Of a stretch of 64,000 nt of DNA, positions 1-64,000 are shown in pieces. Every line of letters starts with the position of its first letter. Within the stretch, counting starts at the first letter, position 1. The notes beneath the pieces were generated by a model. That model was not told the DNA's origin, made no database searches, and saw nothing but the letters and a program-made list of their open reading frames with translations. Made by a program: the position numbers and the translations under genes. Source of the DNA: Chitinophagaceae bacterium (GTDB taxonomy: Bacteria; Bacteroidota; Bacteroidia; Chitinophagales; Chitinophagaceae); NCBI GenBank assembly GCA_019752045.1, contig JAIEMP010000005.1, positions 62,001 through 126,000 on the forward strand. Reading direction: 5' to 3'.

Positions 1-977
1 GCAAGCTCCTGTTTGCTTGAAATAGATTTATACGCTGCTTCAGATGAAATATAATTAGAGAGTGCTTCATTATAATTCTCAATGGCACGGTAGTAGTGCC
101 CCAGCTTCCGGTACACATTAGCAAGTATCTGCACATCGTTTACTTCTTTTGCCAATTGTAATGCAGTTAAACAATGCTGCTCTGCTTCTTTAAAATTTTT
201 ATTGATGATATAAATATTGCCAAGATCATTGTAATAATAAATCTGCTCAATCTTATTGTTTGTTTCTTTTGAAACCTGCAAGCCTTGTTTGAAATACTTC
301 AGTGCTTCCGGGATATTTCCAAGCGCCATGTAATTAGAAGCAAGCATGTGTGCTGCATGACCTATCGCATCTTTGTCGCCAAGTTTTTCACTCAATTTTA
401 AATAATCATATGCTGTTTGTGTGGCAGCGGCTGAGTTACCTTCCACATCATACAAATACGTTAAGATGTCGTAAGCAGTTGCCATGTTTTGCAAATCACC
501 TGCTGCCTGGTTGTATTTCAATGCTTCGTTTAATGAAGCTCTTCCTTCCTGCAGTTGTCCATCATCAATATAATCCTGACCTATTTCTATAAGCACACGG
601 CCGGCAGCATGTGTGTTGTTCGTTTGCTTATACAACTCAAGTGCTTCTTTATGAAATGTAAGCGCTTCTTTGAAGTTGCCCATGCGCCAGTACAGCCTTG
701 CCGCTCTGTGTTTTATTTTGGCAATACCCGGTTTCCAGTTTAATGTTTGTGCAAGCTCCAACGCTGTTTGCTTATAAGTGATGCCCTGTTCCGGTTTATA
801 ATATACATGTGCAAGCATCAGTTCTGCATATAAGTTCACTTTTGCTGAATCAGCTTTTAAAGTTGGTAATAAACGAAGCAAAGAATCAACCACCATCCTG
901 TCAGCTCTTTGAGCAAACGAATGGTACTGAAACAACAACAGCAGTACGAGGATGGAAAAGATTTTTTGTTTCACCAT
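1..977 (-). CDS. TPR-repeat protein, N-terminal part (probable sensor kinase)
   Basis: The gene starts with ATG at 977 and stays open to the window edge, so about 325 residues are visible and the C-terminus is missing. A signal peptide (MVKQKIFSILVLLLLFQYHS) is followed by successive tetratricopeptide-like helical pairs, with motifs such as FKEALTFHKEAL, IPEALKYFKQGL and YNEALSNYIS. The start lies 13 nt after the stop of the LytTR response regulator, so the two are probably cotranscribed. In Bacteroidota this arrangement usually means a periplasmic-TPR sensor histidine kinase whose kinase domain follows the TPR domain. Only the TPR part is seen here. The kinase assignment is inferred from context. 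Confidence 0.75.
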   Translation of the reverse strand, partial: MVKQKIFSILVLLLLFQYHSFAQRADRMVVDSLLRLLPTLKADSAKVNLYAELMLAHVYYKPEQGITYKQTALELAQTLNWKPGIAKIKHRAARLYWRMGNFKEALTFHKEALELYKQTNNTHAAGRVLIEIGQDYIDDGQLQEGRASLNEALKYNQAAGDLQNMATAYDILTYLYDVEGNSAAATQTAYDYLKLSEKLGDKDAIGHAAHMLASNYMALGNIPEALKYFKQGLQVSKETNNKIEQIYYYNDLGNIYIINKNFKEAEQHCLTALQLAKEVNDVQILANVYRKLGHYYRAIENYNEALSNYISSEAAYKSISSKQEL

Positions 978-990
978 TGCTCAATCAACT

Positions 991-1737
991 TTACAAAGTT
1001 TGCAAACGTTGCATTAACTGTTCTCTCATACCTGTACCCAGCGGAATTGGTTTTTGTGCAATCATTACATGGTGCTCGGTCACTTCATCAACACACATGA
1101 TATTGATCACATAGGAACGATGGATTCGCTGAAACAACTGTGCGGGCAACTTCTCTTCAATTGTTTTTAGGGTGATGGACAGAAGATATTCTTTGTGTAT
1201 GGTAAAAATGCGGCTGTAGTTGCGGTCTGCTTCAATGAACAGGATATCTGCCAGCATTATTTTCTGCATTTTTTCTTTATGCCTGACAAAAATGCGATCG
1301 TTTAAAATAAACGGTTGTTCCTCACCGTCAGTTACTTCCATGGCTCCCGTATCATTCTCTGCCATGCGGCTGATGGTGAGTTCAATGGCACGTTGCAGAT
1401 CCAGTTGTTTGAATGGTTTGGCTATAAAAGCAAAAGGCCTTGTTGCTTTGGCACGGTTGAATGTGGCGTCATCTGAATTGGCTGTCACATAAATGATGGG
1501 AATATTGTGCTTCTGATGAATTTGTTGTGCTGTTTCTATGCCATCCATAGTTCCTTTCAATTGAATATCAAGCAACACAATATCCGGTTTATTTTGCTCC
1601 AAATGAAGAAGGGCCTCATCACCACGGGGCAGGATGCCCGTTACTTCATAACCAAGCGATGTAAGCTGCATGGAAATTTTGGCTCCAATGATCATCTCAT
1701 CTTCAACCACCAGTATTTTTACAGACGTGTTCAACAA
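991..1737 (-). CDS. LytTR-family response regulator
   Basis: This 248-residue protein has a receiver domain (about residues 6-120) and a C-terminal LytTR DNA-binding domain (about 145-245). The receiver has acidic residues E12/D13, phospho-acceptor D57 in IVLLDIQL, T85 and K107, the full catalytic set. The LytTR part shows the typical pattern (DILFIEADRNYSRIF, then FQRIHRSYVINI). It should act as a cytoplasmic transcription factor phosphorylated by a partner kinase. The likely partner is the TPR protein whose gene begins 13 nt downstream. Target genes cannot be told from the sequence. Confidence 0.93.
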   Translation of the reverse strand: MLNTSVKILVVEDEMIIGAKISMQLTSLGYEVTGILPRGDEALLHLEQNKPDIVLLDIQLKGTMDGIETAQQIHQKHNIPIIYVTANSDDATFNRAKATRPFAFIAKPFKQLDLQRAIELTISRMAENDTGAMEVTDGEEQPFILNDRIFVRHKEKMQKIMLADILFIEADRNYSRIFTIHKEYLLSITLKTIEEKLPAQLFQRIHRSYVINIMCVDEVTEHHVMIAQKPIPLGTGMREQLMQRLQTL

Positions 1738-1812
1738 TGTGTTTTGTTATTTGAAATGATGGAACTAATGGGATTATCCACTTAAGGTAACAAGAAGAGT
1801 TGATGCCAGCAA

Positions 1813-3000
1813 CTACTGTGCTGTGTTTTTCATATTGGCTTCAAATACCCTGATAAAATTTCCACCCAGTATTTTCTGAATATTTTTTTTACTGTAGCCT
1901 CTTTCCAGCAATGCTTTTGTGATCAATGGAAAATCTTCCACACCATTCAACTCCAGCGGTGGCGCTTCAATACCATCAAAGTCGCTGCCCATACCTACAT
2001 GATCCACACCTGCCAGTTTTACAATATAATCCAGGTGATCCATTAATACAGAAAGCGGCGGACGCATGCCAATAAGTTCGTTTTTATATTTTTCTCCTAC
2101 CATCATTAGTGCATAATCTTTTTGCTTGCCCTGTTTGATGAGTTCATCCACTTCTGCCTTGTGTTGCTTGGCAAATGCGTTTCGTTTTTGTTCGTAAGTG
2201 CTGTCAATAAAACCGGCATAAAAATTTAAAAAGATCACACCGCCACTTTTGGCAATGGCTTTTATTTGATCGTCTTTTAAATTTCTCCTGTGCGGGCATA
2301 AGTTCCACACACAACTGTGTGATGCAATGATGGGTTTTGTTGTAATGTCGGCGATGTCCCAAAAGGTTTGCTCACCCACATGACTTACATCTACCATCAT
2401 GCCCCATTCATTCATTCGTTTAATGACGGTTCTTCCAAATTCAGTTAAACCCTTTTTGCCCTCACTGTTCACTGCGCCACCGGTGGCCGTTTCATCAGCG
2501 GCACTGGTAGCCCATGGTGTTGAGTTGTTCCATGTAATGGTCATGTAACGGACACCCCGTTTGTACAACAATTCTAATTTGTTGAGATCATTCTCTATCA
2601 TATGACCACCTTCCATACCCAGCAAAGAAGCCAGTTTTTTTTCTTTGATGGCTTGCTGCAGATGAGCCGGGTTATACACCATCATCATTAGCGATGGATT
2701 GCGTTGCACCCATGCATATACACTGTCAATTTCACGGTTGGCATAGTTGTAAGGCTCTTTCTGTTCACCATCGCAAAAAATGGAAAACATCTGTGCATCC
2801 ACACCACCGGTAAACATACGCTGCAGATCAGAATGTGTTTTGCCTTTTAGATTGGCATCGAACACCACATTTTTTTCAATGGCGGAAGAAGGAATATCAT
2901 TATGCGTATCTGCCAGGAAACTTTTTTGATGCAGTTTTTTATAGTTCTGTGCAAAAAGAAAAGAGGGCAATAAAAGGAAAACAGCCAAACGGAGGAGCAT
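1813..3000 (-). CDS. membrane dipeptidase, peptidase family M19 (copy 1)
   Basis: This is a zinc-dependent dipeptidase of the renal-dipeptidase family, exported to the envelope. The frame extends upstream to 3063, but I place the start at the ATG at 3000. From there the protein begins with a clean signal peptide (MLLRLAVFLLLPSFLFA), and the paralogue at 16436-17644 starts at the same point with a matching upstream stretch (TTACAATCTTT). Metal-site motifs are visible: ADTHND near the mature N-terminus, MEGGH, and IASHSCVWNLCPHRRN. The C-terminal half includes DHVGMGSDFDGIEAPP, typical of the family. It is divergent from a GNAT gene, and the same pair recurs 14 kb away. The substrate is unknown. 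Confidence 0.93.
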   Translation of the reverse strand: MLLRLAVFLLLPSFLFAQNYKKLHQKSFLADTHNDIPSSAIEKNVVFDANLKGKTHSDLQRMFTGGVDAQMFSIFCDGEQKEPYNYANREIDSVYAWVQRNPSLMMMVYNPAHLQQAIKEKKLASLLGMEGGHMIENDLNKLELLYKRGVRYMTITWNNSTPWATSAADETATGGAVNSEGKKGLTEFGRTVIKRMNEWGMMVDVSHVGEQTFWDIADITTKPIIASHSCVWNLCPHRRNLKDDQIKAIAKSGGVIFLNFYAGFIDSTYEQKRNAFAKQHKAEVDELIKQGKQKDYALMMVGEKYKNELIGMRPPLSVLMDHLDYIVKLAGVDHVGMGSDFDGIEAPPLELNGVEDFPLITKALLERGYSKKNIQKILGGNFIRVFEANMKNTAQ

Positions 3001-3120
3001 GAGCAAAAGATTGTAATACCGCTTATCAATTGTATTTAGTCTAAAGTTCATTAAAGGCGGCATTATACGTTACCATTGTTACAACCCTTAAAATTAGACT
3101 ATCCATCAAATAATTTGGTA

Positions 3121-3128
3121 TAAGTTTG
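3121..3128 (+). promoter_or_regulatory. -7 promoter box (TAAGTTTG) of GNAT copy 1
   Basis: TAAGTTTG fits the Bacteroidota -7 consensus TAnnTTTG and lies 17 nt before the ATG at 3146. The second GNAT copy has the same octamer at exactly the same distance. I see no clear -33 TTTG box at standard spacing, so the call rests on the -7 match and its conservation. Confidence 0.5.
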
Positions 3129-3145
3129 TTTTGAAGATATAAAAA

Positions 3146-3622
3146 ATGCTGCAGTTACAATTGATACAGGAAGAAGGCCCCCCAATGGATGAAATAAGAA
3201 CCCTCTTCAGAGCGTATGAAACCGAGCTGAATGAAGACCTTTGTTTTCAAAGTTTTGAAGCCGAGCTAAAAGATCCATTGAAGAAATATGGACCGCCAAA
3301 GGGTGTTTTGTACCTGGCCTTGTGGAATGAGGTAGTGGCGGGATGTATTGCACTTTTTCCTTTAAACGAGGAGGGCAATTGTGAAATGAAACGTCTCTAC
3401 GTTCGCCCGGCTTACCGGAAACATAAGATCGGAAAAGCATTGGTGGATCAGTTGCTTCATGATGCTCATCAACTGGGATACTCCAAAATGAAACTGGATA
3501 CACTTCAAAAATTACAACCTGCCATAGCTTTATACAAACAATATGGTTTTATTGAAACAACTGCTTACTATCACAATCCATTGCCCGGTGTAGTATACAT
3601 GGAAAAAGAATTAACTGCCTGA
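3146..3622 (+). CDS. GNAT-family N-acetyltransferase (copy 1)
   Basis: This 158-residue cytoplasmic protein is a single GNAT domain. The acetyl-CoA binding signature is RPAYRKHKIGKALVDQLL, the R-x-x-x-x-G-x-A type motif A. The C-terminal YKQYGFIETTAYYHNPLPG is the usual beta6/beta7 end of the fold. A paralogue lies at 17685-18272; the two match over nearly the whole length, apart from an insert and an extended C-terminus in copy 2. The gene is divergent from the dipeptidase across about 145 bp. The acceptor substrate is unknown. A product of the dipeptidase, such as a free amino acid, is possible but speculative. Confidence 0.92.
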   Translation: MLQLQLIQEEGPPMDEIRTLFRAYETELNEDLCFQSFEAELKDPLKKYGPPKGVLYLALWNEVVAGCIALFPLNEEGNCEMKRLYVRPAYRKHKIGKALVDQLLHDAHQLGYSKMKLDTLQKLQPAIALYKQYGFIETTAYYHNPLPGVVYMEKELTA

Positions 3623-3710
3623 TTCAAAATTCCTGGAAAAGTGACCAATATCACTGCGGGTGGCAGATAGCGTTATTAGATTTACTCCCTCATCAAAAAG
3701 ATCATTCATC

Positions 3711-3923
3711 ATGAAAAAGAACATGGGAAATACTGACCGCATTATTCGTGTACTGCTGGCAGCTGTAGTTGCTTATTTGTATTTCAGCGGAATTGTTACC
3801 GGAACTCTGGGAATTGTTCTGATCGTATTTGCAGGAGTGTTTTTGCTGACAAGTCTCATTGGTTATTGTCCGTTGTATTCTATAGTGGGAGTAAATACAT
3901 GTGGAAGAAAAACATCGGCATAG
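3711..3923 (+). CDS. DUF2892-like small membrane protein
   Basis: The likely start is the ATG at 3711, giving about 70 residues beginning MKKNMGNTDRIIRVLLAAVV. The frame is open from 3660, but the extra residues look unlike coding sequence. Two transmembrane helices (about residues 10-28 and 33-52) are followed by a GYCPLYSIVGVNTCGRKT tail. The N-x-D-R-x-I-R start and the C-P-x-Y-x-x-x-G-x-x-T end are typical of DUF2892 (YgaP C-terminal-like) proteins. The role of these inner-membrane proteins is unknown. It follows the GNAT gene on the same strand by about 90 bp and may be read through from it. Confidence 0.75.
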   Translation: MKKNMGNTDRIIRVLLAAVVAYLYFSGIVTGTLGIVLIVFAGVFLLTSLIGYCPLYSIVGVNTCGRKTSA

Positions 3924-3968
3924 GGTATTACAAAATAAAACTGTAGCCTAACCTTCACAGGCGATGTG

Positions 3969-3987
3969 TGGCAACACCGACTTGCCA
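3969..3987. repeat. short palindrome with ACACCGAC core
   Basis: TGGCAACACCGACTTGCCA can fold with 6-bp TGGCAA/TTGCCA arms around CACCGAC. It lies between the converging DUF2892 and GAF-like genes. The ACACCGAC core also appears in the palindromes at 7280-7333 and, in reverse complement, at 56460-56487. It may be a divergent member of one repeat family, or a weak terminator. Confidence 0.4.
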
Positions 3988-4008
3988 TAAACAAGTAGTA
4001 AAATAGAT

Positions 4009-4806
4009 TTAGCCTGGGTTTTTTTCTCTTGCTTGTGTTTCGGCCTGGGCCACATCTGCATAACGGCGGTAAGCAAAGTCAAACACATTTCTGAAACGCT
4101 TAAGTACATTTAATTTTTCTTCTGTAATGGAACTAAAGGTTGAAATACCAATTGCACCTACACCAATAGAATAAAAATAATAATACAGTGCATCCAAATT
4201 ATTGAGTCGTGGATCTTCATATTCACCACTTTCCCGCCGCCGTTGTTTCCAGCTTTCTAATTCGTGTTTTGTAACAATCAATTCTGCAAAGGCATCTTGC
4301 GAGTTTTTGATTATTTTCTGAAATTGCTCAAACACGGGGTGACTACTATATGAAAGTTTCGCTTTATTCCCCCCGGTTTCAGTTGAATAATCATAATCAA
4401 TTAACAAACCGTTGTCATCATCCCAAAAATTGATCAGAGTATTTCTTATTTCAGAAAAACCGAGTAAATCTAATTCAGTGAACATTATTTTACAGATATC
4501 AAGAATGTCATCAGGCTTTTTCATCCCCATTGCTTCTGCTCTTACTTTTTCTAAAGCAGTTTCAATTTCCAGCTCCCTGTTCTGTGCTTCTACTGCTTTT
4601 CTTTTTTGTTCCAGTTCTTCAATAGTTTCTTCTAATAATATAGCAGTGGTTCGTTTTACTTTTTCTGTTCTGTCGAATTTAAAAGCTATTATCTCTAAAT
4701 CTTTATCGGCATCTTTCAATGATTTTATAATCTCATTTTTTTGCTCAGCAGTGATGCTTTCATCCTGTTGAATAATGGTTAATATATGTTGAAGATGTTG
4801 ATTCAT
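4009..4806 (-). CDS. coiled-coil plus GAF-like sensor protein without output domain
   Basis: This 265-residue cytoplasmic protein starts with a helical segment (about 1-60), then a coiled coil (about 55-95), then a GAF-like domain introduced by the ALEKVRAEAMGM linker common in Bacteroidota multidomain sensors. The N-terminal part, including LEIIAFKFDRTEKVKRT, resembles the start of the histidine kinase at 10741-11868 ([15 protein letters not shown]). The protein ends at AQAETQAREKNPG, where related proteins usually continue through another linker into a kinase or cyclase domain, so the output module seems lost. Its start abuts the FIST gene stop (4806/4807), implying translational coupling. 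The GAF label is inferred from the linker and length. Confidence 0.7.
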   Translation of the reverse strand: MNQHLQHILTIIQQDESITAEQKNEIIKSLKDADKDLEIIAFKFDRTEKVKRTTAILLEETIEELEQKRKAVEAQNRELEIETALEKVRAEAMGMKKPDDILDICKIMFTELDLLGFSEIRNTLINFWDDDNGLLIDYDYSTETGGNKAKLSYSSHPVFEQFQKIIKNSQDAFAELIVTKHELESWKQRRRESGEYEDPRLNNLDALYYYFYSIGVGAIGISTFSSITEEKLNVLKRFRNVFDFAYRRYADVAQAETQAREKNPG

Positions 4807-5940
4807 TTATTTTTCTTTTATTGCCACAACACAGGCTGTTAAGTTGTGCATTTCTAAATTTCCACCGGTCGCTCTTGCCAGTTCTGCATTGCTGAACATG
4901 CCGGCCATCGGTACATTCCAAACTTTACTCATGCCATTGATTTCTTCGTTAATAAGCGGCCCCAACGAAATAAACCTTCCTGCGCAACTGAATATGATCA
5001 ATGCTTCTGCTTCGGGTATCTCATTTGCTTTCAAATCTTCACAACCCTCAATTACTTTTTCTATTACATCAAAGTCGGGTGGCAATGAAAACCGGACTTT
5101 GGAACCTTGCGGAACAGCACCGCTGCAATAAAAAGAATGGTCGGCCCAGTCAATCATCAGGCCCGGCCTCATCACCGGGTCGCCTGATTCTCTTTGTAAT
5201 TGCAAGGGAAATTGTGCTGCAACTTCAATGGAAAAGCTGCCATCATCTTTTATTGATAGTCCGCCATACTTTGCTGTAAGGTCAAGCACCGGTAAATCAT
5301 CCACCGTAAAAACATGATTGCCCTCACTTTTTGTAACTGTTCTTACCGTACCTACAGCTTTCCAGCCACAAATGGCCCGGCCTCTCAGTTTAATTTTATC
5401 TTCATCAAAAGCCAGCATAACAATGCCCCTGCTGGTTTTTTTATTAGTGGTGAATACAAATTGCTCTTTAAAACTGAAATCATCACCGGCCATGCAGCCA
5501 TGTATGTTTACATTTTTACCAACAACATCTTCAAAACCAAAAAGTAATTGCTCTGCATCCGTTTCCATATTGCTGCCGGCGATAAGAAATGAAGGGTGGG
5601 CAAAACGTTCTAAGGTTTTTGTTGCCATGCCTGCTGCTACTTCCCTGTAATTTTTGTTGGGGTAATCTTCAGAAAGAATAGTAAAGTAATCAGGGCTCAT
5701 ATCCAATAATAGTATGGCTGCAGAACCCGGTTCTAAAGCATCATCAATAAAACCACCATTGGTAGTGGCACCAAATATAGCAATGCCGGCATCATCTAAT
5801 AATTTACAGATGGCATTAATGTCTTGTTTGATGGATACCAAGGCAATAGCCAATGTGGGATTGAAGCCATCGTTCATGCTTTCCTGTAATGCTGATTGAA
5901 TTTCTTCTGTTGAAACTCCTTTAATTGATTTTGCTTTCAT
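4807..5940 (-). CDS. FIST-domain sensory protein (copy 1)
   Basis: This 377-residue protein shows FIST_N (about 30-220) followed by FIST_C (about 225-360). Typical features are IFGATTNGGFID near the start, the central IHGCMAGDDFSFKEQFVF motif, and the C-terminal ALIIFSCAGRFISLGPLINEEI stretch (split here as ALIIFSC and LGPLINEEI). FIST domains are proposed to bind small ligands such as amino acids and feed two-component or cyclase signalling. There is no signal peptide, so it is cytoplasmic. It is cotranscribed with the GAF-like gene directly downstream. A clear paralogue lies at 11896-13026 beside a histidine kinase. The ligand is unknown. Confidence 0.9.
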   Translation of the reverse strand: MKAKSIKGVSTEEIQSALQESMNDGFNPTLAIALVSIKQDINAICKLLDDAGIAIFGATTNGGFIDDALEPGSAAILLLDMSPDYFTILSEDYPNKNYREVAAGMATKTLERFAHPSFLIAGSNMETDAEQLLFGFEDVVGKNVNIHGCMAGDDFSFKEQFVFTTNKKTSRGIVMLAFDEDKIKLRGRAICGWKAVGTVRTVTKSEGNHVFTVDDLPVLDLTAKYGGLSIKDDGSFSIEVAAQFPLQLQRESGDPVMRPGLMIDWADHSFYCSGAVPQGSKVRFSLPPDFDVIEKVIEGCEDLKANEIPEAEALIIFSCAGRFISLGPLINEEINGMSKVWNVPMAGMFSNAELARATGGNLEMHNLTACVVAIKEK

Positions 5941-5998
5941 GATTTATTTCTATTGGTCTGTACGCAATAAATATTCTCCGGTATAAAAGGCTGTAAAG

Positions 5999-7084
5999 TC
6001 AATCTTCCTTTAATCCCTTGATCACCACATTCCCTGTTCCTTTTTTATCGCATGGATACGCAAAATCTTTTTGCCACGCTTTTGTTGTGTTGATGGTTGT
6101 ATAGAACTCATCTAAATACTTTGTTACGGTCTTGAGATATTTCTCATCGAGCAAAGGGCAACCGGTATAAAGTTGATAGATCTCCGGTTTCAATTGATTG
6201 AAGTGTGCAATCACCGGTTCAAATACGTTCAGATCCTGTACACAATAGCCACGGTAACGGCGCTGCCGAACCGAACTCATGTGTAACTCTTCTGCAGGTA
6301 ATGCATAAGGTGCACTTACAATACCTGCATGATCAAAATCGTATGGAACTGCATAAGGTGTAGTAGTTTCATTTTTAGCCAGGAACTTAATGTTCTGCAT
6401 GTATTGAGTGGACCAATCGGTATTTCCAATCATGTACTGAAATACCGCCATGGTTAAAAATTCCGTTTGCTGTGTTTGCTGCGGCTGCAGTTTTTTTTCA
6501 ACTGCGATCAATTGATTTCGTTTGGCCATTTGCGCTTCTTCTTCGAGCAGGATGCCGTAAAACGATGAAGCCTGTTTCTTCGTTCTTGCATCTTCCAATA
6601 TTACTTTCACCAATCTTGCTCTGAAACTTTTTGGAGTAACGAGATTATACATTTTATATGCCAGCCATTCCCTGATGATATATTCATCGCCTTTGCAGGG
6701 CATCACCAGTTTTAATTTCCGTTGTTCTTTAAAAATGGAGTTGAGATGAGGGCCTTCTTTTGCAAACTGAATGAGCAATGGAGGATATGAGCAGTTCCCG
6801 GAAGTTCTGCGAAAGTGTCCTCTTGTTTTTACATCCACCGGAAACTCAACAGTACTGTTGTTTGCTGATGCATACGAAAGAAGCAACGGAAAATTTTTAG
6901 GTTCACCGGAGCGATCGTTTAACAAGGCACGGAGATTTCCATTTAGTGTTATCTGCAATACTTCATCAGAGCCAAACAACTCTTCTGCAGGTTGTTTCAC
7001 CTGTGCAGTTGTAAATGGCTGTGCCCATGTCAGGATCAAACAAAAAAAGAATATCATCGTAAAGCGGACTTCATGCCATTTCAT
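5999..7084 (-). CDS. secreted protein with CotH/HipA-like kinase motifs
   Basis: This is a 361-residue protein with an N-terminal signal segment (MIFFFCLILTWAQPFTTAQ). I do not recognise a named family with certainty. The middle contains FQYMIGNTDWSTQYMQNIKF followed by VPYDFDHAG. The spacing of the Asp (NTDW), the Asn (QNIK) and the later DFD recalls the catalytic Asp/Asn and metal-binding DFD/DFG of CotH or HipA-like atypical kinases. An upstream KLKLVMPCKGDEYIIREWLAYKMY stretch (in two parts, KLKLVMPCK and REWLAYKMYN) could hold the ATP-site lysine. An exported kinase-like fold would be unusual but is known for CotH. It is read toward the FIST gene 58 bp away and may share its transcript. 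Confidence 0.6.
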   Translation of the reverse strand: MKWHEVRFTMIFFFCLILTWAQPFTTAQVKQPAEELFGSDEVLQITLNGNLRALLNDRSGEPKNFPLLLSYASANNSTVEFPVDVKTRGHFRRTSGNCSYPPLLIQFAKEGPHLNSIFKEQRKLKLVMPCKGDEYIIREWLAYKMYNLVTPKSFRARLVKVILEDARTKKQASSFYGILLEEEAQMAKRNQLIAVEKKLQPQQTQQTEFLTMAVFQYMIGNTDWSTQYMQNIKFLAKNETTTPYAVPYDFDHAGIVSAPYALPAEELHMSSVRQRRYRGYCVQDLNVFEPVIAHFNQLKPEIYQLYTGCPLLDEKYLKTVTKYLDEFYTTINTTKAWQKDFAYPCDKKGTGNVVIKGLKED

Positions 7085-7191
7085 ATAAAAACAATTACAA
7101 GCGAATGTGGTTGTGGACCGTTTAAAGAGGGCAGGCAGATTAAAATTTATTCAGCAGGAGACAGAGCAATTGAATTGCTGTATAAGATAAT

Positions 7192-7219
7192 AAAAAAACC
7201 GTTCTCTGCAGAACGGTTT
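7192..7219 (-). terminator. rho-independent terminator
   Basis: On the minus strand AAACCGTTCT and AGAACGGTTT form a 10-bp stem with a tiny GCAG-type loop, followed by a run of T. It lies about 165 nt past the stop of the S9 peptidase gene and before the next minus-strand start at 7084. Confidence 0.8.
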
Positions 7220-7279
7220 AATCAGGAACAGTTAAGACAACTGTTTAAAATAATTTTTTCGGATTTCTTAATCGGCTGA

Positions 7280-7333
7280 CAATGGCCGGTGAAGACACCG
7301 ACCATGGCTGCGTTGAGACACCGACCATCTGTG
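7280..7333. repeat. palindromic repeat with ACACCGACCAT units
   Basis: CAATGGCCGGTG and CACCGACCATGG form an imperfect stem, and the AGACACCGACCAT half recurs a few bases later (7315-7327). A close relative is at 56460-56487 (CCGTGGTCGGTGTC then CGCCGGCCACGG), with arm changes that keep pairing. This fits a small dispersed REP-like family. It sits between the S9 peptidase stop and its terminator. Confidence 0.6.
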
Positions 7334-7382
7334 CCCGCCGCCGTTGGTTCGGATACCAATAGCTTGCATGAGAATCAAAATT

Positions 7383-9446
7383 CTATTTCTTCTTCAACCG
7401 CTTTTCTAAAAATTCAAAAGTAGCCTCATAAGTCCGTATCCAGTTCCGGTGCAGCAACATAAAATGTACTTCGTCGGGCAATACCAATTGTTCAAAATAT
7501 ACATTCTGTTGACGAAGCTTTTCCATAATGTGCACTGTTTCGCTGAAGGGCACATTGCGGTCATCATCACCATGAATGAATAAAACAGGGCTTTTCCATC
7601 CTTTTACAAAATGCATGGGAGATGATTCAAAACTGATGCGGCCAATCTCTGCATGTTTTGTTGAATCGTACCAGGGAGCAAACGTTGGTAACTCATCGTT
7701 CCAGTTGTGTACACCATGTATATCAACACCGGCTGCAAACAGATCGCTGCGTTTGGCTAAACCATGTGCCGTTAAATAACCGCCGTAACTGCCGCCCCAT
7801 AAACCAATGGCATCCTGATTTACATCTTTCCGTTCTTTTAAATATTCACCTGCACCAATCAAATCTTTTACTTCGCTTGCACCACTTACACCATAATTTA
7901 ATGCTTCACGAAAATCCAATCCATAACCAATACCGCTGCGATAGTTTAATGAGAGAACAATAAACCCCCTTGATGCAAAGAGCTGATGCTCCGCATAAGC
8001 ATTGCTGTAGTATGCGCCATAATTAAAGCCCAGCAACATTTGTCTTCTGCTTCCACCATGTAAAAAAATAACAGCGGGATATAGTTCGCCCTGCTTATAA
8101 TTTGCCGGTAAAAAAAGTTGCGCCGGCACTTCCATGCCATCTGTTGCACGAATCTTGATGGCTTGGGGCGTAACAAGTTGTGTTGGAAATTCTTTTGGAA
8201 ACAACTCTTTAGCAATATCAGCTACCGTTTCATTGTTATAAAACGCAGGCCAGGCGGGCCTTACAGCAGACGAATGCAACATGGCTATTCCATTGGCTGT
8301 AAGAGCGGGACTCCATTCAATTTGTTCTCCGGGAGTAATACATACAACAGAACCATCACTCAAGGTTACACGCCAGATATGTCTGCGATCAATATCATTG
8401 ATATTGCTGGTATAAAACAATACCTGTTTGTTCGGCGATAGAATTACATTCTCCACTTCACCATCACCGGGGGTTAAAAGTTTGGTTGTTTGCTTTTCAA
8501 TATCCAATGCATACAAATGCATCCACCCATCTTTTTCCCATGGAAAGATGAGTTGATTATTTGCTGCCCATAATAATTTATTATCAGCAACAGGCAAATC
8601 ATCAACAAATACAGAACCTTTCCCTTCATGGGCTTTCCATATTTGTTTTGCGTCACCTGTAGTTACATTTAATAAACGGATGCTCCACGGATAACCTTCC
8701 CGTTTAGGTGTAAACGGAACATCTACACGAACATTTGGCTTACGAACATAAGCAATGAATTTACTGTCGGCACTCCACACAGGGTCACTGTCAATATCAG
8801 CAGAAGGATCAGGATACGAAATCTGTTTGCTCATGAAATTGTAAATGCCAATAAACGAATGATCGCCACGGTTACTTACAAATACCAGCTTTGTTCCATC
8901 AGGACTCCAGCGGATAGAACCTTGTGAACCTCTTGCCTGGAACAGCTTTTGCGGTTTGTTGTTTGAATCGGGAAGCGAAGCTGTCCAAACCTGTCCGCCA
9001 TTTAAATAAACGATTGTTTTTCCATCGGGCGATACTTTTGGATAAAAACCGGGAGCAATTTTGCGTGAGCCTTTACCATCTTTATTGATCACACAAATCA
9101 TCCGTTCGGTTGATTGCTGCAGTTGTGCCGGGTTTGCCGGTTCTCCCCGACCGTTAGCTGCATTACCACGAACAAAAACCAATTTGTTTCCATCGGGTGT
9201 AAAAGAAAGACTGTTCATGTCCATTCCATCATCACCTGTGTAGTTGGTAATTTGCTTTGTGTTGTTTCCCGATGCATCTGCAACAAATACATTGCGGCTT
9301 CCTTTATTATTAAACACCCATGCAATTTGTTTACCATCAGCACTTGCAACTAAACCGGAAGGAAATGCAGGCGATAGTAATTGTTGAATAGTTGTTTGTG
9401 CAAAAACATGCGTATGAATAAATGCAAACAGAAACAGAAGTCTCAT
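7383..9446 (-). CDS. S9 family prolyl oligopeptidase-like serine peptidase
   Basis: This 687-residue exported peptidase starts with a signal peptide (MRLLFLFAFIHTHVFA). A TolB-like beta-propeller follows, with repeated SPDGTKLVF-type blades (about 30-400), then an alpha/beta-hydrolase domain (about 430-687). The nucleophile is S553 in GLWGGSYGGYL. The catalytic Asp is expected in LFIHGDDDRNVPF and the His in DEVHFMLLHRN. HGG near 463-465 is the likely oxyanion region. The family cleaves short proline-containing or N-blocked peptides in the periplasm. It is probably a single-gene transcript ending at the terminator at 7192-7219. Confidence 0.95.
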   Translation of the reverse strand: MRLLFLFAFIHTHVFAQTTIQQLLSPAFPSGLVASADGKQIAWVFNNKGSRNVFVADASGNNTKQITNYTGDDGMDMNSLSFTPDGNKLVFVRGNAANGRGEPANPAQLQQSTERMICVINKDGKGSRKIAPGFYPKVSPDGKTIVYLNGGQVWTASLPDSNNKPQKLFQARGSQGSIRWSPDGTKLVFVSNRGDHSFIGIYNFMSKQISYPDPSADIDSDPVWSADSKFIAYVRKPNVRVDVPFTPKREGYPWSIRLLNVTTGDAKQIWKAHEGKGSVFVDDLPVADNKLLWAANNQLIFPWEKDGWMHLYALDIEKQTTKLLTPGDGEVENVILSPNKQVLFYTSNINDIDRRHIWRVTLSDGSVVCITPGEQIEWSPALTANGIAMLHSSAVRPAWPAFYNNETVADIAKELFPKEFPTQLVTPQAIKIRATDGMEVPAQLFLPANYKQGELYPAVIFLHGGSRRQMLLGFNYGAYYSNAYAEHQLFASRGFIVLSLNYRSGIGYGLDFREALNYGVSGASEVKDLIGAGEYLKERKDVNQDAIGLWGGSYGGYLTAHGLAKRSDLFAAGVDIHGVHNWNDELPTFAPWYDSTKHAEIGRISFESSPMHFVKGWKSPVLFIHGDDDRNVPFSETVHIMEKLRQQNVYFEQLVLPDEVHFMLLHRNWIRTYEATFEFLEKRLKKK

Positions 9447-9601
9447 AGTAAACGTTTAAAAAATTAGCGGAAGTATTTTTAACTGCTCAACAATAAACAA
9501 CGGATTGCTCATCGGCCTATAAACTGTAAGTTACAAATGCCCGCATAATTGTTAAAATCCGGCAGACAAAAAACATCTTTTTATAACTGTGTTTATACGC
9601 C

Positions 9602-10741
9602 TTAAGAAATTTTGTCTTCAACAAAATACATGTCTACTGCTGTTTGGTCTTTGGTAGATATTTTACCACGATGGGTACATTGATACAGATGCTTCACCAA
9701 TTCAAAAGTATTTCCCGAAATATTTACTTTTTCGGGAACACCCTGCTGTTCCATTTGTGAAGCAAGATTCACCGTATCGCCCCAAATGTCGTAAACAAAT
9801 TTTTTGGTGCCTACCACTCCTGAAACAACTGAACCGGTGTGAATACCTATCCGGAGTTTAAAAGCAGGCAGGTCCTGTAAAATTTTTGAACGGTTTAATT
9901 CTGTAACAAATAGCTGCATGTCTTTTGCAGCTTTAATGGCATTCAATGCATGTTCTGTATCATCCAGCGGCAAACCTGATGCACACATATATGCATCGCC
10001 AATGGTTTTTATTTTTTCCATTCCATATTTGCTCGTGATGTAGTCAAAGCCACGAAAAATTTCATCTAATTGTGTGACCAATAAATCGGGAGTTAACTTT
10101 TTAGCAATCTTGGTAAAGCCTTCAATGTCTGCAAACAGCACCGATACGTTTTCATGGCGCCTTGCATACGATTTTCCAAACTTTTTTAATTCAGCCGCAA
10201 TTTCTTCGGGCAGAATATTGAGGAGTAAGGCATCTGATTTTGATTTTTCAGATTCAAGCTGTTTTTTTTGTTTTTCAATTTCCTGTGTTCGTTGCATCAC
10301 TCTTTCCTCTAACTGCTCGTTATAATTCTGCAGTTCGTGAATCAGCTTTTTATTATTGCGGCGCAACAGTACCGTTTCTATTGCATTGTCAATAGCAATC
10401 TTCAATTCATCTTTATCCCATGGCTTTGTAATATAGCGGTATACTTTGCCGGTATTAATAGCATCAATGATCGCTTCCATATCACTAAAGCCGGTTAAAA
10501 TAATGCGCACATTATCGGGTTCTTCAGGTAGCTGTTTTAAAAACTGAACCCCCGTCATGCCGGGCATTCGTTGGTCGGTTACTACTACCTGAATATCGTT
10601 GTGATTAAAAATATCTAATCCTTCTTCGCCGCTTTGAGCAGTAAATACATGGTAGTTGCGGCGTAATGCAGCTCTGAAGGAGTTGAGATTATTTACCTCG
10701 TCATCTACATATAAAATATTGGTGGTACTTAATTCTTCCAT
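9602..10741 (-). CDS. response regulator fused to class III nucleotide cyclase
   Basis: This 379-residue protein has a receiver domain (about 7-125; acidic D13/D14, phospho-acceptor D56 in VVVTDQRMPG, with TDQRMPGMTGVQFLK typical of the RpfG/HnoC type). A coiled coil (about 130-175) then leads to an adenylate/guanylate cyclase catalytic domain (about 195-370). The cyclase shows VSVLFADIEGFTKIA with the metal-binding Asp, then KTIGDAYMCASGLP and RIGIHTGSVVSGVVG. The LLLNILPEEIAAELK segment before it is the usual cyclase signalling helix. Phosphorylation by the adjacent kinase would therefore control cyclic nucleotide synthesis. The start overlaps the kinase stop at 10741. AMP versus GMP specificity is not resolved. 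Confidence 0.93.
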   Translation of the reverse strand: MEELSTTNILYVDDEVNNLNSFRAALRRNYHVFTAQSGEEGLDIFNHNDIQVVVTDQRMPGMTGVQFLKQLPEEPDNVRIILTGFSDMEAIIDAINTGKVYRYITKPWDKDELKIAIDNAIETVLLRRNNKKLIHELQNYNEQLEERVMQRTQEIEKQKKQLESEKSKSDALLLNILPEEIAAELKKFGKSYARRHENVSVLFADIEGFTKIAKKLTPDLLVTQLDEIFRGFDYITSKYGMEKIKTIGDAYMCASGLPLDDTEHALNAIKAAKDMQLFVTELNRSKILQDLPAFKLRIGIHTGSVVSGVVGTKKFVYDIWGDTVNLASQMEQQGVPEKVNISGNTFELVKHLYQCTHRGKISTKDQTAVDMYFVEDKIS

Positions 10742-11868
10742 TATGTATTGGGTGTTGTTGTTTTTTGCAGTAAGGGTAAAGTGATGATAAATTCTGCACC
10801 TTCTCCGGGCGAAGAAAACACTTCCATTTTTCCGTTATGTTTTTCAATGATACCGTAGCTGATGGATAAACCCAACCCGGTTCCTTTGCCCACTTCTTTG
10901 GTGGTAAAAAAGGGGTCAAAAATTTTTGATTTGATTTCTTCTGTCATTCCGGGTCCGGTATCTTTAATGGAGATGATGACATTGTTTTCACGGGTGAATG
11001 TTTTAATAAAAATCTTTCCTTCACCCTTGATCGCCTGTACGGCATTAGATAACAGGTTCATAAAAACCTGGTTGAGCTGACCGGGAAAGCATTCTATTTC
11101 AGGTATGTTGCCATACTCTTTTATAATTTCTATCCGGTCTCTGTAAGTACTGTGCAATAATGTTAAGGTAGATTCTACTCCTTCGTTCAGATTGGCTTTT
11201 TTAACATCATGCTGATCAATGCGTGAAAAATTGCGAAGTCCTTTTACAATTTCTGATGTGCGGCTGGCACCTTCTTCAATACCTTTTAATAAGTCGTTCA
11301 CTTCAGTGAGAACATATTCAATATCTGTCTGTGCATTAAATTTTTCTACTTCTTCAAATTCGTTTTCAAGACCCTTTTCTTTTACTGTTTGTTTATACAA
11401 CCTGATACACTTGATTAAATCGGCCAAATCATCTTTAAGCGGTTTAATATTGGCCGATACAAAATTGATTGGGTTATTAATTTCATGTGCAACACCTGCA
11501 GTTAACTGACCCAGGGATGCCATTTTTTCTGACTGAATCAGTTGCGACTGCGCATCTTTGAGATTATCCATTGTATCATTCAGCACCCTGTTTTTTATTT
11601 CAATCAGTTGTTTTTGTTTATCCAGTTCAAACATGTTTTTGGCAATTTCATTTTTTGCCTCCTCCACCATTTTTTTCTGTTCCTCAATTTCTTTAATGCT
11701 TGCAGTGAGTACATTGCTGATGGCTGCTTTATCAATCAGCGTACGGTGATATTTAAATTCAGCAATGTCGATATTTTTTTTAATTGCCTTTATTTCTTTA
11801 TAAAGCAATTCTTTTACCTCTTCAGAGAGAGATAAATCTTCAGCAATTTTTATAAACTGTTCAAGCAA
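10741..11868 (-). CDS. cytoplasmic sensor histidine kinase
   Basis: This 375-residue protein has no membrane segment. A helical N-terminus (about 1-55) shared with the GAF-like protein at 4009-4806 is followed by a long coiled coil (about 55-115). The HisKA-type dimerisation helix carries phospho-acceptor H128 in [12 protein letters not shown], and the HATPase_c domain (about 235-370) has the N-box (NLLSNAVQA), G1 (KDTGPGM) and G2 ([10 protein letters not shown]). With no sensor domain of its own, it probably takes input from the FIST protein encoded 27 nt upstream. It should pass phosphate to the receiver of the overlapping cyclase gene. Confidence 0.95.
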
Positions 11869-11895
11869 GCGTGTACTTCTGTTTTAGTTTTAGAA

Positions 11896-13026
11896 TTAAT
11901 TTTTTTCTTTTAAAATCACCATGGAGCAGGTTTCGTTATGAAAGTCGCACACGCTGTCTTTGGCTGTGCCAATTTCTCCATAAGTAAAAAACCCAATCAG
12001 CGGTTTGTTCCAGATGCCCCTTATCATATCGGCTTCATCACCCGTCATTGGTCCTAAAGCCATATGTCTTGCCTTGCAGGAGAACATGATTAATGCATCG
12101 GCTTCGGGCATCACAGGCTTTAAAGCACTGATCCGTTCTGTGGTTTTTTCAATCAAATCAAAACCTGGTTGTACCGAAAACTTCACTTTACTGCCTTGCG
12201 GAATACCACCTGCAAAAATTAATGCTCTGCTGTCAATATCCACCATCAGCGGTGCTCTTAATACGGTGTTGCCATTTTCTTTTGTAAGCTGCAACGGATA
12301 CTGCGCAAAATTCTGTGCAATGATTTCAGCAGTATTATCAACGCTTTCAGTAAACTGAAAAAACTTTACAAACACATCTACCGCAGGTTCATCGTCAATG
12401 GTATACACGATATTTCCTTCCGATTTGGTAATGGTTTTTTCGATGCCGATATTATCCCAGCCACTGGTGGCCAGTCCCTGTACATTAATTTTATCTCCAT
12501 CAACCACCAAACCAATAAGCCCGGTAGATGTTTCGAAATGATTACTGAATACAAACGATCCTTTCATGGTTAAATCGTCGCCGGCAAGCCCGCCATACAA
12601 CGGAACCGTTTTATCTACATCCATAAAACCTTTGATAATTTGTTCGGCATCAATGGTTAACCCGCTTGATATAACCAATACTGATGGGTTGGTAAAAGAC
12701 GCTTTGGCAAACAGTCCTAAATCATTGGCTACTTTGTATGTATTATCTGAAGCTTCGCTGAATAATTTGTAGTGGGTGCTGTTGATATCCAGCAACATCA
12801 CCACCGTTGATTGTTCAATTACTTCCGAATCTATAATTTCTCCGGCGGTAGTGGAGCCAAAAATTTCCACCTTTTTTTCATTGAAAAAATCAACAAGCTC
12901 CGTTCTGTTTTGTGTAATGGAACAAAACACAATGGCCAGCGTTGGTGTAAAGCCATCGGCTGTTGCCTTTGCAAATTTTGATTTTATTTCATTAATGGAA
13001 GCTCCGAAAATATTTTTTGCCTTCAT
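11896..13026 (-). CDS. FIST-domain sensory protein (copy 2)
   Basis: This 376-residue protein is homologous along its length to the FIST protein at 4807-5940. It shares the MKAK start, the IFGSTTAGEIIDSE region, YGGLAGDDLTMKGSFVF, and the C-terminal ADALIMFSCKARHMALGP. It should act as the cytoplasmic ligand-binding input for the histidine kinase gene that starts 27 nt downstream. The upstream neighbour, 30 nt away, is a PLP-dependent amino acid decarboxylase. The ligand could therefore be that enzyme's amino acid substrate or amine product, but this is inference from neighbourhood only. Confidence 0.92.
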   Translation of the reverse strand: MKAKNIFGASINEIKSKFAKATADGFTPTLAIVFCSITQNRTELVDFFNEKKVEIFGSTTAGEIIDSEVIEQSTVVMLLDINSTHYKLFSEASDNTYKVANDLGLFAKASFTNPSVLVISSGLTIDAEQIIKGFMDVDKTVPLYGGLAGDDLTMKGSFVFSNHFETSTGLIGLVVDGDKINVQGLATSGWDNIGIEKTITKSEGNIVYTIDDEPAVDVFVKFFQFTESVDNTAEIIAQNFAQYPLQLTKENGNTVLRAPLMVDIDSRALIFAGGIPQGSKVKFSVQPGFDLIEKTTERISALKPVMPEADALIMFSCKARHMALGPMTGDEADMIRGIWNKPLIGFFTYGEIGTAKDSVCDFHNETCSMVILKEKN

Positions 13027-13056
13027 GTTGTTTAGTTTTAAACGATGAATAATAAA

Positions 13057-15297
13057 TTATGGCTGTGCTTTTACCGTGGTTACAATTTGTTTTATATTTT
13101 CAGTAAGGATGTTGATGAGTTGCGGTATAAACGAACCGTTCACCGTATTACTTAACCAGGGGTTCATCACTGTAGAAATAATAAAGTTGATGGGATCATC
13201 GTAACCATCATTTCCTGCAACACACAAGCGTTGTCTTAAATTGTTCACCAGTAAATCGCCATTGTTTTCTCTTGTAAAAGAGGAAGATGTTACTACGATG
13301 GGTGTGTTTTGGGTATTGTTTTCGTAAGGCTTAAAACTAAAGGCTCTGTAAACTGCATCGTTGAGATCGTTTACTTTTTTCATGATGCTATTGGGTGTAC
13401 CATCACTGTTGTAATAGTTGTACATGTAAGTAATGATGGTTTGATCGCCGCCCAGTTCTTTAAACAATGCAAACGCCTGCGGATCGGCCAGTAACTGCTG
13501 GTTCGATACATTTACAATGCGGTCCCGTATAAATTCATATTGCTGTTGTATTTGCGCCGGGCTTTGTCCTTGTTGAATAGCTGGTATAGGAATAAGCGGT
13601 ACAACAAAGAACGGCAGCTTTTCAATATTTAAACAAACGAGTGCTGCATATAAACGTTTGGCATTAAAGAAACATTCACCGGATATTTTTCCGTAACCAT
13701 CCATATTGGGTCGAATGACTTTATGGCTGAAATAAACGGCTGCTGCTGCGGCTCCGGGTTTTGAACCTTCTACTCCATAAACACCAACGGTAGGATCAAC
13801 ACCACCATGATACACTACGGGAGCAGTAAATGAAACCAGATTACGCATGGCAGAATTCCGGTAACACAAGCCACCCGCAGGGTAAGGCACGTATCCCGAT
13901 TTATGCGGATCAATCGTTATTGAATCGGCTTTTTGCAACACTTTATACTGATCACTAACATACTTGCTCATGGGTAATGCTACTATAGCATCCTCTTCCA
14001 TCAGTTTAAATGTAACAGGGTCGCTGTCATCGTTGCTGTTGAGCATTGTTTTATAATAACCACCCCAGGCAGCATCTGCATGAATTGCAAATTCAAGACC
14101 TTTCTGCCGGTATTCATCTCTAATGGCAAGAATGTCTTTGATGGGATCTACCTGGCTTTCTTCTGTGGTACCAATAATTGCCACCACATTTAATACAGGA
14201 ATTTTATTCTGCAAACATTTATCTAATGCAACACGCAGTTGCGTTAAATCCATTCTTGCGTTGATGTCAACTATAATCGGCCACATATTATTGGCGCCAA
14301 TTCCTAAAATAGCTGCTCCTTTTGGCCATGAATAATGACGTGTAGATGTACAGATAGATACAGGTGTTGCTGTAATACCCGGCAGGTATTTGCTGAGCAT
14401 ATCATGATAGCCAATATTCTGAACGGTATAGTTGGCAATGGTATTACTCACTGTAGTTAAATCAATATTATACTGCGATGATAAATTATTGGGTATGGCC
14501 AACACTTCATCAATGGGCAGGTTTACAATGGCCCAGTCGTCCAGACTAACTAACGGTACCGTAGAACCGTTTAATAACTGCACTTGAAAACCTTTTGCAT
14601 TTACAAAAACTGCTTCTTTTAAGAGTGCTTCTTTTACACTTCGGGCATAAAACTTTAAATTCCTTGCCATCCACAAACCTTCCAGGTTGGCAACCGAACC
14701 ATCGCAGGTAATATGTCCCCATGCATAAATTACATCATCAGGTGCTTTAAAATCACTTTCATTTTGACCGATGGGAAAAACAGTATAACCCAGCATTTTA
14801 CACAATTCATTCCCCACATACATTTCCAACAAAGTGGTAACAGGCGATGCTTCTGCAGCCACATTATTTTGATTGTACATTAATGCAGCAAAGTAACCAA
14901 GCATGCCGGGGAGTGTGGTATCCCAAAGCATATGACCAATGGTACGCATGCTGAAGAACGTACCCGACTCCTGCAATTGTTTAATGAGCTTATCATATTC
15001 ATACCCCATAAACAACATGGTTTCTTTAAACCCCTGTGATTTCTGGATGTCTTCATTAATATAGTCGGGATCTTCGGGGAAATAATTTTTTCTGAAATCA
15101 ATATTTCCCTGGAGTGCAAAACCCATAAGCTCCAGCATAAACTTTGCATTACCGCCCCTTGTACCTAAGAAGAGCGCTTCAATGGTTTCGGCACCGGAGC
15201 CTTCCAGTTTTATTTTGGTTTCGGTAGACTGGCTGTTGTGGGCTGCTAATAAATTTTCAGCAAACAGTTCGGAATGCTTGTTAATGTAATGTTGCAT
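13057..15297 (-). CDS. PLP-dependent group II amino acid decarboxylase
   Basis: This 746-residue cytoplasmic protein is a pyridoxal phosphate decarboxylase of the glutamate/tyrosine/aromatic family. The PLP lysine is K466 in TIDPHKSGYVPYPAGG. H407-A-D409-A-A in FAIHADAAWGG gives the PLP-pyridine Asp. Upstream, GHITCDGSVANLEGLWMAR is the conserved substrate/PLP pocket. It is longer than the 450-550 residues usual for the family, with an extra N-terminal region and a long C-terminal tail, as in some TyrDC-like enzymes. It removes the carboxylate from an amino acid to give an amine. The substrate cannot be assigned. It is the first gene of the FIST–kinase–cyclase cluster. Confidence 0.92.
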   Translation of the reverse strand: MQHYINKHSELFAENLLAAHNSQSTETKIKLEGSGAETIEALFLGTRGGNAKFMLELMGFALQGNIDFRKNYFPEDPDYINEDIQKSQGFKETMLFMGYEYDKLIKQLQESGTFFSMRTIGHMLWDTTLPGMLGYFAALMYNQNNVAAEASPVTTLLEMYVGNELCKMLGYTVFPIGQNESDFKAPDDVIYAWGHITCDGSVANLEGLWMARNLKFYARSVKEALLKEAVFVNAKGFQVQLLNGSTVPLVSLDDWAIVNLPIDEVLAIPNNLSSQYNIDLTTVSNTIANYTVQNIGYHDMLSKYLPGITATPVSICTSTRHYSWPKGAAILGIGANNMWPIIVDINARMDLTQLRVALDKCLQNKIPVLNVVAIIGTTEESQVDPIKDILAIRDEYRQKGLEFAIHADAAWGGYYKTMLNSNDDSDPVTFKLMEEDAIVALPMSKYVSDQYKVLQKADSITIDPHKSGYVPYPAGGLCYRNSAMRNLVSFTAPVVYHGGVDPTVGVYGVEGSKPGAAAAAVYFSHKVIRPNMDGYGKISGECFFNAKRLYAALVCLNIEKLPFFVVPLIPIPAIQQGQSPAQIQQQYEFIRDRIVNVSNQQLLADPQAFALFKELGGDQTIITYMYNYYNSDGTPNSIMKKVNDLNDAVYRAFSFKPYENNTQNTPIVVTSSSFTRENNGDLLVNNLRQRLCVAGNDGYDDPINFIISTVMNPWLSNTVNGSFIPQLINILTENIKQIVTTVKAQP

Positions 15298-15844
15298 GGC
15301 AAATCAACTTGATGATAAAATTGGTTAATGATACTTTTACAATTTGGCCGGGCAACGGAATAAAAAGCAGTGGACTTTTTTCCGGATAAGTAGTGTGATC
15401 GCTTTTGTAAGCGTGAATTTATCGGGTCACTTATTACCAAAAAAGAGTCAGGGTATTAATTGGAGGCTTTGGATACTATATTGGAAAAGCGGAAGGAAAA
15501 TACTGTAGTAATGTAGTAACTATATTTTTATAAAGCTAATAAAAATTAAAGTAATTTTTATTATTACTTCATTGCCGGATGTGGTTTTTCAAAACAAACT
15601 TTCATATTATAATTACATGTTATATTCATATAAAGCAGTCCTGCAAAGCATTTCAGTTGAACAGGAGGGTGAACAATATGAAATCAGTACACGCTATAAA
15701 AGGAATGCCGGCAGGTATAACGCCCTTGCATAAACGCAAAAAGAAACATCCACAAATCTGTAAAAGAAAACACCACAATCAGGTTATACAAAAATACTGC
15801 AGTTGCTTTGTAGAAGCTTACAAAGCCGGCTATACTCTCTTGTA
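15298..15844. other. 547-bp AT-rich spacer with no convincing gene
   Basis: This is the gap between the divergent-facing start of the decarboxylase and the 3' end of the SnoaL-like gene. It is AT-rich around 15480-15640 and probably holds the decarboxylase promoter. I see no RNA gene, strong terminator or repeat. The one possible gene is the small basic reading frame at 15678, listed separately. Confidence 0.5.
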
Positions 15845-15923
15845 TTATGAACCGGCAGCCAAATCAGAATTGAAACAATCTCTGAAAATTTTCCATACTC
15901 CATTTTCCTGTTTCCAGAGCTGA
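15678..15923 (+). CDS. possible small basic protein (doubtful)
   Basis: An ATG at 15678 is preceded by AGGAGG (15663-15668) at Shine-Dalgarno spacing and opens an 81-residue frame rich in Lys, His and Cys (HKRKKKHPQICKRKHHNQV). Its last 79 nt run antisense into the 3' end of the SnoaL-like gene. No family is recognised, and Bacteroidota rarely rely on a strong Shine-Dalgarno, so this may be chance. Confidence 0.2.
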   Translation: MKSVHAIKGMPAGITPLHKRKKKHPQICKRKHHNQVIQKYCSCFVEAYKAGYTLLYYEPAAKSELKQSLKIFHTPFSCFQS

Positions 15924-16252
15924 ATGGATTTTCCGATGTCCTGGTTTTTACCACCGGGCTGGCTTAAAGTATATGCGGCCTGCACACCTACAACACCGAT
16001 ATTGCTGTAAACGATAGTTGAAGTGACATGATATTCTGTAAATCCCTGTTGAATATACTGCACCATAGTGGCTTCAATATTAGCTCTTCCTTGAACTGCA
16101 GGACCACCCGGCGCCATAAATTCGGCATCTTCGGTATAACAACCTGCAACTTGTGCAGCATTGCCATTGGCCATGCCTTGTTCAAAAATGCGGGTTCTTT
16201 CCACAATGGCCTCCCAGGTAGAATTAAGACCGGGTTCATTTGAATAGTTCAT
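15845..16252 (-). CDS. SnoaL/DUF4440-like NTF2-fold protein
   Basis: This 135-residue cytoplasmic protein has the NTF2-like cone pattern: an N-terminal helix (FEQGMANGNAAQVAGCYTED), then AEFMAPGGPAVQGRANIEATM and a C-terminal sheet with IQLWKQENGVWKIFRDCFNS. Residues in this order match SgcJ/EcaC or DUF4440-type ketosteroid-isomerase-like proteins. The role is unknown; homologues include small-molecule isomerases and stress proteins. It stands alone, with about 180 bp on the side toward the second dipeptidase. Confidence 0.85.
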   Translation of the reverse strand: MNYSNEPGLNSTWEAIVERTRIFEQGMANGNAAQVAGCYTEDAEFMAPGGPAVQGRANIEATMVQYIQQGFTEYHVTSTIVYSNIGVVGVQAAYTLSQPGGKNQDIGKSIQLWKQENGVWKIFRDCFNSDLAAGS

Positions 16253-16435
16253 GTTTGTTTGATTTTGGGTTTAATTGATGTCCAACCCGGCGATATAAAC
16301 CAAGGCTGGAGGTTTAAAAAGATGTATGCAGAAGTGGCTTGAAGAAGTTGGCAGTACTAAACTGATTTTTTATTTTATAAATTTGATTGCAAAGTAAGGT
16401 ATTAAATATTTTGATGAAAAGAAATTTGTTTAAAA

Positions 16436-17644
16436 TTATTCATTGGCTTTAAACACCCTGATAAAATTTCCACCCAATATTTTTCTGATGTTTTTTTTGC
16501 TGTAACCTCTTTCAAGCAAAGCTTTAGTGATAAGGGGGTAATCTTCCACCCCGTTTAATTCCAATGGAGGTGCTTCAATGCCATCAAAGTCGCTGCCCAT
16601 ACCTACATGATCAATACCCACCAGCTTTACAATATAATCAAGATGATCAAGTAAAAGGGATAATGGCGGACGTAACTCATCCATTTCGCTTTTATATTTT
16701 TCTGATACCATCATCAATGCATAATCTTTTTGTTTGCCTTCCTGAACAAGCTGATTAATTTCAGTTTGATGCTGTTGTATAAACGCATTGCGTTTTAGTT
16801 CGTAGGTACTGTCAATAAATCCTGCATAGAAATTTAAAAACACCACACCACCGGTTTTAGCAATGGCTTTAATCTGATCATCTTTTAAATTGCGGCGATG
16901 CGGACAAAGCGTCCACACACAGCTATGCGATGCAATGATTGGTTTGCTGCTGATCTTAATGATGTCCCAAAATGTTTGTTCACCCACATGACTCACATCA
17001 ACCATTACACCCAACTCATTCATGCGTTTAATAACACTATTTCCAAATTCAGTAAGACCCTTTTTTCTTTCGGGGGCTTTCAAAGTCTCTCCGCCAGCTG
17101 GCGGAGGAGATTTAGAGGGGGCCTGGGAGGCCGTCTCATACGCCGCACTCGTGGCCCAATCAGTAGAATTATTCCAGGTAATGGTCATGTAGCGCATACC
17201 TCTTTTATAGAATGCATCGAGTTTGCCCAGATCGTTTTCAATCATATGACCGCCTTCAACACCTAACATGGTTGCCAGCTTTTTTTCTTTCAATGCTTTT
17301 TGCAGATCGGCAGGAGTATACACCATCATCATTTTTGAAGGATTGCGCCGCACCCATTCATACACACTGTCTATTTCTCTGTTAGCATAGTTGAATGGAT
17401 TCGTTTGTTCCCCATCGCAGAAAATAGAAAATTGCTGTACATCTAATCCTCCTTCAAAAATCCTGTTAAGATCAGAATGAGTTTTTCCTTTGAGGTTGGT
17501 ATCAAACGCCAGTTTTTTTTCAATGGCCGATGAGGGGATGTCGTTGTGTGTATCTGCCAATACGGCTCTATTATGTATTTTTTTATATTTCTGACTGAAA
17601 CAAAAAAAAGGAATAAGTAAAAGAAGCAGTGTACGTAGAAACAT
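16436..17644 (-). CDS. membrane dipeptidase, peptidase family M19 (copy 2)
   Basis: This is a 402-residue exported zinc dipeptidase, paralogous to 1813-3000 throughout. It has a signal peptide (MFLRTLLLLLIPFFCFS), ADTHND, VEGGHMIEND, IASHSCVWTLCPHRRN and HVGMGSDFDGIEAPP. Compared with copy 1 it carries a roughly 12-residue longer segment between SAAYETA and KKGLTEFG. There the DNA (17082-17122) matches the palindromic intergenic repeat at 18382-18415, so the repeat is translated as SKSPPPAGGETLK. The insert lies in a surface-loop-like position and leaves the frame intact. It is divergent from GNAT copy 2 across only about 40 bp. Confidence 0.94.
   Translation of the reverse strand: MFLRTLLLLLIPFFCFSQKYKKIHNRAVLADTHNDIPSSAIEKKLAFDTNLKGKTHSDLNRIFEGGLDVQQFSIFCDGEQTNPFNYANREIDSVYEWVRRNPSKMMMVYTPADLQKALKEKKLATMLGVEGGHMIENDLGKLDAFYKRGMRYMTITWNNSTDWATSAAYETASQAPSKSPPPAGGETLKAPERKKGLTEFGNSVIKRMNELGVMVDVSHVGEQTFWDIIKISSKPIIASHSCVWTLCPHRRNLKDDQIKAIAKTGGVVFLNFYAGFIDSTYELKRNAFIQQHQTEINQLVQEGKQKDYALMMVSEKYKSEMDELRPPLSLLLDHLDYIVKLVGIDHVGMGSDFDGIEAPPLELNGVEDYPLITKALLERGYSKKNIRKILGGNFIRVFKANE
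17082..17122. repeat. palindromic repeat inside the dipeptidase gene
   Basis: AAGTCTCTCCGCC then GGCGGAGGAGATTTAGAG and GGGGC. The AAGTCT start and the 17-nt GGAGATTTAGAGGGGGC end are identical to the intergenic copy at 18382-18415. The centre CCGCCAGCTGGCGG is a perfect palindrome. It is translated in frame in the second dipeptidase and absent from the first. Confidence 0.85.
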
Positions 17645-17659
17645 GCGATTGAAAGATTG

Positions 17660-17667
17660 TAAGTTTG
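17660..17667 (+). promoter_or_regulatory. -7 promoter box (TAAGTTTG) of GNAT copy 2
   Basis: TAAGTTTG lies 17 nt before the ATG at 17685, exactly as in GNAT copy 1. Transcription starting about 7 nt after this box would leave a leader of only about 10 nt. No clear -33 box is seen, as the upstream sequence is already the divergent dipeptidase start. Confidence 0.5.
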
Positions 17668-17684
17668 GGGTTAAGTTATATAAA

Positions 17685-18272
17685 ATGTTGCAGTTGATTC
17701 AAATAAAAGAAGAAGGCGTTTTGATGGATGAGATCAGAACGCTGTTTCGTGCATACGAACAGGAACTGGATGAAAACCTGTGCTTCCAAAGTTTTGAAGA
17801 CGAGCTGAAAGATCCGCTGAAGAAATACGGACCGCCACTTGGTGTTTTATATATTGCTACATGGAATAATGAAGCGGCAGGTTGTATTGCGTTGATGCCT
17901 ATTGCAAACAACATTTCGACTCCCGTAAAAGACGGGACAGGTTCGCTCAATGTTGCAGCAGATGCTTCGACTCCCGCTGAAGACGGGACAGGTTCGCTCA
18001 GCATTACCTGTGAAATGAAACGACTTTATGTAAAGCCGGAATTCCGGAAACATAAAATCGGTAAAGCATTGGTTGATCAATTGCTGCAGGATGCCGAACG
18101 GCTTGGTTATGAAAAAATGAAACTGGATACGTTGCAGAAACTGCAACCTGCAATTGGCTTGTATAAAAAACATGGCTTTGTTGAAACCACAGCCTATTAT
18201 GAAAATCCGTTGGAGGGAGTGGTGTATATGGAGAAAAGGCTGGGCCTCTCTTCCCTTCCTTCTCTCCGGTAG
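17685..18272 (+). CDS. GNAT-family N-acetyltransferase (copy 2, with repeat inserts)
   Basis: From the ATG at 17685 this gives 195 residues. The frame is open from 17643, but 17685 matches the start of copy 1 (MLQLIQ). The acetyl-CoA motif is KPEFRKHKIGKALVDQLL. Relative to the 158-residue copy 1 there are two additions. About 33 residues between CIALMPI and CEMKRLYV come from two 51-bp direct repeats (STPVKDGTGSL and STPAEDGTGSL). A longer C-terminus (GLSSLPSLR) is encoded by another palindromic repeat. The inserted loop precedes motif A, so the enzyme may still work. It is divergent from dipeptidase copy 2. Confidence 0.9.
   Translation: MLQLIQIKEEGVLMDEIRTLFRAYEQELDENLCFQSFEDELKDPLKKYGPPLGVLYIATWNNEAAGCIALMPIANNISTPVKDGTGSLNVAADASTPAEDGTGSLSITCEMKRLYVKPEFRKHKIGKALVDQLLQDAERLGYEKMKLDTLQKLQPAIGLYKKHGFVETTAYYENPLEGVVYMEKRLGLSSLPSLR
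17915..18000. repeat. two REP-like units in tandem inside GNAT copy 2
   Basis: Two 35-bp units (17915-17949 and 17966-18000) share TTCGACTCCCG and GAAGACGGGACAGGTTCGCT-type sequence and are spaced exactly 51 bp, which keeps the frame. Each contains a CTCCCG/CGGGA stem. The reverse complement (CCTGTCCCG) matches the palindrome at 20672-20692 and resembles the one inserted in the RAYT gene at 50658. Confidence 0.85.
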
Positions 18273-18288
18273 AGAGAAGGCGGTGCTT
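18245..18288. repeat. palindromic repeat at the end of GNAT copy 2
   Basis: CCTTCTCTCCGGTAGAGAGAAGG is a hairpin followed by CGGTGCTT. The reverse complement begins AAGCACCGCCTTCTC, like the elements at 28441 (GCACCGCTCTTTCTC) and 36920 (GCACCGCTCCTTCTC). The stop codon of GNAT copy 2 (TAG, 18270-18272) lies in the loop of this repeat. Confidence 0.75.
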
Positions 18289-18381
18289 CAAACAAATCCA
18301 TTCTATTATTTCTTCCACTTCAGCATAGAAAAAAATTGAGCAATACTCATTAGATTAAAAAAGTGAGGTTTTGTGCGTTGC

Positions 18382-18415
18382 AAGTCTCCCCCTCTGGGGG
18401 AGATTTAGAGGGGGC
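18382..18415. repeat. palindromic intergenic repeat (CCCCCTCTAAATC family)
   Basis: AAGTCTCCCCCTCTGGGGGA followed by GATTTAGAGGGGGC. The core is a CCCC/GGGG hairpin. On the minus strand its outer end reads GCCCCCTCTAAATC and supplies the stop codon of the gene at 18405. Related copies are at 17082, 23238, 28287, 30083 and 36771. Confidence 0.85.
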
Positions 18416-18947
18416 TTGTTTTCTCCCCTACAAACCACTGCTCTTTATTTTTAAACAATACATTGAAAGTTGTTAAAGAACCATAGCATCTGGTGATGTA
18501 TTGCTGGATGTTTACTTTTTCTTCATCACTCAAATTTTTACTGCTGTTGATGTTTTGTTCCAGTACACGAAGTCTGTCACGCAGCATTACAATCTTGTGA
18601 AAAAAATCTTCAACAGGAATTTCTTTGGGCTTGAGTGATTTGTCTTTTGGCTGTAACAACATTGTGCCACCTTCCCATTTTTCACCCAACGGAACAACTT
18701 CACTCACGCCATTCCACAACCGTAAAATTTTCAACAACGATTTTTCCACTTCGCTGTGCGTTTCAATTTCTTCGGTTACATTTTCGGGAATGATCTCATC
18801 TAAAGCAGGATCGGTTTTATCAATTTCTTTTACACCGCTGTTGATAAACGAGATGAGATACGTTGCATAACGGATACCAACAATAACACCGGGACCGTGT
18901 TGTGTATGTTGCAGGCGTGTACCAATACCGAGAGTTGTTTGTTCCAT
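18405..18947 (-). CDS. hypothetical protein with CarD/SH3-like N-terminus
   Basis: I place the start at the ATG at 18947 (MEQTTLGIGTRLQHTQ, 180 residues). A longer frame to 19010 would overlap the upstream methyltransferase gene. The N-terminal GIGTRLQHTQHGPGVIVGIR and SFINSGVKEI resemble the small barrel seen in CarD-like or UvrD C-terminal domains. The remainder is helical (PVEDFFHKIVMLRDRLRVLE) and ends with a conserved-looking GSLTTFNVLFKNKEQWF. The function is unknown. The last residues (SPL) and the TAA stop come from a palindromic repeat. Confidence 0.8.
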   Translation of the reverse strand: MEQTTLGIGTRLQHTQHGPGVIVGIRYATYLISFINSGVKEIDKTDPALDEIIPENVTEEIETHSEVEKSLLKILRLWNGVSEVVPLGEKWEGGTMLLQPKDKSLKPKEIPVEDFFHKIVMLRDRLRVLEQNINSSKNLSDEEKVNIQQYITRCYGSLTTFNVLFKNKEQWFVGEKTSPL

Positions 18948-18975
18948 AAAGAAATTTAGAAATGAAAAATACAAA

Positions 18976-19821
18976 TCATTCTTTAATCTTAAACCAAAAC
19001 GAACCACCATGCTGCTCCACGCCCGGCAACTCTTTCCACACCGGTTGCAAAATTTGTTTTAACTCTTCATCTTCACTTATATAAAAATTGGCTGCAAGAA
19101 TTTCATAACGATCAGGATTACTTAACAGCATTGTTGCCAGCATGTATTGCTCTGCATAAAAACGCTTGCACATATTTTGCGGATAATCGTAGGGCAGATA
19201 AATATCATGCACCTGTACAATCACTCCTTTTTTCAACCGGGGAATTACTTCCATAAAAAACCATTGCACATCGCTGTTGGCATGTAAGAGGTGAGAGCCA
19301 TCAAAGAAAAGTATATCATCTGCTTCCAGTTCTTCAAACAAAGAAAGCGGTGCTTGCTGTAATGAAACGTTCAGCCATTCATCTGCAACTGCTGCAATTT
19401 CTTTTCGGGGTGATGGATCAATACAGGTAATACTGCAATGAAGATGTTGTTCCCGTTTTGCTTTTGCAGCCATCTTGGTACTGGTACCACTGCCAATCTC
19501 CAGATAACGCTCCGGCTTAACAGCAGAAAGTATGCTGTAAAGCATCAGCATATCTAAACCGGGCAAAAACTGATTGTTAAAACCGGGTTCAGTTGCAGAG
19601 GCAGTTGACTGATCATCTTTTATGCTCAGAAAAACAGATTTCATTTCTAACGCCTGTTGCAGTAATTGCACATAATTGTTTTTATGCAGTTCAATGAGCT
19701 GTAATAATTTTTGGTGCGGCTGCTCTTTTGTGTAAACAGGAGCAGGCTGCACAGCATAATCTAATTGTGCCAGTCTGTTGGGTCTTAAAAAAGCATTGTA
19801 TATTTTCCTGAGCTGCTGCAT
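18976..19821 (-). CDS. class I SAM-dependent methyltransferase
   Basis: This 281-residue cytoplasmic protein has SAM motif I in YLEIGSGTSTKMAAKAK and motif II in ITCIDPSPRKEI. LEADDILFFDGSHLLHAN is the usual motif-IV region, of the Methyltransf_24 type found in glycan or antibiotic methyltransferases. The middle HDIYLPYDYP motif is also typical of that group. The substrate is unknown. It is followed 28 nt later by the CarD-like hypothetical gene on the same strand, and faces away from the FkbM methyltransferase gene across about 95 bp. Confidence 0.87.
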   Translation of the reverse strand: MQQLRKIYNAFLRPNRLAQLDYAVQPAPVYTKEQPHQKLLQLIELHKNNYVQLLQQALEMKSVFLSIKDDQSTASATEPGFNNQFLPGLDMLMLYSILSAVKPERYLEIGSGTSTKMAAKAKREQHLHCSITCIDPSPRKEIAAVADEWLNVSLQQAPLSLFEELEADDILFFDGSHLLHANSDVQWFFMEVIPRLKKGVIVQVHDIYLPYDYPQNMCKRFYAEQYMLATMLLSNPDRYEILAANFYISEDEELKQILQPVWKELPGVEQHGGSFWFKIKE

Positions 19822-19917
19822 CTGTTCTGTTTAAATTATCCTCAAAGTAAATCTTTCTTTTAAAAAGGTTTTATCTTGCTGATTTGTATTGTTGAAAGTA
19901 ACCTGTAAAAATCATTC

Positions 19918-20685
19918 ATGACGCAGCTGTTCAATACCGGTATTTTATTGAATCTTAAACGCTTAATTAAGAAGCTGCCCATTGCTGTTACCCGTAACCA
20001 GCAATACGATGTACAAACCAAACAGATCATTCAACAGGTTTGCAAGCCCGAAAGCAATACCATTGATGTTGGCACACATGCAGGAGACATTCTTGATCTG
20101 CTCATCCAACAATCGCCCGATGGTGTTCATTTTGGTTTTGAACCCATTCCTGTTTTATATAATTCATTGCTGAAAAAATATACCGGCAATGATCATGTAC
20201 AATTGTTTGATGTGGCATTAACCAATGAAGCGGGTGAAACCAGTTTTAATTATGTAACCAGTAATCCATCGTACAGCGGCATCAAAAAAAGAAAGTACGA
20301 TCGAAGCAACGAAACTGATACCGTTATTACAGTGAAACAAAATCTGCTCGATGAACTCATTCTACCTTTCAATAAAAAAATTGATTTTATAAAAATTGAT
20401 GTGGAAGGTGGAGAGATGGCCGTATTAAAAGGAGCTGCTGCATTAATTCAACGGGATCGTCCGGTGATTGTATTTGAATGTGGACTTGGCGGAACAGATG
20501 TGTATGATACAACCCCTGAACAACTCTATGATTTTTTTCAAGAGCGTGGTTACCGTATTTCTTTGATGAAAGATTTTCTGCAATCAAAAAACTTTTTCAG
20601 CAAACAAGCCTTTGCAGAGCAGTATTATCAAAAGTTGAATTATTATTTTGTAGCCTCTCCTCCAGGGAGTGCCTGTCCCGCCTAA
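19918..20685 (+). CDS. FkbM-family methyltransferase
   Basis: This 255-residue protein has a SAM-binding motif (NTIDVGTHAGDILDLL), HFGFEPIPVLYNSL, and the FkbM hallmark FIKIDVEGGEMAVLKGA. The family O-methylates sugars or lipids, often in surface polysaccharide pathways; the actual target is unknown. The C-terminal SPPGSACPA and the TAA stop are encoded by a palindromic repeat (20660-20703), so the natural end of the protein was probably altered by repeat insertion. It is divergent from the class I methyltransferase gene. Confidence 0.92.
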   Translation: MTQLFNTGILLNLKRLIKKLPIAVTRNQQYDVQTKQIIQQVCKPESNTIDVGTHAGDILDLLIQQSPDGVHFGFEPIPVLYNSLLKKYTGNDHVQLFDVALTNEAGETSFNYVTSNPSYSGIKKRKYDRSNETDTVITVKQNLLDELILPFNKKIDFIKIDVEGGEMAVLKGAAALIQRDRPVIVFECGLGGTDVYDTTPEQLYDFFQERGYRISLMKDFLQSKNFFSKQAFAEQYYQKLNYYFVASPPGSACPA

Positions 20686-20703
20686 GCGGGAGGTTAGGGG
20701 TGG
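20660..20703. repeat. REP-like palindrome across a gene end
   Basis: CTCCAGGGAGTGCCTGTCCC then GCCTAAGCGGGAGGTTAGGG and GTGG. The CCTGTCCCGCC/GCGGGAGG hairpin contains the stop codon of the FkbM gene and lies just outside the stop of the convergent gene at 20705. CCTGTCCCG is shared with the two units in GNAT copy 2. Confidence 0.75.
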
Positions 20704-20704
20704 G

Positions 20705-21442
20705 TCATCGCTCCCTCCTCGCAATAAACCGCTTCGCCGTTTCCTGTATGTATAAATACAGTTCAATATCCAGGATCTGCGTCAGCAAATCATACTCTGG
20801 CCGGTAAAGCTCCAGGTATTCATCCAGCAACGCACCTTCTTTTAATGAAGTTAAACGCTGCACAATATTTTTGTTGAAACGATAATTAATATAACGGTCC
20901 TGTTCTTCTTTAATCAACCTTTGTTGAAACAACGCCATGCTCTTGTTTCTTCTGAAACGGAACACATTGATCAAAGCATCCAGATCAATACCTGCACTGG
21001 TGCCTGCTTCAGCATTTGCTCCCGTAAAACGCAATCCGCTTCTGTCGTTGTTAAATACTTTGTCGTATTGCAAACGGTTTTCAATAGAATCCTGTCGTCT
21101 GTTTTTTCCATACACAATAATTTCTTTCAGTTGTTTGTACCTGCCGGGCACATGTAAGCTGATGGAAATATCAAACGCAGAAAAATCACGGATAGCTGCA
21201 ACAGCAAACTTTTGAGTGGGTTTGTTGCGAAAGAAAAAGAATACCGAATCTTTTTCGCCCACATAAATGCTGTAGTTGCCTGCACTGTCGGTAAAACTCA
21301 TGGTACCACAAGTGCATATCACCTGCACACCCATTACCAGATTGCGTTTGGTACTGTCGTACACCGTTCCGTTTAACTGAATTTGTGCAGTGGCGGTTTG
21401 GGTAAACAGAATGACTGTTATATAAAGGAGTAACTTTTTCAA
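20705..21442 (-). CDS. exported protein with carboxypeptidase-regulatory-like domain
   Basis: This 245-residue protein starts with a signal peptide (MKKLLLYITVILFTQTATA). Next is a CarboxypepD_reg-like beta-sandwich (about 20-100: IQLNGTVYDSTKRNLVMGVQ, then GNYSIYV). The helical C-terminal half contains RQDSIENRLQYDKVFN and FRFRRNKSMALFQQRLIKEE. The overall plan matches a common Bacteroidota family of uncharacterised envelope proteins that carry the same N-terminal domain as SusC-like proteins but no barrel. The function is unknown. It is convergent with the FkbM gene, and its stop directly abuts a palindromic repeat. Confidence 0.8.
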   Translation of the reverse strand: MKKLLLYITVILFTQTATAQIQLNGTVYDSTKRNLVMGVQVICTCGTMSFTDSAGNYSIYVGEKDSVFFFFRNKPTQKFAVAAIRDFSAFDISISLHVPGRYKQLKEIIVYGKNRRQDSIENRLQYDKVFNNDRSGLRFTGANAEAGTSAGIDLDALINVFRFRRNKSMALFQQRLIKEEQDRYINYRFNKNIVQRLTSLKEGALLDEYLELYRPEYDLLTQILDIELYLYIQETAKRFIARRER

Positions 21443-21507
21443 AACTGTTGCAATGATAAACCCTTCGGTTGAAAAAAGCAGTTCTGTCTCTTCATTTTAG
21501 GATGCTT

Positions 21508-22074
21508 TTATAAAACAAGCAGTTTTTCGATTTCTGCAGCAAAATGTTTGTGCTCTAAAGCATGAATGCGTTGCGCCAGCGTATCAGGTGTATCATCGGG
21601 CTTTACTTCGCACTTTGACTGAAAGATGATTTTGCCGTGATCATACAATTCATCTACATAATGTATACTGATGCCGCTTTCAGTTTCTTTATGTTCAATT
21701 ACTGCTTCATGTACAAAGCGACCATACATTCCTTTACCGCCATAGTTCGGCAATAAAGCAGGGTGAATATTAATGATGTGCTGCGGATAAGCCCTGATCA
21801 ATGCAACTGGGATCTTCCATAAAAAACCAGCCAGTACAATAAAATCGATCTGTTGTTCTTTTAATTCATCCACATAGGCATTGCCACGAAAGAATTGTTC
21901 TTTTTCAATGAGCAGTGTTGGTATTGTATGAGTTTCCGCAATCTGTAAAACACCGGCCTGTGGTTTGTTGCAAACAATCAACGCAACGGTTACTTGCCCG
22001 TGGTTTTTAAAATGTTCAATAATTTTTTGTGCGTTGCTGCCTGCTCCTGATGCAAAAAGGGCTACTCGTGTCAT
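21508..22074 (-). CDS. purN: phosphoribosylglycinamide formyltransferase
   Basis: This 188-residue cytoplasmic enzyme transfers the formyl group of 10-formyl-tetrahydrofolate to GAR in purine synthesis. The N-terminal ALFASGAGSNAQKIIEHF binds GAR phosphate, and the folate site has FIVLAGFLWKIP. The catalytic region reads INIHPALLPNYGGKGMYG, with the key His, and is followed by SGISIHYVDELYDHGKI with the catalytic Asp. The length is normal. It stands alone, divergent from the TPR gene at 22184. Confidence 0.96.
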   Translation of the reverse strand: MTRVALFASGAGSNAQKIIEHFKNHGQVTVALIVCNKPQAGVLQIAETHTIPTLLIEKEQFFRGNAYVDELKEQQIDFIVLAGFLWKIPVALIRAYPQHIINIHPALLPNYGGKGMYGRFVHEAVIEHKETESGISIHYVDELYDHGKIIFQSKCEVKPDDTPDTLAQRIHALEHKHFAAEIEKLLVL

Positions 22075-22183
22075 CTGGTTTTTTTATTGTTCGTTTTGGC
22101 AGATGGAACATCCACCATTCATTTTTCTTTTTTTTGAATTGAAGAAGCTCATTTCATTGCGTGCAAAATTGTAACTTTCTGCA

Positions 22184-23098
22184 ATGCTAAAACTATTTCT
22201 TTTTTGTACCCTGATGATTATAGTTCATCAACTTCCTGCACAATACACAATCTGTAATGGCAAATCCTATGCTGCTCCATCTTTTTCTGCTTCAGCTTTA
22301 CAACAACTGAACGATCAGTTGCAGCAGGCTATAATAAATTACCAGACCGACAGCAGCAAGGCAGATCATATTATTTGGTATGGACGAAGGTTGGCTTATC
22401 TGGCCCGGTACGACGAAGCAATTGCTGTTTTCAGCAAAGGAATTGCACTTCATCCCACCGATGCAAGAATGTACAGGCACCGTGGACATCGTTATCTTAC
22501 TACCCGTTGTTACAATAAAGCCATTGCCGATTTTGAAAAAGCGGCAGAGTTGATCAAAGGAAAGGAAGATGAGATAGAGCCCGATGGCATACCCAATGAA
22601 AAAAATATTCCTACCAGTACGCTGCAGTCCAACATCTGGTATCATCTGGGACTGGCTTATTATCTGCAAAACAGTTTAGAGAAAGCAGAAGCAGCTTACA
22701 GGCAGTGTTTACTGGTTTCAAATAACCCTGATATGTATGTGGCAACTGCTAACTGGTTGTACATTACTTTATGGAAAGAGGATAAAGTAAAAGAAGCTAC
22801 TGCTGTACTTAAAAAGATTAAAAAGAAAATGAACCTCATTGAAAACACCGATTACCATACCATCTTATTAATCTACAAAGGGCTGCAACGCCCGGCTGAA
22901 ATAAGAACAAAGTTTTTAGATGAAACCCACCCCATGTCGAACCCGGCAATTGGTTTTGCACTTGGTAATTATTATATCAGCATTGGTCATGCTGCAGAAG
23001 GAGTAGATCTGTTGGGCAGAGTAATAGCAGGCGGACAATGGGGGAGCTTTGGTTATATGGCGGCTGAAATGTTGCTGGAAGAGTTAGGACAACGTTAG
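22184..23098 (+). CDS. exported TPR-repeat protein
   Basis: This 304-residue protein has a signal peptide (MLKLFLFCTLMIIVHQLPAQ) and at least three TPR units: ARYDEAIAVFSKGIALHPTD, CYNKAIADFEKAAEL and NSLEKAEAAYRQCLLVSNNP. It probably scaffolds protein contacts in the periplasm. No enzymatic domain is seen. Its neighbour purN is divergent and functionally unrelated. The role is unknown. Confidence 0.87.
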   Translation: MLKLFLFCTLMIIVHQLPAQYTICNGKSYAAPSFSASALQQLNDQLQQAIINYQTDSSKADHIIWYGRRLAYLARYDEAIAVFSKGIALHPTDARMYRHRGHRYLTTRCYNKAIADFEKAAELIKGKEDEIEPDGIPNEKNIPTSTLQSNIWYHLGLAYYLQNSLEKAEAAYRQCLLVSNNPDMYVATANWLYITLWKEDKVKEATAVLKKIKKKMNLIENTDYHTILLIYKGLQRPAEIRTKFLDETHPMSNPAIGFALGNYYISIGHAAEGVDLLGRVIAGGQWGSFGYMAAEMLLEELGQR

Positions 23099-23237
23099 CA
23101 GCTTTCCTTCTTTTTCCCCCACGTGTAAAGAACGGTGCAGTATAATATATCTAAACTTGAGTGACTGCAAATTCAACACAAAGAACAAACTCTCCATTTT
23201 TTTAAAACTTATTAAATAAGTTGGCTTTGTGTTATGC

Positions 23238-23268
23238 AAAAGTCCCCCTTTGGGGGATTTAGTTGGCT
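23238..23268. repeat. palindromic repeat (CCCCCTTTGGGGG core) overlapping a gene end
   Basis: AAAGTCCCCCTTTGGGGGAT followed by TTAGTTGGCTT. It belongs to the same family as 30083-30114 (CCCCCTAAATCCCCCAAAG). The TAA stop of the small membrane protein at 23259 lies in its ATTTAG end. Confidence 0.8.
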
Positions 23269-23549
23269 TTCTTTACCAATCCCATTCGCTTACCCATTTT
23301 ACGGAGATAGTTGCTGAAAAAACGAAACTGTCCAAACGGAAAACTAACCAGCATTACCATCATCGGCCATAGCAACGTAACAAGTAAAATGTACACCGGC
23401 ACTGCAATCCAGGGATTTTCAATGCCGAACAATGGCATCAATCGCTTGCCTGCATAACCTGTTAAGCTGCCACCAATGGCAAATGTGCAGAGGATAAGGA
23501 GTAATTGCCAACCGCTTACTTTCCATTTGTTACGAAGCCTTTGAAACAT
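23259..23549 (-). CDS. small two-TM membrane protein (DUF6787-like)
   Basis: This 96-residue inner-membrane protein has two predicted helices (about 15-35 and 46-68). It has a basic N-terminus (MFQRLRNKWKVSGWQLLLIL) and a basic tail (FSNYLRKMGKRMGLVKKAN). The GGSLTGYAGKRLM turn and the proline-containing second helix match a small Bacteroidota family I associate with DUF6787; the match is from memory. The function is unknown. The last codons and the stop are within a palindromic repeat. Confidence 0.7.
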   Translation of the reverse strand: MFQRLRNKWKVSGWQLLLILCTFAIGGSLTGYAGKRLMPLFGIENPWIAVPVYILLVTLLWPMMVMLVSFPFGQFRFFSNYLRKMGKRMGLVKKAN

Positions 23550-23733
23550 GCGTACAAAAATGGGCGAAAAACTTTGTTTAACGTTCTGCGGTTACAGAAA
23601 ACTTTTAAAAGTGAATTTTTTTTTTGACCGATTCACAAGTTGTTGATGAAAGAGGATGAAAATGTTCATGTTACAAGTCATAACTAAGTAAAAAATTTTT
23701 TCAATGTGTGGATATTATGTCAGTATCCTCCCC

Positions 23734-23741
23734 TAAATTTG
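23734..23741 (+). promoter_or_regulatory. -7 promoter box of the ACIII/cox operon
   Basis: TAAATTTG fits TAnnTTTG and lies 52 nt before the actA ATG, with no other coding sequence between. No good -33 TTTG is seen at the expected distance. It is the best promoter candidate for the operon start. Confidence 0.45.
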
Positions 23742-23793
23742 CAGCCTGTACACACAGGATATTCTTCCTAATCACAATAGGTTCCAGAACGTT

Positions 23794-25032
23794 ATGAATC
23801 AACCAAAATTATTACTCCGCAGGTCGCTCACTTTTTGTTTGGTACTTGTTTCATTATTCATGGCCAATCAGGCTTTTGCGCAGGATGGCAAAGCATTGTT
23901 CCAGGCTAACTGTGCAAGCTGCCATGCGGTTGGAAAAAAATTAACCGGTCCTGCATTGGCCGGCTTAGAAGGAAGGGGCTCCTGGAGCGACCGTAAAAAA
24001 TTATATGCCTGGATCCGTAACCCGGCAGGTTTTGCAAAAACAGATGCATACGCCGCAGGGTTAATTAAAGAATATGGTGTGTTGATGACCGCTTTCCCCG
24101 GTTTGAGCGATAAAGAAATTGATGCGGTTGTTACACATGTAAACACAGAAGCGAATAAGAAACCCGATTTGCCTCCAGGCGATCCTACCTTAGTTGAAGA
24201 AGAAGATAACTCACTTCTCTACGGTATACTTGCATTGGTTCTTGCAGTCATTGCATTGATCTTATTACAGATTAACAGCAACCTCCGCAAGTTAACTGAT
24301 GAAAAAGAAGGTGTAAACCGTCCCGAGCCGGTTGCTTTCTGGAAAAACAAAGCCTACATGGCTACGTTAACCATTGTTCTCTTTATTGTAGCAGGATTTT
24401 TCCTTGCACAGGGAGCAATTGGTTTAGGCCGCCAGACAAATTATCAACCGGAACAACCCATTTACTATTCACATAAAGTACACGCAGGTGTAAACCAGGT
24501 AAACTGTTTATACTGTCATGGTGGTGCAATGGAAGGCAAGCATGCCAACATTCCCAGTGTAAATGTGTGTATGAACTGCCACATGGCCATTAACGAATAC
24601 AAGGGACCAAAGATGGTTCGTGAAGATGGTACAGAAGTAAACGGTACTGCCGAAATTCAAAAATTATATAGCTACGCAGGTTGGGATCCTGCAACAAATA
24701 AATATACCAAACCGGGTAAGCCAATTGAGTGGATCAAGATTCACAACCTGCCCGATCATGTGTATTTTAATCACTCACAACATACAAAAGCAGGTGGTGT
24801 ACAATGCCAAACCTGTCACGGTGAAATCCAGAACATGGGCGAAGTATTCCAATTCAGCAACCTGAGCATGGGCTGGTGTATTAACTGTCACCGTGAAACC
24901 AATGTGAAGTTTAAAGAGAACGGTTTCTACAGCATGTACGAGAAGTTCCATAACGACATTAAGAACGGAAAAATGGACAGCGTAACGGTTGAAAAAATTG
25001 GCGGAACAGAGTGTCAGAAATGTCACTATTAA
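23794..25032 (+). CDS. actA: Alternative Complex III subunit ActA, six-heme cytochrome c
   Basis: This 412-residue electron-transfer subunit of the quinol:cytochrome c/HiPIP oxidoreductase has a signal peptide (about 1-30). A mono-heme class I cytochrome domain follows (CASCH, residues 40-44), then two transmembrane helices (about 142-162, 188-208). The cytochrome c7/c3-like domain has five more CxxCH sites at 238, 259, 338, 362 and 407. The best-studied ActA proteins are described as penta-heme, so the N-terminal mono-heme domain is an addition relative to that description. It is the first gene of the operon and 103 bp upstream of actB. Confidence 0.93.
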   Translation: MNQPKLLLRRSLTFCLVLVSLFMANQAFAQDGKALFQANCASCHAVGKKLTGPALAGLEGRGSWSDRKKLYAWIRNPAGFAKTDAYAAGLIKEYGVLMTAFPGLSDKEIDAVVTHVNTEANKKPDLPPGDPTLVEEEDNSLLYGILALVLAVIALILLQINSNLRKLTDEKEGVNRPEPVAFWKNKAYMATLTIVLFIVAGFFLAQGAIGLGRQTNYQPEQPIYYSHKVHAGVNQVNCLYCHGGAMEGKHANIPSVNVCMNCHMAINEYKGPKMVREDGTEVNGTAEIQKLYSYAGWDPATNKYTKPGKPIEWIKIHNLPDHVYFNHSQHTKAGGVQCQTCHGEIQNMGEVFQFSNLSMGWCINCHRETNVKFKENGFYSMYEKFHNDIKNGKMDSVTVEKIGGTECQKCHY

Positions 25033-25033
25033 A

Positions 25034-25119
25034 AAATTTGAAAAGTTGAAAATGTGCTGATGTGGCGATGAAATCATTTTCAAATTCTCAAATCTTCAAA
25101 TCTTCAAATTTTCAAATTA
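25034..25119. repeat. TTCAAAT-rich repeat between actA and actB
   Basis: AATTTGAAAAGTTGAAAATG pairs loosely with the later run of TCAAATCTTCAAATCTTCAA units. The region is a short direct array of a roughly 10-nt TCAAATCTTC unit with an inverted partner. It may be a low-complexity mobile remnant or a processing/stability element in the operon mRNA. Confidence 0.55.
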
Positions 25120-25135
25120 GCTATCAAGCAAGCAT

Positions 25136-28100
25136 ATGAGTAAAAAATATTGGCAAAGTTTCGGAGAGCTGAACAATACAAAGGCATACAATGCAGATGC
25201 AGAGAATGAGTTTAAAGAAGATCTGCCTTTTGAAATGGACGACAGCGGTGCAAAAGCACCCCGCCGTGACTTTCTGAAATATCTTGGTTTCAGCACCGCC
25301 GCTGCTACCCTTGCAGCCAGTTGCGAAATTCCGGTAAAAAAAGCCATTCCTTTTTTAAACAAACCTGCTGATATTGTACCTGGTGTTGCTAATTATTATG
25401 CCACCACGTTTGTGCAGGATGGTGATGTTGTTCCGGTGTTGGCGAAAGTGAGAGATGGCCGTCCTATTAAGCTCGAAGGAAATGAAATGGGCTTTACCAA
25501 AGGCGCTACATCTCAACGTGTACAGGCTTCTGTGTTAAGTTTATACGATACGGCACGTGTTCGTTTCCCAATGGAAAAATCGGCCGATGGTTTTAAAGAA
25601 GCTCCGACTTACGAAGCAGTAGATAAAAAAATTGCCGCTGCATTAGCTGCTGCAGGCAGTAAACAAATTGTATTATTAAGTTCTACCATCAACTCAGCTT
25701 CTGTAGCAGCAGTGATTGATGAGTTTAAAGCAAAATATCCCAGCTTCAAACATGTAACATACGATGCTGTTTCTTACAGCGGTATGTTGCAGGCCAACGA
25801 AGTTTCTTACGGCAGCCGGTTTATTCCTTCATATCATTTCGATCAGGCAAAAGTGATTGTAAGTTTTGGTGCCGATTTCTTAGGAACATGGCTCAGCCCT
25901 GTTGAATTTGCAAAACAATTTGCAGCAGGAAGAAGAATTGATGAGAAAAACCCAACCATGAACCGTCACTTTCAGTTTGAAAGTATGTACAGCATGACGG
26001 GTGCAAGTGCCGATGAACGTTATACACACAAACCAAGTGAACTGGGTGCTGCTTTATTAGCACTCTATGCAAAAGTAGGTGGAGCAGTTACTGCGCCTGC
26101 CATTGCAGATAAGCGTTTGGCTGCAGGCATTGACGCTGCTGCAAAAGAATTACTGGCAGCTGCAGGTAATGCACTTGTTGTTGGCGGAAGTAACGATGTA
26201 AACGCACAAATTTTAATTAACGCTATTAACGATAAGATCGGCGCAAATGGCAAAACGATCAACTTTGGTACAACTGTAAATTACCGTAAAGGTATTGATG
26301 CCGATATGGAGTTACTGGTGAACGACATGAACGCCGGTAATGTTGCTGTTGTGCTTGTACATGGTGCAAACCCTGTATACACCTATCGTGACAGTAAGAA
26401 ATTTGCAGATGGATTAAAGAAAGTGGCGTTGTCTGTTTCCTTCAACGAAAGAGAAGATGAAACAACCGAACTCTGCAATTATGTTTTACCTGATCATCAT
26501 TTCCTGGAAAGCTGGGGCGATGCAGAAGGTAAAAGCGGTTATCTCTCTTTTATTCAGCCTACTATTCATCCGTTATTTAAAACAAGATCATTTGCTACTT
26601 CCTTGTTGAAGTGGAGTGGAAGTACAGTTGCTGATTACGAAACTTATTTTAAGAACTACTGGATCACTAAACTTGGCGGACAGCTTGCTTTCGATAAAGC
26701 ATTACAGGATGGTATTATGGAACCCGCTGCTCCGGTTGTTGCCGGTGCTTCTTTCAACGGATCTGCATTAACAGATGCTTTTGCAAAATTGAGCGCTGTA
26801 AAAAAAGCAGAGAAGTACGAACTGGTGATTTATCAGAAAGTAAGTATTGGTGATGGTAAAATGGCCAACAACCCCTGGTTGCAGGAAATGCCCGATCCGA
26901 TTACAAGAGCCTGCTGGGATAATTATGCAGTAATTTCTCCTGAAACGGCTAAGCAGTTTGGATATGAATCATCATCTGAATTAGATGCGTACGAAGTAGA
27001 ACCACCAAAGCGTGTAATAAAAGTAACTGCCGGTGGAAAAACAATTGAACTTCCGTTAATCATTGTTCCCGGTACAAATAATCATACGGTTGCTATTGCA
27101 ACAGGTTATGGCCGCAGCAAAAAAACAGGAAGAGCTGCTTTTGGTGCAGGTAAAAATATTTATCCAATGGTTGGCTTTAACGGCCAGACATATGAATACA
27201 CTGTTGGCGATGTAACAATCGAGAAGACAGATGACATGTATGACATTGCTCAAATGCAGACACACAGTACCTATGGTAACCGTGTGGAAGTAGTGAAAGA
27301 AACCAGTCTTACTGTACTTAAAAAAGATCCCAAACATTTCCTCAACGAACGCTATGCTGAGTTGAAAGATTATGGCGGTGTGGATCTGGAAAAATTTGAA
27401 AAAGAAGGAACACTGTATCCTGTATTTGATAAGCCCGGCATTAAATGGGGAATGAGCATTGATCTCAACACCTGTAATGGTTGCGGCGCCTGTGTGGTAG
27501 CATGTAGTGCAGAAAACAACGTTTCAGTTGTTGGTAAAAACCAGGTGGCGAAATTCCATGATATGCATTGGTTACGTATTGACCGTTATTTCAGCGGCGA
27601 TATGGAAAATCCTGATGTGGTATTTCAACCCATGCTTTGCCAGCACTGTGATAATGCTCCTTGTGAAAACGTTTGTCCGGTAGCAGCAACCAACCACAGC
27701 AGCGAAGGGTTGAACCAGATGACGTATAACCGTTGTATCGGTACGAGATATTGTGCCAACAACTGTCCGTATAAAGTACGTCGCTTTAACTGGCACGACT
27801 GGAATGGTGCAGACAGCTTTAAAGACAATCAGCAACCATTGGTTGAGTACGGAAGAATCAATGAAGTAACGCTTGACATGAACGAAGAGCTTACACGCAT
27901 GGTGTTGAATCCGGATGTAACTGTCCGCAGCCGTGGTGTAATTGAAAAATGTTCTTTCTGCGTACAGCGTTTGCAGGAATCAAAACTCAATGCAAAGAAA
28001 GAAAGCCGTCCGATGGTTGACAGCGATATTAAAACTGCTTGTCAGCAGGCTTGTCCTACCAGTGCAATTGTATTCGGTAATATGAACGATAAAGAAAGTG

Positions 28101-28288
28101 CTATCCGCATTACACGTACAAAAGAAGCAGTGAACCGTACTTATTATGTGCTGGAACAATTGCACGTTATGCCAAACGTAAGTTATATGGCAAAGGTGAG
28201 AAACACAGAACGTACAGTTGGTAATCACGAAGAAGGACACGAGGAAAAGCACGAAGAGAAAAAAGAAGCAACAGAAGCAGCACATTAA
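25136..28288 (+). CDS. actB: Alternative Complex III subunit ActB, molybdopterin-like plus Fe-S
   Basis: This 1050-residue periplasm-facing subunit has an N-terminal twin-arginine-type motif (PRRDFLKYLGFS, R43/R44) with a following cysteine (C63) that may be lipidated. Next is a molybdopterin-oxidoreductase-like domain (about 70-740) that in this complex is thought to lack Mo cofactor. The C-terminal ferredoxin-like domain has four cysteine clusters starting near residues 780 (CNGCGACVVAC), 835 (CQHCDNAPCENVCP), 867 (CIGTRYCANNCP) and 939 (CSFCVQRL, completed by CQQACP). It relays electrons from quinol to the hemes. The His/Glu-rich tail (EEGHEEKHEEKKE) is unusual. Confidence 0.95.
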   Translation: MSKKYWQSFGELNNTKAYNADAENEFKEDLPFEMDDSGAKAPRRDFLKYLGFSTAAATLAASCEIPVKKAIPFLNKPADIVPGVANYYATTFVQDGDVVPVLAKVRDGRPIKLEGNEMGFTKGATSQRVQASVLSLYDTARVRFPMEKSADGFKEAPTYEAVDKKIAAALAAAGSKQIVLLSSTINSASVAAVIDEFKAKYPSFKHVTYDAVSYSGMLQANEVSYGSRFIPSYHFDQAKVIVSFGADFLGTWLSPVEFAKQFAAGRRIDEKNPTMNRHFQFESMYSMTGASADERYTHKPSELGAALLALYAKVGGAVTAPAIADKRLAAGIDAAAKELLAAAGNALVVGGSNDVNAQILINAINDKIGANGKTINFGTTVNYRKGIDADMELLVNDMNAGNVAVVLVHGANPVYTYRDSKKFADGLKKVALSVSFNEREDETTELCNYVLPDHHFLESWGDAEGKSGYLSFIQPTIHPLFKTRSFATSLLKWSGSTVADYETYFKNYWITKLGGQLAFDKALQDGIMEPAAPVVAGASFNGSALTDAFAKLSAVKKAEKYELVIYQKVSIGDGKMANNPWLQEMPDPITRACWDNYAVISPETAKQFGYESSSELDAYEVEPPKRVIKVTAGGKTIELPLIIVPGTNNHTVAIATGYGRSKKTGRAAFGAGKNIYPMVGFNGQTYEYTVGDVTIEKTDDMYDIAQMQTHSTYGNRVEVVKETSLTVLKKDPKHFLNERYAELKDYGGVDLEKFEKEGTLYPVFDKPGIKWGMSIDLNTCNGCGACVVACSAENNVSVVGKNQVAKFHDMHWLRIDRYFSGDMENPDVVFQPMLCQHCDNAPCENVCPVAATNHSSEGLNQMTYNRCIGTRYCANNCPYKVRRFNWHDWNGADSFKDNQQPLVEYGRINEVTLDMNEELTRMVLNPDVTVRSRGVIEKCSFCVQRLQESKLNAKKESRPMVDSDIKTACQQACPTSAIVFGNMNDKESAIRITRTKEAVNRTYYVLEQLHVMPNVSYMAKVRNTERTVGNHEEGHEEKHEEKKEATEAAH

Positions 28289-28325
28289 TAAGCCCCCTTC
28301 CGACTTCCCCCAAAAGGGGAAGCCA
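28287..28325. repeat. palindromic intergenic repeat after actB
   Basis: AAGCCCCCTTCCGACTTCCC then CCAAAAGGGGAAGCC. The CTTCCCC/GGGGAAG hairpin and the AAGCCCCCT end place it in the same family as 36771-36800 and 18382-18415. It begins right after the actB stop codon. Confidence 0.75.
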
Positions 28326-28643
28326 TCAAAGCACAGCCCTTGCCTGCTTTTGATGTTAAGTAAAGGAAGGCTGTTTGAAGTGTGTTGAGTAAAGAATATA
28401 TGAAGAAGCGGAAGGTTAAATAGCCAGGATTAGAGATGGAGCACCGCTCTTTCTCTTTTGGAGAAAGAGGAGCCAGCCCGGATGAATCCGTTCGGACGGG
28501 GAGAAAGAGGCCAGCGTGGCCAAATAGAATTGGAAATGTACAAGTGTGCGACGCAACAGAAGATGAACAAAGAATCTGGAGCTAAGTACAAAAAATAAAC
28601 CAAAGCAATCAGTGAAAGCTGACTGCTAAAAGCGAAAACAAGT
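28289..28643. other. 355-bp actB–actC spacer made largely of repeats
   Basis: It contains two palindromic repeats (28287-28325 and 28441-28512). It also has a short GTGAAAGCTGACTGCTAAAA stretch before actC that resembles AGCTAACAGCTAACAGCC before actD. No gene is seen. A spacer this long within an operon suggests an effect on mRNA processing or relative expression, which is untested. Confidence 0.6.
28441..28512. repeat. compound palindromic repeat (GCACCGCTC family)
   Basis: GCACCGCTCTTTCTC with a TTTGGAGAAAGAGG partner forms one hairpin. CCCGGATGAATCCGTTCGGA with CGGG forms a second, and GGAGAAAGAGG recurs at the end. The start matches 36920 and the reverse complement of 18288. Confidence 0.7.
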
Positions 28644-30080
28644 ATGTCATTACTACGGTACGAATCACAGGTTAGGGAACCATTGGTTGATGGTCATAAA
28701 ACCTACCACGATGTTACAGAGGATATTTGTAAGCCGGTAGAAGCCGCACCATCACGTTTGTGGTGGATCGGTTTTATTATTTCCGTTGCTTTACTGCTGT
28801 TTGGTGTAGTGAGTTTGTATAAAGAAGTAGTGTATGGTACGGGTATGTGGAACCTGAACAAGACTGTGGGTTGGGGTTGGGATATTACCAACTTCGTGTG
28901 GTGGGTAGGTATTGGTCACGCCGGTACATTGATCTCTGCTATCTTATTGCTCTTCCGCCAGGGATGGAGAACAGGTGTAAACCGTGCGGCTGAAGCCATG
29001 ACCATCTTTGCGGTAATTTGTGCGGGCCAGTTCCCGATCTGGCATATGGGTCGTGTGTGGATGGCGTTCTTTGTAATGCCTTATCCAAATACACGTGGTC
29101 CATTGTGGGTGAACTTTAACTCACCATTGTTATGGGACGTATTTGCGATCTCTACTTACTTTACTGTATCTCTTTTATTCTGGTATAGCGGTTTGTTACC
29201 TGATATGGCTACGCTTCGTGACCGTGCAAAAAAGAAATGGGCAAAAGCATTTTATGGTGTTGCTTCTTTCGGATGGTCCGGTTCTACAAAGCACTGGCAG
29301 CGTCATGAAAGTTTATCGTTGGTGTTGGCTGGTTTAAGTACACCACTTGTATTATCTGTACACACTATTGTATCGTTCGACTTTGCCACTTCGGTTATTC
29401 CAGGTTGGCATACAACCATCTTCCCTCCATATTTCGTTGCGGGTGCCATCTTCTCCGGTTTTGCCATGGTGCAAACGCTGATGTTGGTTACACGTAAAGT
29501 GATGAACCTGCAGGATTATATTACCATCAGCCACATTGAAAATATGAACAAGGTAATTGTGTTAACCGGTTCTATTGTGGGTTGTGCTTACTTAACAGAG
29601 TTGTTCATGGCATGGTACAGTGCGGTGAAATATGAGCAAGACATTTTCTTTAAATATCGTATAGCCGGTCCTTACGGATGGAGTTATTGGTTGATGATGA
29701 CCTGTAACGTAATTACGCCGCAGTTGTTCTGGGTAAAGAAATTACGCCGCAACATTGCGTTTACATTCTTGATGAGTGTGGTAGTAAACATCGGTATGTG
29801 GTTCGAACGTTTTGTGATCATCGTATCATCACTCTACCGTGATTACTTACCATCATCATGGAGTGTGTATTATCGTCCTACAATCTGGGAAATTGGTTTC
29901 TACATGGGATCGTTTGGATTGTTCTTTACCTGTTATTTCCTGTTCTCGAAATACTTCCCTGTAATTGCCATTGCTGAGATCAAACATATTCTCAAGAAGA
30001 ATGGCGAAAGCTACAAGGAACAAATGGATCCGATTGAAGCGCAAACAGTAGAACAGTTTGCACATGAACAAGCGCATTAA
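28644..30080 (+). CDS. actC: Alternative Complex III subunit ActC, NrfD-like quinol-binding membrane protein
   Basis: This 478-residue integral membrane protein of the NrfD/PsrC family has about ten transmembrane helices, beginning near residue 40 (LWWIGFIISVALLLFGVVSL). Typical segments are FVWWVGIGHAGTLISAILLL, FPIWHMGRVWMAFFVMPYPN and VLSVHTIVSFDFATSVIPGW. Quinol oxidation is thought to take place in this subunit near the periplasmic side, with ActB above it. It follows actB after a repeat-filled spacer and is separated from actD by another repeat. Confidence 0.95.
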   Translation: MSLLRYESQVREPLVDGHKTYHDVTEDICKPVEAAPSRLWWIGFIISVALLLFGVVSLYKEVVYGTGMWNLNKTVGWGWDITNFVWWVGIGHAGTLISAILLLFRQGWRTGVNRAAEAMTIFAVICAGQFPIWHMGRVWMAFFVMPYPNTRGPLWVNFNSPLLWDVFAISTYFTVSLLFWYSGLLPDMATLRDRAKKKWAKAFYGVASFGWSGSTKHWQRHESLSLVLAGLSTPLVLSVHTIVSFDFATSVIPGWHTTIFPPYFVAGAIFSGFAMVQTLMLVTRKVMNLQDYITISHIENMNKVIVLTGSIVGCAYLTELFMAWYSAVKYEQDIFFKYRIAGPYGWSYWLMMTCNVITPQLFWVKKLRRNIAFTFLMSVVVNIGMWFERFVIIVSSLYRDYLPSSWSVYYRPTIWEIGFYMGSFGLFFTCYFLFSKYFPVIAIAEIKHILKKNGESYKEQMDPIEAQTVEQFAHEQAH

Positions 30081-30082
30081 GA

Positions 30083-30114
30083 GGCCCCCTAAATCCCCCA
30101 AAGGGGGACTTGCC
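30083..30114. repeat. palindromic intergenic repeat between actC and actD
   Basis: GGCCCCCTAAATCCCCCAAA then GGGGGACTTGCC, a CCCCC/GGGGG hairpin with the AAATCCCCC outer segment of the family. It starts 3 nt after the actC stop. Confidence 0.85.
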
Positions 30115-30242
30115 AGACACAGGGCTAACTTATTTGAAGATGTTGATTAAGATTGTAGAGATTGAATAGTATAAAGAAGAAAAGTTGAAATAATAGTTCA
30201 CAAGCTCGCAGCTAACAGCTAACAGCCAAAAGCTAAAATAAT

Positions 30243-30836
30243 ATGTCTGTAAAAAAATTTGTAGTCGGTTGTTTTGATGATGAAAAAACATTGTTCCCTG
30301 CGGTGAAAAACACACGCAAGGCAGGTTACAAGATTCATGATGTGTACACACCGTTTCCGATTCATGGTTTAGATCATGCAATGGGTTTGCGTGATACCAG
30401 CTTACACACAGCCGGCTTTATCTATGGTATGACGGGTACAACAACCGCTCTCACTTTTATGAGCTGGGTGTTTACAAAAGACTGGCCATTAAATATTGGT
30501 GGTAAACCAAATTTGCCTTTACCTGCTTTTATTCCGATTGTGTTTGAGTTAACGGTATTGTGTGCAGCAGTAGGAATGGTACTTACGTTTTGCTATTTAT
30601 GCCAGTTGGCTCCTTTTGTACGGAGAGATCATTTTCATTTAAGAGCTACAGATGATCTGTTTGTGATGCCGATAGAGATTACCGAAAAAACAAATGCAGA
30701 AGAAGTAAAAGCGTTTTTTAAAAGTGCAGGTGCAGTAGAAGTGTTTGAAAAATCAGCCGAAACAGGTTGGTGGCTTGGGCGCTACGACTCAACCAAAAAA
30801 GCATTTGAAAAAGAAGAAGAAATTGTTACAGCATAA
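30243..30836 (+). CDS. actD: Alternative Complex III subunit ActD (DUF3341)
   Basis: This 197-residue protein is of the DUF3341 family. A cytoplasmic N-terminal region contains FVVGCFDDEKTLFPAVKNTR and DVYTPFPIHGLDHAMGLRDT. Two transmembrane helices follow (about 60-80 and 97-120), then a ferredoxin-like-fold tail (DDLFVMPIEITEKTNAEEVK). ActD is a structural membrane subunit that binds no known cofactor. Its stop is 10 nt before the actE start, so the two are tightly coupled. Confidence 0.94.
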   Translation: MSVKKFVVGCFDDEKTLFPAVKNTRKAGYKIHDVYTPFPIHGLDHAMGLRDTSLHTAGFIYGMTGTTTALTFMSWVFTKDWPLNIGGKPNLPLPAFIPIVFELTVLCAAVGMVLTFCYLCQLAPFVRRDHFHLRATDDLFVMPIEITEKTNAEEVKAFFKSAGAVEVFEKSAETGWWLGRYDSTKKAFEKEEEIVTA

Positions 30837-30846
30837 AAAAATTGAC

Positions 30847-31500
30847 ATGCGTTCAACAAAGATTGTTACAGCGGGATTTATTACAGTATTGTTTGCAGCA
30901 GCATCCTGCAACAACGGTGTACGTCGTGAAACGGGGCGTATTTACATGCCGGATATGGCTTACAGCCGTGCGGTAGAAACTTATGCCGATCACAGCAACC
31001 TTACAGAAGCAGGTATCTATTATGATGCTACTCCTGTTGCAGGTACAGTTAAACGTGGTGATGTAGCGTATTTCCCATTGGCAATAGACAAAGCAGGAGA
31101 TACTACCAATTATAATGCATCAAAACAAATACAGAATCCTGTTCCTGCTTTGAACGAAAAAGAAATGGCAGAAGCAAAACGTTTGTACAACGTGAACTGC
31201 GGTATCTGTCACGGTGAAAAATTAAATGGTAATGGTCCTTTGTATAAAGAAGGTAATGGTCCTTATCCTGCAAAGCCTGCAACATTAGTTGGCGATGTAA
31301 AATATGAGACAATGCCTGCAGGACAAATGATGTATTCACTTACCTATGGTAAAAACCTGATGGGAAGTTATGCAGCACAATTAAGTACAAAGCAACGTTG
31401 GATGGTGATTCATTATATCAAGAGCATGCAGCCGGGCGGTAAAGCAGTGGCAACAGAAGCAACAGCTCCTGCAGTTGATTCAACAAATGCAACAAAATAA
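30847..31500 (+). CDS. actE: Alternative Complex III subunit ActE, mono-heme cytochrome c lipoprotein
   Basis: The start at 30847 gives 217 residues. The frame is open from 30745, but the extra residues overlap actD and lack a signal. The signal ends in a lipobox (LFAAASC, C21), so the protein is anchored by lipid. A class I cytochrome c domain carries C118-G-I-C121-H122, and the axial Met is probably in YETMPAGQMMYS. It should pass electrons from ActA to the oxidase or a soluble carrier. The Ala/Thr-rich tail is low complexity. Confidence 0.93.
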   Translation: MRSTKIVTAGFITVLFAAASCNNGVRRETGRIYMPDMAYSRAVETYADHSNLTEAGIYYDATPVAGTVKRGDVAYFPLAIDKAGDTTNYNASKQIQNPVPALNEKEMAEAKRLYNVNCGICHGEKLNGNGPLYKEGNGPYPAKPATLVGDVKYETMPAGQMMYSLTYGKNLMGSYAAQLSTKQRWMVIHYIKSMQPGGKAVATEATAPAVDSTNATK

Positions 31501-31544
31501 ATTAAGTACAACCAAAACGAATCTTCAACTATAAACGAACTTCA

Positions 31545-32819
31545 ATGGCACTGAAAGAGCAATTTGAAATACCGGGCGGACTTAAAAAATGGAGCTATGC
31601 ATTGATGGGTGTGGGTGCATTAACACTTATACTCGGCATTGTATTCCTGCATCCTTTTTCCGGTGGTCATGGCGAAGCACATGGAGCAGAAGCCTACGGG
31701 GCAACAAAATTCTGGATGGCACTGATGCATAACAGCATCTTCTGGTTGCTGGTGGTAGCCTCAAGCTTTTTCTTTATTTGTGCAACCACACTTGCACAAG
31801 GTGGATGGCCGCTTGCGTTTCGTCGAGTGCCAGAAGCTATTTCAGGTGGCATGAACGTATTGGGTCCTGTTGCGCTTGTTGTATTACTGGCCTATGTATG
31901 GATTTCTGATGATCATCATATCTACCATTGGAAAGATGCAGCACACCTCGATGAAAAATTAAAAGCAAAAAGCGGATTCCTTAATCCAACGTTTTATACT
32001 GTACTATCTGTAACTGCTGTTGGTTTATGGATGTGGTTCCGTAACTGGTTCCGCAAAAATTCTCTGGCAGAAGATCTGGCGGGTAAAGGCGATACGTCGT
32101 TTTACTGGAAGTCTTTAGCGATTGCTGCAGCATTTCTTGTTACGTATGGTTTAACGGTGTTGAGCACATTACCATGGATGTGGTTAATGAGTATTGATGC
32201 ACATTGGTACAGCACCATGTACAGCTGGTATACATTTGCCAGTTCATGGGTAGCGGGTATTTCGTTGATGATGTTGTTTGTGGTGTATCTGAAAAATATC
32301 GGATACCTTGAATTTGTTAATGATGAACACATTCATGATATCGGAAAGTTCATGTTTGCATTCTCTATCTTCTGGACCTATCTGTGGTTCTCTCAGTTTA
32401 TGCTCATCTGGTACAGTAACCAGCCCGAAGAAACCGAATACTTTATTGACAGAGTTGGTATACCCGGACAGCCCGGACCGTTTAAAGCAATTTTTATTCT
32501 TAATCTGCTCATCAATTTCCTTGCTCCGTTGTTAATACTGATGAAACGTGGATCAAAGCGCAACTATACCATTGTAACGCTGATGGCTGTTGTAATTATT
32601 TTTGGTCACTGGCTCGATTTTTATCAAATGGTTACTCCCGGTCCGTTGCAGGAGTTAGGTCAGGAATCAAATTCAATTTCACATTTCTTATACAGCCTTG
32701 GTATTGGTGCAGGATTTTTAGGACTGGTGATATTTTTAACAGCCAGGTATCTTGCAAAAGCACCGTTGCTGGCAAAAAATCATCCTTTAGTTAAAGAAAG
32801 TGTCATTCATCACACCTAA
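31545..32819 (+). CDS. actF: Alternative Complex III subunit ActF, integral membrane protein
   Basis: This 424-residue protein has about ten transmembrane helices, the first near 17-36 (SYALMGVGALTLILGIVFLH), and belongs to the ActF group distantly related to NrfD. Conserved family segments include FWMALMHNSIFWLLVVASSF, DAHWYSTMYSWYTFASSWVA and SQFMLIWYSNQPEET. It is a second large membrane subunit of ACIII, possibly part of a proton path. It lies 44 nt after actE and 54 nt before coxB. Confidence 0.93.
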   Translation: MALKEQFEIPGGLKKWSYALMGVGALTLILGIVFLHPFSGGHGEAHGAEAYGATKFWMALMHNSIFWLLVVASSFFFICATTLAQGGWPLAFRRVPEAISGGMNVLGPVALVVLLAYVWISDDHHIYHWKDAAHLDEKLKAKSGFLNPTFYTVLSVTAVGLWMWFRNWFRKNSLAEDLAGKGDTSFYWKSLAIAAAFLVTYGLTVLSTLPWMWLMSIDAHWYSTMYSWYTFASSWVAGISLMMLFVVYLKNIGYLEFVNDEHIHDIGKFMFAFSIFWTYLWFSQFMLIWYSNQPEETEYFIDRVGIPGQPGPFKAIFILNLLINFLAPLLILMKRGSKRNYTIVTLMAVVIIFGHWLDFYQMVTPGPLQELGQESNSISHFLYSLGIGAGFLGLVIFLTARYLAKAPLLAKNHPLVKESVIHHT

Positions 32820-32873
32820 GGAGATTGAACAAACGAAAAAGAATTGACGAACTATAAATAATTTGCACAAGCT

Positions 32874-33968
32874 ATGAGTACTACAACATATTTGGTTATT
32901 GCAGCAGCAGTGCTGGTATTCATTGTAATCTTTCAGATTGCAAAGGCCAGTGAGTATGTAAGTGTGTTAAAAGGAGAAGATCATTCCCGTAAACAAAACA
33001 ATCGTATCAACGGGTTTATGTTACTTGGTTTTATGATCCTCGGTTTTATTGGTGTATGGTATTGTAACAAACTGTTGTATAAAACAACATTGTTCCCGCA
33101 AGGATCTGCTTCGGTAGAAGGTGAGAAGATTGATGAGATGTTTATGATCACCACAGCTGTTACAGGAATTATTTTTGTGATCACCCAGTTCCTGCTGTTC
33201 TATTTTGCATGGAAGTACCAGGAAAAAGAAGGACAAAAAGCATTCTTCTTTCCGCATAACAATAAACTTGAATTGATCTGGACAGTGATCCCTGCTATTT
33301 TCTTAACTGTGCTGGTTGTGTTTGGTTTAAAATTCTGGTTCCGTATTACATCTGATGCGCCAAAGGGTGCACTGGAAGTGGAAATTGTTGGAAAGCAATT
33401 TGGATGGATCATGCGTTATCCCGGAAAGGATAAAAACTTCGGTCGAACTTATTTCAGAGTCATCAGCGATGAAAATAACAATTCACTTGGTCAGGTTTGG
33501 GAGAACAACGACTCTTTAAGATTAACAGCCGATCCTGCCAACTATGATGATGTGGTTACAACAACAACCATGTATGTAGTAAAAGACCGTGCAGTAAAAC
33601 TGATCATCAACAGTCGTGATGTTATTCATGATGTTGGGTTGAATCATTTCCGTTTGAAAATGGATGCAGTGCCCGGTATTCCAACCACACTTTGGTTTAC
33701 ACCGAAGTACACTACAAAGGAAATGAAAGAGCGTACAGGCAATCCTGATTTTGTGTATGAAATTTCCTGTGATCAGATGTGCGGTAACGGTCACTATTCA
33801 ATGAGAGGAATAGTTGAAGTGGTAACACAGGAAGAGTTTGATGTCTGGATGGCCAAACAAAAGCCAAACTATTATGTAGCAAAGCCGGAGAAAGATCCGT
33901 CTGCTGCACCTGCGGTTGCCGATACAACTGCAAAGCCGGCCGCTATTGCAGCCGTTGTAAAAAAATAA
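32874..33968 (+). CDS. coxB: cytochrome c oxidase subunit II
   Basis: This 364-residue subunit carries the CuA electron entry site. The hydrophobic part has up to four helices (near 5-23, 47-64, 91-113, 137-155), more than the usual two. The periplasmic cupredoxin domain (about 165-325) has H252 in DVIHDVGLNHF and C299-x3-C303-x3-H307-x2-M310 in SCDQMCGNGHYSM, so CuA ligands are complete. There is no fused heme c domain, so electrons must come from a separate cytochrome, such as ActE. The Ala/Pro/Lys-rich tail is low complexity. Confidence 0.96.
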   Translation: MSTTTYLVIAAAVLVFIVIFQIAKASEYVSVLKGEDHSRKQNNRINGFMLLGFMILGFIGVWYCNKLLYKTTLFPQGSASVEGEKIDEMFMITTAVTGIIFVITQFLLFYFAWKYQEKEGQKAFFFPHNNKLELIWTVIPAIFLTVLVVFGLKFWFRITSDAPKGALEVEIVGKQFGWIMRYPGKDKNFGRTYFRVISDENNNSLGQVWENNDSLRLTADPANYDDVVTTTTMYVVKDRAVKLIINSRDVIHDVGLNHFRLKMDAVPGIPTTLWFTPKYTTKEMKERTGNPDFVYEISCDQMCGNGHYSMRGIVEVVTQEEFDVWMAKQKPNYYVAKPEKDPSAAPAVADTTAKPAAIAAVVKK

Positions 33969-34002
33969 TTTATTTTAAGCGAACTGAAAAAATAATAAGA
34001 GT

Positions 34003-35817
34003 ATGAGCAGCGAAGCCACACACATACAGCAGCAAACACTTACTGTTCCTCATGAGACACATGTTGAAATTCATCATGATCACCATCATGAAACATTTCT
34101 CACCAAGTATGTTTTTAGTCAGGATCATAAAACTATTGCCAAGCAGTTTTTAATAACAGGGATGTTCTGGGCATTGATCGGTGGATTGTTTTCTGTGATC
34201 TTCCGTTTGCAATTAGGATTTCCTGAAGCAAAATTTCCATGGATGGAAATTTTGCTGGGCGAATGGGCAAAAGGCGGACAGTTACAGGCAGAAGCTTATT
34301 ATGCATTAGTAACCATGCACGGAACTGTGTTGGTATTCTTTGTTTTAACTGCAGGGTTGAGTGGAACATTTGCAAACTTTTTAATACCATTACAGGTTGG
34401 CGCCAGAGACATGGCATCACCTTTTCTCAATATGCTTTCTTACTGGTTCTTCTTTACTGCCAGTATTGTAATGCTTTCTTCTTTATTTGTTCAAACAGGA
34501 CCATTCAGTGGTGGTTGGACAGCATACCCTCCTCTTAGTGCTTTAGGTGAGGCATCACCAGGCTCAAAAGTGGGAATGGATCTTTGGCTTATTTCTATGT
34601 CATTGTTTGTGGTGTCTTCTTTATTAGGAGGTTTAAACTACATAGCTACTATCCTGAACATGAGAACAAAGGGAATGAGTATGACCCGTTTGCCTTTAAC
34701 CATCTGGGCGCTTTTCTTTACTGCGGTATTGGGAGTATTATCGTTCCCTGTATTATTCTCCGGATTTATCTTATTGATTTTTGATCGTCACTTTGGAACA
34801 AGTTTCTACTTAAGTGATATCTATATAAATGGACAGGCTTTACCAAACGAAGGAGGCAGTGCTATTCTCTACCAACATCTGTTCTGGTTCCTGGGCCATC
34901 CGGAAGTATACATTATTCTGTTACCGGCCATGGGTATGGCATCAGAGATTCTTTCCGTTAACAGCCGCAAACCAATCTTTGGTTATATGGCGATGGTGGG
35001 ATCGTTATTTGCTATTACTATTCTTGCCTTCCTTGTTTGGGCACATCACATGTTTGTTACAGGATTGAATCCATTCCTTGGAGCATTCTTTGTATTACTT
35101 ACATTACTGATTGCTGTACCAAGTGCCATCAAAGTATTTAACTGGTTAACCACTTTATGGAAAGGAAACATTCGCTTTACTCCGGGAATGTTGTTTGCAA
35201 TGGGTTTTGTAAGCTTGTTTATCTCCGGTGGTTTAACAGGAATCTTCCTTGGTAACTCATCATTGGATATTCATTTACACGATACGTATTTTGTAGTTGC
35301 ACACTTTCATATTGTAATGGGTGTAGCTTCTATGTTTGGTATGTTTGCAGGTATTTATCACTGGTATCCGAAAATGTACAGCCGTTATCTCAACAATACA
35401 TTGGGTTATATCCATTTCTGGGTGACAATGATTGGAGCTTACCTCATTTTCTGGCCCATGCACTACGAAGGTTTAGCAGGTATGCCACGCCGTTATTATA
35501 AGTTCGATATCTGGGAATCGTTTAAACATTTCGGCACACTTAACCAGTTTATCAGCATTGTATCCATCATTGTATTCCTTGCACAAATTCTGTTTTTAGT
35601 GAACTTCTTCTACAGTATCTGGAAAGGAAGAAAAGTAACCACACAAAATCCATGGGGAGCAAATACACTGGAGTGGACTACACCTATCACACCCGGTCAT
35701 GGTAACTGGTCAGGCGAAATTCCTGAAGTGCATCGCTGGGCATATGATTATGGAAAAGATGGAAAAGAATTTATTACACAGGTAACACCTGTTGATGACA
35801 GTGAGAGCAAGCATTAA
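34003..35817 (+). CDS. coxA: cytochrome c oxidase subunit I
   Basis: This 604-residue catalytic heme-copper subunit has about twelve or more transmembrane helices. The active site contains H299 in FLGHPEVYIILLP with the cross-linked Tyr, and CuB ligands H348/H349 in WAHHMFVTG. The heme ligands lie in DTYFVVAHFHIVMG, and the low-spin heme His is near ALVTMHGTVLVFF. The HPEVY form of the motif indicates an A-type, proton-pumping oxidase. An N-terminal His-rich segment (ETHVEIHHDHHHETF) precedes the first helix. It follows coxB by 34 nt. Confidence 0.97.
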   Translation: MSSEATHIQQQTLTVPHETHVEIHHDHHHETFLTKYVFSQDHKTIAKQFLITGMFWALIGGLFSVIFRLQLGFPEAKFPWMEILLGEWAKGGQLQAEAYYALVTMHGTVLVFFVLTAGLSGTFANFLIPLQVGARDMASPFLNMLSYWFFFTASIVMLSSLFVQTGPFSGGWTAYPPLSALGEASPGSKVGMDLWLISMSLFVVSSLLGGLNYIATILNMRTKGMSMTRLPLTIWALFFTAVLGVLSFPVLFSGFILLIFDRHFGTSFYLSDIYINGQALPNEGGSAILYQHLFWFLGHPEVYIILLPAMGMASEILSVNSRKPIFGYMAMVGSLFAITILAFLVWAHHMFVTGLNPFLGAFFVLLTLLIAVPSAIKVFNWLTTLWKGNIRFTPGMLFAMGFVSLFISGGLTGIFLGNSSLDIHLHDTYFVVAHFHIVMGVASMFGMFAGIYHWYPKMYSRYLNNTLGYIHFWVTMIGAYLIFWPMHYEGLAGMPRRYYKFDIWESFKHFGTLNQFISIVSIIVFLAQILFLVNFFYSIWKGRKVTTQNPWGANTLEWTTPITPGHGNWSGEIPEVHRWAYDYGKDGKEFITQVTPVDDSESKH

Positions 35818-35855
35818 TTGAAGTAAAAAGATAACCGTTGTTATCATAAAATAAA

Positions 35856-36782
35856 TTGAGCAGTCAACCGGAAGATAAGAAACAAGTGAAGTCAGGAGTG
35901 ATGGGCAAAATAGATGATTATAAACAGCTCATCAAGTTTACGCTCAGTTTTACAGTTGTGTTCAGCAGTATCATAGCATACATGCTGGCGCCAAATGTGG
36001 TTGAATATGATTTGTTAAGTATTGTGTTGTTATTTGTTGGCGGTATGTTGGTTACAGGAAGTGCCAACGCCATTAATCAGATAACAGAAAAAGATACAGA
36101 TGCAGTAATGAAACGTACAGGCAACCGTCCTGTAGCAAGCGGAAGAATGAGCGTAATGGAAGCAAGTGCGTTTGCATTTACAGCAGCAATCGTTGGCTCT
36201 TTGATTTTAGGTTTGTATTTCAGCTGGTATGCGGCTGGGTTAGCACTGTTGAGTTTATTTATTTACAGCTTTGTATATACGCCGTTAAAAAAAGTAAACT
36301 CAATTGCAGTATTGGTTGGCGCAATACCGGGGGCATTACCATGTTTAATTGGTTGGGCCGCTGCCTATAATGAAAATGAATTTTCATGGACGGGCGGATT
36401 AATTCTGTTTGCAATACAATTCCTATGGCAGTTCCCTCATTTCTGGGCTATTGCCTGGGTGGCGCATCAGGATTATTCAAAGGCGGGGTTTAAATTATTA
36501 CCCTCTCAGCAAGGACCAACTAAATTTACAGCCATTCAAACAGTTATTTATTCTTTGTTGATGATACCTGTAGGGATGTTGCCTTATTTCTTTAACATGA
36601 GTGGTGAAGTAAGCATGTGGATTTTAGTTGCAGCTAATTTATATATGGTTATTCAATGTGTGAGATTGTATATGAATATGGATGTAAAGAGTGCAAGAAG
36701 AGTAATGTTCAGCAGTTATATTTATTTGCCTGTTGTGTTACTTGCATTGCTGGCAGATAAAATAACAGCCAGCCCCCTTTAA
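35856..36782 (+). CDS. ctaB: heme o synthase (protoheme IX farnesyltransferase)
   Basis: This 308-residue UbiA-family membrane prenyltransferase makes heme O for the A-type oxidase. The farnesyl-PP Asp-rich site is NAINQITEKDTDAVMKRT (N-x-x-x-D type), and a second conserved region is WQFPHFWAIAWVAHQDYSKA. About nine helices are expected. The start is TTG at 35856. An ATG at 35901 would give a 293-residue protein beginning MGKIDDYKQL and is a real alternative. The last residues (SPL) and the TAA stop are encoded by a palindromic repeat at 36771-36800. Confidence 0.95.
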   Translation: MSSQPEDKKQVKSGVMGKIDDYKQLIKFTLSFTVVFSSIIAYMLAPNVVEYDLLSIVLLFVGGMLVTGSANAINQITEKDTDAVMKRTGNRPVASGRMSVMEASAFAFTAAIVGSLILGLYFSWYAAGLALLSLFIYSFVYTPLKKVNSIAVLVGAIPGALPCLIGWAAAYNENEFSWTGGLILFAIQFLWQFPHFWAIAWVAHQDYSKAGFKLLPSQQGPTKFTAIQTVIYSLLMIPVGMLPYFFNMSGEVSMWILVAANLYMVIQCVRLYMNMDVKSARRVMFSSYIYLPVVLLALLADKITASPL

Positions 36783-36800
36783 TTCCCCCAATGGGGGAAA
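36771..36800. repeat. palindromic repeat at the ctaB stop
   Basis: AGCCCCCTTTAATTCCCCCA then ATGGGGGAAA. The CCCCC/GGGGG hairpin contains the ctaB stop codon region. AGCCCCCTTTAA is read Ser-Pro-Leu-stop, as at the end of the gene at 18405. Confidence 0.8.
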
Positions 36801-36919
36801 ACAGCAAGGCACAATGCTTGCTTTTTTGAAAGATTGATTAAATAGCAGGATGTTGAATTAATGATGAACATAGTTCTTTTGTTGATGTGGTAGAAAAAAT
36901 AATTTATTAACGGTATAAA

Positions 36920-36962
36920 GCACCGCTCCTTCTCCTTTGGGGAAGGAGAAGGAGGAAGGGGC
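36920..36962. repeat. palindromic repeat before the first subunit III gene
   Basis: GCACCGCTCCTTCTCCTTTG followed by GGGAAGGAGAAGGAGG. It forms a long CTCCTTCTCC/GGAGAAGGAG hairpin just before the ATG at 36964. Relatives are at 28441 and 18245. It could mask or set the ribosome entry site of the next gene. Confidence 0.75.
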
Positions 36963-36963
36963 C

Positions 36964-37530
36964 ATGGAAAAGGTTATGAGTGAAAGCAGTAAAAAAATGC
37001 ATCCGCATAAATTTACATTGTGGATTGCCATTGGAAGTATTACAATGATGTTTGCCGGTTTCACCAGCGCATACATCGTTAAAAGTAATCAGGCGGGATG
37101 GCAGCCTGTGCAAATGCCGAAGATCTTTTTCTTATCAACTGTGCTGATTTTGGCAAGCAGTCTTACGATTTATCTTGCGCAAAAAGCGATGGCTGCAAGA
37201 GAGATGGCGAAGTACAGAACATTGATTTCAACAACTGCATTACTGGGTCTTGCATTTGTTGTTACACAGTTTCTGGGTTTCTCGGAGTTGTGGCAGCAGA
37301 AGATAACATTTAAAGAAAGTGTAGCAGGTTCGTTCTTTTATATTATTACAGGTGTACATGCTTTGCATGTAATTGGTGGAGTAATTGCATTGATTGTTTT
37401 GTTTGCAAGAATGTATAGTTCTAAAACAAAATTTTACAGCACCGCACCTGTTGAAACAGCCGGTTTATACTGGCACTTTGTAGATATACTCTGGATTTAC
37501 CTGTTTGTATTTTTCTTACTGGTATCCTGA
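36964..37530 (+). CDS. heme-copper oxidase subunit III, first copy
   Basis: From the ATG at 36964 this gives 188 residues (MEKVMSESSKKMHPHKFTLW). The frame extends upstream to 36937, but that part is palindromic repeat. The next ATG at 36976 is also possible. Five transmembrane helices are expected. HPHKFTLWIAIGSITMMFAG and the C-terminal ETAGLYWHFVDILWIYLFVF are diagnostic for subunit III. It is an oxidase membrane subunit without cofactors. A second subunit III gene follows 31 nt later; paired subunit III genes are common in Bacteroidota. Confidence 0.93.
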   Translation: MEKVMSESSKKMHPHKFTLWIAIGSITMMFAGFTSAYIVKSNQAGWQPVQMPKIFFLSTVLILASSLTIYLAQKAMAAREMAKYRTLISTTALLGLAFVVTQFLGFSELWQQKITFKESVAGSFFYIITGVHALHVIGGVIALIVLFARMYSSKTKFYSTAPVETAGLYWHFVDILWIYLFVFFLLVS

Positions 37531-37561
37531 TTCATTATTGAGAACAAATAAAAATTCATAA

Positions 37562-38236
37562 ATGGCACAAGCAGCAGCAGTTAACACAAAATGGTGGAGT
37601 GGAGGTAAAAGTCCCTTCAACGTGGAGTACGGGAAATTGATGATGTGGTATTTTTTAATGAGCGATGCATTTACATTCGGCGCATTCCTGATCTCTTACG
37701 GAACAGTGCGGATGAGCAGCATCTCATGGCCCGATCCAAACAAAGTGTTTAACTCGTTTCCATTGGCAGGGCATGCAAATTTGCCATTGGTGTTTGTGAG
37801 TCTGATGACGTTTATCCTCATTGTAAGTTCTGTAACAATGGTGTTGGCTGTGCATGAAGGGCATCACGGAAATAAAAAAGGTGTAGTGAAGTGGATGATC
37901 TGGACTATTCTCGGCGGCCTTGCTTTCTTAGGTTGTCAGGCATGGGAATGGCATCACCTGCACGATCAGGGCGCTTGGTGGGGACGTAATCCTTTTGCCA
38001 ATGCAGATGGAACAGTTGCAGGAAGCAATTTTGCTAATTTCTTTTTTACGATTACCGGTTTCCACGGCTTTCACGTACTCTCAGGTGTGGTGATCAATAT
38101 TATTGTAACCATCATGGCATGGAAAGGTGTGTTTGAACGTAGAGGTCATTATCTCATGATTGAGAAAATTGGTCTGTACTGGCACTTTGTAGATCTGGTA
38201 TGGGTATTTGTATTTTTGTTCTTTTATCTGGTTTAA
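37562..38236 (+). CDS. coxC: cytochrome c oxidase subunit III, second copy
   Basis: This 224-residue membrane protein has about five helices and is clearly subunit III: FNVEYGKLMMWYFLMSDAFT near the start, TITGFHGFHVLSGVVINIIV and GLYWHFVDLVWVFVFLFFYL at the end. It lies 31 nt downstream of the other subunit III gene and 40 nt before subunit IV. The two subunit III proteins differ in length and probably form distinct parts of one oxidase. It is the longer and more canonical of the two. Confidence 0.94.
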   Translation: MAQAAAVNTKWWSGGKSPFNVEYGKLMMWYFLMSDAFTFGAFLISYGTVRMSSISWPDPNKVFNSFPLAGHANLPLVFVSLMTFILIVSSVTMVLAVHEGHHGNKKGVVKWMIWTILGGLAFLGCQAWEWHHLHDQGAWWGRNPFANADGTVAGSNFANFFFTITGFHGFHVLSGVVINIIVTIMAWKGVFERRGHYLMIEKIGLYWHFVDLVWVFVFLFFYLV

Positions 38237-38276
38237 CTAATTCATTCAATTTATTTTTTTAGAAATAAAATTTATT

Positions 38277-38705
38277 ATGGAGCATCAAACATTTGGCGGC
38301 GAAGTAACCATGCCACACGAGGCACCCGGTGATGATTCGAAAAAACGAATATGGAGAACCACCTGGATTCTTTCCGGTATCACAGTGCTTGAACTTGGAA
38401 TCGGGTACCTCTTATACCTCACAGACTTTTCATCAGGTCTTGATCTGGCATTTAAAGGTGCGGTAATTATTCTTTCACTTGCCAAAGCATTTTATATCGT
38501 TTCAATTTTTATGCATCTGGGCGATGAAATCCGTAATCTGATTATGACCATCGTTGTTCCCTTGGTTTTATTTGTGTGGTTTATCATTGCTTTTTTAGCA
38601 GATGGTGTTTCGTGGAAAAATCTCCGCAACGAATACAATCCTAAAGAACAGATTAAACAGGAACAGGGACATACAGCTCCTGCAAAAGAAGGTGGACTGA
38701 AATAA
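38277..38705 (+). CDS. cytochrome c oxidase subunit IV-like protein
   Basis: This 142-residue protein matches the bacterial COX4/CtaF type: a soluble N-terminus, then helices at about 24-42 (TWILSGITVLELGIGYLLYL), 54-76 and 85-107. The middle KAFYIVSIFMHLGDEIRNLI is a family signature. It stabilises the oxidase and binds no cofactor. It is cotranscribed with subunit III and followed by a stem-loop at 38730-38766. Confidence 0.92.
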   Translation: MEHQTFGGEVTMPHEAPGDDSKKRIWRTTWILSGITVLELGIGYLLYLTDFSSGLDLAFKGAVIILSLAKAFYIVSIFMHLGDEIRNLIMTIVVPLVLFVWFIIAFLADGVSWKNLRNEYNPKEQIKQEQGHTAPAKEGGLK

Positions 38706-38729
38706 TTTAGTTTAATTTATAGTGAACCC

Positions 38730-38766
38730 GTCCCGGTTATTCCTGTTTTATTAGGAAAATCGGGAC
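38730..38766 (+). terminator. stem-loop between subunit IV and SCO genes
   Basis: GTCCCGGTTATTCCTG pairs with TTAGGAAAATCGGGAC to make an interrupted stem (GTCCCG/CGGGAC plus TTCCT/AGGAA). Only a weak T-rich stretch (GTATTTT) follows, so it may be an attenuator or processing site rather than a full terminator. Confidence 0.45.
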
Positions 38767-38796
38767 CTGTATTTTAAAGCAGCGAATGAACCGTGT

Positions 38797-39495
38797 ATGA
38801 GTAAAAAAGCTTTATTAGCATTATTAATCGCCGTTGGAATTCCTGTTACTTCCTATCTGATAGTGAAGTACGCAAGTCAGGATGCAGTGAATATGCCACG
38901 CCGTTATTTCTTCGATTCAGTTACAGAAAAAACGGAAAGAGGGCAATTGGTGAAAGATACACTCTGGCACAAAATCAGCAATTTTACATTTACCAATCAA
39001 CTGGGCAAAACAGTCAGCGCCGATTCTTTAAAAGGAAAAATCCTGATCGTAGATTATTTTTTTACACGTTGCCCCAATCCATGCCCTCTGCTTACACGTA
39101 ATATGAAGAAAATGCAGGATGCATTTTTGAAAACAGATTCACTGGTTCATTTTATTTCATTTACTGTTGATCCTGCAAGAGACAGTGTGCAGTTATTAAA
39201 GCAATATGCAGATAAATATAAAGTACGCCATAATAACTGGTGGTTTTTAACAGGTGATAAAAAGACCATTTATGACCTTGCATATAATGAATTTAAATCA
39301 GCCACCATTGATGGCGGCGAAGTGGATACAGCCTTTCTGCATACCAATAAATTTTTCCTGTTAGATAAAGACCGTGTTATCAGAGGCTGGTACAATGGTA
39401 CCGATACTGTAGAGATGGCAAGAATGGCCCGTGATATTGGACTGCTGTTCTTAGAAAAAGACAAGAAAAAGAAACGTAACCTTTTCAGAAAATAA
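38797..39495 (+). CDS. SCO1/SenC copper chaperone
   Basis: This 232-residue membrane-anchored thioredoxin-fold protein has one N-terminal helix (KALLALLIAVGIPVTSYLIV). The copper-binding C92-P-N-P-C96 lies in FFTRCPNPCPLLTRN, and the third-ligand His is probably in DTAFLHTNKFFLLD. SCO proteins deliver copper to CuA of subunit II, which fits the position after the oxidase genes. The C-terminal EKDKKKKRNLFRK is very basic. It lies 13 nt before the DUF420 gene. Confidence 0.95.
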   Translation: MSKKALLALLIAVGIPVTSYLIVKYASQDAVNMPRRYFFDSVTEKTERGQLVKDTLWHKISNFTFTNQLGKTVSADSLKGKILIVDYFFTRCPNPCPLLTRNMKKMQDAFLKTDSLVHFISFTVDPARDSVQLLKQYADKYKVRHNNWWFLTGDKKTIYDLAYNEFKSATIDGGEVDTAFLHTNKFFLLDKDRVIRGWYNGTDTVEMARMARDIGLLFLEKDKKKKRNLFRK

Positions 39496-39508
39496 AAGAA
39501 ACCAAACG

Positions 39509-40084
39509 ATGTCTCACTCCCGTGGTTATAAGAGAGGAATGCCTTTGCCTTCCTCACTAAAGAAAAATGATACGCTGGCATATGTACTGATTCTTTCTGT
39601 TAGTGCTATCGTTTTTGCTGCAGTAGTTATTTTAGGACGTGTTACTGTTGAAGTTAATCTTGGGTTTGATAAACATATTTTTGCACGCTTAAATGCGTTA
39701 ATTAATACGTTTGTTGCTTTACTGCTGCTCGGGGCTTTGTTTGCAGTAAAAGACAAACGATACCGTACTCACAAAAAGCTAATGTTGTGGGCTATCGGCT
39801 TTTCTGTTTTGTTTTTGCTCTCTTACATCTGTCATCATTTATTTACAGGCGATACCAGTTATGGAGGCACCGGCCTTGTAAAAATTGTATATTATGCAAT
39901 TCTGATTTCACATATCATACTGGCTGGCTTAATTCTTCCATTCATTTTGTTTACAGCTTACCGTGGTTTAACGGGCGAATATCATAAACATAAAAAGCTT
40001 GCACGTATTACCTGGCCGCTCTGGTTTTATGTAGCAGTAACCGGTGTGATTGTTTTCTGGATGATCAGTCCATATTACAACTGA
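39509..40084 (+). CDS. DUF420 membrane protein of the oxidase operon
   Basis: This 191-residue protein has four to five transmembrane helices, the first near 24-45. FARLNALINTFVALLLLGAL, TYRGLTGEYHKHKKLARITW-type sequence (here AYRGLTGEYHKHKKLARITW) and FWMISPYYN at the end are typical of DUF420 (CtaM-like). CtaM in Firmicutes is needed for maturation of heme-copper oxidase. A similar role here is suggested by family and location. It is the last gene of the operon. Confidence 0.92.
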   Translation: MSHSRGYKRGMPLPSSLKKNDTLAYVLILSVSAIVFAAVVILGRVTVEVNLGFDKHIFARLNALINTFVALLLLGALFAVKDKRYRTHKKLMLWAIGFSVLFLLSYICHHLFTGDTSYGGTGLVKIVYYAILISHIILAGLILPFILFTAYRGLTGEYHKHKKLARITWPLWFYVAVTGVIVFWMISPYYN

Positions 40085-40332
40085 TTAATTTTATAGAACG
40101 CTCATAATTAGCGGCAATAAAAAAGTACTTATGCTATTTTTATTATTCTCACTGTAATTGTTTTTTATAGTCTATACGTAGTTTGGCTAAGTGTATTCAT
40201 ATATTCACAAGCAATATGTATAGGTAGAAGCACACAATCTTTAAGGGAAAATACGGTAAAGCTTTTATTATTCTTTTCTGTTAGTTAGTTTTACCAACTC
40301 AATATCCAATAACAAGAACTAACAGTTTAACA

Positions 40333-43300
40333 ATGTATCTCAAACACCCAATTTCCTATGCAGGTTTTCTCCTGTTAATTTTACTTTGTAGTTATACGCA
40401 AACAAGAGCACAATCATTTGGAACATTTGCCTCTGCTGTTTGGTTAACCGATTGTAACCAAAGTAATTTCTTTAATACTTCAGGAAGCACCACCAATCAA
40501 ATTGGCCCTCCCGCAAATGTTTTTGACAATGCATATCTCGGTGCACATACTCAGAACGCTGCCACTTTAATATTAAGAGGTGCCGAAGTAAAAACGTTTA
40601 AGAACCCCGGTGTGGCAAATGTATGCGGTGTACGTTTGTATTACAGAGTATATCTGCAAACTGCAACACCCGGCGCATTCAGTATTATTGATCTTCCTTT
40701 ATTAGATGATTGTGATGTACCCAATAATCAGTTTCCATCGGGCGGGCCCTGCAGCGCAGGCGATCAGAAATGGCAAAGGGTTATTCCAAACGGAACAACC
40801 GTTCCTTTTGCACCGGTAAATCTTACAGCATACCCTGCCGGTAATTATGTGCTGGAAGTTTATTATGATGTGACCGGATCTTTTGCAAGTACATCTGCCT
40901 GTAATGATATTGTGTTGTTAAATAACGGTGGCGCAAATTATAAAGCAACGTTTTCTATTCAGGCGCCAACTTTAGCAAGTACAAACCCAACTACCTGTAA
41001 TGGTACAGAAGGCTCTGTAACCATTAACGGATTAGTGCCAGGGACAACTTATACTGTAAATTATACAGATGATGGAGCACCTGTAGGTCCGTTAACACTT
41101 ACAGCGAATGCATCAGGACAGATTATTCTGAGTGGTTTAAATGCCGGCATCTATTCAAACTTTTCATTGACGGTAAATGGATGTACAACCAATTTATTTA
41201 CCGGTGTCATCTTATCCAACCCGTTGTTTATACCAACGTTTACAGCTATTCCTCCTTTTTGTGCAGGATCAACAGCACCATTATTACCAACTACATCCAA
41301 CAATGGTATTACAGGAACCTGGAATCCGGCAGTGATTAATAATACAGCAACCGGTACCTATACATTTACACCCAATGCCGGACAATGCGGATTACCTGTG
41401 ACCATAACCGTAACCGTTATTCCAAACGTTACACCAACGTTCAGCTTCGGAACTGCGTTAACCATTTGTTCAGGAGGTACTGTTCCAACCTTACCCAATA
41501 CATCAACCAATGGCATCAATGGTACATGGAGTCCTTCCGTTGTAAGTAACACTGCAAGCGGCACGTATACGTTTACACCCAATGCCGGACAATGTGCAAC
41601 CACCACAACATTTACTGTAACCGTAAATCCAAACATCACACCAACGTTTAGTTTTGGAACTACGTTGACGATTTGCTCAGGCGGTACTGTTCCAACATTA
41701 CCTAACACATCAACCAATGGCATTACAGGAACATGGAGTCCCGCAACAGTGAGTAATACTGCAAGCGGCACCTATACGTTTACACCAAACAGCGGACAGT
41801 GTGCAACCACCACAACATTTACTGTAACTGTCAATCCGAATATTACACCAACATTCAGTTTCGGAAATTCATTAACCATTTGTTCCGGCGGTACCGTTCC
41901 AACATTACCAACTACATCTGATAATGGAATTACCGGCACATGGAATCCTGCAACAGTGAGCAATACTGCAAGTGGCACGTATGTTTTTACACCAACAGCA
42001 GGTCTTTGTGCAACAACGTTTACATTCACTGTAACCGTAAATCCGAACATTACACCAACGTTTAGCTTTGGAACAACATTAACGATCTGTTCGGGCGGTA
42101 CCGTTCCAACATTACCAAACACATCAACCAATGGCATCACCGGTACATGGAACCCTGCAACAGTAAGTAACACGGCAAATGGAACGTATACGTTTACGCC
42201 AAATGCCGGACAGTGTGCAACTACAACAACATTTACAGTAACCGTAAATCCGAATATTACACCAACGTTTAGCTTTGGAACAACATTAACGATCTGTTCG
42301 GGCGGTACTGTTCCAACATTACCAACAACATCAACCAATGGCATTACCGGCACATGGAATCCAGCAGTTGTAAGCAACACTGCAAGTGGTACGTATACCT
42401 TTACACCAACAGCCGGACAGTGTGCAACTACAACAACATTTACAGTAACCGTAAATCCGAATATTACACCAACGTTTAGCTTCGGTACAACGTTAACCAT
42501 ATGTTCCGGTGGCACTGTTCCAACATTACCTAACACATCAACCAATGGTATTACCGGCACATGGAATCCAGCAGTTGTAAGCAACACTGCAAGTGGTACG
42601 TATACCTTTACACCAACAGCCGGACAGTGTGCAACTACAACAACATTTACAGTAACCGTAAATCCGAATATTACACCAACGTTTAGCTTCGGTACAACGT
42701 TAACCATATGTTCCGGTGGCACTGTTCCAACATTGCCCAACACATCAACCAATGGTATTACAGGAACGTGGAACCCTGCAGTTGTAAGTAACACAGCAAG
42801 CGGCACCTATACGTTTACACCCAATGCCGGACAATGTGCTACCACTGCAACATTTACTGTAACGGTAAATCCAATTGTAACACCAACGTTTAGTTTTGGA
42901 ACAATATTGACTATTTGTTCTGGTGGAACCGTTCCAACATTGCCCAACACATCAACCAATGGTATTACAGGAACATGGAACCCTGCAGTAGTAAGTAATA
43001 CAGCAAACGGCACATATACATTTACGCCAACAGCCGGTCAATGTGCAACTACCACAACATTTACTGTAACTGTTACGCCTAATGTTACACCAACATTTAG
43101 TTTTGGAACTGCGTTAACGATTTGTTCCGGCGGTACTGTTCCAACATTACCAACAACATCTGATAATGGTATTAACGGAACATGGAGCCCGGCAGTAGTG
43201 AGTAACACCGCAAGCGGAACGTATACCTTTACTCCAACATCAGGAATCTGTGCAACAACAGTAACTTATACTGTAACAGTGAATCCGATTGTTACACCAA

Positions 43301-44046
43301 CATTTGCATTTGGAACATCAGCGTCTATTTGTATTGGTGCAACAGTACCTGTATTACCAACAACATCAGGTAATAACATCACAGGTACATGGAGTCCTGC
43401 AACAGTAAGCAATACAGCAAACGGTACGTATACATTTACACCCACATCAGGTGCATGTGCAACCACTGCAACATTTACTGTAGAAGTGAATGCAATACCA
43501 ACTGTAAATGCACAACAGAATATTGTTGTAAACGATGGCACTCTCATAGCGGCGAATAACATCATCACTGCTCCTTCAACAGGTGTAACAGTTACGTGGA
43601 CAAATTCAAATCCGGCTATAGGTTTAGCTGCATCGGGCACAGGGAATGTTCCCGCCTTTACTGCAACAAACAAAGGCAATACAGATATTACAGCAACCAT
43701 TACAATTACTCCACGTATCAATGGATGTATCGGAACAGCGGTTACTTATACAATTACAGTGAAGGCATTAAACAAAGATGTATTTGTGCCGAATGTGTTT
43801 TCGCCAAACGGTGATGGAAAGAATGATCAGCTACTGGTGTTTGGCAATTACATTGATAAACTGGAGATGCGCATCTTTAACCAGTGGGGTCAGCAGGTGG
43901 CATTGATCAACAGCCGTACACAGGGATGGGATGGTACACATAACGGTAAGCCTCAACCGGTGGGCGTTTATATGTATGCATTGCGGGCAGTGATGAGCGA
44001 TGGCCGAACGATTGATCTCAAAGGATCTGTTACATTGGTAAGATGA
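40333..44046 (+). CDS. large repetitive adhesin with gliding-type C-terminal domain
   Basis: This 1237-residue secreted protein has a signal peptide (about 1-26) and an N-terminal beta-rich region (about 30-295). Eleven tandem repeats of 68-69 residues follow (about 298-1055), an Ig-like segment (about 1056-1145), and a C-terminal gliding-motility-associated domain. The last contains VFVPNVFSPNGDGKNDQLLV and MRIFNQWGQQVALINSRTQG, the type B signal for type IX secretion. It should be surface-anchored or released. It is followed by PorP/SprF and OmpA partners, as for other such adhesins. Confidence 0.95.
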   Translation: MYLKHPISYAGFLLLILLCSYTQTRAQSFGTFASAVWLTDCNQSNFFNTSGSTTNQIGPPANVFDNAYLGAHTQNAATLILRGAEVKTFKNPGVANVCGVRLYYRVYLQTATPGAFSIIDLPLLDDCDVPNNQFPSGGPCSAGDQKWQRVIPNGTTVPFAPVNLTAYPAGNYVLEVYYDVTGSFASTSACNDIVLLNNGGANYKATFSIQAPTLASTNPTTCNGTEGSVTINGLVPGTTYTVNYTDDGAPVGPLTLTANASGQIILSGLNAGIYSNFSLTVNGCTTNLFTGVILSNPLFIPTFTAIPPFCAGSTAPLLPTTSNNGITGTWNPAVINNTATGTYTFTPNAGQCGLPVTITVTVIPNVTPTFSFGTALTICSGGTVPTLPNTSTNGINGTWSPSVVSNTASGTYTFTPNAGQCATTTTFTVTVNPNITPTFSFGTTLTICSGGTVPTLPNTSTNGITGTWSPATVSNTASGTYTFTPNSGQCATTTTFTVTVNPNITPTFSFGNSLTICSGGTVPTLPTTSDNGITGTWNPATVSNTASGTYVFTPTAGLCATTFTFTVTVNPNITPTFSFGTTLTICSGGTVPTLPNTSTNGITGTWNPATVSNTANGTYTFTPNAGQCATTTTFTVTVNPNITPTFSFGTTLTICSGGTVPTLPTTSTNGITGTWNPAVVSNTASGTYTFTPTAGQCATTTTFTVTVNPNITPTFSFGTTLTICSGGTVPTLPNTSTNGITGTWNPAVVSNTASGTYTFTPTAGQCATTTTFTVTVNPNITPTFSFGTTLTICSGGTVPTLPNTSTNGITGTWNPAVVSNTASGTYTFTPNAGQCATTATFTVTVNPIVTPTFSFGTILTICSGGTVPTLPNTSTNGITGTWNPAVVSNTANGTYTFTPTAGQCATTTTFTVTVTPNVTPTFSFGTALTICSGGTVPTLPTTSDNGINGTWSPAVVSNTASGTYTFTPTSGICATTVTYTVTVNPIVTPTFAFGTSASICIGATVPVLPTTSGNNITGTWSPATVSNTANGTYTFTPTSGACATTATFTVEVNAIPTVNAQQNIVVNDGTLIAANNIITAPSTGVTVTWTNSNPAIGLAASGTGNVPAFTATNKGNTDITATITITPRINGCIGTAVTYTITVKALNKDVFVPNVFSPNGDGKNDQLLVFGNYIDKLEMRIFNQWGQQVALINSRTQGWDGTHNGKPQPVGVYMYALRAVMSDGRTIDLKGSVTLVR
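41224..43497 (+). repeat. eleven tandem 207-bp coding repeats
   Basis: One 68-codon leading unit is followed by ten 69-codon units. Each runs from ITPTFSFGTTLTICSGGTVP through ITGTWNPAVVSNTASGTYTF to a TFTVTVNPN end, with two Cys per unit that could form a disulfide. The sixth and seventh units (from about 42256 to 42675) are nearly identical in DNA, pointing to recent unit duplication. The outer units are more divergent. Confidence 0.95.
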
Positions 44047-44058
44047 TGATAAACGAAA

Positions 44059-44124
44059 ACAACTTTGCCAAAGTTGTAACAGAATGACCGAAACAAATCA
44101 GATTGATAAAACTTTGGCAAAGTT
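44059..44124. repeat. pair of AACTTTG palindromes
   Basis: ACAACTTTGCCAAAGTTGT (44059-44077) and AAACTTTGGCAAAGTTT (44108-44124) are each near-perfect palindromes with the same AACTTTG/CAAAGTT arms. They lie just after the adhesin stop and before the PorP/SprF gene. They may act as a processing or termination site, or as an operator. Confidence 0.65.
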
Positions 44125-44185
44125 TCACATCTCTAGCTGAATATATTGAACATAAAAATTTTAAAATCTTATATCCGATAGTAAA

Positions 44186-45211
44186 ATGAAAAATAAAGCA
44201 ATCAAACAAACCGGTTTTTTAACAGCGTGTTTGCTGGTAGCTGCGGTATTGCAAAGTGTTGGTCAAACCGATCCGCACTTTACACAGAACTACAGCTATC
44301 CCATGTATATCAACCCGGCTATGACGGGCGGAAGCGATGGCGATTACAGAGTATCATCTGTGTACCGCACACAATGGGGCAGTGTGAGCAATCCTTACCG
44401 CACCAGTGGTTTATCATTTGATACACGCACCAATAAAAATATTGCAGTAGGTGTAAATGTATTAAACCAGTCTGCAGGTGATGGCGGGTTTAATTATTTC
44501 AATGCCTATGGTTCTGTTGCTTATACCGGTGTAAAATTCGGCGAAGAAAATAATCATCGTCTGGTATTGGCATTGCAGGCGGGTTTAATTAACCGTCGTG
44601 TAGATCAAACCAAATTTAAATGGGGCGATCAATGGAACCCGATTACAGGATACAACTCATCCAATGCATCATCAGAAACATTTGCAGCAACCGGCGCCAC
44701 TGCTTTTGATGCAGGCGCAGGTGTATTGTATTATGATGCAACACCAGATAAGAAAACAAATGTATTTGCAGGATTTTCTGTGTTTCATTTAACAAGACCA
44801 AAAGATCCCATCATCTCATCACAAAGCACAACGCTCAATACCATCCCGATGCGTTATGTTGTTCATGGTGGGGTTAGTTATAATATTTCTGAGCGCAGCA
44901 GCATTGTTCCACATATACTGTATATGCAACAGGGAACTGCAAGAGAAATTTCATTGGGAACTTATGTACAGCTGAATGTAAATGATGAAACAGATTTTAT
45001 GTTTGGCGGATACTATCGCTTTAAAGATGCGATTGCACCATTTGTAGGTGTTGACTGGCGCAATTTTATTGTGGGATTGAGTTATGATGTCAATACATCG
45101 AAACTTGGTGCTATGACAAGAAATGTAAACAGCTTTGAATTAAGTCTTACCTATGTCAAACGCAGCGGCACAAGAAGCATTTTTGACTTTATCCGTTGTG
45201 CAAGATTATAA
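44186..45211 (+). CDS. PorP/SprF-family outer membrane protein
   Basis: This 341-residue protein has a signal peptide (about 1-27: TACLLVAAVLQSVGQ) and then QTDPHFTQNYSYPMYINPAM, the hallmark start of PorP/SprF proteins. A beta-barrel follows with alternating aromatic strands (AVGVNVLNQSAGDGGFNYFN, SFELSLTYVKR). These proteins act with gliding-type C-terminal-domain substrates of the type IX system, helping export or surface attachment of the partner encoded just upstream. It lies 15 nt before the OmpA-family gene. Confidence 0.95.
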   Translation: MKNKAIKQTGFLTACLLVAAVLQSVGQTDPHFTQNYSYPMYINPAMTGGSDGDYRVSSVYRTQWGSVSNPYRTSGLSFDTRTNKNIAVGVNVLNQSAGDGGFNYFNAYGSVAYTGVKFGEENNHRLVLALQAGLINRRVDQTKFKWGDQWNPITGYNSSNASSETFAATGATAFDAGAGVLYYDATPDKKTNVFAGFSVFHLTRPKDPIISSQSTTLNTIPMRYVVHGGVSYNISERSSIVPHILYMQQGTAREISLGTYVQLNVNDETDFMFGGYYRFKDAIAPFVGVDWRNFIVGLSYDVNTSKLGAMTRNVNSFELSLTYVKRSGTRSIFDFIRCARL

Positions 45212-45226
45212 CTTTAATGAAGTTGA

Positions 45227-47308
45227 ATGATTAACCCAATGAACATGACTACCAATATCTCTCTTCAACAAAACGAATTACCAATGAACGCTGAATATAA
45301 AACAGGCAGACGGATTCTGCTGTCGCTGTTCACCATTACTGTTCTGTTACAAACGCAGGCACAGGACAAACGTCTTGTACAGGCCGAACAATATTATGCA
45401 AGCGGTGATTACTACACTGCTGCAAAACTGTACGAGCAGTATTTAAAGCCCGATGCAAAAGAAAAATCAAAAGCTGAATTTCCGCTTAATGCCAAACGTA
45501 ACCGCCAGGCAAGCGGCATGGGGAAAGGCGTTACAAAAAATGATTTACTGTACAGACAGGCACAAAGTTTTCGCTTAGCCAATTATTTTGCAGAAGCAGC
45601 AGAACGTTACAAAGCTGTTGCAGAACTGGACGCAGCAAACTATAATGATGCATGGTACTGGTATGCTGTTTGTGAACGCAGTCTCGGTAAGTATGATGTT
45701 GCAGAAGAAAGCATCAACAAGTTTTTAAGTAACGTAACCGCAAACAATCCATTGAAAGAAGCTGCAGAAAAAGAATTGCAGACATTGAAATATATCAAAG
45801 CACAGTTAAGCCGTCCGGATACAGTGATGTATGCGTTACAGCCAACCACACTGTCGCCCGGAGCTGATAAAGGTTTGTATGCTCCTGTGCACATGGGAGG
45901 CAATCGTTTTCTTGTTACAAGTACCGAAACCGATACAGCAAAACAGGAAGGCGTTAATCCAAATCACAGCCGTTTGTTTACAACTACATTGTCGAACAAT
46001 GTATTTACTGTTGATGAAACAGTGAGTCTTACAACAGCAGATGCTACGGCCAATCAAGGCGCAGCAAGCATTAGTGCCGATGGCAATCATTTATATTTTA
46101 CTGAATGGAAGCAAGTGAACGGAATAAAAACTTCTAAAATTTATCATGCTGTAAAAAATGGAAATACATGGACTACTGTTACCGAACTTTCTTCTTTAAA
46201 TGTGAACGGTTACAGCAGTCAGCAACCATCCTGCACAGCCGATGGAAAATATATCTTCTTTGCATCCAATCGTCCCGGAGGATCTGGTGCATTTGATATC
46301 TGGTATGCGCCGCTCAATGCAGATGGAACAACAGGTGAAGCAGTGAATGCAGGAACAACTATCAACACAGCAACTGATGAGCTTGCGCCATTTTATCATA
46401 ACACAAGTAACACACTTGTTTTTGCAAGTAACGGAAGACAGGGCATGGGCGGTTATGATTTGTTTATGGCCAAAGGTTGGGAAACTGCCTGGAAGAATGT
46501 AGAGAACATGGGTCATCCCGTTAACTCAACAAGAGACGATCTTTATTTCTTTGCACCCGAAAAATCTCCTTTATTAAAACAAGCGGTATTCAGTTCAGAT
46601 CGTGGATCATCCTGCTGTCTTGAAACCTATCTGGTTTCAAAAGCGCCCAAGAAAAAAATCATGAAAGGAATAGTGCGTGATGGAAAAGATAACCAACCTG
46701 TAGCCAATGCAACATTGGTTTGGAAAGATGCAGCAGGTAAAACAGGAACCCTTGTTACAGATGCAAACGGCGTATACAGTTTTGAGACCGACGGAACAAT
46801 TGAAAATATCACTGTTACAAAACAACGTTATAAAGACAAGTCAACTTCTGTTACCATTACTTCAACAGATGAATCAGATTGGTCTACCGATCAATTTACC
46901 AACAAGGATATTGTATTGGAACGTAAAATCATTTTAACACCTGAAACAGTTGTAACCGTGTACTTTGATTTTGATAAAAGCAACCTGAAACCGGATGCCA
47001 CATCCAAGCTTGATTCCATTTATGATATTCTTCTTTCCAACCCGGGTGCTGCTGTACAGATCAGCGGTTATACCGATGGTAAGGGAACGGTTGAATACAA
47101 TAAAGTTTTATCTGATAAACGTGCCAAAGCCTGTGCCGAATACCTGATGGCAAAGGGACTTGATACAGCACGCATCAGCTTTGAATCATTTGGTGAATGT
47201 TGCCCGCTGGAGATGGAGATCATTAACGGAAGAGATAATGAAAGCGGCCGGGCAAAGAACAGAAGAGGATTGATCAATATCAGCTATCCGCCAAAAGAAG
47301 AACAGTAA
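45227..47308 (+). CDS. OmpA-family protein with TPR and PD40 repeats
   Basis: This 693-residue envelope protein has a signal segment (ILLSLFTITVLLQTQAQ). The true start may be the ATG at 45284 (MNAEYKTGRRILLS), which gives a more normal signal peptide. Next are TPR-like helices (about 50-190), WD40/PD40 propeller blades (about 210-470, for example DGKYIFFASNRPGGSGAFDI), a carboxypeptidase-regulatory domain (about 480-560) and an OmpA peptidoglycan-binding domain (about 575-690: VTVYFDFDKSNLKPDA, GYTDGKGTVEYN). The PorP/SprF–OmpA pair probably anchors the secretion or adhesion apparatus to the cell wall. Confidence 0.94.
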   Translation: MINPMNMTTNISLQQNELPMNAEYKTGRRILLSLFTITVLLQTQAQDKRLVQAEQYYASGDYYTAAKLYEQYLKPDAKEKSKAEFPLNAKRNRQASGMGKGVTKNDLLYRQAQSFRLANYFAEAAERYKAVAELDAANYNDAWYWYAVCERSLGKYDVAEESINKFLSNVTANNPLKEAAEKELQTLKYIKAQLSRPDTVMYALQPTTLSPGADKGLYAPVHMGGNRFLVTSTETDTAKQEGVNPNHSRLFTTTLSNNVFTVDETVSLTTADATANQGAASISADGNHLYFTEWKQVNGIKTSKIYHAVKNGNTWTTVTELSSLNVNGYSSQQPSCTADGKYIFFASNRPGGSGAFDIWYAPLNADGTTGEAVNAGTTINTATDELAPFYHNTSNTLVFASNGRQGMGGYDLFMAKGWETAWKNVENMGHPVNSTRDDLYFFAPEKSPLLKQAVFSSDRGSSCCLETYLVSKAPKKKIMKGIVRDGKDNQPVANATLVWKDAAGKTGTLVTDANGVYSFETDGTIENITVTKQRYKDKSTSVTITSTDESDWSTDQFTNKDIVLERKIILTPETVVTVYFDFDKSNLKPDATSKLDSIYDILLSNPGAAVQISGYTDGKGTVEYNKVLSDKRAKACAEYLMAKGLDTARISFESFGECCPLEMEIINGRDNESGRAKNRRGLINISYPPKEEQ

Positions 47309-47324
47309 GAATAATTATTGTAAT

Positions 47325-47356
47325 AAAAAGCCACATTGAAAAATGTGGCTTTTTTC
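47325..47356 (+). terminator. rho-independent terminator
   Basis: AAAAAGCCACATT, loop GAAA, then AATGTGGCTTTTTT. A strong stem with a T run, 17 nt after the OmpA-family stop, closes the adhesin–SprF–OmpA unit. Confidence 0.9.
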
Positions 47357-47397
47357 ATTTGTTAGCAAGATTGAGGTATAAATATTCTTACATTTAG

Positions 47398-48636
47398 ATG
47401 CGAATTATCATAATGAAACTACACCATTTCTTACTTTCCTGCTTATTAATTGGCACTACTCAATCATTTTCACAGTTTAAATTTGTTGATTCATGTGTAC
47501 AGTTTACGGTTAATCTGAAAATCAACAATCCTTATTCGGATACTATTTCATACCTGTATTTCGACTGTGAGAAAAATCAAGGTTACAGAGAACGGGTTGT
47601 GTTGCAAGACGGTAAGTTTCATTTATCAGGATCAATAAACCGTGCGGCAGAGATCATTTTTATTTGTAAACCCAGAGCTTTGTTCGAAGACTCCAGTTAT
47701 TACCGGTTAATTGTTGAAGCAGGAATCACTAATGTAGAGTTAACCATGGCAGATTCCAATATTGTAAAGGATATTGTGAAAGGGTCTCCTGCTCAATCAG
47801 AAAAACGTAGCTGGGAAAATCAAAATCGAATTTTACTGCAGAAGAATGAAAAATACTTAAACGAAATCGGGGAAATACACAGGGATAAAAACGCTGATCA
47901 TACAACCGAAAGAGAAAAACTCATACGGGACTTAGAAAGCAGGCTCAGCTTATTACGGGAGCTAAGAGCTGCTATTGCATTGGAGCAAATTAAAGCGAAT
48001 CCCGATTCATATTTTTCTTCCAATTTGCTATTTAAATATCAAAGGCTGTACTCTCCTGATACAGTCATGTATTATTTTAATATATTCTCGTTAAGAGTAC
48101 AGCAAAGCAGTTTTGGGAAATATATTTTGAACGATGCTTTTGCACGAAGCGATAACTGGGAACTTTTCTCCAGCTATCTAGATAGTTCTACGTTTAAAAA
48201 AGTAAAGACGATGCGATCACTTTATGATATTTCGTTTCCTACAGTAAAGGGAGATACGGTTTCACTTTCAACATTCAAGGGTAAAATAATACTGATTGAT
48301 TTTTGGGCAAGTTGGTGTGGTCCATGTATTAAAAGTATTCCTGCCTTAAACCGTTTAATGGATGAAGTGAGGGATTTACCCATTGTTATTCTTCCTGTTT
48401 CAGTTGATAAAAATGAACAGAACTGGCGAAATGCAATAGCAAAGAATAAATATGAGGGGATACAGCTGTTAGACAAACAAAGTCTGTTGGCAGCTTACTA
48501 CAAAGTTTTGGGATATCCGACTTATGTTATAATTGATCAGGATGGAAAGCTGATAGATGGGAATGCTCCAAATCCAGATGATGGTGAGACCTTGCGTACG
48601 AAACTTCTGGAGCTGGTTAAGAAAATCAATCAGTAA
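47398..48636 (+). CDS. TlpA-like thiol-disulfide oxidoreductase
   Basis: This is a 412-residue exported protein; the ATG at 47413 is an alternative start with a neat signal peptide (MKLHHFLLSCLLIGTTQSFS). An N-terminal DUF4369-like beta domain (about 30-130) and a helical middle (about 140-250) precede a thioredoxin domain (about 275-412). The active site is W-A-S-W-C307-G-P-C310, in IDFWASWCGPCIKSIP. Members of this family reduce or rearrange disulfides in the periplasm of Bacteroidota. A second thioredoxin-like gene follows 30 nt later, so the two may act together. Confidence 0.93.
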   Translation: MRIIIMKLHHFLLSCLLIGTTQSFSQFKFVDSCVQFTVNLKINNPYSDTISYLYFDCEKNQGYRERVVLQDGKFHLSGSINRAAEIIFICKPRALFEDSSYYRLIVEAGITNVELTMADSNIVKDIVKGSPAQSEKRSWENQNRILLQKNEKYLNEIGEIHRDKNADHTTEREKLIRDLESRLSLLRELRAAIALEQIKANPDSYFSSNLLFKYQRLYSPDTVMYYFNIFSLRVQQSSFGKYILNDAFARSDNWELFSSYLDSSTFKKVKTMRSLYDISFPTVKGDTVSLSTFKGKIILIDFWASWCGPCIKSIPALNRLMDEVRDLPIVILPVSVDKNEQNWRNAIAKNKYEGIQLLDKQSLLAAYYKVLGYPTYVIIDQDGKLIDGNAPNPDDGETLRTKLLELVKKINQ

Positions 48637-48666
48637 AATTCATTTATTCAAATTCATACATTTACT

Positions 48667-49953
48667 ATGCGATCTGTTTTCTTACAACTCCAATTTGTAT
48701 TCTTTTGTTTTTGTACAAATGCTCAAAGCAGCGAAACCTATTACACGGTTATTACAGAGAAAGATACACCGGTCAAAAGCGGACTAGGCGGAACAATGGA
48801 GCCATTACGTATCGTATCAATCAACAAAGAAGAAAATTCACAAATTGTAAGCTATAGTTTTGATATGCGTCATCAACTGTTTGCAGCGTATAAAAAAAAG
48901 CAACTTTCCGCCGACAGCCTTCAGCTTTTTCAGCAACAATATTTACTGGATACGGTTCATCTTAAAAAATGGGAAAAGGAAAATGAGATGCTGGTATATC
49001 TGCAGTTACTGAAAGGAAAATGGAAAATTATCTTTGACACAAATCACTCCGGTACTTTTACGGATGATCCTGTTTATTTCAAGGATACTTCCTTCTTTGC
49101 AAACCGACGCACATTTGCTATACCGCACAAACTAAATTTCTGGCATCAACAGCCCTACACAAAAGAACTTACTTTTCAAATATTGCCTGATGGGCAGCTT
49201 CCGAAAAAATATCCTGATGCGTTATTTAATACTTGGGGAGGAGCACGAAAGTTAAGACAAGGAAGATTACATGTTGGGGTAGATAGCTTTTTAATTAAAC
49301 TGTATGTGGTCAATAAACATTTAGCGTACAGTTTATACAGCAGCATCTATTCTGTTTCTAATGCAAATGAAAATGAATTTCAGTTGTTCAGTACGTCGTA
49401 TCCACAATATTCAAGAAAAGATAGTTTGTATATCGGTAATGAAATTCTGATGCTGGATAAGGTTAGCATTATGGGCGATACAATGGTATTCCGAAAAGTG
49501 GGTGAAAATGAAGCTATGAAAGGCTTACAGCCAGGCGCAATATTGAAATCGGTATTCGGAGCTCATTTGAATACCGGAGTGTATGAAGATATTTATTTTA
49601 AACGCCGTGATTCGAAATACACACTGCTTCATTTTTGGGGTTCGTGGTGTGGCCCTTGTATTGCTAATTTACCTAAATTAAAAACCTTTGTTACAGCCAA
49701 CGAAGCAAAAATAGAAATCATCAGCTTCCCTTTTGAACTGCAGCAAGACACGCACAAAACAAAAAAACTCGTTGAGCAGTATAAGTTAAACTGGAAACAG
49801 ATCATTCAATTACGTGATCATCCTTTTCAAAAGCCAGAAGTGGTGAAGCAGTTGAGGATCGAACATTTTCCGACCTATTTATTATTTGATAGTTTAGGTA
49901 AAATTCTTGTACGTACTTCAAAACTGGAAGAGGTTACAGATATATTTCGATAA
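48667..49953 (+). CDS. TlpA-like thioredoxin-domain protein
   Basis: This 428-residue exported protein has a signal segment (FLQLQFVFFCFCTNAQ). A long N-terminal region (about 20-300) has no family I recognise, and the C-terminal thioredoxin domain (about 305-428) has C328-G-P-C331 in LLHFWGSWCGPCIANLPK. The N-terminal part contains mainly beta-strand-like segments and differs from the DUF4369 domain of the upstream gene. It is probably cotranscribed with 47398-48636 and ends at a terminator 2 nt past its stop. Confidence 0.9.
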   Translation: MRSVFLQLQFVFFCFCTNAQSSETYYTVITEKDTPVKSGLGGTMEPLRIVSINKEENSQIVSYSFDMRHQLFAAYKKKQLSADSLQLFQQQYLLDTVHLKKWEKENEMLVYLQLLKGKWKIIFDTNHSGTFTDDPVYFKDTSFFANRRTFAIPHKLNFWHQQPYTKELTFQILPDGQLPKKYPDALFNTWGGARKLRQGRLHVGVDSFLIKLYVVNKHLAYSLYSSIYSVSNANENEFQLFSTSYPQYSRKDSLYIGNEILMLDKVSIMGDTMVFRKVGENEAMKGLQPGAILKSVFGAHLNTGVYEDIYFKRRDSKYTLLHFWGSWCGPCIANLPKLKTFVTANEAKIEIISFPFELQQDTHKTKKLVEQYKLNWKQIIQLRDHPFQKPEVVKQLRIEHFPTYLLFDSLGKILVRTSKLEEVTDIFR

Positions 49954-49955
49954 AG

Positions 49956-49986
49956 AAAAAGCTCCATCATAATTGATGGAGCTTTT
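49956..49986 (+). terminator. rho-independent terminator
   Basis: AAAAAGCTCCATCA, loop TAAT, then TGATGGAGCTTTT. It begins right after the stop of the second thioredoxin-like gene. Confidence 0.88.
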
Positions 49987-50004
49987 GAATAAAGGATCTA
50001 AAAA

Positions 50005-50194
50005 TTACTGCTTCACTTCCGTCGTCACCTTCGGTACTTCTTTCGTCCATGACCCAACATCCATCTTTCGTGGCGTTGGATAAATTTCATCGAGTGTATT
50101 ACCATCATACAATCGTCCGTTTTTTACAACATAACGGATGGTATTTGTATTGCGGATATTCACCAATGGATTGCCATCCATGATTACAATATCT
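50005..50194 (-). pseudogene. 3' fragment of the TolB/amidohydrolase gene
   Basis: These 190 bp match 52056-52245, the last 63 codons of the intact gene, with only six mismatches by my count. The fragment includes the stop codon and the encoded VVKNGRLYDGNTLDEIYPTP region. Homology stops abruptly at 50194, exactly where the RAYT repeat module begins. It has no start and no upstream coding part, so it is a dead remnant of a duplication or of an older gene copy. Confidence 0.9.
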
Positions 50195-50200
50195 TGCCCT

Positions 50201-50282
50201 TGTTGGTGTTCCTTGGCTCAAATATTTCCTCAAGTCGATCTTTATTCGTAGTCTGCCGTCGTTGTGTGTTTTCACCAACGAC
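50201..50282. repeat. left flanking repeat of the RAYT module
   Basis: It contains TGTTGGTGTTCC (50201-50212) and a hairpin GTCGTTG–TGTGTTTTCAC–CAACGAC (50258-50282). The same two parts occur in inverted orientation on the right flank (50887-50951), with the same loop but a different stem. The hairpin lies 22 nt past the transposase stop. Confidence 0.8.
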
Positions 50283-50304
50283 ACATGTACTAAGTTCATC
50301 GCTG

Positions 50305-50842
50305 CTACTCCCGCCAATGTGTAAGAAACCCAAATTTATCCACCAGTGTTTCATAATAGCTGGCCGAAGAATAACAATAATCTTCGGGCAATATACATAA
50401 CCCGGCTTCAACTGGATTGTAATGTATGTAGTTCACTTTCTGAAAATAGACTTCCTCGCTGTATAAATCAATACTTAAGGGATTCCGTTCCCAAAATTGA
50501 AACTGCCAGTCCTTTGCATCTACACGAAACTCTTCCAGAAACTTCGGATTGGTTTTCTGCAAATCAAACTTAATCTGTTGTGCAGTATATTTCATAAAAC
50601 TATGCTGCACCTGTGGTGCTTTGAAGCCGTTTATCGCTTGCCATATTAAGTGAATATCCTGCCCGTCCGGTCAGGCGGGGGTTACTCATGATCACAAAAC
50701 TATTAACAATAACCCGCTGTTCCTTAACAAGAAATCGCAAGCTCTCAAGAATAATATCTTTATACTTATCTTCTTTCAACAGGTGTTTCCACTCAAGTAT
50801 GGTAGCAGTAAAAAACTGGGGGTGCTGGTCCGTTTGTATCAT
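50305..50842 (-). pseudogene. REP-associated Y1 transposase (RAYT), broken by a palindrome insertion
   Basis: The gene starts at 50842 (MIQTDQHPQFFTATILEWKH) and runs in frame to VNSFVIMSN, where a 22-bp palindrome (50658-50679) shifts the frame and leads to a stop. Removing these 22 bp restores SNHIHLIWQAINGF, with the HUH motif H-I-H, followed by KAPQVQHSFMKYTAQQ with the likely catalytic Tyr. The rest reads on to WERNPLSIDLYSEE, YIHYNPVEAGLC and the stop at 50305. The restored length, about 170 residues, is normal for RAYTs. The copy is inactive as written. Inverted stem-loops flank it. Confidence 0.92.
50658..50679. repeat. 22-bp palindrome inserted in the RAYT HUH motif
   Basis: CCTGCCCGTCCGGTCAGGCG plus GG, an imperfect palindrome centred on CCGG. 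It resembles the CCTGTCCCG...CGGG palindromes at 17915, 17966 and 20672. Its removal restores an intact transposase reading frame. Confidence 0.88.
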
Positions 50843-50886
50843 TATATTAAAGCAAACCTAAAATAACAAAAAATCTACTGGTAAAA

Positions 50887-50951
50887 CCCTTGCTGGTGAA
50901 AACACAAGCAAGGGCGATGGAATTCTAATATCAGCCTTTGGAACACCAACA
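50887..50951. repeat. right flanking repeat of the RAYT module
   Basis: The hairpin CCCTTGCT–GGTGAAAACACA–AGCAAGGG (50887-50914) and GGAACACCAACA (50940-50951) are the inverted counterparts of the left flank. The loop is conserved while the stem differs yet still pairs. Confidence 0.8.
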
Positions 50952-51038
50952 GTGGCGGAAGGGTATTTTTCGTTTTACAGGCATCGTGCTAATTTAAAAA
51001 CAATCTGCTTGTATAACAAATCCAACGCTTCGCATCAC

Positions 51039-51065
51039 GGCGAGTCGGCTACGCCAGACCTCGCC
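51039..51065. repeat. GGCGAG/CTCGCC palindrome
   Basis: GGCGAGTCGGCTACGCCAGA then CCTCGCC forms an outer GGCGAG/CTCGCC stem around an inner GGC-TAC-GCC hairpin. It lies in the otherwise empty 51-kb spacer beside the RAYT module and may be another repeat type. Confidence 0.5.
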
Positions 51066-51098
51066 TTTGAACGCTCCTGGAGTAAGATTCGCTTGCAA

Positions 51099-51617
51099 TT
51101 AAAGGTTATTCACTTCTTTTTTTCTCTCGCTGTCTAATTTTTTTAACCATGCTTGTAAAATTTTCTTCCATGAAACACCTGAGCTGATACCCGTTTCGTA
51201 TACTTCTTTTGTTTTGCGATCAGTCATAATAAAAGAATGACTAGCCGATGTAAGACTCATAGGTCCTTTCCCTCCTGAATAATCTGCTGGTGAACTTGGG
51301 CGAGCTTCATTTATTGAAATTTCATTATTTAGGATATATCTATACTTAATTGAGTCTGCATATTTGTTTTTAAGCTCATCTGCCTGAACAAAAACATATT
51401 CACCTGTATAATATTTCTTGAATATCTTATCAACTTTTCTATTATAGAAGTTTTGATGTTTTATGACAAGGATTGTCGTTTTTTCTTTACCAAAATCTGT
51501 CGGTACATTTTTACTATCCTTTCTGATATAGGACTTTATAATCAGACCACATGAACTAAAAGTGAGTAACGTAATAATCAGGAAATAATGTTGGAGGTTT
51601 AAATTTTTCATAGTCAA
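51099..51617 (-). CDS. hypothetical lipoprotein
   Basis: This 172-residue protein has a lipoprotein signal (HYFLIITLLTFSSC), so the mature protein starts at the Cys and is membrane-anchored. The ATG at 51611 is an equally good start. The rest shows KTTILVIKHQNFYNRKVDKI and SHSFIMTDRKTKEVYETGIS with a basic C-terminus, and no family is recognised. It lies between the RAYT module and an ORF6N remnant in a patch that looks recently rearranged. AT content seems higher than in neighbouring metabolic genes. Confidence 0.7.
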   Translation of the reverse strand: MTMKNLNLQHYFLIITLLTFSSCGLIIKSYIRKDSKNVPTDFGKEKTTILVIKHQNFYNRKVDKIFKKYYTGEYVFVQADELKNKYADSIKYRYILNNEISINEARPSSPADYSGGKGPMSLTSASHSFIMTDRKTKEVYETGISSGVSWKKILQAWLKKLDSERKKEVNNL

Positions 51618-51835
51618 ATATAAGAAGCGGGACTTTAGATGTAAAAGAATTTTGTAGTGTATTTTCAGAAATGGAAATATTACTCTCTAAATAAATTATA
51701 TAATAGATATGTTAGTAAAAATCACAAGAAATCGTAGGTTCTCCTGAAACACCCTGATACAAATCTTCCGTCTGCAATTCAACCGACAACATAAATCTGT
51801 TTATTAAACTTTTCTTTCCAGCAATGGTCTCCCTT

Positions 51836-51984
51836 TAACTTTGTGCAGCCGGGACGTTTCTGGAAAAGTGAAAGGCAACAGCAAAGACATTGAAAATATT
51901 TTTCTTGTATTGAAAGAATTGATAGAAAAGCAAAACAAACCATTGCCACCAAGACAGAAGATTGGATTTAAGCAATATGAATGA
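51836..51984 (+). pseudogene. probable 3' remnant of an ORF6N-domain gene
   Basis: A plus-strand frame without a start reads DVSGKVKGNSKDIENIFLVL and then KELIEKQNKPLPPRQKIGFK before a TGA stop at 51982-51984. The KDIENIF...PPR-KIGFK pattern is typical of the C-terminus of ORF6N-domain proteins found on mobile elements in Bacteroidota. No N-terminal DNA-binding part is present. The family call is from memory of that C-terminal pattern. Confidence 0.5.
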
Positions 51985-52004
51985 AAAAAAGGGTTTAACA
52001 ACAA

Positions 52005-52037
52005 AAATCGCCGCTCAATTTAATGAGCGGCGATTTC
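52005..52037 (-). terminator. rho-independent terminator of the TolB/amidohydrolase gene
   Basis: AAATCGCCGCTCA and TGAGCGGCGATTT form a 13-bp stem with a short AT loop, with TTTTTGTTG following on the minus strand. It sits 19 nt past the stop at 52056. Confidence 0.88.
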
Positions 52038-52055
52038 TATTGCTATCGAATTTTT

Positions 52056-55000
52056 TTACTGCTTCACTTCCGTCGTCACCTTCGGTACTTCCTTGGTCCA
52101 TGACCCAACATCCATCTTTCGTGGCGTTGGATAAATTTCATCGAGTGTATTACCATCATACAACCTTCCGTTTTTTACAACATAACGGATGGTATTGGTA
52201 TTACGGATATTCACCAATGGATTGCCATCCATGATTACAATATCTGCCAACTTACCGGGTTCCACACTACCAAGTTCTTTATCTAACCCCAATGCTGTTG
52301 CACCAAGAATAGTTGAAGTTCGCAACATATTGATCGGCGTCATACCACTGCTGGCAACGCTCCACATTTCCCAATGATAACCGAGGCCCTGCAACTGACC
52401 ATGACTGCCTACACCTGCAATGCCACCTTGCGTTACAACACTGTTTACACTTTGTGCATGTTTAGGAAACACATGATCTTCCGGTGCAAACCATCCACCC
52501 AAACCACCTGCCCGGCGGCGGGCTTTTGAATTCAACTCTTCATACGGTGTAAAGCGGTTGAGCTTTGGATCTTTTAACGGACTTTCTGTAGTGTAATAAA
52601 AATTCTCAGCCCATGGTCCGCCATACGCAACCAATAAAGTTGGCGTGTATGCCATTTTACTTTCTGCAATGGTGCTCGTTAAATCTTTATACAACGGAAA
52701 AACAGGAATGGCATGTTCATGACCGGGATAACCATCAAACAATTGTGTCATGTTCAATTTAAAATCCAAACCACCTTCCGTAGTAGGCATCAGCTTTTGT
52801 TCTTTTGCTGCCATGATCACCCACTGACGCATTTGCCTGTTACCAACGAGATACATTTTAATATACTGTGTGTTATAATACTTGCTGTATTGTTTCAACA
52901 CATTTCTTGTTTGATCAAGGTCTTTTAAATTATACATCCAGAAACCAACACCGGGTCCTGTGCTGTAAATACGTGGACCGGGTAATTGTCCTGCTTCAAC
53001 CATATCGCCCCATGTTAATACATCGGTCGTTGCTGTTTGGGGATCTCTGGTAGTAGTAACACCATACGCCAGATTAGCTGCATAAATCCATGATGTGTTT
53101 TTATGCAATCCCCAGTAAGTCCACATATGCGAATGCGTATCAACAAAACCGGGTGTAATTGTTTTACCCGTGCAATCAACTTCTTTTGTTCCTGCAGGCG
53201 GACTCAGTGTTCCTGTTTTGCCCACTGCTTTGATCCGGTTATTAACGATCAACACATCTCCATTTTCAATTACCTCCTCTCCTTTCATTGTAATGATGCG
53301 TGCATTTTTTAATAAGATGCTGCCAATGGGTAAGTCTTTCTGAAAATATACTTTCACCTGTGTTTCAGCTGCTGTATATTTTTCGGCTTTCTTTTTTTCT
53401 TCGAGCGCAAGCTTTTCTCTGTTGGCTCTTGCCGTATCTACTTTTAAAATAGCAGCGAGCGAGTCAGCACTTTTCTTTGCAAGTGAATCGGCCATGCGTT
53501 TTGCATCCGGACCTAAAGCAATCAATGCCTTTACACTGTCTGCCATTCTTTTTGCTTCGATCTTTTTTGCTGCTTTCACCGAATCTTCTACAAACTTTGC
53601 ACGCTCTGTATCGTATACCCAATGACCATTGCCTAAACTCCAGTGAATTTTTTTACCGTTTGCTTCCCATGCAGGAAACTCACCACCAATTTCTGTTAAC
53701 TGTCTTGATGGGAATGCACTCAAATTTGGATCAGCTACATTGATAACGGGAATTTTTCCTGCATCAGGAATGGTAACTACATACACATTGTTGTTTACCT
53801 GAGCAATGGCCTGGTTGCCAACAGGCGACATTAAGATAGTACCTGCAGGTGTTGGTAAATTCTGCGGCTCACGGTTACCCGTACTCTCCGGCAACATGCA
53901 GTTGTTTACAGGATCCGTATTCATGATTGGTTTGCCCATTACATACTTTACAGTATTTGCAACTTGATTGCCATTGGTTGTTTGATGATTGTCTCCATCT
54001 TCTGCTGTACCATAAGTAGTAATACCTGTTATACGTGCATGTGTTTTTAAATCAGTTCCATCCCAACGAACAGAAACCAACGCACCTCCTCCTGTATTGA
54101 GATATATACGATTGGTATCTTTTGTAAAATGAATATTGCCGTAGTTGGCAGCAAGGATATCCACTTTTGTAACATTACCGCCGTTTGGATTCATCCACAC
54201 CAGCTCTGCTTCATTACCACTGTAAAATGGATCTTCTGCATCTTTAAACAAACGCTTTGGTCCACGGAAAAAAGTAATGCGGTTATTGTAACTCCATACG
54301 GGCTGCATATAAAATGCAGCTTCGGTTGTGAGTTTGGTGATTGAAGGCTTGGGTGATAGTGCTGCTTTATACATATGTCCACCATCTGTTTCACTCCATG
54401 TAACAAAGACCAATTGATTTCCATCAGGACTCCATGATGGCATGGCTTCTGTAAAATTAAAATTGGTTACACGTTTTGCTGTTCCGTTTGGATAATCCAT
54501 TACATACAATCTGTTCAACACAGTAAATGCTAATTTTTTTCCATCGGGACTTGGAACACCGTCACGAATTTGTGTGGCCAATGCTGCACTCGTATCTTTT
54601 ACTGCATAGTTGAAATACAATCTTGGACCAAACTCTAATGCAACATCCGCATCAAAAACAATTTCTGTTGCTTTGCTTCCATCAACAGGAAGTTTCCAAA
54701 GCTTACCGCCATAACTGGCAATTAAAAATTTACTGTCGGGTGTAAAACTCATCCCGGGTAATACACCTTGTGGTGCAATACTTTCCTGTTCATCTCTTTG
54801 TACGGGATAGGCCAGCCATTTTTCATCACCTGTTTTCATGTTGCGTAAGATGAGGCCGGTTTTATCTTCGTGCCTGCTGCCATAAGCCATCCATTGCCCG
54901 TCTTTGCTGAGCGTTGGTGTAAAGGATGAACCATATCTGCTTGCAATTACATTCACTGTTCCTTTTTCACGATCGTATGTTCCTATTTGATATTGCGGTA

Positions 55001-55652
55001 ACAATGCATTGTAATTCCATGAGCCAATGCGTTGACTGAAGTAAACGGTTCTTCCATCAGCACTTACAAACGGATCAATCATTTTTAAGTTGGGAGGAAG
55101 TTCACCTAATTGAATACCACCACCACCATCTTTGTGATACATCCACAGCTTTGCAATACGACGGCCCTTGCTTGCTACAATATAATTTCCGTCGGGTGTC
55201 CATACCGCTGCAGGAAAATCTTCTGTGCGGTCTTTTGTTAATTGAATGGTGTCTTGCTTTTCCATATCAATGTACCAGATATTATCACTGCCGCTTCGGT
55301 CGCTGGTGAAAAGAATCTTTTTTCCATCGGGACTGAAACGTGGATGTGTTTCATATGCCATACCTTTTGTGATTTGTGTGGCTTTACCACCTGCAACGGG
55401 AATGGTATAAATATCTCCCATCAAGTCAAAAGCAATGGTGCTGCCATCAGGACTTACATCCACACTCATCCAGGTACCTTCTTTGGTATTGAATTTTACT
55501 TCCCGTTCTGGTTTTAGCGGAAGGTTGGCAAACTTGGTGTAAACCATCGTGTCTTTTTTGACACTGTCGGCCTGTATTGGCACCAGATTTTGTTGCGCCA
55601 TTGCCGGCAGCACAAAAGCCGAAGCCAATACCGTAAACATGTATTTTCTCAT
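52056..55652 (-). CDS. TolB-like propeller fused to amidohydrolase
   Basis: This 1198-residue exported protein has a signal peptide (about 1-19) and a first half of TolB/PD40 beta-propeller blades (about 45-650, for example FSPDGKKILFTSDRSGSDNI). An Ala/Lys/Glu-rich helical linker (about 690-770, with two RMADS repeats) joins it to an amidohydrolase domain (about 785-1180). There the metal site begins with GFVDTHSHMWTYWG; later VGSHGQLQGLGYHWEM and LGSVEPGKLADIVIMDGNPL are typical of the imidazolonepropionase-like family. It is probably a periplasmic cyclic-amide or dipeptide hydrolase with a propeller gate. The substrate is unknown. A 190-bp copy of its 3' end lies at 50005-50194. Confidence 0.94.
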   Translation of the reverse strand: MRKYMFTVLASAFVLPAMAQQNLVPIQADSVKKDTMVYTKFANLPLKPEREVKFNTKEGTWMSVDVSPDGSTIAFDLMGDIYTIPVAGGKATQITKGMAYETHPRFSPDGKKILFTSDRSGSDNIWYIDMEKQDTIQLTKDRTEDFPAAVWTPDGNYIVASKGRRIAKLWMYHKDGGGGIQLGELPPNLKMIDPFVSADGRTVYFSQRIGSWNYNALLPQYQIGTYDREKGTVNVIASRYGSSFTPTLSKDGQWMAYGSRHEDKTGLILRNMKTGDEKWLAYPVQRDEQESIAPQGVLPGMSFTPDSKFLIASYGGKLWKLPVDGSKATEIVFDADVALEFGPRLYFNYAVKDTSAALATQIRDGVPSPDGKKLAFTVLNRLYVMDYPNGTAKRVTNFNFTEAMPSWSPDGNQLVFVTWSETDGGHMYKAALSPKPSITKLTTEAAFYMQPVWSYNNRITFFRGPKRLFKDAEDPFYSGNEAELVWMNPNGGNVTKVDILAANYGNIHFTKDTNRIYLNTGGGALVSVRWDGTDLKTHARITGITTYGTAEDGDNHQTTNGNQVANTVKYVMGKPIMNTDPVNNCMLPESTGNREPQNLPTPAGTILMSPVGNQAIAQVNNNVYVVTIPDAGKIPVINVADPNLSAFPSRQLTEIGGEFPAWEANGKKIHWSLGNGHWVYDTERAKFVEDSVKAAKKIEAKRMADSVKALIALGPDAKRMADSLAKKSADSLAAILKVDTARANREKLALEEKKKAEKYTAAETQVKVYFQKDLPIGSILLKNARIITMKGEEVIENGDVLIVNNRIKAVGKTGTLSPPAGTKEVDCTGKTITPGFVDTHSHMWTYWGLHKNTSWIYAANLAYGVTTTRDPQTATTDVLTWGDMVEAGQLPGPRIYSTGPGVGFWMYNLKDLDQTRNVLKQYSKYYNTQYIKMYLVGNRQMRQWVIMAAKEQKLMPTTEGGLDFKLNMTQLFDGYPGHEHAIPVFPLYKDLTSTIAESKMAYTPTLLVAYGGPWAENFYYTTESPLKDPKLNRFTPYEELNSKARRRAGGLGGWFAPEDHVFPKHAQSVNSVVTQGGIAGVGSHGQLQGLGYHWEMWSVASSGMTPINMLRTSTILGATALGLDKELGSVEPGKLADIVIMDGNPLVNIRNTNTIRYVVKNGRLYDGNTLDEIYPTPRKMDVGSWTKEVPKVTTEVKQ

Positions 55653-55897
55653 ACTATTCAGTTTTGCAGAAAATTACTGGATAGATTTGAAATTTTTAAG
55701 GAAATTGTTTGAATGGTTGAAATGATACTTTAGGGCCATTTTGCCTATAGGCTATTAATTTCGCTGTATTTAATAACAGACAATGATCAATTTCGATCAT
55801 GCGCCGACTATTAAATCTTATTGATTACCATTTTCAGTTTTGGTTATCGTTGAATGTACTGCTATTCTTTATTCCAATAAAGTTGTAGATTTACTTT

Positions 55898-56113
55898 GTG
55901 AAAGCAATTCAATACATCAGCGATCAGGAAGGGAACACTCAAGCCGTTCAACTACCCATTACGCAATGGACCCGTATCATCAACAGATTAAATAAATATG
56001 AGCAAATGCTCAAATTAAAATCTGATTTAGTTCAGTCTTTTGATGAAGTTAAAAAAATGCGTAAGGGAAAAATCAAAAAACAATCTCTACAAGATTTTTT
56101 GAATGAGTTATAA
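55898..56113 (+). CDS. probable antitoxin of a type II TA pair
   Basis: This 71-residue protein is translated from a GTG start at 55898 (KAIQYISDQEGNTQAVQLPI). The first half resembles the short beta/helix DNA-binding part of Phd/YefM-like or related antitoxins (QAVQLPITQWTRIINRL). The charged helical C-terminus (SFDEVKKMRKGKIKKQSLQD) would wrap the toxin. It overlaps the next gene by 11 nt, the normal antitoxin-first layout. No promoter was clear; autorepression is expected from the family. Confidence 0.75.
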   Translation: MKAIQYISDQEGNTQAVQLPITQWTRIINRLNKYEQMLKLKSDLVQSFDEVKKMRKGKIKKQSLQDFLNEL

Positions 56114-56435
56114 TGTTATTCCAACGCCAAAATTCAAATCGCAGGCAAAGAGATTAATAAAGAAATTTCCATCTCTTAAACAAGAGTTATCAGATCTCAA
56201 TATTACTTTATCTATTACTCCAAATTTGGGAACGCCTTTAGGAAATGATACTTTCAAACTTCGGTTAGCGGTTAAAAGTAAAGGCAAAGGAAAAAGTGGA
56301 GGTGTTCGGATTATCAGTTTTAAGATTGATAAAAATAAAGAAGTTTATTTGCTCACTATTTACGACAAATCTGAAATTGCTTCCATTGACGACAGAGCAA
56401 TTAAATTTATTATCAGACAAATTACCGGAGAATAA
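56103..56435 (+). CDS. RelE/ParE-superfamily toxin
   Basis: This 110-residue protein has the RelE-fold pattern: IPTPKFKSQAKRLIKKFPSL at the N-terminus, FKLRLAVKSKGKGKSGGVRI with the basic catalytic-type strand, and YLLTIYDKSEIASI near the end. The GGVRIISFKI stretch matches RelE/HigB-like mRNA interferases. ParE-type gyrase inhibition cannot be excluded. It overlaps the antitoxin gene by 11 nt, so translation is probably coupled. Confidence 0.82.
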   Translation: MSYNVIPTPKFKSQAKRLIKKFPSLKQELSDLNITLSITPNLGTPLGNDTFKLRLAVKSKGKGKSGGVRIISFKIDKNKEVYLLTIYDKSEIASIDDRAIKFIIRQITGE

Positions 56436-56459
56436 GTAAGATAAAGTATGGTTTTTTCG

Positions 56460-56487
56460 CCGTGGTCGGTGTCCCCGCCGGCCACGG
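56460..56487. repeat. palindromic repeat related to 7280-7333
   Basis: CCGTGGTCGGTGTCCCCGCC then GGCCACGG. The arms pair as CCGTGG-TCGG / CCGG-CCACGG, and the sequence matches the reverse of CACCGACCATGG at 7296. It lies downstream of the toxin gene. Confidence 0.65.
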
Positions 56488-56557
56488 TTAACCTTTCAAG
56501 AAATTTGCAGAAGTATTTTCAGATTACTTCTAATGAGAAAAAGAAAAATCAACAAAA

Positions 56558-56947
56558 ATGGGTTTAGATTTACATCATTTGACACCGACTCATCAAAGTG
56601 AAAATGACAACTTTTTAGAATATTTATCACTCGGCGACCTTTCTGACTCGCCTGACTTTATTGCACGACATGCAAATTTTCTTGTTGATAAAATTTTAGA
56701 TGAAGATGGAATTGAGAAAGTGATTTTTTTCAATATAAAGGGTTATCAACGTAAAGGGATGCGAAAAGCTTTTTACAATGATTTCAAAAATGATGGAATT
56801 TATTTTGACTTGCCAAGTGTTTTAAAAGCATATAATTATCTAGAGGCTGACCACATTAACACTTTGGAAGAATTGCAACGCAACTTCCAGCAAAACTTCA
56901 TTGACAACTTTGTTAATGGCGAAAGTATTTTCTGTGTTAGTTGGTAA
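56558..56947 (+). CDS. hypothetical protein
   Basis: This 129-residue cytoplasmic acidic protein has no family I recognise. It reads MGLDLHHLTPTHQSENDNFL at the start, has a central VIFFNIKGYQRKGMRKAFYN, and ends NFVNGESIFCVSW. The MGLDLHH start resembles a group of small uncharacterised proteins scattered among accessory regions. It follows the TA pair and a REP-like palindrome on the same strand, so it may belong to the same accessory patch. Confidence 0.7.
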   Translation: MGLDLHHLTPTHQSENDNFLEYLSLGDLSDSPDFIARHANFLVDKILDEDGIEKVIFFNIKGYQRKGMRKAFYNDFKNDGIYFDLPSVLKAYNYLEADHINTLEELQRNFQQNFIDNFVNGESIFCVSW

Positions 56948-56982
56948 GTATAAAATTAAAAAGTAGACTACTACGCCAAGTT

Positions 56983-58551
56983 TTATTGATTTGAATATGC
57001 AGGCCCAAACAACGCCTTTCCACTCCTGATGCCATTATGTTTTCCTGCATCAATCACCAACTGGCCATTTACTAAAATGTATTTAAACCCTGCAGAAAAC
57101 TGGTGCGGATTTTCAAAGGTTGCTTTATCAGTTACTTCAGCTTCATTAAACAATAAAATGTCTGCAGCCATTCCTTCTTTGATTAATCCACGATCTTTCA
57201 GCTGAAATTTTTGCGCAGGTAAGGAAGTCATTCTTCTTACAGCTTCTTCCAAAGAAATAATCTGCTGTTCACGAACATACCTGCCCAACACTCGTGCATT
57301 TGTTCCATATGTACGGGGATGCGGCATGCCTTTACCTGTTGCCACACCTGCATCTGCACCAACCATGTTATACGGATACTTCATAAAAAACTGTACATCT
57401 TTTTCACTCATGCTGTGATACACCATTTGTGCACCACCTGCCAGCATCAACTCTAAAATGGTTTCTGCTTCTTCTCTTGGTTTACTTTTTCTTCCTTTGA
57501 GTTGATTGATCTGTGTAATACTTTTTCCATTCAACGTACTGTCTGCTGCATGATTGGCTACCACTGCAAAACTGTAATTTTTGTATTTGTATTTTTTTAA
57601 TTGCACAAGCATTTCATCAATCATTTGTTTGTGAATGACAGGATCATTGATTCTTTTTTTGAGCGAATCAGGTCCACCTGCCAATGCCCAATCGGGTAAA
57701 CGTACACCAAGATTGGTGCTGCTGGCAGTATAGGGGTACTGATCAATTGTTACATCGTATCCATCTTTTCGTGCAGTTTCAATCAGCGATAATGTTTCTG
57801 ATGAGCGTCCCCAGTTGGCAGGACCGCTTAATTTAAAATGAGAGATCTGCACAGGAATATTGGCAGAGCGGCCAATATTGATCGCTTCATTAATGGCATC
57901 TACCACTCCGTTTTCTTCATTGCGGATATGCGATGCATACACACCAGAATATTTTGCGGTTTCTTTTGCCAAACCAATCACTTCATCTGTATTGCTGTAC
58001 ATACCCGGCAAATAAATCAACCCGGTTGACATGCCCACAGCACCATCCTTCATAGCTTTTGCAATAAGGATTTCCATTTGTTTTTGTTCTTCGGGAGTGG
58101 CCAAACGGTTGTTCAACCCCATTACTATGCGGCGTACATTGTTATGACCCATGAGTGATGCAATATTGATAGAAGTGTGCATGCTGTCGATCCGAAAAAA
58201 GAATTGTTGCAGATCATCAGCCGAGCCGCCACAGTTACCTGTGATGACAGTTGTAACACCATCATAAATATAATTGTCGGCAGTAGGCCGTTCAAAAATG
58301 CTTCCTTCAATATGTCCATGCACATCAATAAAACCCGGTGCAACAATCAATCCTTTTGCATCAATGATTTTTGTAGCAGAAGCAGAGATATGTTTTTGAA
58401 TCAATGCAATCTTTCCATCTTTTACTGCAACATCTGCATAATACCAACTGTTGCCTGTGCCATCAATGATTTTTCCGTTTCGGATAATGACATCATATGC
58501 CTGTTGTGAAAATGCAAAACATGGGATCAATAATAAAAGCAGCCGTTTCAT
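56983..58551 (-). CDS. N-acyl-D-amino-acid deacylase family amidohydrolase
   Basis: This 522-residue exported metallohydrolase has a signal peptide (MKRLLLLLIPCFAFS) and a small beta-sandwich start (YDVIIRNGKIIDGTGNSWYY). The metal site is GFIDVHGHIEGSIFERPTA with H-x-H, followed by GVTTVITGNCGGSADDL and YASHIRNEENGVVDAINEAI, both D-aminoacylase signatures. IPVQISHFKLSGPANWG supplies a further His. It hydrolyses N-acyl-D-amino acids or D-dipeptides, perhaps from cell-wall material. The substrate is not proven. It stands alone between convergent and same-strand neighbours. Confidence 0.95.
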   Translation of the reverse strand: MKRLLLLLIPCFAFSQQAYDVIIRNGKIIDGTGNSWYYADVAVKDGKIALIQKHISASATKIIDAKGLIVAPGFIDVHGHIEGSIFERPTADNYIYDGVTTVITGNCGGSADDLQQFFFRIDSMHTSINIASLMGHNNVRRIVMGLNNRLATPEEQKQMEILIAKAMKDGAVGMSTGLIYLPGMYSNTDEVIGLAKETAKYSGVYASHIRNEENGVVDAINEAINIGRSANIPVQISHFKLSGPANWGRSSETLSLIETARKDGYDVTIDQYPYTASSTNLGVRLPDWALAGGPDSLKKRINDPVIHKQMIDEMLVQLKKYKYKNYSFAVVANHAADSTLNGKSITQINQLKGRKSKPREEAETILELMLAGGAQMVYHSMSEKDVQFFMKYPYNMVGADAGVATGKGMPHPRTYGTNARVLGRYVREQQIISLEEAVRRMTSLPAQKFQLKDRGLIKEGMAADILLFNEAEVTDKATFENPHQFSAGFKYILVNGQLVIDAGKHNGIRSGKALFGPAYSNQ

Positions 58552-58708
58552 TTGCTAATTGATTTAAAGACAAACAATAGTTTATAGTTTCCTTGTGTTA
58601 TTCGTGATCAACTCTGTGTACATAGTGCCACAGAATACAATTTAAAAGAAAGATAAGTAACACAAAGGAAACAAAGGAAGCACAAACGGCACAAAAGAGT
58701 TTATTTAT

Positions 58709-59119
58709 TTAACCCAACTCAACTGCAGGATCCCAGAAACATTTTTCAAAATCAACAACGGTATCGTCTTTTACTTTCACCCCATCCTTCTTCAGTAATT
58801 CTTCCATTTGTGTGGGCGAACCAAAATGCGCTTTACCACTCAGCATGCCATTTCGGTTTACAACCCGTTGAGCAGGAACTTTTGGTTTTACATTATGTGC
58901 ACCGTTCATAGCCCAGCCCACCATGCGTGCAGATAATTTTGTACCAAGATATGCAGCAATGGCACCATAAGAGGTAACACGGCCTTTGGGAATTTGCCGC
59001 ACCACATCATATACATCATCAAAAAACGAATACTCTTTTGCCGGCACTGTTGTTACCGGTTTTGCAATGGATCTCTTTTTAGCGGTCGAAGAGTTGGGAG
59101 GAGTTTTCTTTGCTTTCAT
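58709..59119 (-). CDS. alkyltransferase-like (ATL) MGMT-family protein
   Basis: This 136-residue protein has the MGMT/Ogt DNA-binding domain after a basic N-terminal extension (about 1-28). GRVTSYGAIAAYLGTKLSAR is the helix-turn-helix with arginine finger, and the active-site motif reads VPAQRVVNRNG where true enzymes have PCHRV. The catalytic Cys is thus Ala, which defines ATL proteins. They bind O6-alkylguanine and flag it for nucleotide excision repair. It overlaps the upstream DUF5522 gene by 41 nt. Confidence 0.93.
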   Translation of the reverse strand: MKAKKTPPNSSTAKKRSIAKPVTTVPAKEYSFFDDVYDVVRQIPKGRVTSYGAIAAYLGTKLSARMVGWAMNGAHNVKPKVPAQRVVNRNGMLSGKAHFGSPTQMEELLKKDGVKVKDDTVVDFEKCFWDPAVELG

Positions 59120-59297
59120 GTTTGCGTCCTTTCAGCAACAAGGTACGACGGGGTTCGGGAACATTATCATAATCATAAGGACAATGCCGGCATCCATGTC
59201 CGCAACAATAGCCTCTGTCTTCATGGTAGGTTGATGTAAGAACCATGTTGCCATGTGCATCGTAATAAAAATCTGTTCCTTCAACTAATTGCTTCAT
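59079..59297 (-). CDS. DUF5522 small cysteine-rich protein
   Basis: This 72-residue protein starts MKQLVEGTDFYYDAHGNMVL and contains the GYCCGHGCRHCPYDYDNVPE motif of DUF5522. The closely spaced Cys/His residues suggest a metal site. The C-terminal 13 residues are encoded in the 41-nt overlap with the ATL gene in another frame. Close coupling with ATL suggests a related role, perhaps in DNA repair, but no function is known. Confidence 0.85.
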   Translation of the reverse strand: MKQLVEGTDFYYDAHGNMVLTSTYHEDRGYCCGHGCRHCPYDYDNVPEPRRTLLLKGRKHESKENSSQLFDR

Positions 59298-59373
59298 TAT
59301 TCTGTTTGCGTTTGCCGTCTAATAAAAAATATGTAACCCCAAAAAGCTGATTTTGTTGAGAGAACACAAAAAA

Positions 59374-60081
59374 TTATTCTTTTTCATGCTCAAACACCCA
59401 TTGTTTCAATGCTGCGTCAGTTTCAACAGAGAGTGGATCAGCAGGGAGTGAAAAAGAAAGATAGTGGATCCGGTTGCTTTGTGCAATATCTAAACCTTCG
59501 TAATGGGTTTTTATTTTCAGTTCATCACTAATTTCTTTTTGCTGATACAGATCATCTATATCTGAATGCAGTTGTAAACCGTACAAAGCAATCACCTGTT
59601 TGGTGAAACGATATAAAACGGGTGAGTCGGTTTTTAAATGAATCAGCGCTCCCGGTTTCAGAAATTGCTGATACAAACGCAGAAACTTTGGATGCGTTAA
59701 TCGTTTTTTATGTTTCGATGAACGGAGCTGTGGATCAGGAAATGTGATCCATATTTCATCTACTTCATCGGTTGAAAAATACTCAGCCACACGATCAATC
59801 TGGCTGCGGAGAAACGCAACATTATGTAAGTGTTCTTTCAATGCTGTTTTAGCGCCCACCCAAATGCGGTTGCCTTTGAGATCAACACCCAAAAAATTAC
59901 GCTGCGGATACAACCGGCCAAGCCCCACCGCATATTCTCCTTTACCACATGCAAGTTCTAACGTAAGAGGGTGATTATTTTTAAAATGGAGATGCCAGTT
60001 ACCCGGCATATCTGCAGGATACTGCAATACATTGCTGAATGATTCAATTTCTGAAAAACGGATCAGTTTTTTTTGGCCCAT
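59374..60081 (-). CDS. trmB: tRNA (guanine-N7)-methyltransferase
   Basis: This 235-residue cytoplasmic enzyme makes m7G46 in tRNA. The SAM site is LELACGKGEYAVGLGRLYPQ, followed by NFLGVDLKGNRIWVGAKTAL. The catalytic/tRNA motif is IWITFPDPQLRSSKHKKRLT, and LKTDSPVLYRFT follows. The length is normal. It is read in the same direction as the DUF5522/ATL genes, about 75 nt upstream of them. Confidence 0.96.
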   Translation of the reverse strand: MGQKKLIRFSEIESFSNVLQYPADMPGNWHLHFKNNHPLTLELACGKGEYAVGLGRLYPQRNFLGVDLKGNRIWVGAKTALKEHLHNVAFLRSQIDRVAEYFSTDEVDEIWITFPDPQLRSSKHKKRLTHPKFLRLYQQFLKPGALIHLKTDSPVLYRFTKQVIALYGLQLHSDIDDLYQQKEISDELKIKTHYEGLDIAQSNRIHYLSFSLPADPLSVETDAALKQWVFEHEKE

Positions 60082-60280
60082 AAAGCCGCAAAGGTAAAGG
60101 CTCTTTCAGTTCAACTGCTTCGCAGCAGCACAAACTATTTTTTTATATGAAAAAAATAAAAATGCAGACTTTTTATTGCAGTAAAAAAAAGTTACATTTA
60201 AATCTCCTTCCCTTTTAAGACAGTTTAGCCTTGTGTTCGCCTTTAACTCAACTTTCTTAACTGTTAAAACCAACCATTTT

Positions 60281-61993
60281 ATGCCCAAAGTGATTATACT
60301 TGGCGGCGGTGTAGCGGGAATGAGTGCAGCCCATGAATTAATTGAACGAGGTTTTGAAGTAGAAGTGTACGATCGTCATAAACTCTACGCAGGCGGCAAA
60401 GCAAGAAGTGTACATATTAAAGTACCGGGCGAAGAAAAAGATCAGCCTTTACCCGGCGAGCATGGATTTCGTTTTTTCCCCGGCTTTTATAAACATGTAA
60501 CGGATACCATGAGCCGCATTCCGTTTACAAATAAAGACGGATCAATCGCTACCGTCTTTGATAATCTTACTTCAACCGAACGGGTAATGCTGGCAAGAAA
60601 AGGAAAAGCGCCCATTACTACTGTTGTTAATTTTCCACGTTCTCTCAATGATCTGAAAACAGCGGTTGATTCACTGCATGCCAATACCGGTTTAACTGAA
60701 GAGGAAAAAACCTTTTTTGCCGGAAAGGTTTGGCAACTGATGACTTCCTGTTACGACCGCAGGGCCAATGACTATGAAAAACTCAGCTGGTGGGATTATT
60801 TAGAAGCCGATCGTTTTTCAGATACTTACCGTGCTTTACTGGTGCAGGGATTAACCCGTACACTGGTTGCAGCAAACGCAAAATTTGCAAGCACCAAAAC
60901 CGGCGGTGATATTTTTTTACAACTCATTTTTAATATCGCCAGCCCCGGCACACATACAGATCGTGTATTAAACGGACCGACAACTGAAGTATGGATTAAT
61001 CCATGGTACGATTATCTTACTCAAAAAGGAGTGAAGTATTATAAAAACCATGAAGTAACTGCACTTGAAATGAATGATGGAAAAATTGCAGGAGCTGTTA
61101 TTATAAATAAGAACACACAGCATACCGCAACTGTAACCGGAGATTATTATTTACTGGCCGTGCCAGTTGAACGTGCTGCATCCTTATTATCTGAGCAAAT
61201 TATTAATGCTGATGAAACTTTGCAGGGAATAATAAAACTGGCACCCAGTGTTGCATGGATGAACGGCGTTCAATACTATTTACCTGAAGAAACAACGCTG
61301 GTTGATGGTCATTGCATTTATTCCGATTCGCCCTGGGCTGTAACTTCTATTTCGCAGTTACAATTCTGGAAAGATTACGATATCCATTCAAAAGGCGATG
61401 GAACAATTAAAACCATATTATCGGTTGATGTATCGGATTGGGAAGAAAAAGGATCCAATGGGTTGGCGGCAAAGGAATGCACACATGAGCAGATAAAAGA
61501 TGAGATCTGGAAACAAATCACCGACAGTTTAAATGTAAACGGAAAACAGGTATTGCCAACTAAAACACCCGCTATCTGGCATATTGATGGAGATATTAAA
61601 GCTATACCCGGAGAGCGGGTGAAAGAAAAAGATGAAGAGCCATTGTTGGTTAACACGGTTAACTCCTGGGATTTACGTCCGGATGCTTATACAGCTATCC
61701 CCAATTTTTTTCTGGCAGCAGATTATGTAAAAACATTTACCGATCTGGCAACAATGGAAGGAGCAAATGAAGCAGCACGCAGAGCGGTGAATGCCATTAT
61801 TGATCGTTCAGGTGTAAAAGCACCGTTATGCGAAATATGGAATTTGCATGAACCTGATTTACTGGCTCCATTCAGAAACCATGATGAGCAACGTTATAAT
61901 AAAGGGCTGCCATGGAAACTGTATGAACCATGGTGGCTCAAACTTATCATCGCCATAATCAATTTCTTTAGAAAACTTTTTCGCAAAAAATAA
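60281..61993 (+). CDS. FAD-dependent oxidoreductase, phytoene desaturase/HpnE-like
   Basis: The ATG at 60281 gives 570 residues. An upstream GTG at 60233 would add residues unlike a dinucleotide-binding start. The N-terminal VIILGGGVAGMSAAHELIER binds FAD, and YAGGKARSVHIKVPGEE with EHGFRFFPGFYKHVTDTMSR matches the amine oxidase/carotenoid desaturase family. The C-terminal TDLATMEGANEAARRAVNAI is the second FAD-contact motif. The tail (WWLKLIIAIINFFRKLFRKK) is an amphipathic/hydrophobic membrane anchor. The substrate is probably a lipid or polyprenoid. It lies 11 nt before the 7-TM gene. Confidence 0.88.
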   Translation: MPKVIILGGGVAGMSAAHELIERGFEVEVYDRHKLYAGGKARSVHIKVPGEEKDQPLPGEHGFRFFPGFYKHVTDTMSRIPFTNKDGSIATVFDNLTSTERVMLARKGKAPITTVVNFPRSLNDLKTAVDSLHANTGLTEEEKTFFAGKVWQLMTSCYDRRANDYEKLSWWDYLEADRFSDTYRALLVQGLTRTLVAANAKFASTKTGGDIFLQLIFNIASPGTHTDRVLNGPTTEVWINPWYDYLTQKGVKYYKNHEVTALEMNDGKIAGAVIINKNTQHTATVTGDYYLLAVPVERAASLLSEQIINADETLQGIIKLAPSVAWMNGVQYYLPEETTLVDGHCIYSDSPWAVTSISQLQFWKDYDIHSKGDGTIKTILSVDVSDWEEKGSNGLAAKECTHEQIKDEIWKQITDSLNVNGKQVLPTKTPAIWHIDGDIKAIPGERVKEKDEEPLLVNTVNSWDLRPDAYTAIPNFFLAADYVKTFTDLATMEGANEAARRAVNAIIDRSGVKAPLCEIWNLHEPDLLAPFRNHDEQRYNKGLPWKLYEPWWLKLIIAIINFFRKLFRKK

Positions 61994-62004
61994 AACCCAA
62001 AACC

Positions 62005-62679
62005 ATGTTCGATAAACTTTTTAACACAGCGAAATATTCTGATTTTGTATTGATTACTTTTTTAGCCGGATGTTTATTGTGGGCCGTTGTATATGTTTTT
62101 GTTATTCGGGATATCATAAAACGAAAAGATGTGGGTATTCCCATTATTGCTGTTGCCGGCAATTTTGCATGGGAGTTTTACTGGGGCCTGAGCATTTTTA
62201 TGAAAACAGATATGGGTCTTGCATTTCAGTGGGCTTACTTCATCTGGTTTTTTCTGGATTGTTTTATAGTATACTCCACATTTAAATATGGCTGGAAGCA
62301 GGATATCGATGCATCTGAAAAAAGAAATCATGTTTTTGTTACAGCACTCTGCATTTTAGTATGGGGTGCATTGTTGTATTTCTTTATTCCGCAGTTTGAT
62401 GATCATATCGGCGCATTTACCGGTTGGATAGTGAATGTAAACATGAGTCTTGCATTTGTACTGCAAAAAGTAAAACAACCGGAGTTTGGAACCAACAGAC
62501 TGGTTGCCGTTTTAAAATTAATGGGTACCGGTCTTTGCACAACGGTTGTATATTATAACCTGAGAGAGAACACAACACTGGTTGCCCTCTGTTATATTTT
62601 TGCCATACTCGATCTGATTTATATTTACATGGTATTCACAGGCCCTAAACATCTTGTTCCAAAAGTGGCAGGTAAATAA
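62005..62679 (+). CDS. 7-TM protein resembling Pyr4/PaxB-type membrane terpene cyclases
   Basis: This 224-residue integral membrane protein has about seven helices, the first near 13-33. The pattern resembles Pyr4/PaxB/DmtA-type transmembrane terpene cyclases of about 220-240 residues. An acidic residue sits in helix 2/3 (E57 in AGNFAWEFYWGLS), D85 in WFFLDCFIVY, and D203 in the last helix (YIFAILDLIYIYM). In Pyr4 a Glu in an early helix and an Asp in the last helix are catalytic. The family call is my recognition, not a search result; an unrelated sensor or transporter is possible. It is linked to the oxidoreductase (11 nt) and the kinase (13 nt). Confidence 0.55.
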   Translation: MFDKLFNTAKYSDFVLITFLAGCLLWAVVYVFVIRDIIKRKDVGIPIIAVAGNFAWEFYWGLSIFMKTDMGLAFQWAYFIWFFLDCFIVYSTFKYGWKQDIDASEKRNHVFVTALCILVWGALLYFFIPQFDDHIGAFTGWIVNVNMSLAFVLQKVKQPEFGTNRLVAVLKLMGTGLCTTVVYYNLRENTTLVALCYIFAILDLIYIYMVFTGPKHLVPKVAGK

Positions 62680-62692
62680 ATTTTAAACTTAC

Positions 62693-64000
62693 ATGACAAA
62701 GGGTAATTTGATATATGAGGGGCCTGAATTTCTGATCTACAAAGAAACACTTGATGACTTTCCTGTACCGGTCGTTATTAAACAAATAAAAAGTAAAGAC
62801 GCTTCTACGGAGTTATTGTTACAGTTAAAAAACGAGTTTGAGCAAACGCATGAACTCACGTTGAGTGGTGTAAGAAAAGCTATCCGGCTTCAACAGATGA
62901 ACGGTGCGCCATCCCTTTTGCTTGAGTATGTAGATGGAATTACTTTAAAGGAAGCTTTTTTATTAAGAGACCGGAGCCTGGCCGAATTTTTAAAAGTAGC
63001 GATTCAGATAGCACGTTATACCGGAGAAATTCATCAGCACCAGATCATACATAAAGATTTAAACAGCAAGAATATTCTTGTAAGTAACGATCTGAGTAAA
63101 ATAACGCTTATAGATTTTGGCATTTCAACAAAATTCAATCTCAAGTCCGATTACTCCATTAACCCGGAACGTTTAGAAGGATCACTTGCCTACATGTCGC
63201 CCGAACAAACAGGCCGTATGAACAGGGCAATTGACTCAAGAAGCGATTTGTATTCACTGGGAATTATTTTTTATGAATTGGCAACCGGCCGCCTCCCGTT
63301 TGAAGCATCTGATCCGATAGAATATATTCATTGTCATATTGCCCGCAAGCCCATACCACCGGCACAGATTGATGCCGGCATTCCGGAAGTGTTGTCGAAT
63401 CTCATTATGAAACTGCTGGAGAAAAATGCAGAAAACAGATACCAGTCGGGCTTTGGTATTAAGCATGATCTTGAAATAATTCTGAAACAGCTGGAAACAA
63501 CCGGCAAAGCAGAAATGTTTCAACTGGCACAAAATGATTTTACCGGCAGGTTTATCATTTCACAAAAATTATATGGGAGAGAAAAGGAGTTTGAATTTTT
63601 ACTGGAAACTTTTCGCAAATCAGTAAAAGGAGAATTGCAAACGGCCATTGTGTGCGGTTATTCCGGTGTAGGAAAATCTTCAATCATACATGAAATGCAC
63701 CGGCCTGTAACAGAAGCACAGGGCTATTTTCTCGAAGGCAAATTCGGTCAGTATCAGCGCAACATACCCTATCAGGCATTTATACAGGCCTTTACTTCTT
63801 TTGTAAAACACTTTTTAACAAAAGATAATTATCAGCTCATTGAATGGAAACATAATCTGAAACAAACGTTGGGTGAAAATTTATCACTGTTACTTTCGCT
63901 CATCCCCGATCTTGGGTTGTTACTTGGTGAAGAACAGCCACAGCAAACCAGCCACTCATTTGAATCGCAAAGCCGGTTTAATTACAGCATCATTCAGTTT
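62693..64000 (+). CDS. large Ser/Thr kinase with AAA-type ATPase, N-terminal part
   Basis: Starting at ATG 62693, 436 codons are visible and the frame runs off the window. An Hanks-type kinase domain (about 8-265) shows the VVIKQIK lysine, IIHKDLNSKNILV (HKD instead of HRD), LIDFGISTKF and LAYMSPEQTG, all catalytic features. An ATPase domain then begins (YGREKEFEFLLETF, then Walker A CGYSGVGKSSIIHEM). Proteins of this plan usually continue with GAF and histidine kinase or cyclase domains. It lies 13 nt after the 7-TM gene, suggesting cotranscription. The membership of one pathway is inferred. Confidence 0.9.
   Translation, partial: MTKGNLIYEGPEFLIYKETLDDFPVPVVIKQIKSKDASTELLLQLKNEFEQTHELTLSGVRKAIRLQQMNGAPSLLLEYVDGITLKEAFLLRDRSLAEFLKVAIQIARYTGEIHQHQIIHKDLNSKNILVSNDLSKITLIDFGISTKFNLKSDYSINPERLEGSLAYMSPEQTGRMNRAIDSRSDLYSLGIIFYELATGRLPFEASDPIEYIHCHIARKPIPPAQIDAGIPEVLSNLIMKLLEKNAENRYQSGFGIKHDLEIILKQLETTGKAEMFQLAQNDFTGRFIISQKLYGREKEFEFLLETFRKSVKGELQTAIVCGYSGVGKSSIIHEMHRPVTEAQGYFLEGKFGQYQRNIPYQAFIQAFTSFVKHFLTKDNYQLIEWKHNLKQTLGENLSLLLSLIPDLGLLLGEEQPQQTSHSFESQSRFNYSIIQF

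Follow-up and report, generated by a model that had tools for sequence, protein, structure and literature searches.

Homing introns, inteins and the mitochondrial byp elements recur at those codons that are best conserved in a gene family, and the palindromic elements of Rickettsia, which are longer than the element described here, are inserted in frame. Closer to the present case are the REPs. As described in the accessible parts of PMC3733652, where the Rickettsia elements are also named, GTAG/CGTC REPs are palindromes of 20-40 bp, some lying in genes and some nested in other palindromes, and CGTC repeats have no dedicated transposase. According to the accessible parts of a second study (Quentin et al. 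2018, PMC6006769), which also deals with single-strand insertion of the IS200/IS605 type, REPs are found inside tnpAREP genes of subclass 2.4, in frame and generally between HuH and Y; Bacteroidetes are among the hosts, and these RAYTs are flanked by the same REPs. Neither paper, in those parts, mentions an insertion at the catalytic codon, and the open-access literature, so far as its text was accessible, reports neither the palindrome described here nor any other that sits at the HUH codon.

Here we describe a 22-bp imperfect palindrome (the 22-mer) that interrupts the gene of a REP-associated tyrosine transposase (RAYT) in a 64,000-nt stretch of Chitinophagaceae DNA, the window. With a probability of roughly 0.6, we regard it as a mobile micro-palindrome that inserts precisely and recurs at two RAYT codons, that would be moved in single-stranded form by a Y1/HUH enzyme, and that has probably left the RAYT copy in the window dead. 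The case bears on how REP-like palindromes spread and on whether RAYTs move them, and it adds an out-of-frame, catalytic-site example to the known in-frame REP insertions in RAYT genes. As a low-copy palindrome at two exact RAYT codons, one of them catalytic, it provides natural insertions that can be compared with uninterrupted relatives, which opens target choice, the enzyme responsible and any reversibility to direct testing.

The interrupted RAYT gene

The gene lies on the reverse strand at 50305-50842 and consists of two parts separated by the insert. Its 5' part (50680..50842) reads ...VIVNSFVIMSN and ends with the first base of a His codon. The 22-mer follows (50658..50679; CCCGCCTGACCGGACGGGCAGG on the coding strand), and the 3' part (50305..50657), which reads IHLIWQAINGFK... 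and carries the W and Y motifs (FQFWE and YIHYNP), runs to the stop at 50305. The two parts match complementary ranges of the NCBIfam profile NF047646, namely 8-57 (19.9 bits, E 0.00054) and 82-146 (36.3 bits, E 4.7e-09). These scores are below the cut-off of 80, as is that of the uninterrupted relative in genome G013 (77.4 bits), and Pfam gave no match at E 0.01 for either part or for that relative. Because its length cannot be divided by three, the insert also shifts the reading frame: left unrepaired, the 5' frame continues across it and meets a stop near 50600, and the longest ORF with a start codon in the 3' part is 50305-50610.

Near relatives of this gene are uninterrupted (G013, 83% identical over the 3' part; G004, 79%; G009, 75%). 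The G013 relative reads MSNHLHVIW at the break point and has the HUH and catalytic Tyr motifs SNHLH and YIHYNP; the window gene has the same motifs, its N-H-I-H being split by the insert. When the homologues were aligned at this site, as the first-pass annotation had suggested, both sides aligned with exactly 22 nt extra. Its proposal that a mobile palindrome had landed in the HUH motif, splitting the RAYT gene by 22 bases at 50658-50679, is confirmed by this precise gain and by the uninterrupted relatives, in which the bases are not normal in-frame coding sequence. It had correctly placed the insert at the first His of HUH; the exact point is inside the His codon, behind its first base, and not, as it had stated, between the Asn and His codons.

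Inverted palindromic repeats flank the gene. One pair consists of 17-nt arms, 88% complementary, at 50196..50212 and 50940..50956, unlike the 22-mer in sequence; a second pair was read by eye. Further out, a 190-nt direct repeat (50005-50194 and 52056-52245, 97% identical) duplicates the 3' end of an amidohydrolase-like gene (52056-55652), and the RAYT gene and a small ORF (51099-51617) lie between its copies.

Recurrence in other RAYT and Y1 genes

In Lacibacter cauensis (G010), another member of the Chitinophagaceae, the 22-mer stands after the first base of the same HUH His codon, and a G004 RAYT carries it there with one base different. The three RAYTs interrupted at this site (N^H) share 23% (G010 and window), 27% (G004 and window) and 24% (G010 and G004) identity, and in a tree they are nearest to sequences without an insert at the codon, that of G010 being distant. 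As the palindrome occupies this codon in two further, highly divergent RAYTs from other bacteria as well, its placement in the window is unlikely to be a one-off accident; the target-site preference that had been suggested for it gains support from these three genes.

A second codon is hit as well. The genome to which the window belongs (G000) has a second, different RAYT on contig C14; in this gene, and in the related one of G012, the break follows the first base of the Gln codon of F-Q-F-W. That Gln codon is also interrupted, by a variant 2 or 3 bases off, in three RAYT copies of G085, which have 51-52% identity with the window RAYT over the part compared. The codon belongs to the conserved motif Y/F-Q^x-W and is interrupted in two lineages (G000 C14/G012, and G085). 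The RAYT insertions therefore comprise five events on two codons (N^H and Y/F-Q^x-W), for which hand arithmetic gives a chance of about 1e-7 with 540 uniform positions, or about 7e-5 with 60 usable ones. In a sixth event the gene hit is an IS200-like Y1 transposase of G076, at another position, and the insert has the orientation of the gene in all six inferred events.

The patterns of both sites were also searched family-wide (<=2 mismatches, 394 genomes each). The N^H pattern yielded 12 listed matches, two of them real (window and G010), with a backward control of 0; the other ten were not shown to be RAYTs, three of them being 22-mer-like (two in G214, one in G022; two of these three were checked). 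For Y/F-Q^, 4 of the 13 listed matches were real (G000 C14 and three in G085); the other nine look like background, one of them (G207) being a 22-mer at a non-RAYT site, and the backward control gave 1. G004 and G012, known from a separate search, were left out of this draw. Among 150 distinct sites sampled from the matches listed, six rows (five events) fell in Y1 genes, compared with about 0.2 sites expected if Y1 genes make up 0.12% of the genome, which is a generous estimate; the concentration of the RAYT events on two codons is the more telling result. The Y1 profile found four of these rows, whereas motif and alignment identified the rows of the window and G010. The recurrence of the site in RAYTs is real.

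Truncated Y1 matches in G009, at first sight splits near HUH, were rejected: they are IS200-type copies truncated in the gene and carry no palindrome. Five such transposase copies (L202-L206) have a common truncated frame, and four of them run on into an identical continuation downstream, which suggests the multiplication of a single form with an internal deletion.

Copies, distribution and relation to REPs

The 22-mer is a non-coding mobile micro-palindrome of Chitinophagaceae. In its own genome (4.16 Mb, 29 contigs) four copies were counted at <=3 mismatches, with none for the backward-pattern control; the two exact ones lie in the window RAYT and at C14:97613 within the second RAYT, and the remaining two are intergenic. 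Variants included, it is present (<=1 mismatch) in 49 of 394 family genomes, the richest complete genomes examined holding 13 (G154) and 16 (G091) copies. Strands are unequal in G154 (11 forward, 2 reverse; 9 to 1 in roughly the negative-skew half) and equal in G091 (8 forward versus 8 reverse). In the C^A context, 12 stretches were found in the whole species collection, three of which are the RAYT copies of G004, G010 and G012; a search of viral contigs returned 0 stretches. The only copies found in G004, G010 and G085 are those inside RAYTs, and some may be missed in G004 and G085 because these assemblies are listed as 92% and 83% complete.

The first-pass annotation had named a sequencing or assembly artefact as a way in which its reading could fail, and to this we assign practically no probability. 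In its favour, metagenome assemblies make up many of the genomes, and G000 and G012 have a piece of 3,022 bp in common without any difference. However, an artefact is refuted by recurrence in independent assemblies: 49 of the 394 genomes carry the 22-mer, with variants, and L. cauensis CGMCC 1.7271, whose record is not labelled MAG, has it in a different gene, at the corresponding codon. The identical piece (L018 in G000, L019 in G012, same genus) surrounds a 22-mer copy common to both and matches at 100%, perhaps through recent transfer or mixed assembly; the RAYT copies of these genomes differ by about 8%.

As an imperfect palindrome of 22 bp, with 8 of 11 pairs Watson-Crick, the element falls within the 20-40 bp of canonical REPs, and it folds little more strongly than shuffled sequences (DNA z -0.99 and -1.64; RNA z -1.09 and -1.15). 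It resembles the GTAG/CGTC REPs, as portrayed in the accessible parts of PMC3733652, in its palindromic form, its occurrence within genes and its nesting, but differs in being untagged, in its very low copy number and in recurring at two codons of one gene family. No GTAG or CGTC tag stands at either end, the flanks of the 150 sampled sites (among the matches listed) being variable and without a fixed tetranucleotide. Nor does it flank a cognate RAYT: within the flanks of the sampled sites, mostly 0.9-1.5 kb, the only 22-mers near RAYT frames were Y1-internal copies and a RAYT cluster in G004, and a scan of the RAYT loci fetched for comparison for a general 22-bp palindrome returned only the known RAYT-internal copies. 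Because it has no fixed foot, few copies and no RAYT-flanking position, and is unlike the RAYT's own repeats, the 22-mer is not a canonical REP, and the idea that it is the RAYT's own REP is not supported. Nor was its described similarity to other palindromes in the window confirmed. When GC-rich palindromes of 20-24 bp were sought there with <=2 unpaired positions, a limit that left out the 22-mer itself (three unpaired positions), one was found, at 17087-17108 (CTCTCCGCCAGCTGGCGGAGGA), unrelated to the 22-mer in sequence; a scan for the 22-mer at <=2 mismatches gave the RAYT copy as its single match.

It is improbable that the 22-mer is instead a REP belonging to another RAYT family, comparable to those inside subclass 2.4 genes. 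It is palindromic and mobile, and the accessible parts of PMC6006769 place such REPs within RAYT genes between HuH and Y, where the Y/F-Q^x-W insertions of C14, G012 and G085 are also located. The subclass 2.4 insertions are in frame, however, whereas 22 nt are extra at five loci here and the frame is not kept; one of the sites is a catalytic codon, and the RAYT's flanking repeats are of other sequence. The fixed tetranucleotide foot is absent, the fetched loci contain RAYT-internal copies only, and the sampled sites flank a separate RAYT in G004 only.

Insertion outside Y1 genes

Most of the 150 sampled sites (among the matches listed) lie outside recognised genes, many of them within other repeats. 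A long frame runs across the joined flanks at 17 of the 150, and likewise at 17 of the 150 when the 22-mer is left in, so frame length alone proves nothing. The 17 joined-frame sites include five Y1 genes by homology and 12 others, one of which is mostly N. None of the 11 tested non-Y1 sites had a Pfam match on both sides, a weak test for short genes because Pfam also misses the window RAYT; at two of them, an intact gene begins beyond the site. The genes demonstrably split by the 22-mer are Y1 transposase genes, while short unknown genes could be missed. A 568-aa frame across the copy at L014 proved spurious, being antisense to another gene. At position 1501 of L280 (G076 C24), a variant of the 22-mer lies at the extreme end of an open frame, whose stop codon it appears to provide.

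These data could also arise from ordinary dispersal, with the 22-mer inserting widely, selection purging insertions from useful genes and RAYTs being merely the dispensable places where insertions survive. RAYTs are non-essential genes, and the prevalence of sites outside recognised genes and in repeats would fit such a process. We nevertheless consider it unlikely, as it does not predict two identical codons in divergent RAYTs, nor genomes in which only RAYT-internal copies are found; moreover, no other split gene was recognised at the 11 non-Y1 joined-frame sites, a test that is weak for short genes.

Mode of insertion and target preference

Split tblastn alignments with uninterrupted relatives gave exactly 22 nt extra at the window, C14, G012, G085 C136 and G076 loci; for G010, the only value was 49, from a distant query. 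We dropped the 'extra' values at L192 (22) and L298 (26), where there is no palindrome, and also additional alignments of already known loci that gave 34, 49 and 52. In G091, a 26-bp phrase is found uninterrupted at 57 places (<=2 mismatches), and five fetched copies of it (in L080, L081, L082 and two in L084, one of which deviates near the phrase end) hold the 22-mer at one fixed point with nothing duplicated. Both at the RAYT sites and in this phrase, insertion is precise: 22 nt are gained, and the target is neither duplicated nor lost. A Y1 enzyme inserting a single strand would produce just such a result. The 22-mer resembles the IS200/IS605 type in inserting precisely, in one orientation and without target duplication, but has neither a transposase of its own nor a fixed 5' tetranucleotide target. 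The G091 phrase itself (ATCCCGAAGGGATGNAATTATTATAG, on contig C1) often occurs as inverted pairs about 115 bp apart, which resemble the ends of a small inverted-repeat element.

Flanking bases are biased. Among the 150 sampled sites (from the matches listed), A is found at -3 in 118 and at +2 in 91, and position -1 is G in 94 and C in 35, that is, G or C in 129. The target motif that the annotation had proposed to map is present as a bias, and not as a fixed tetranucleotide. Two target models were used to rank the insertion sites. The general model, built from 120 distinct non-RAYT sites, ranked the true site 190/1168 in the window, 335/1308 in G010, 147/848 in G004, 512/1088 in C14, 526/1088 in G012, 490/888 in G085 and 59/908 in G076; on the opposite strand, C14 and G012 ranked 26/1088 and 21/1088. 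With a C-type model from 26 sites having C before the insert, the ranks were 96/1168, 667/1308, 67/848, 287/1088, 278/1088, 26/888 and 204/908, in the same order. Since the general model accounts poorly for the RAYT sites, and the C-type model lifts some of them (G085, G004, window) but fails for others (G010), target preference alone was rejected as the explanation; sequence preference may contribute to the placement in RAYTs, but does not account for the pattern.

On the reading we prefer, a Y1/HUH transposase would have moved the 22-mer in single-stranded form, and the two codons may be recurrent targets owing to a feature of RAYT genes, be it the motif sequence, single-strandedness or the presence of the enzyme near its own gene. 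More tentatively, and with considerable doubt, one may suppose that the palindrome is specialised in transposase genes, a homing-like element without coding capacity that parasitises or switches off the enzymes capable of moving such palindromes. Like homing introns, inteins and byp elements, it is found repeatedly at codons under the strongest conservation in a gene family; unlike them it has only 22 nt, and no endonuclease, splicing or matching landing triplets were seen. Like the Rickettsia elements it is a palindrome inserted in protein genes, but its 22 nt shift the frame. In a bolder form of this idea, interrupted RAYTs would stay under selection because the palindrome could be bypassed or removed precisely, and it would then act as a reversible off-switch.

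Fate of the interrupted genes

With its first catalytic His broken up and the frame shifted, the window RAYT copy is most likely dead. Its death appears recent, because private codon changes of the window lineage in both parts number 34 synonymous versus 8 nonsynonymous. Inactivation is the plain reading at N^H, where the first catalytic His is lost, and loss of RAYT function is the likeliest outcome of insertion.

The C14/G012 pair sits badly with simple inactivation, unless the two genes were hit separately: both have the identical insert, and their divergence indicates purifying selection (dN/dS 0.10, dS 0.33). A 58-bp tract around the insert is identical in the two, as read from the sequence. 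Outside the element the two genes have no flanks in common, which leaves room for separate insertion, recombination or conversion. G085 fits simple inactivation no better: copies C15 and C136 have the same site and variant, yet 27 of about 36 synonymous sites differ between their 3' parts, and their flanks diverge within a few bases of the insert. These two cases imply either independent hits at one site or retention of the inserts.

Retention would mean that interrupted RAYTs remain selected, through ribosomal bypass or frequent precise excision. The identical insert and tract of C14/G012 at that divergence, and the shared site and variant of the diverged G085 copies, would be expected under it. 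Against it, the first catalytic His is gone at N^H, flanks examined by eye contain no matching take-off and landing triplets for translational bypass (as usually defined), the C14 and G012 genes lack common flanks beyond the element, and the G085 copies hold additional frame breaks. Retention or reversibility is accordingly quite improbable, and separate hits at the same site are favoured for both C14/G012 and G085, given the other frame breaks in the latter. A third, partial copy of the C14 RAYT (L009, 1313-1570) starts in the middle of the palindrome, with GGACGGGCAGG followed by coding sequence, as if it had been rearranged at that point.
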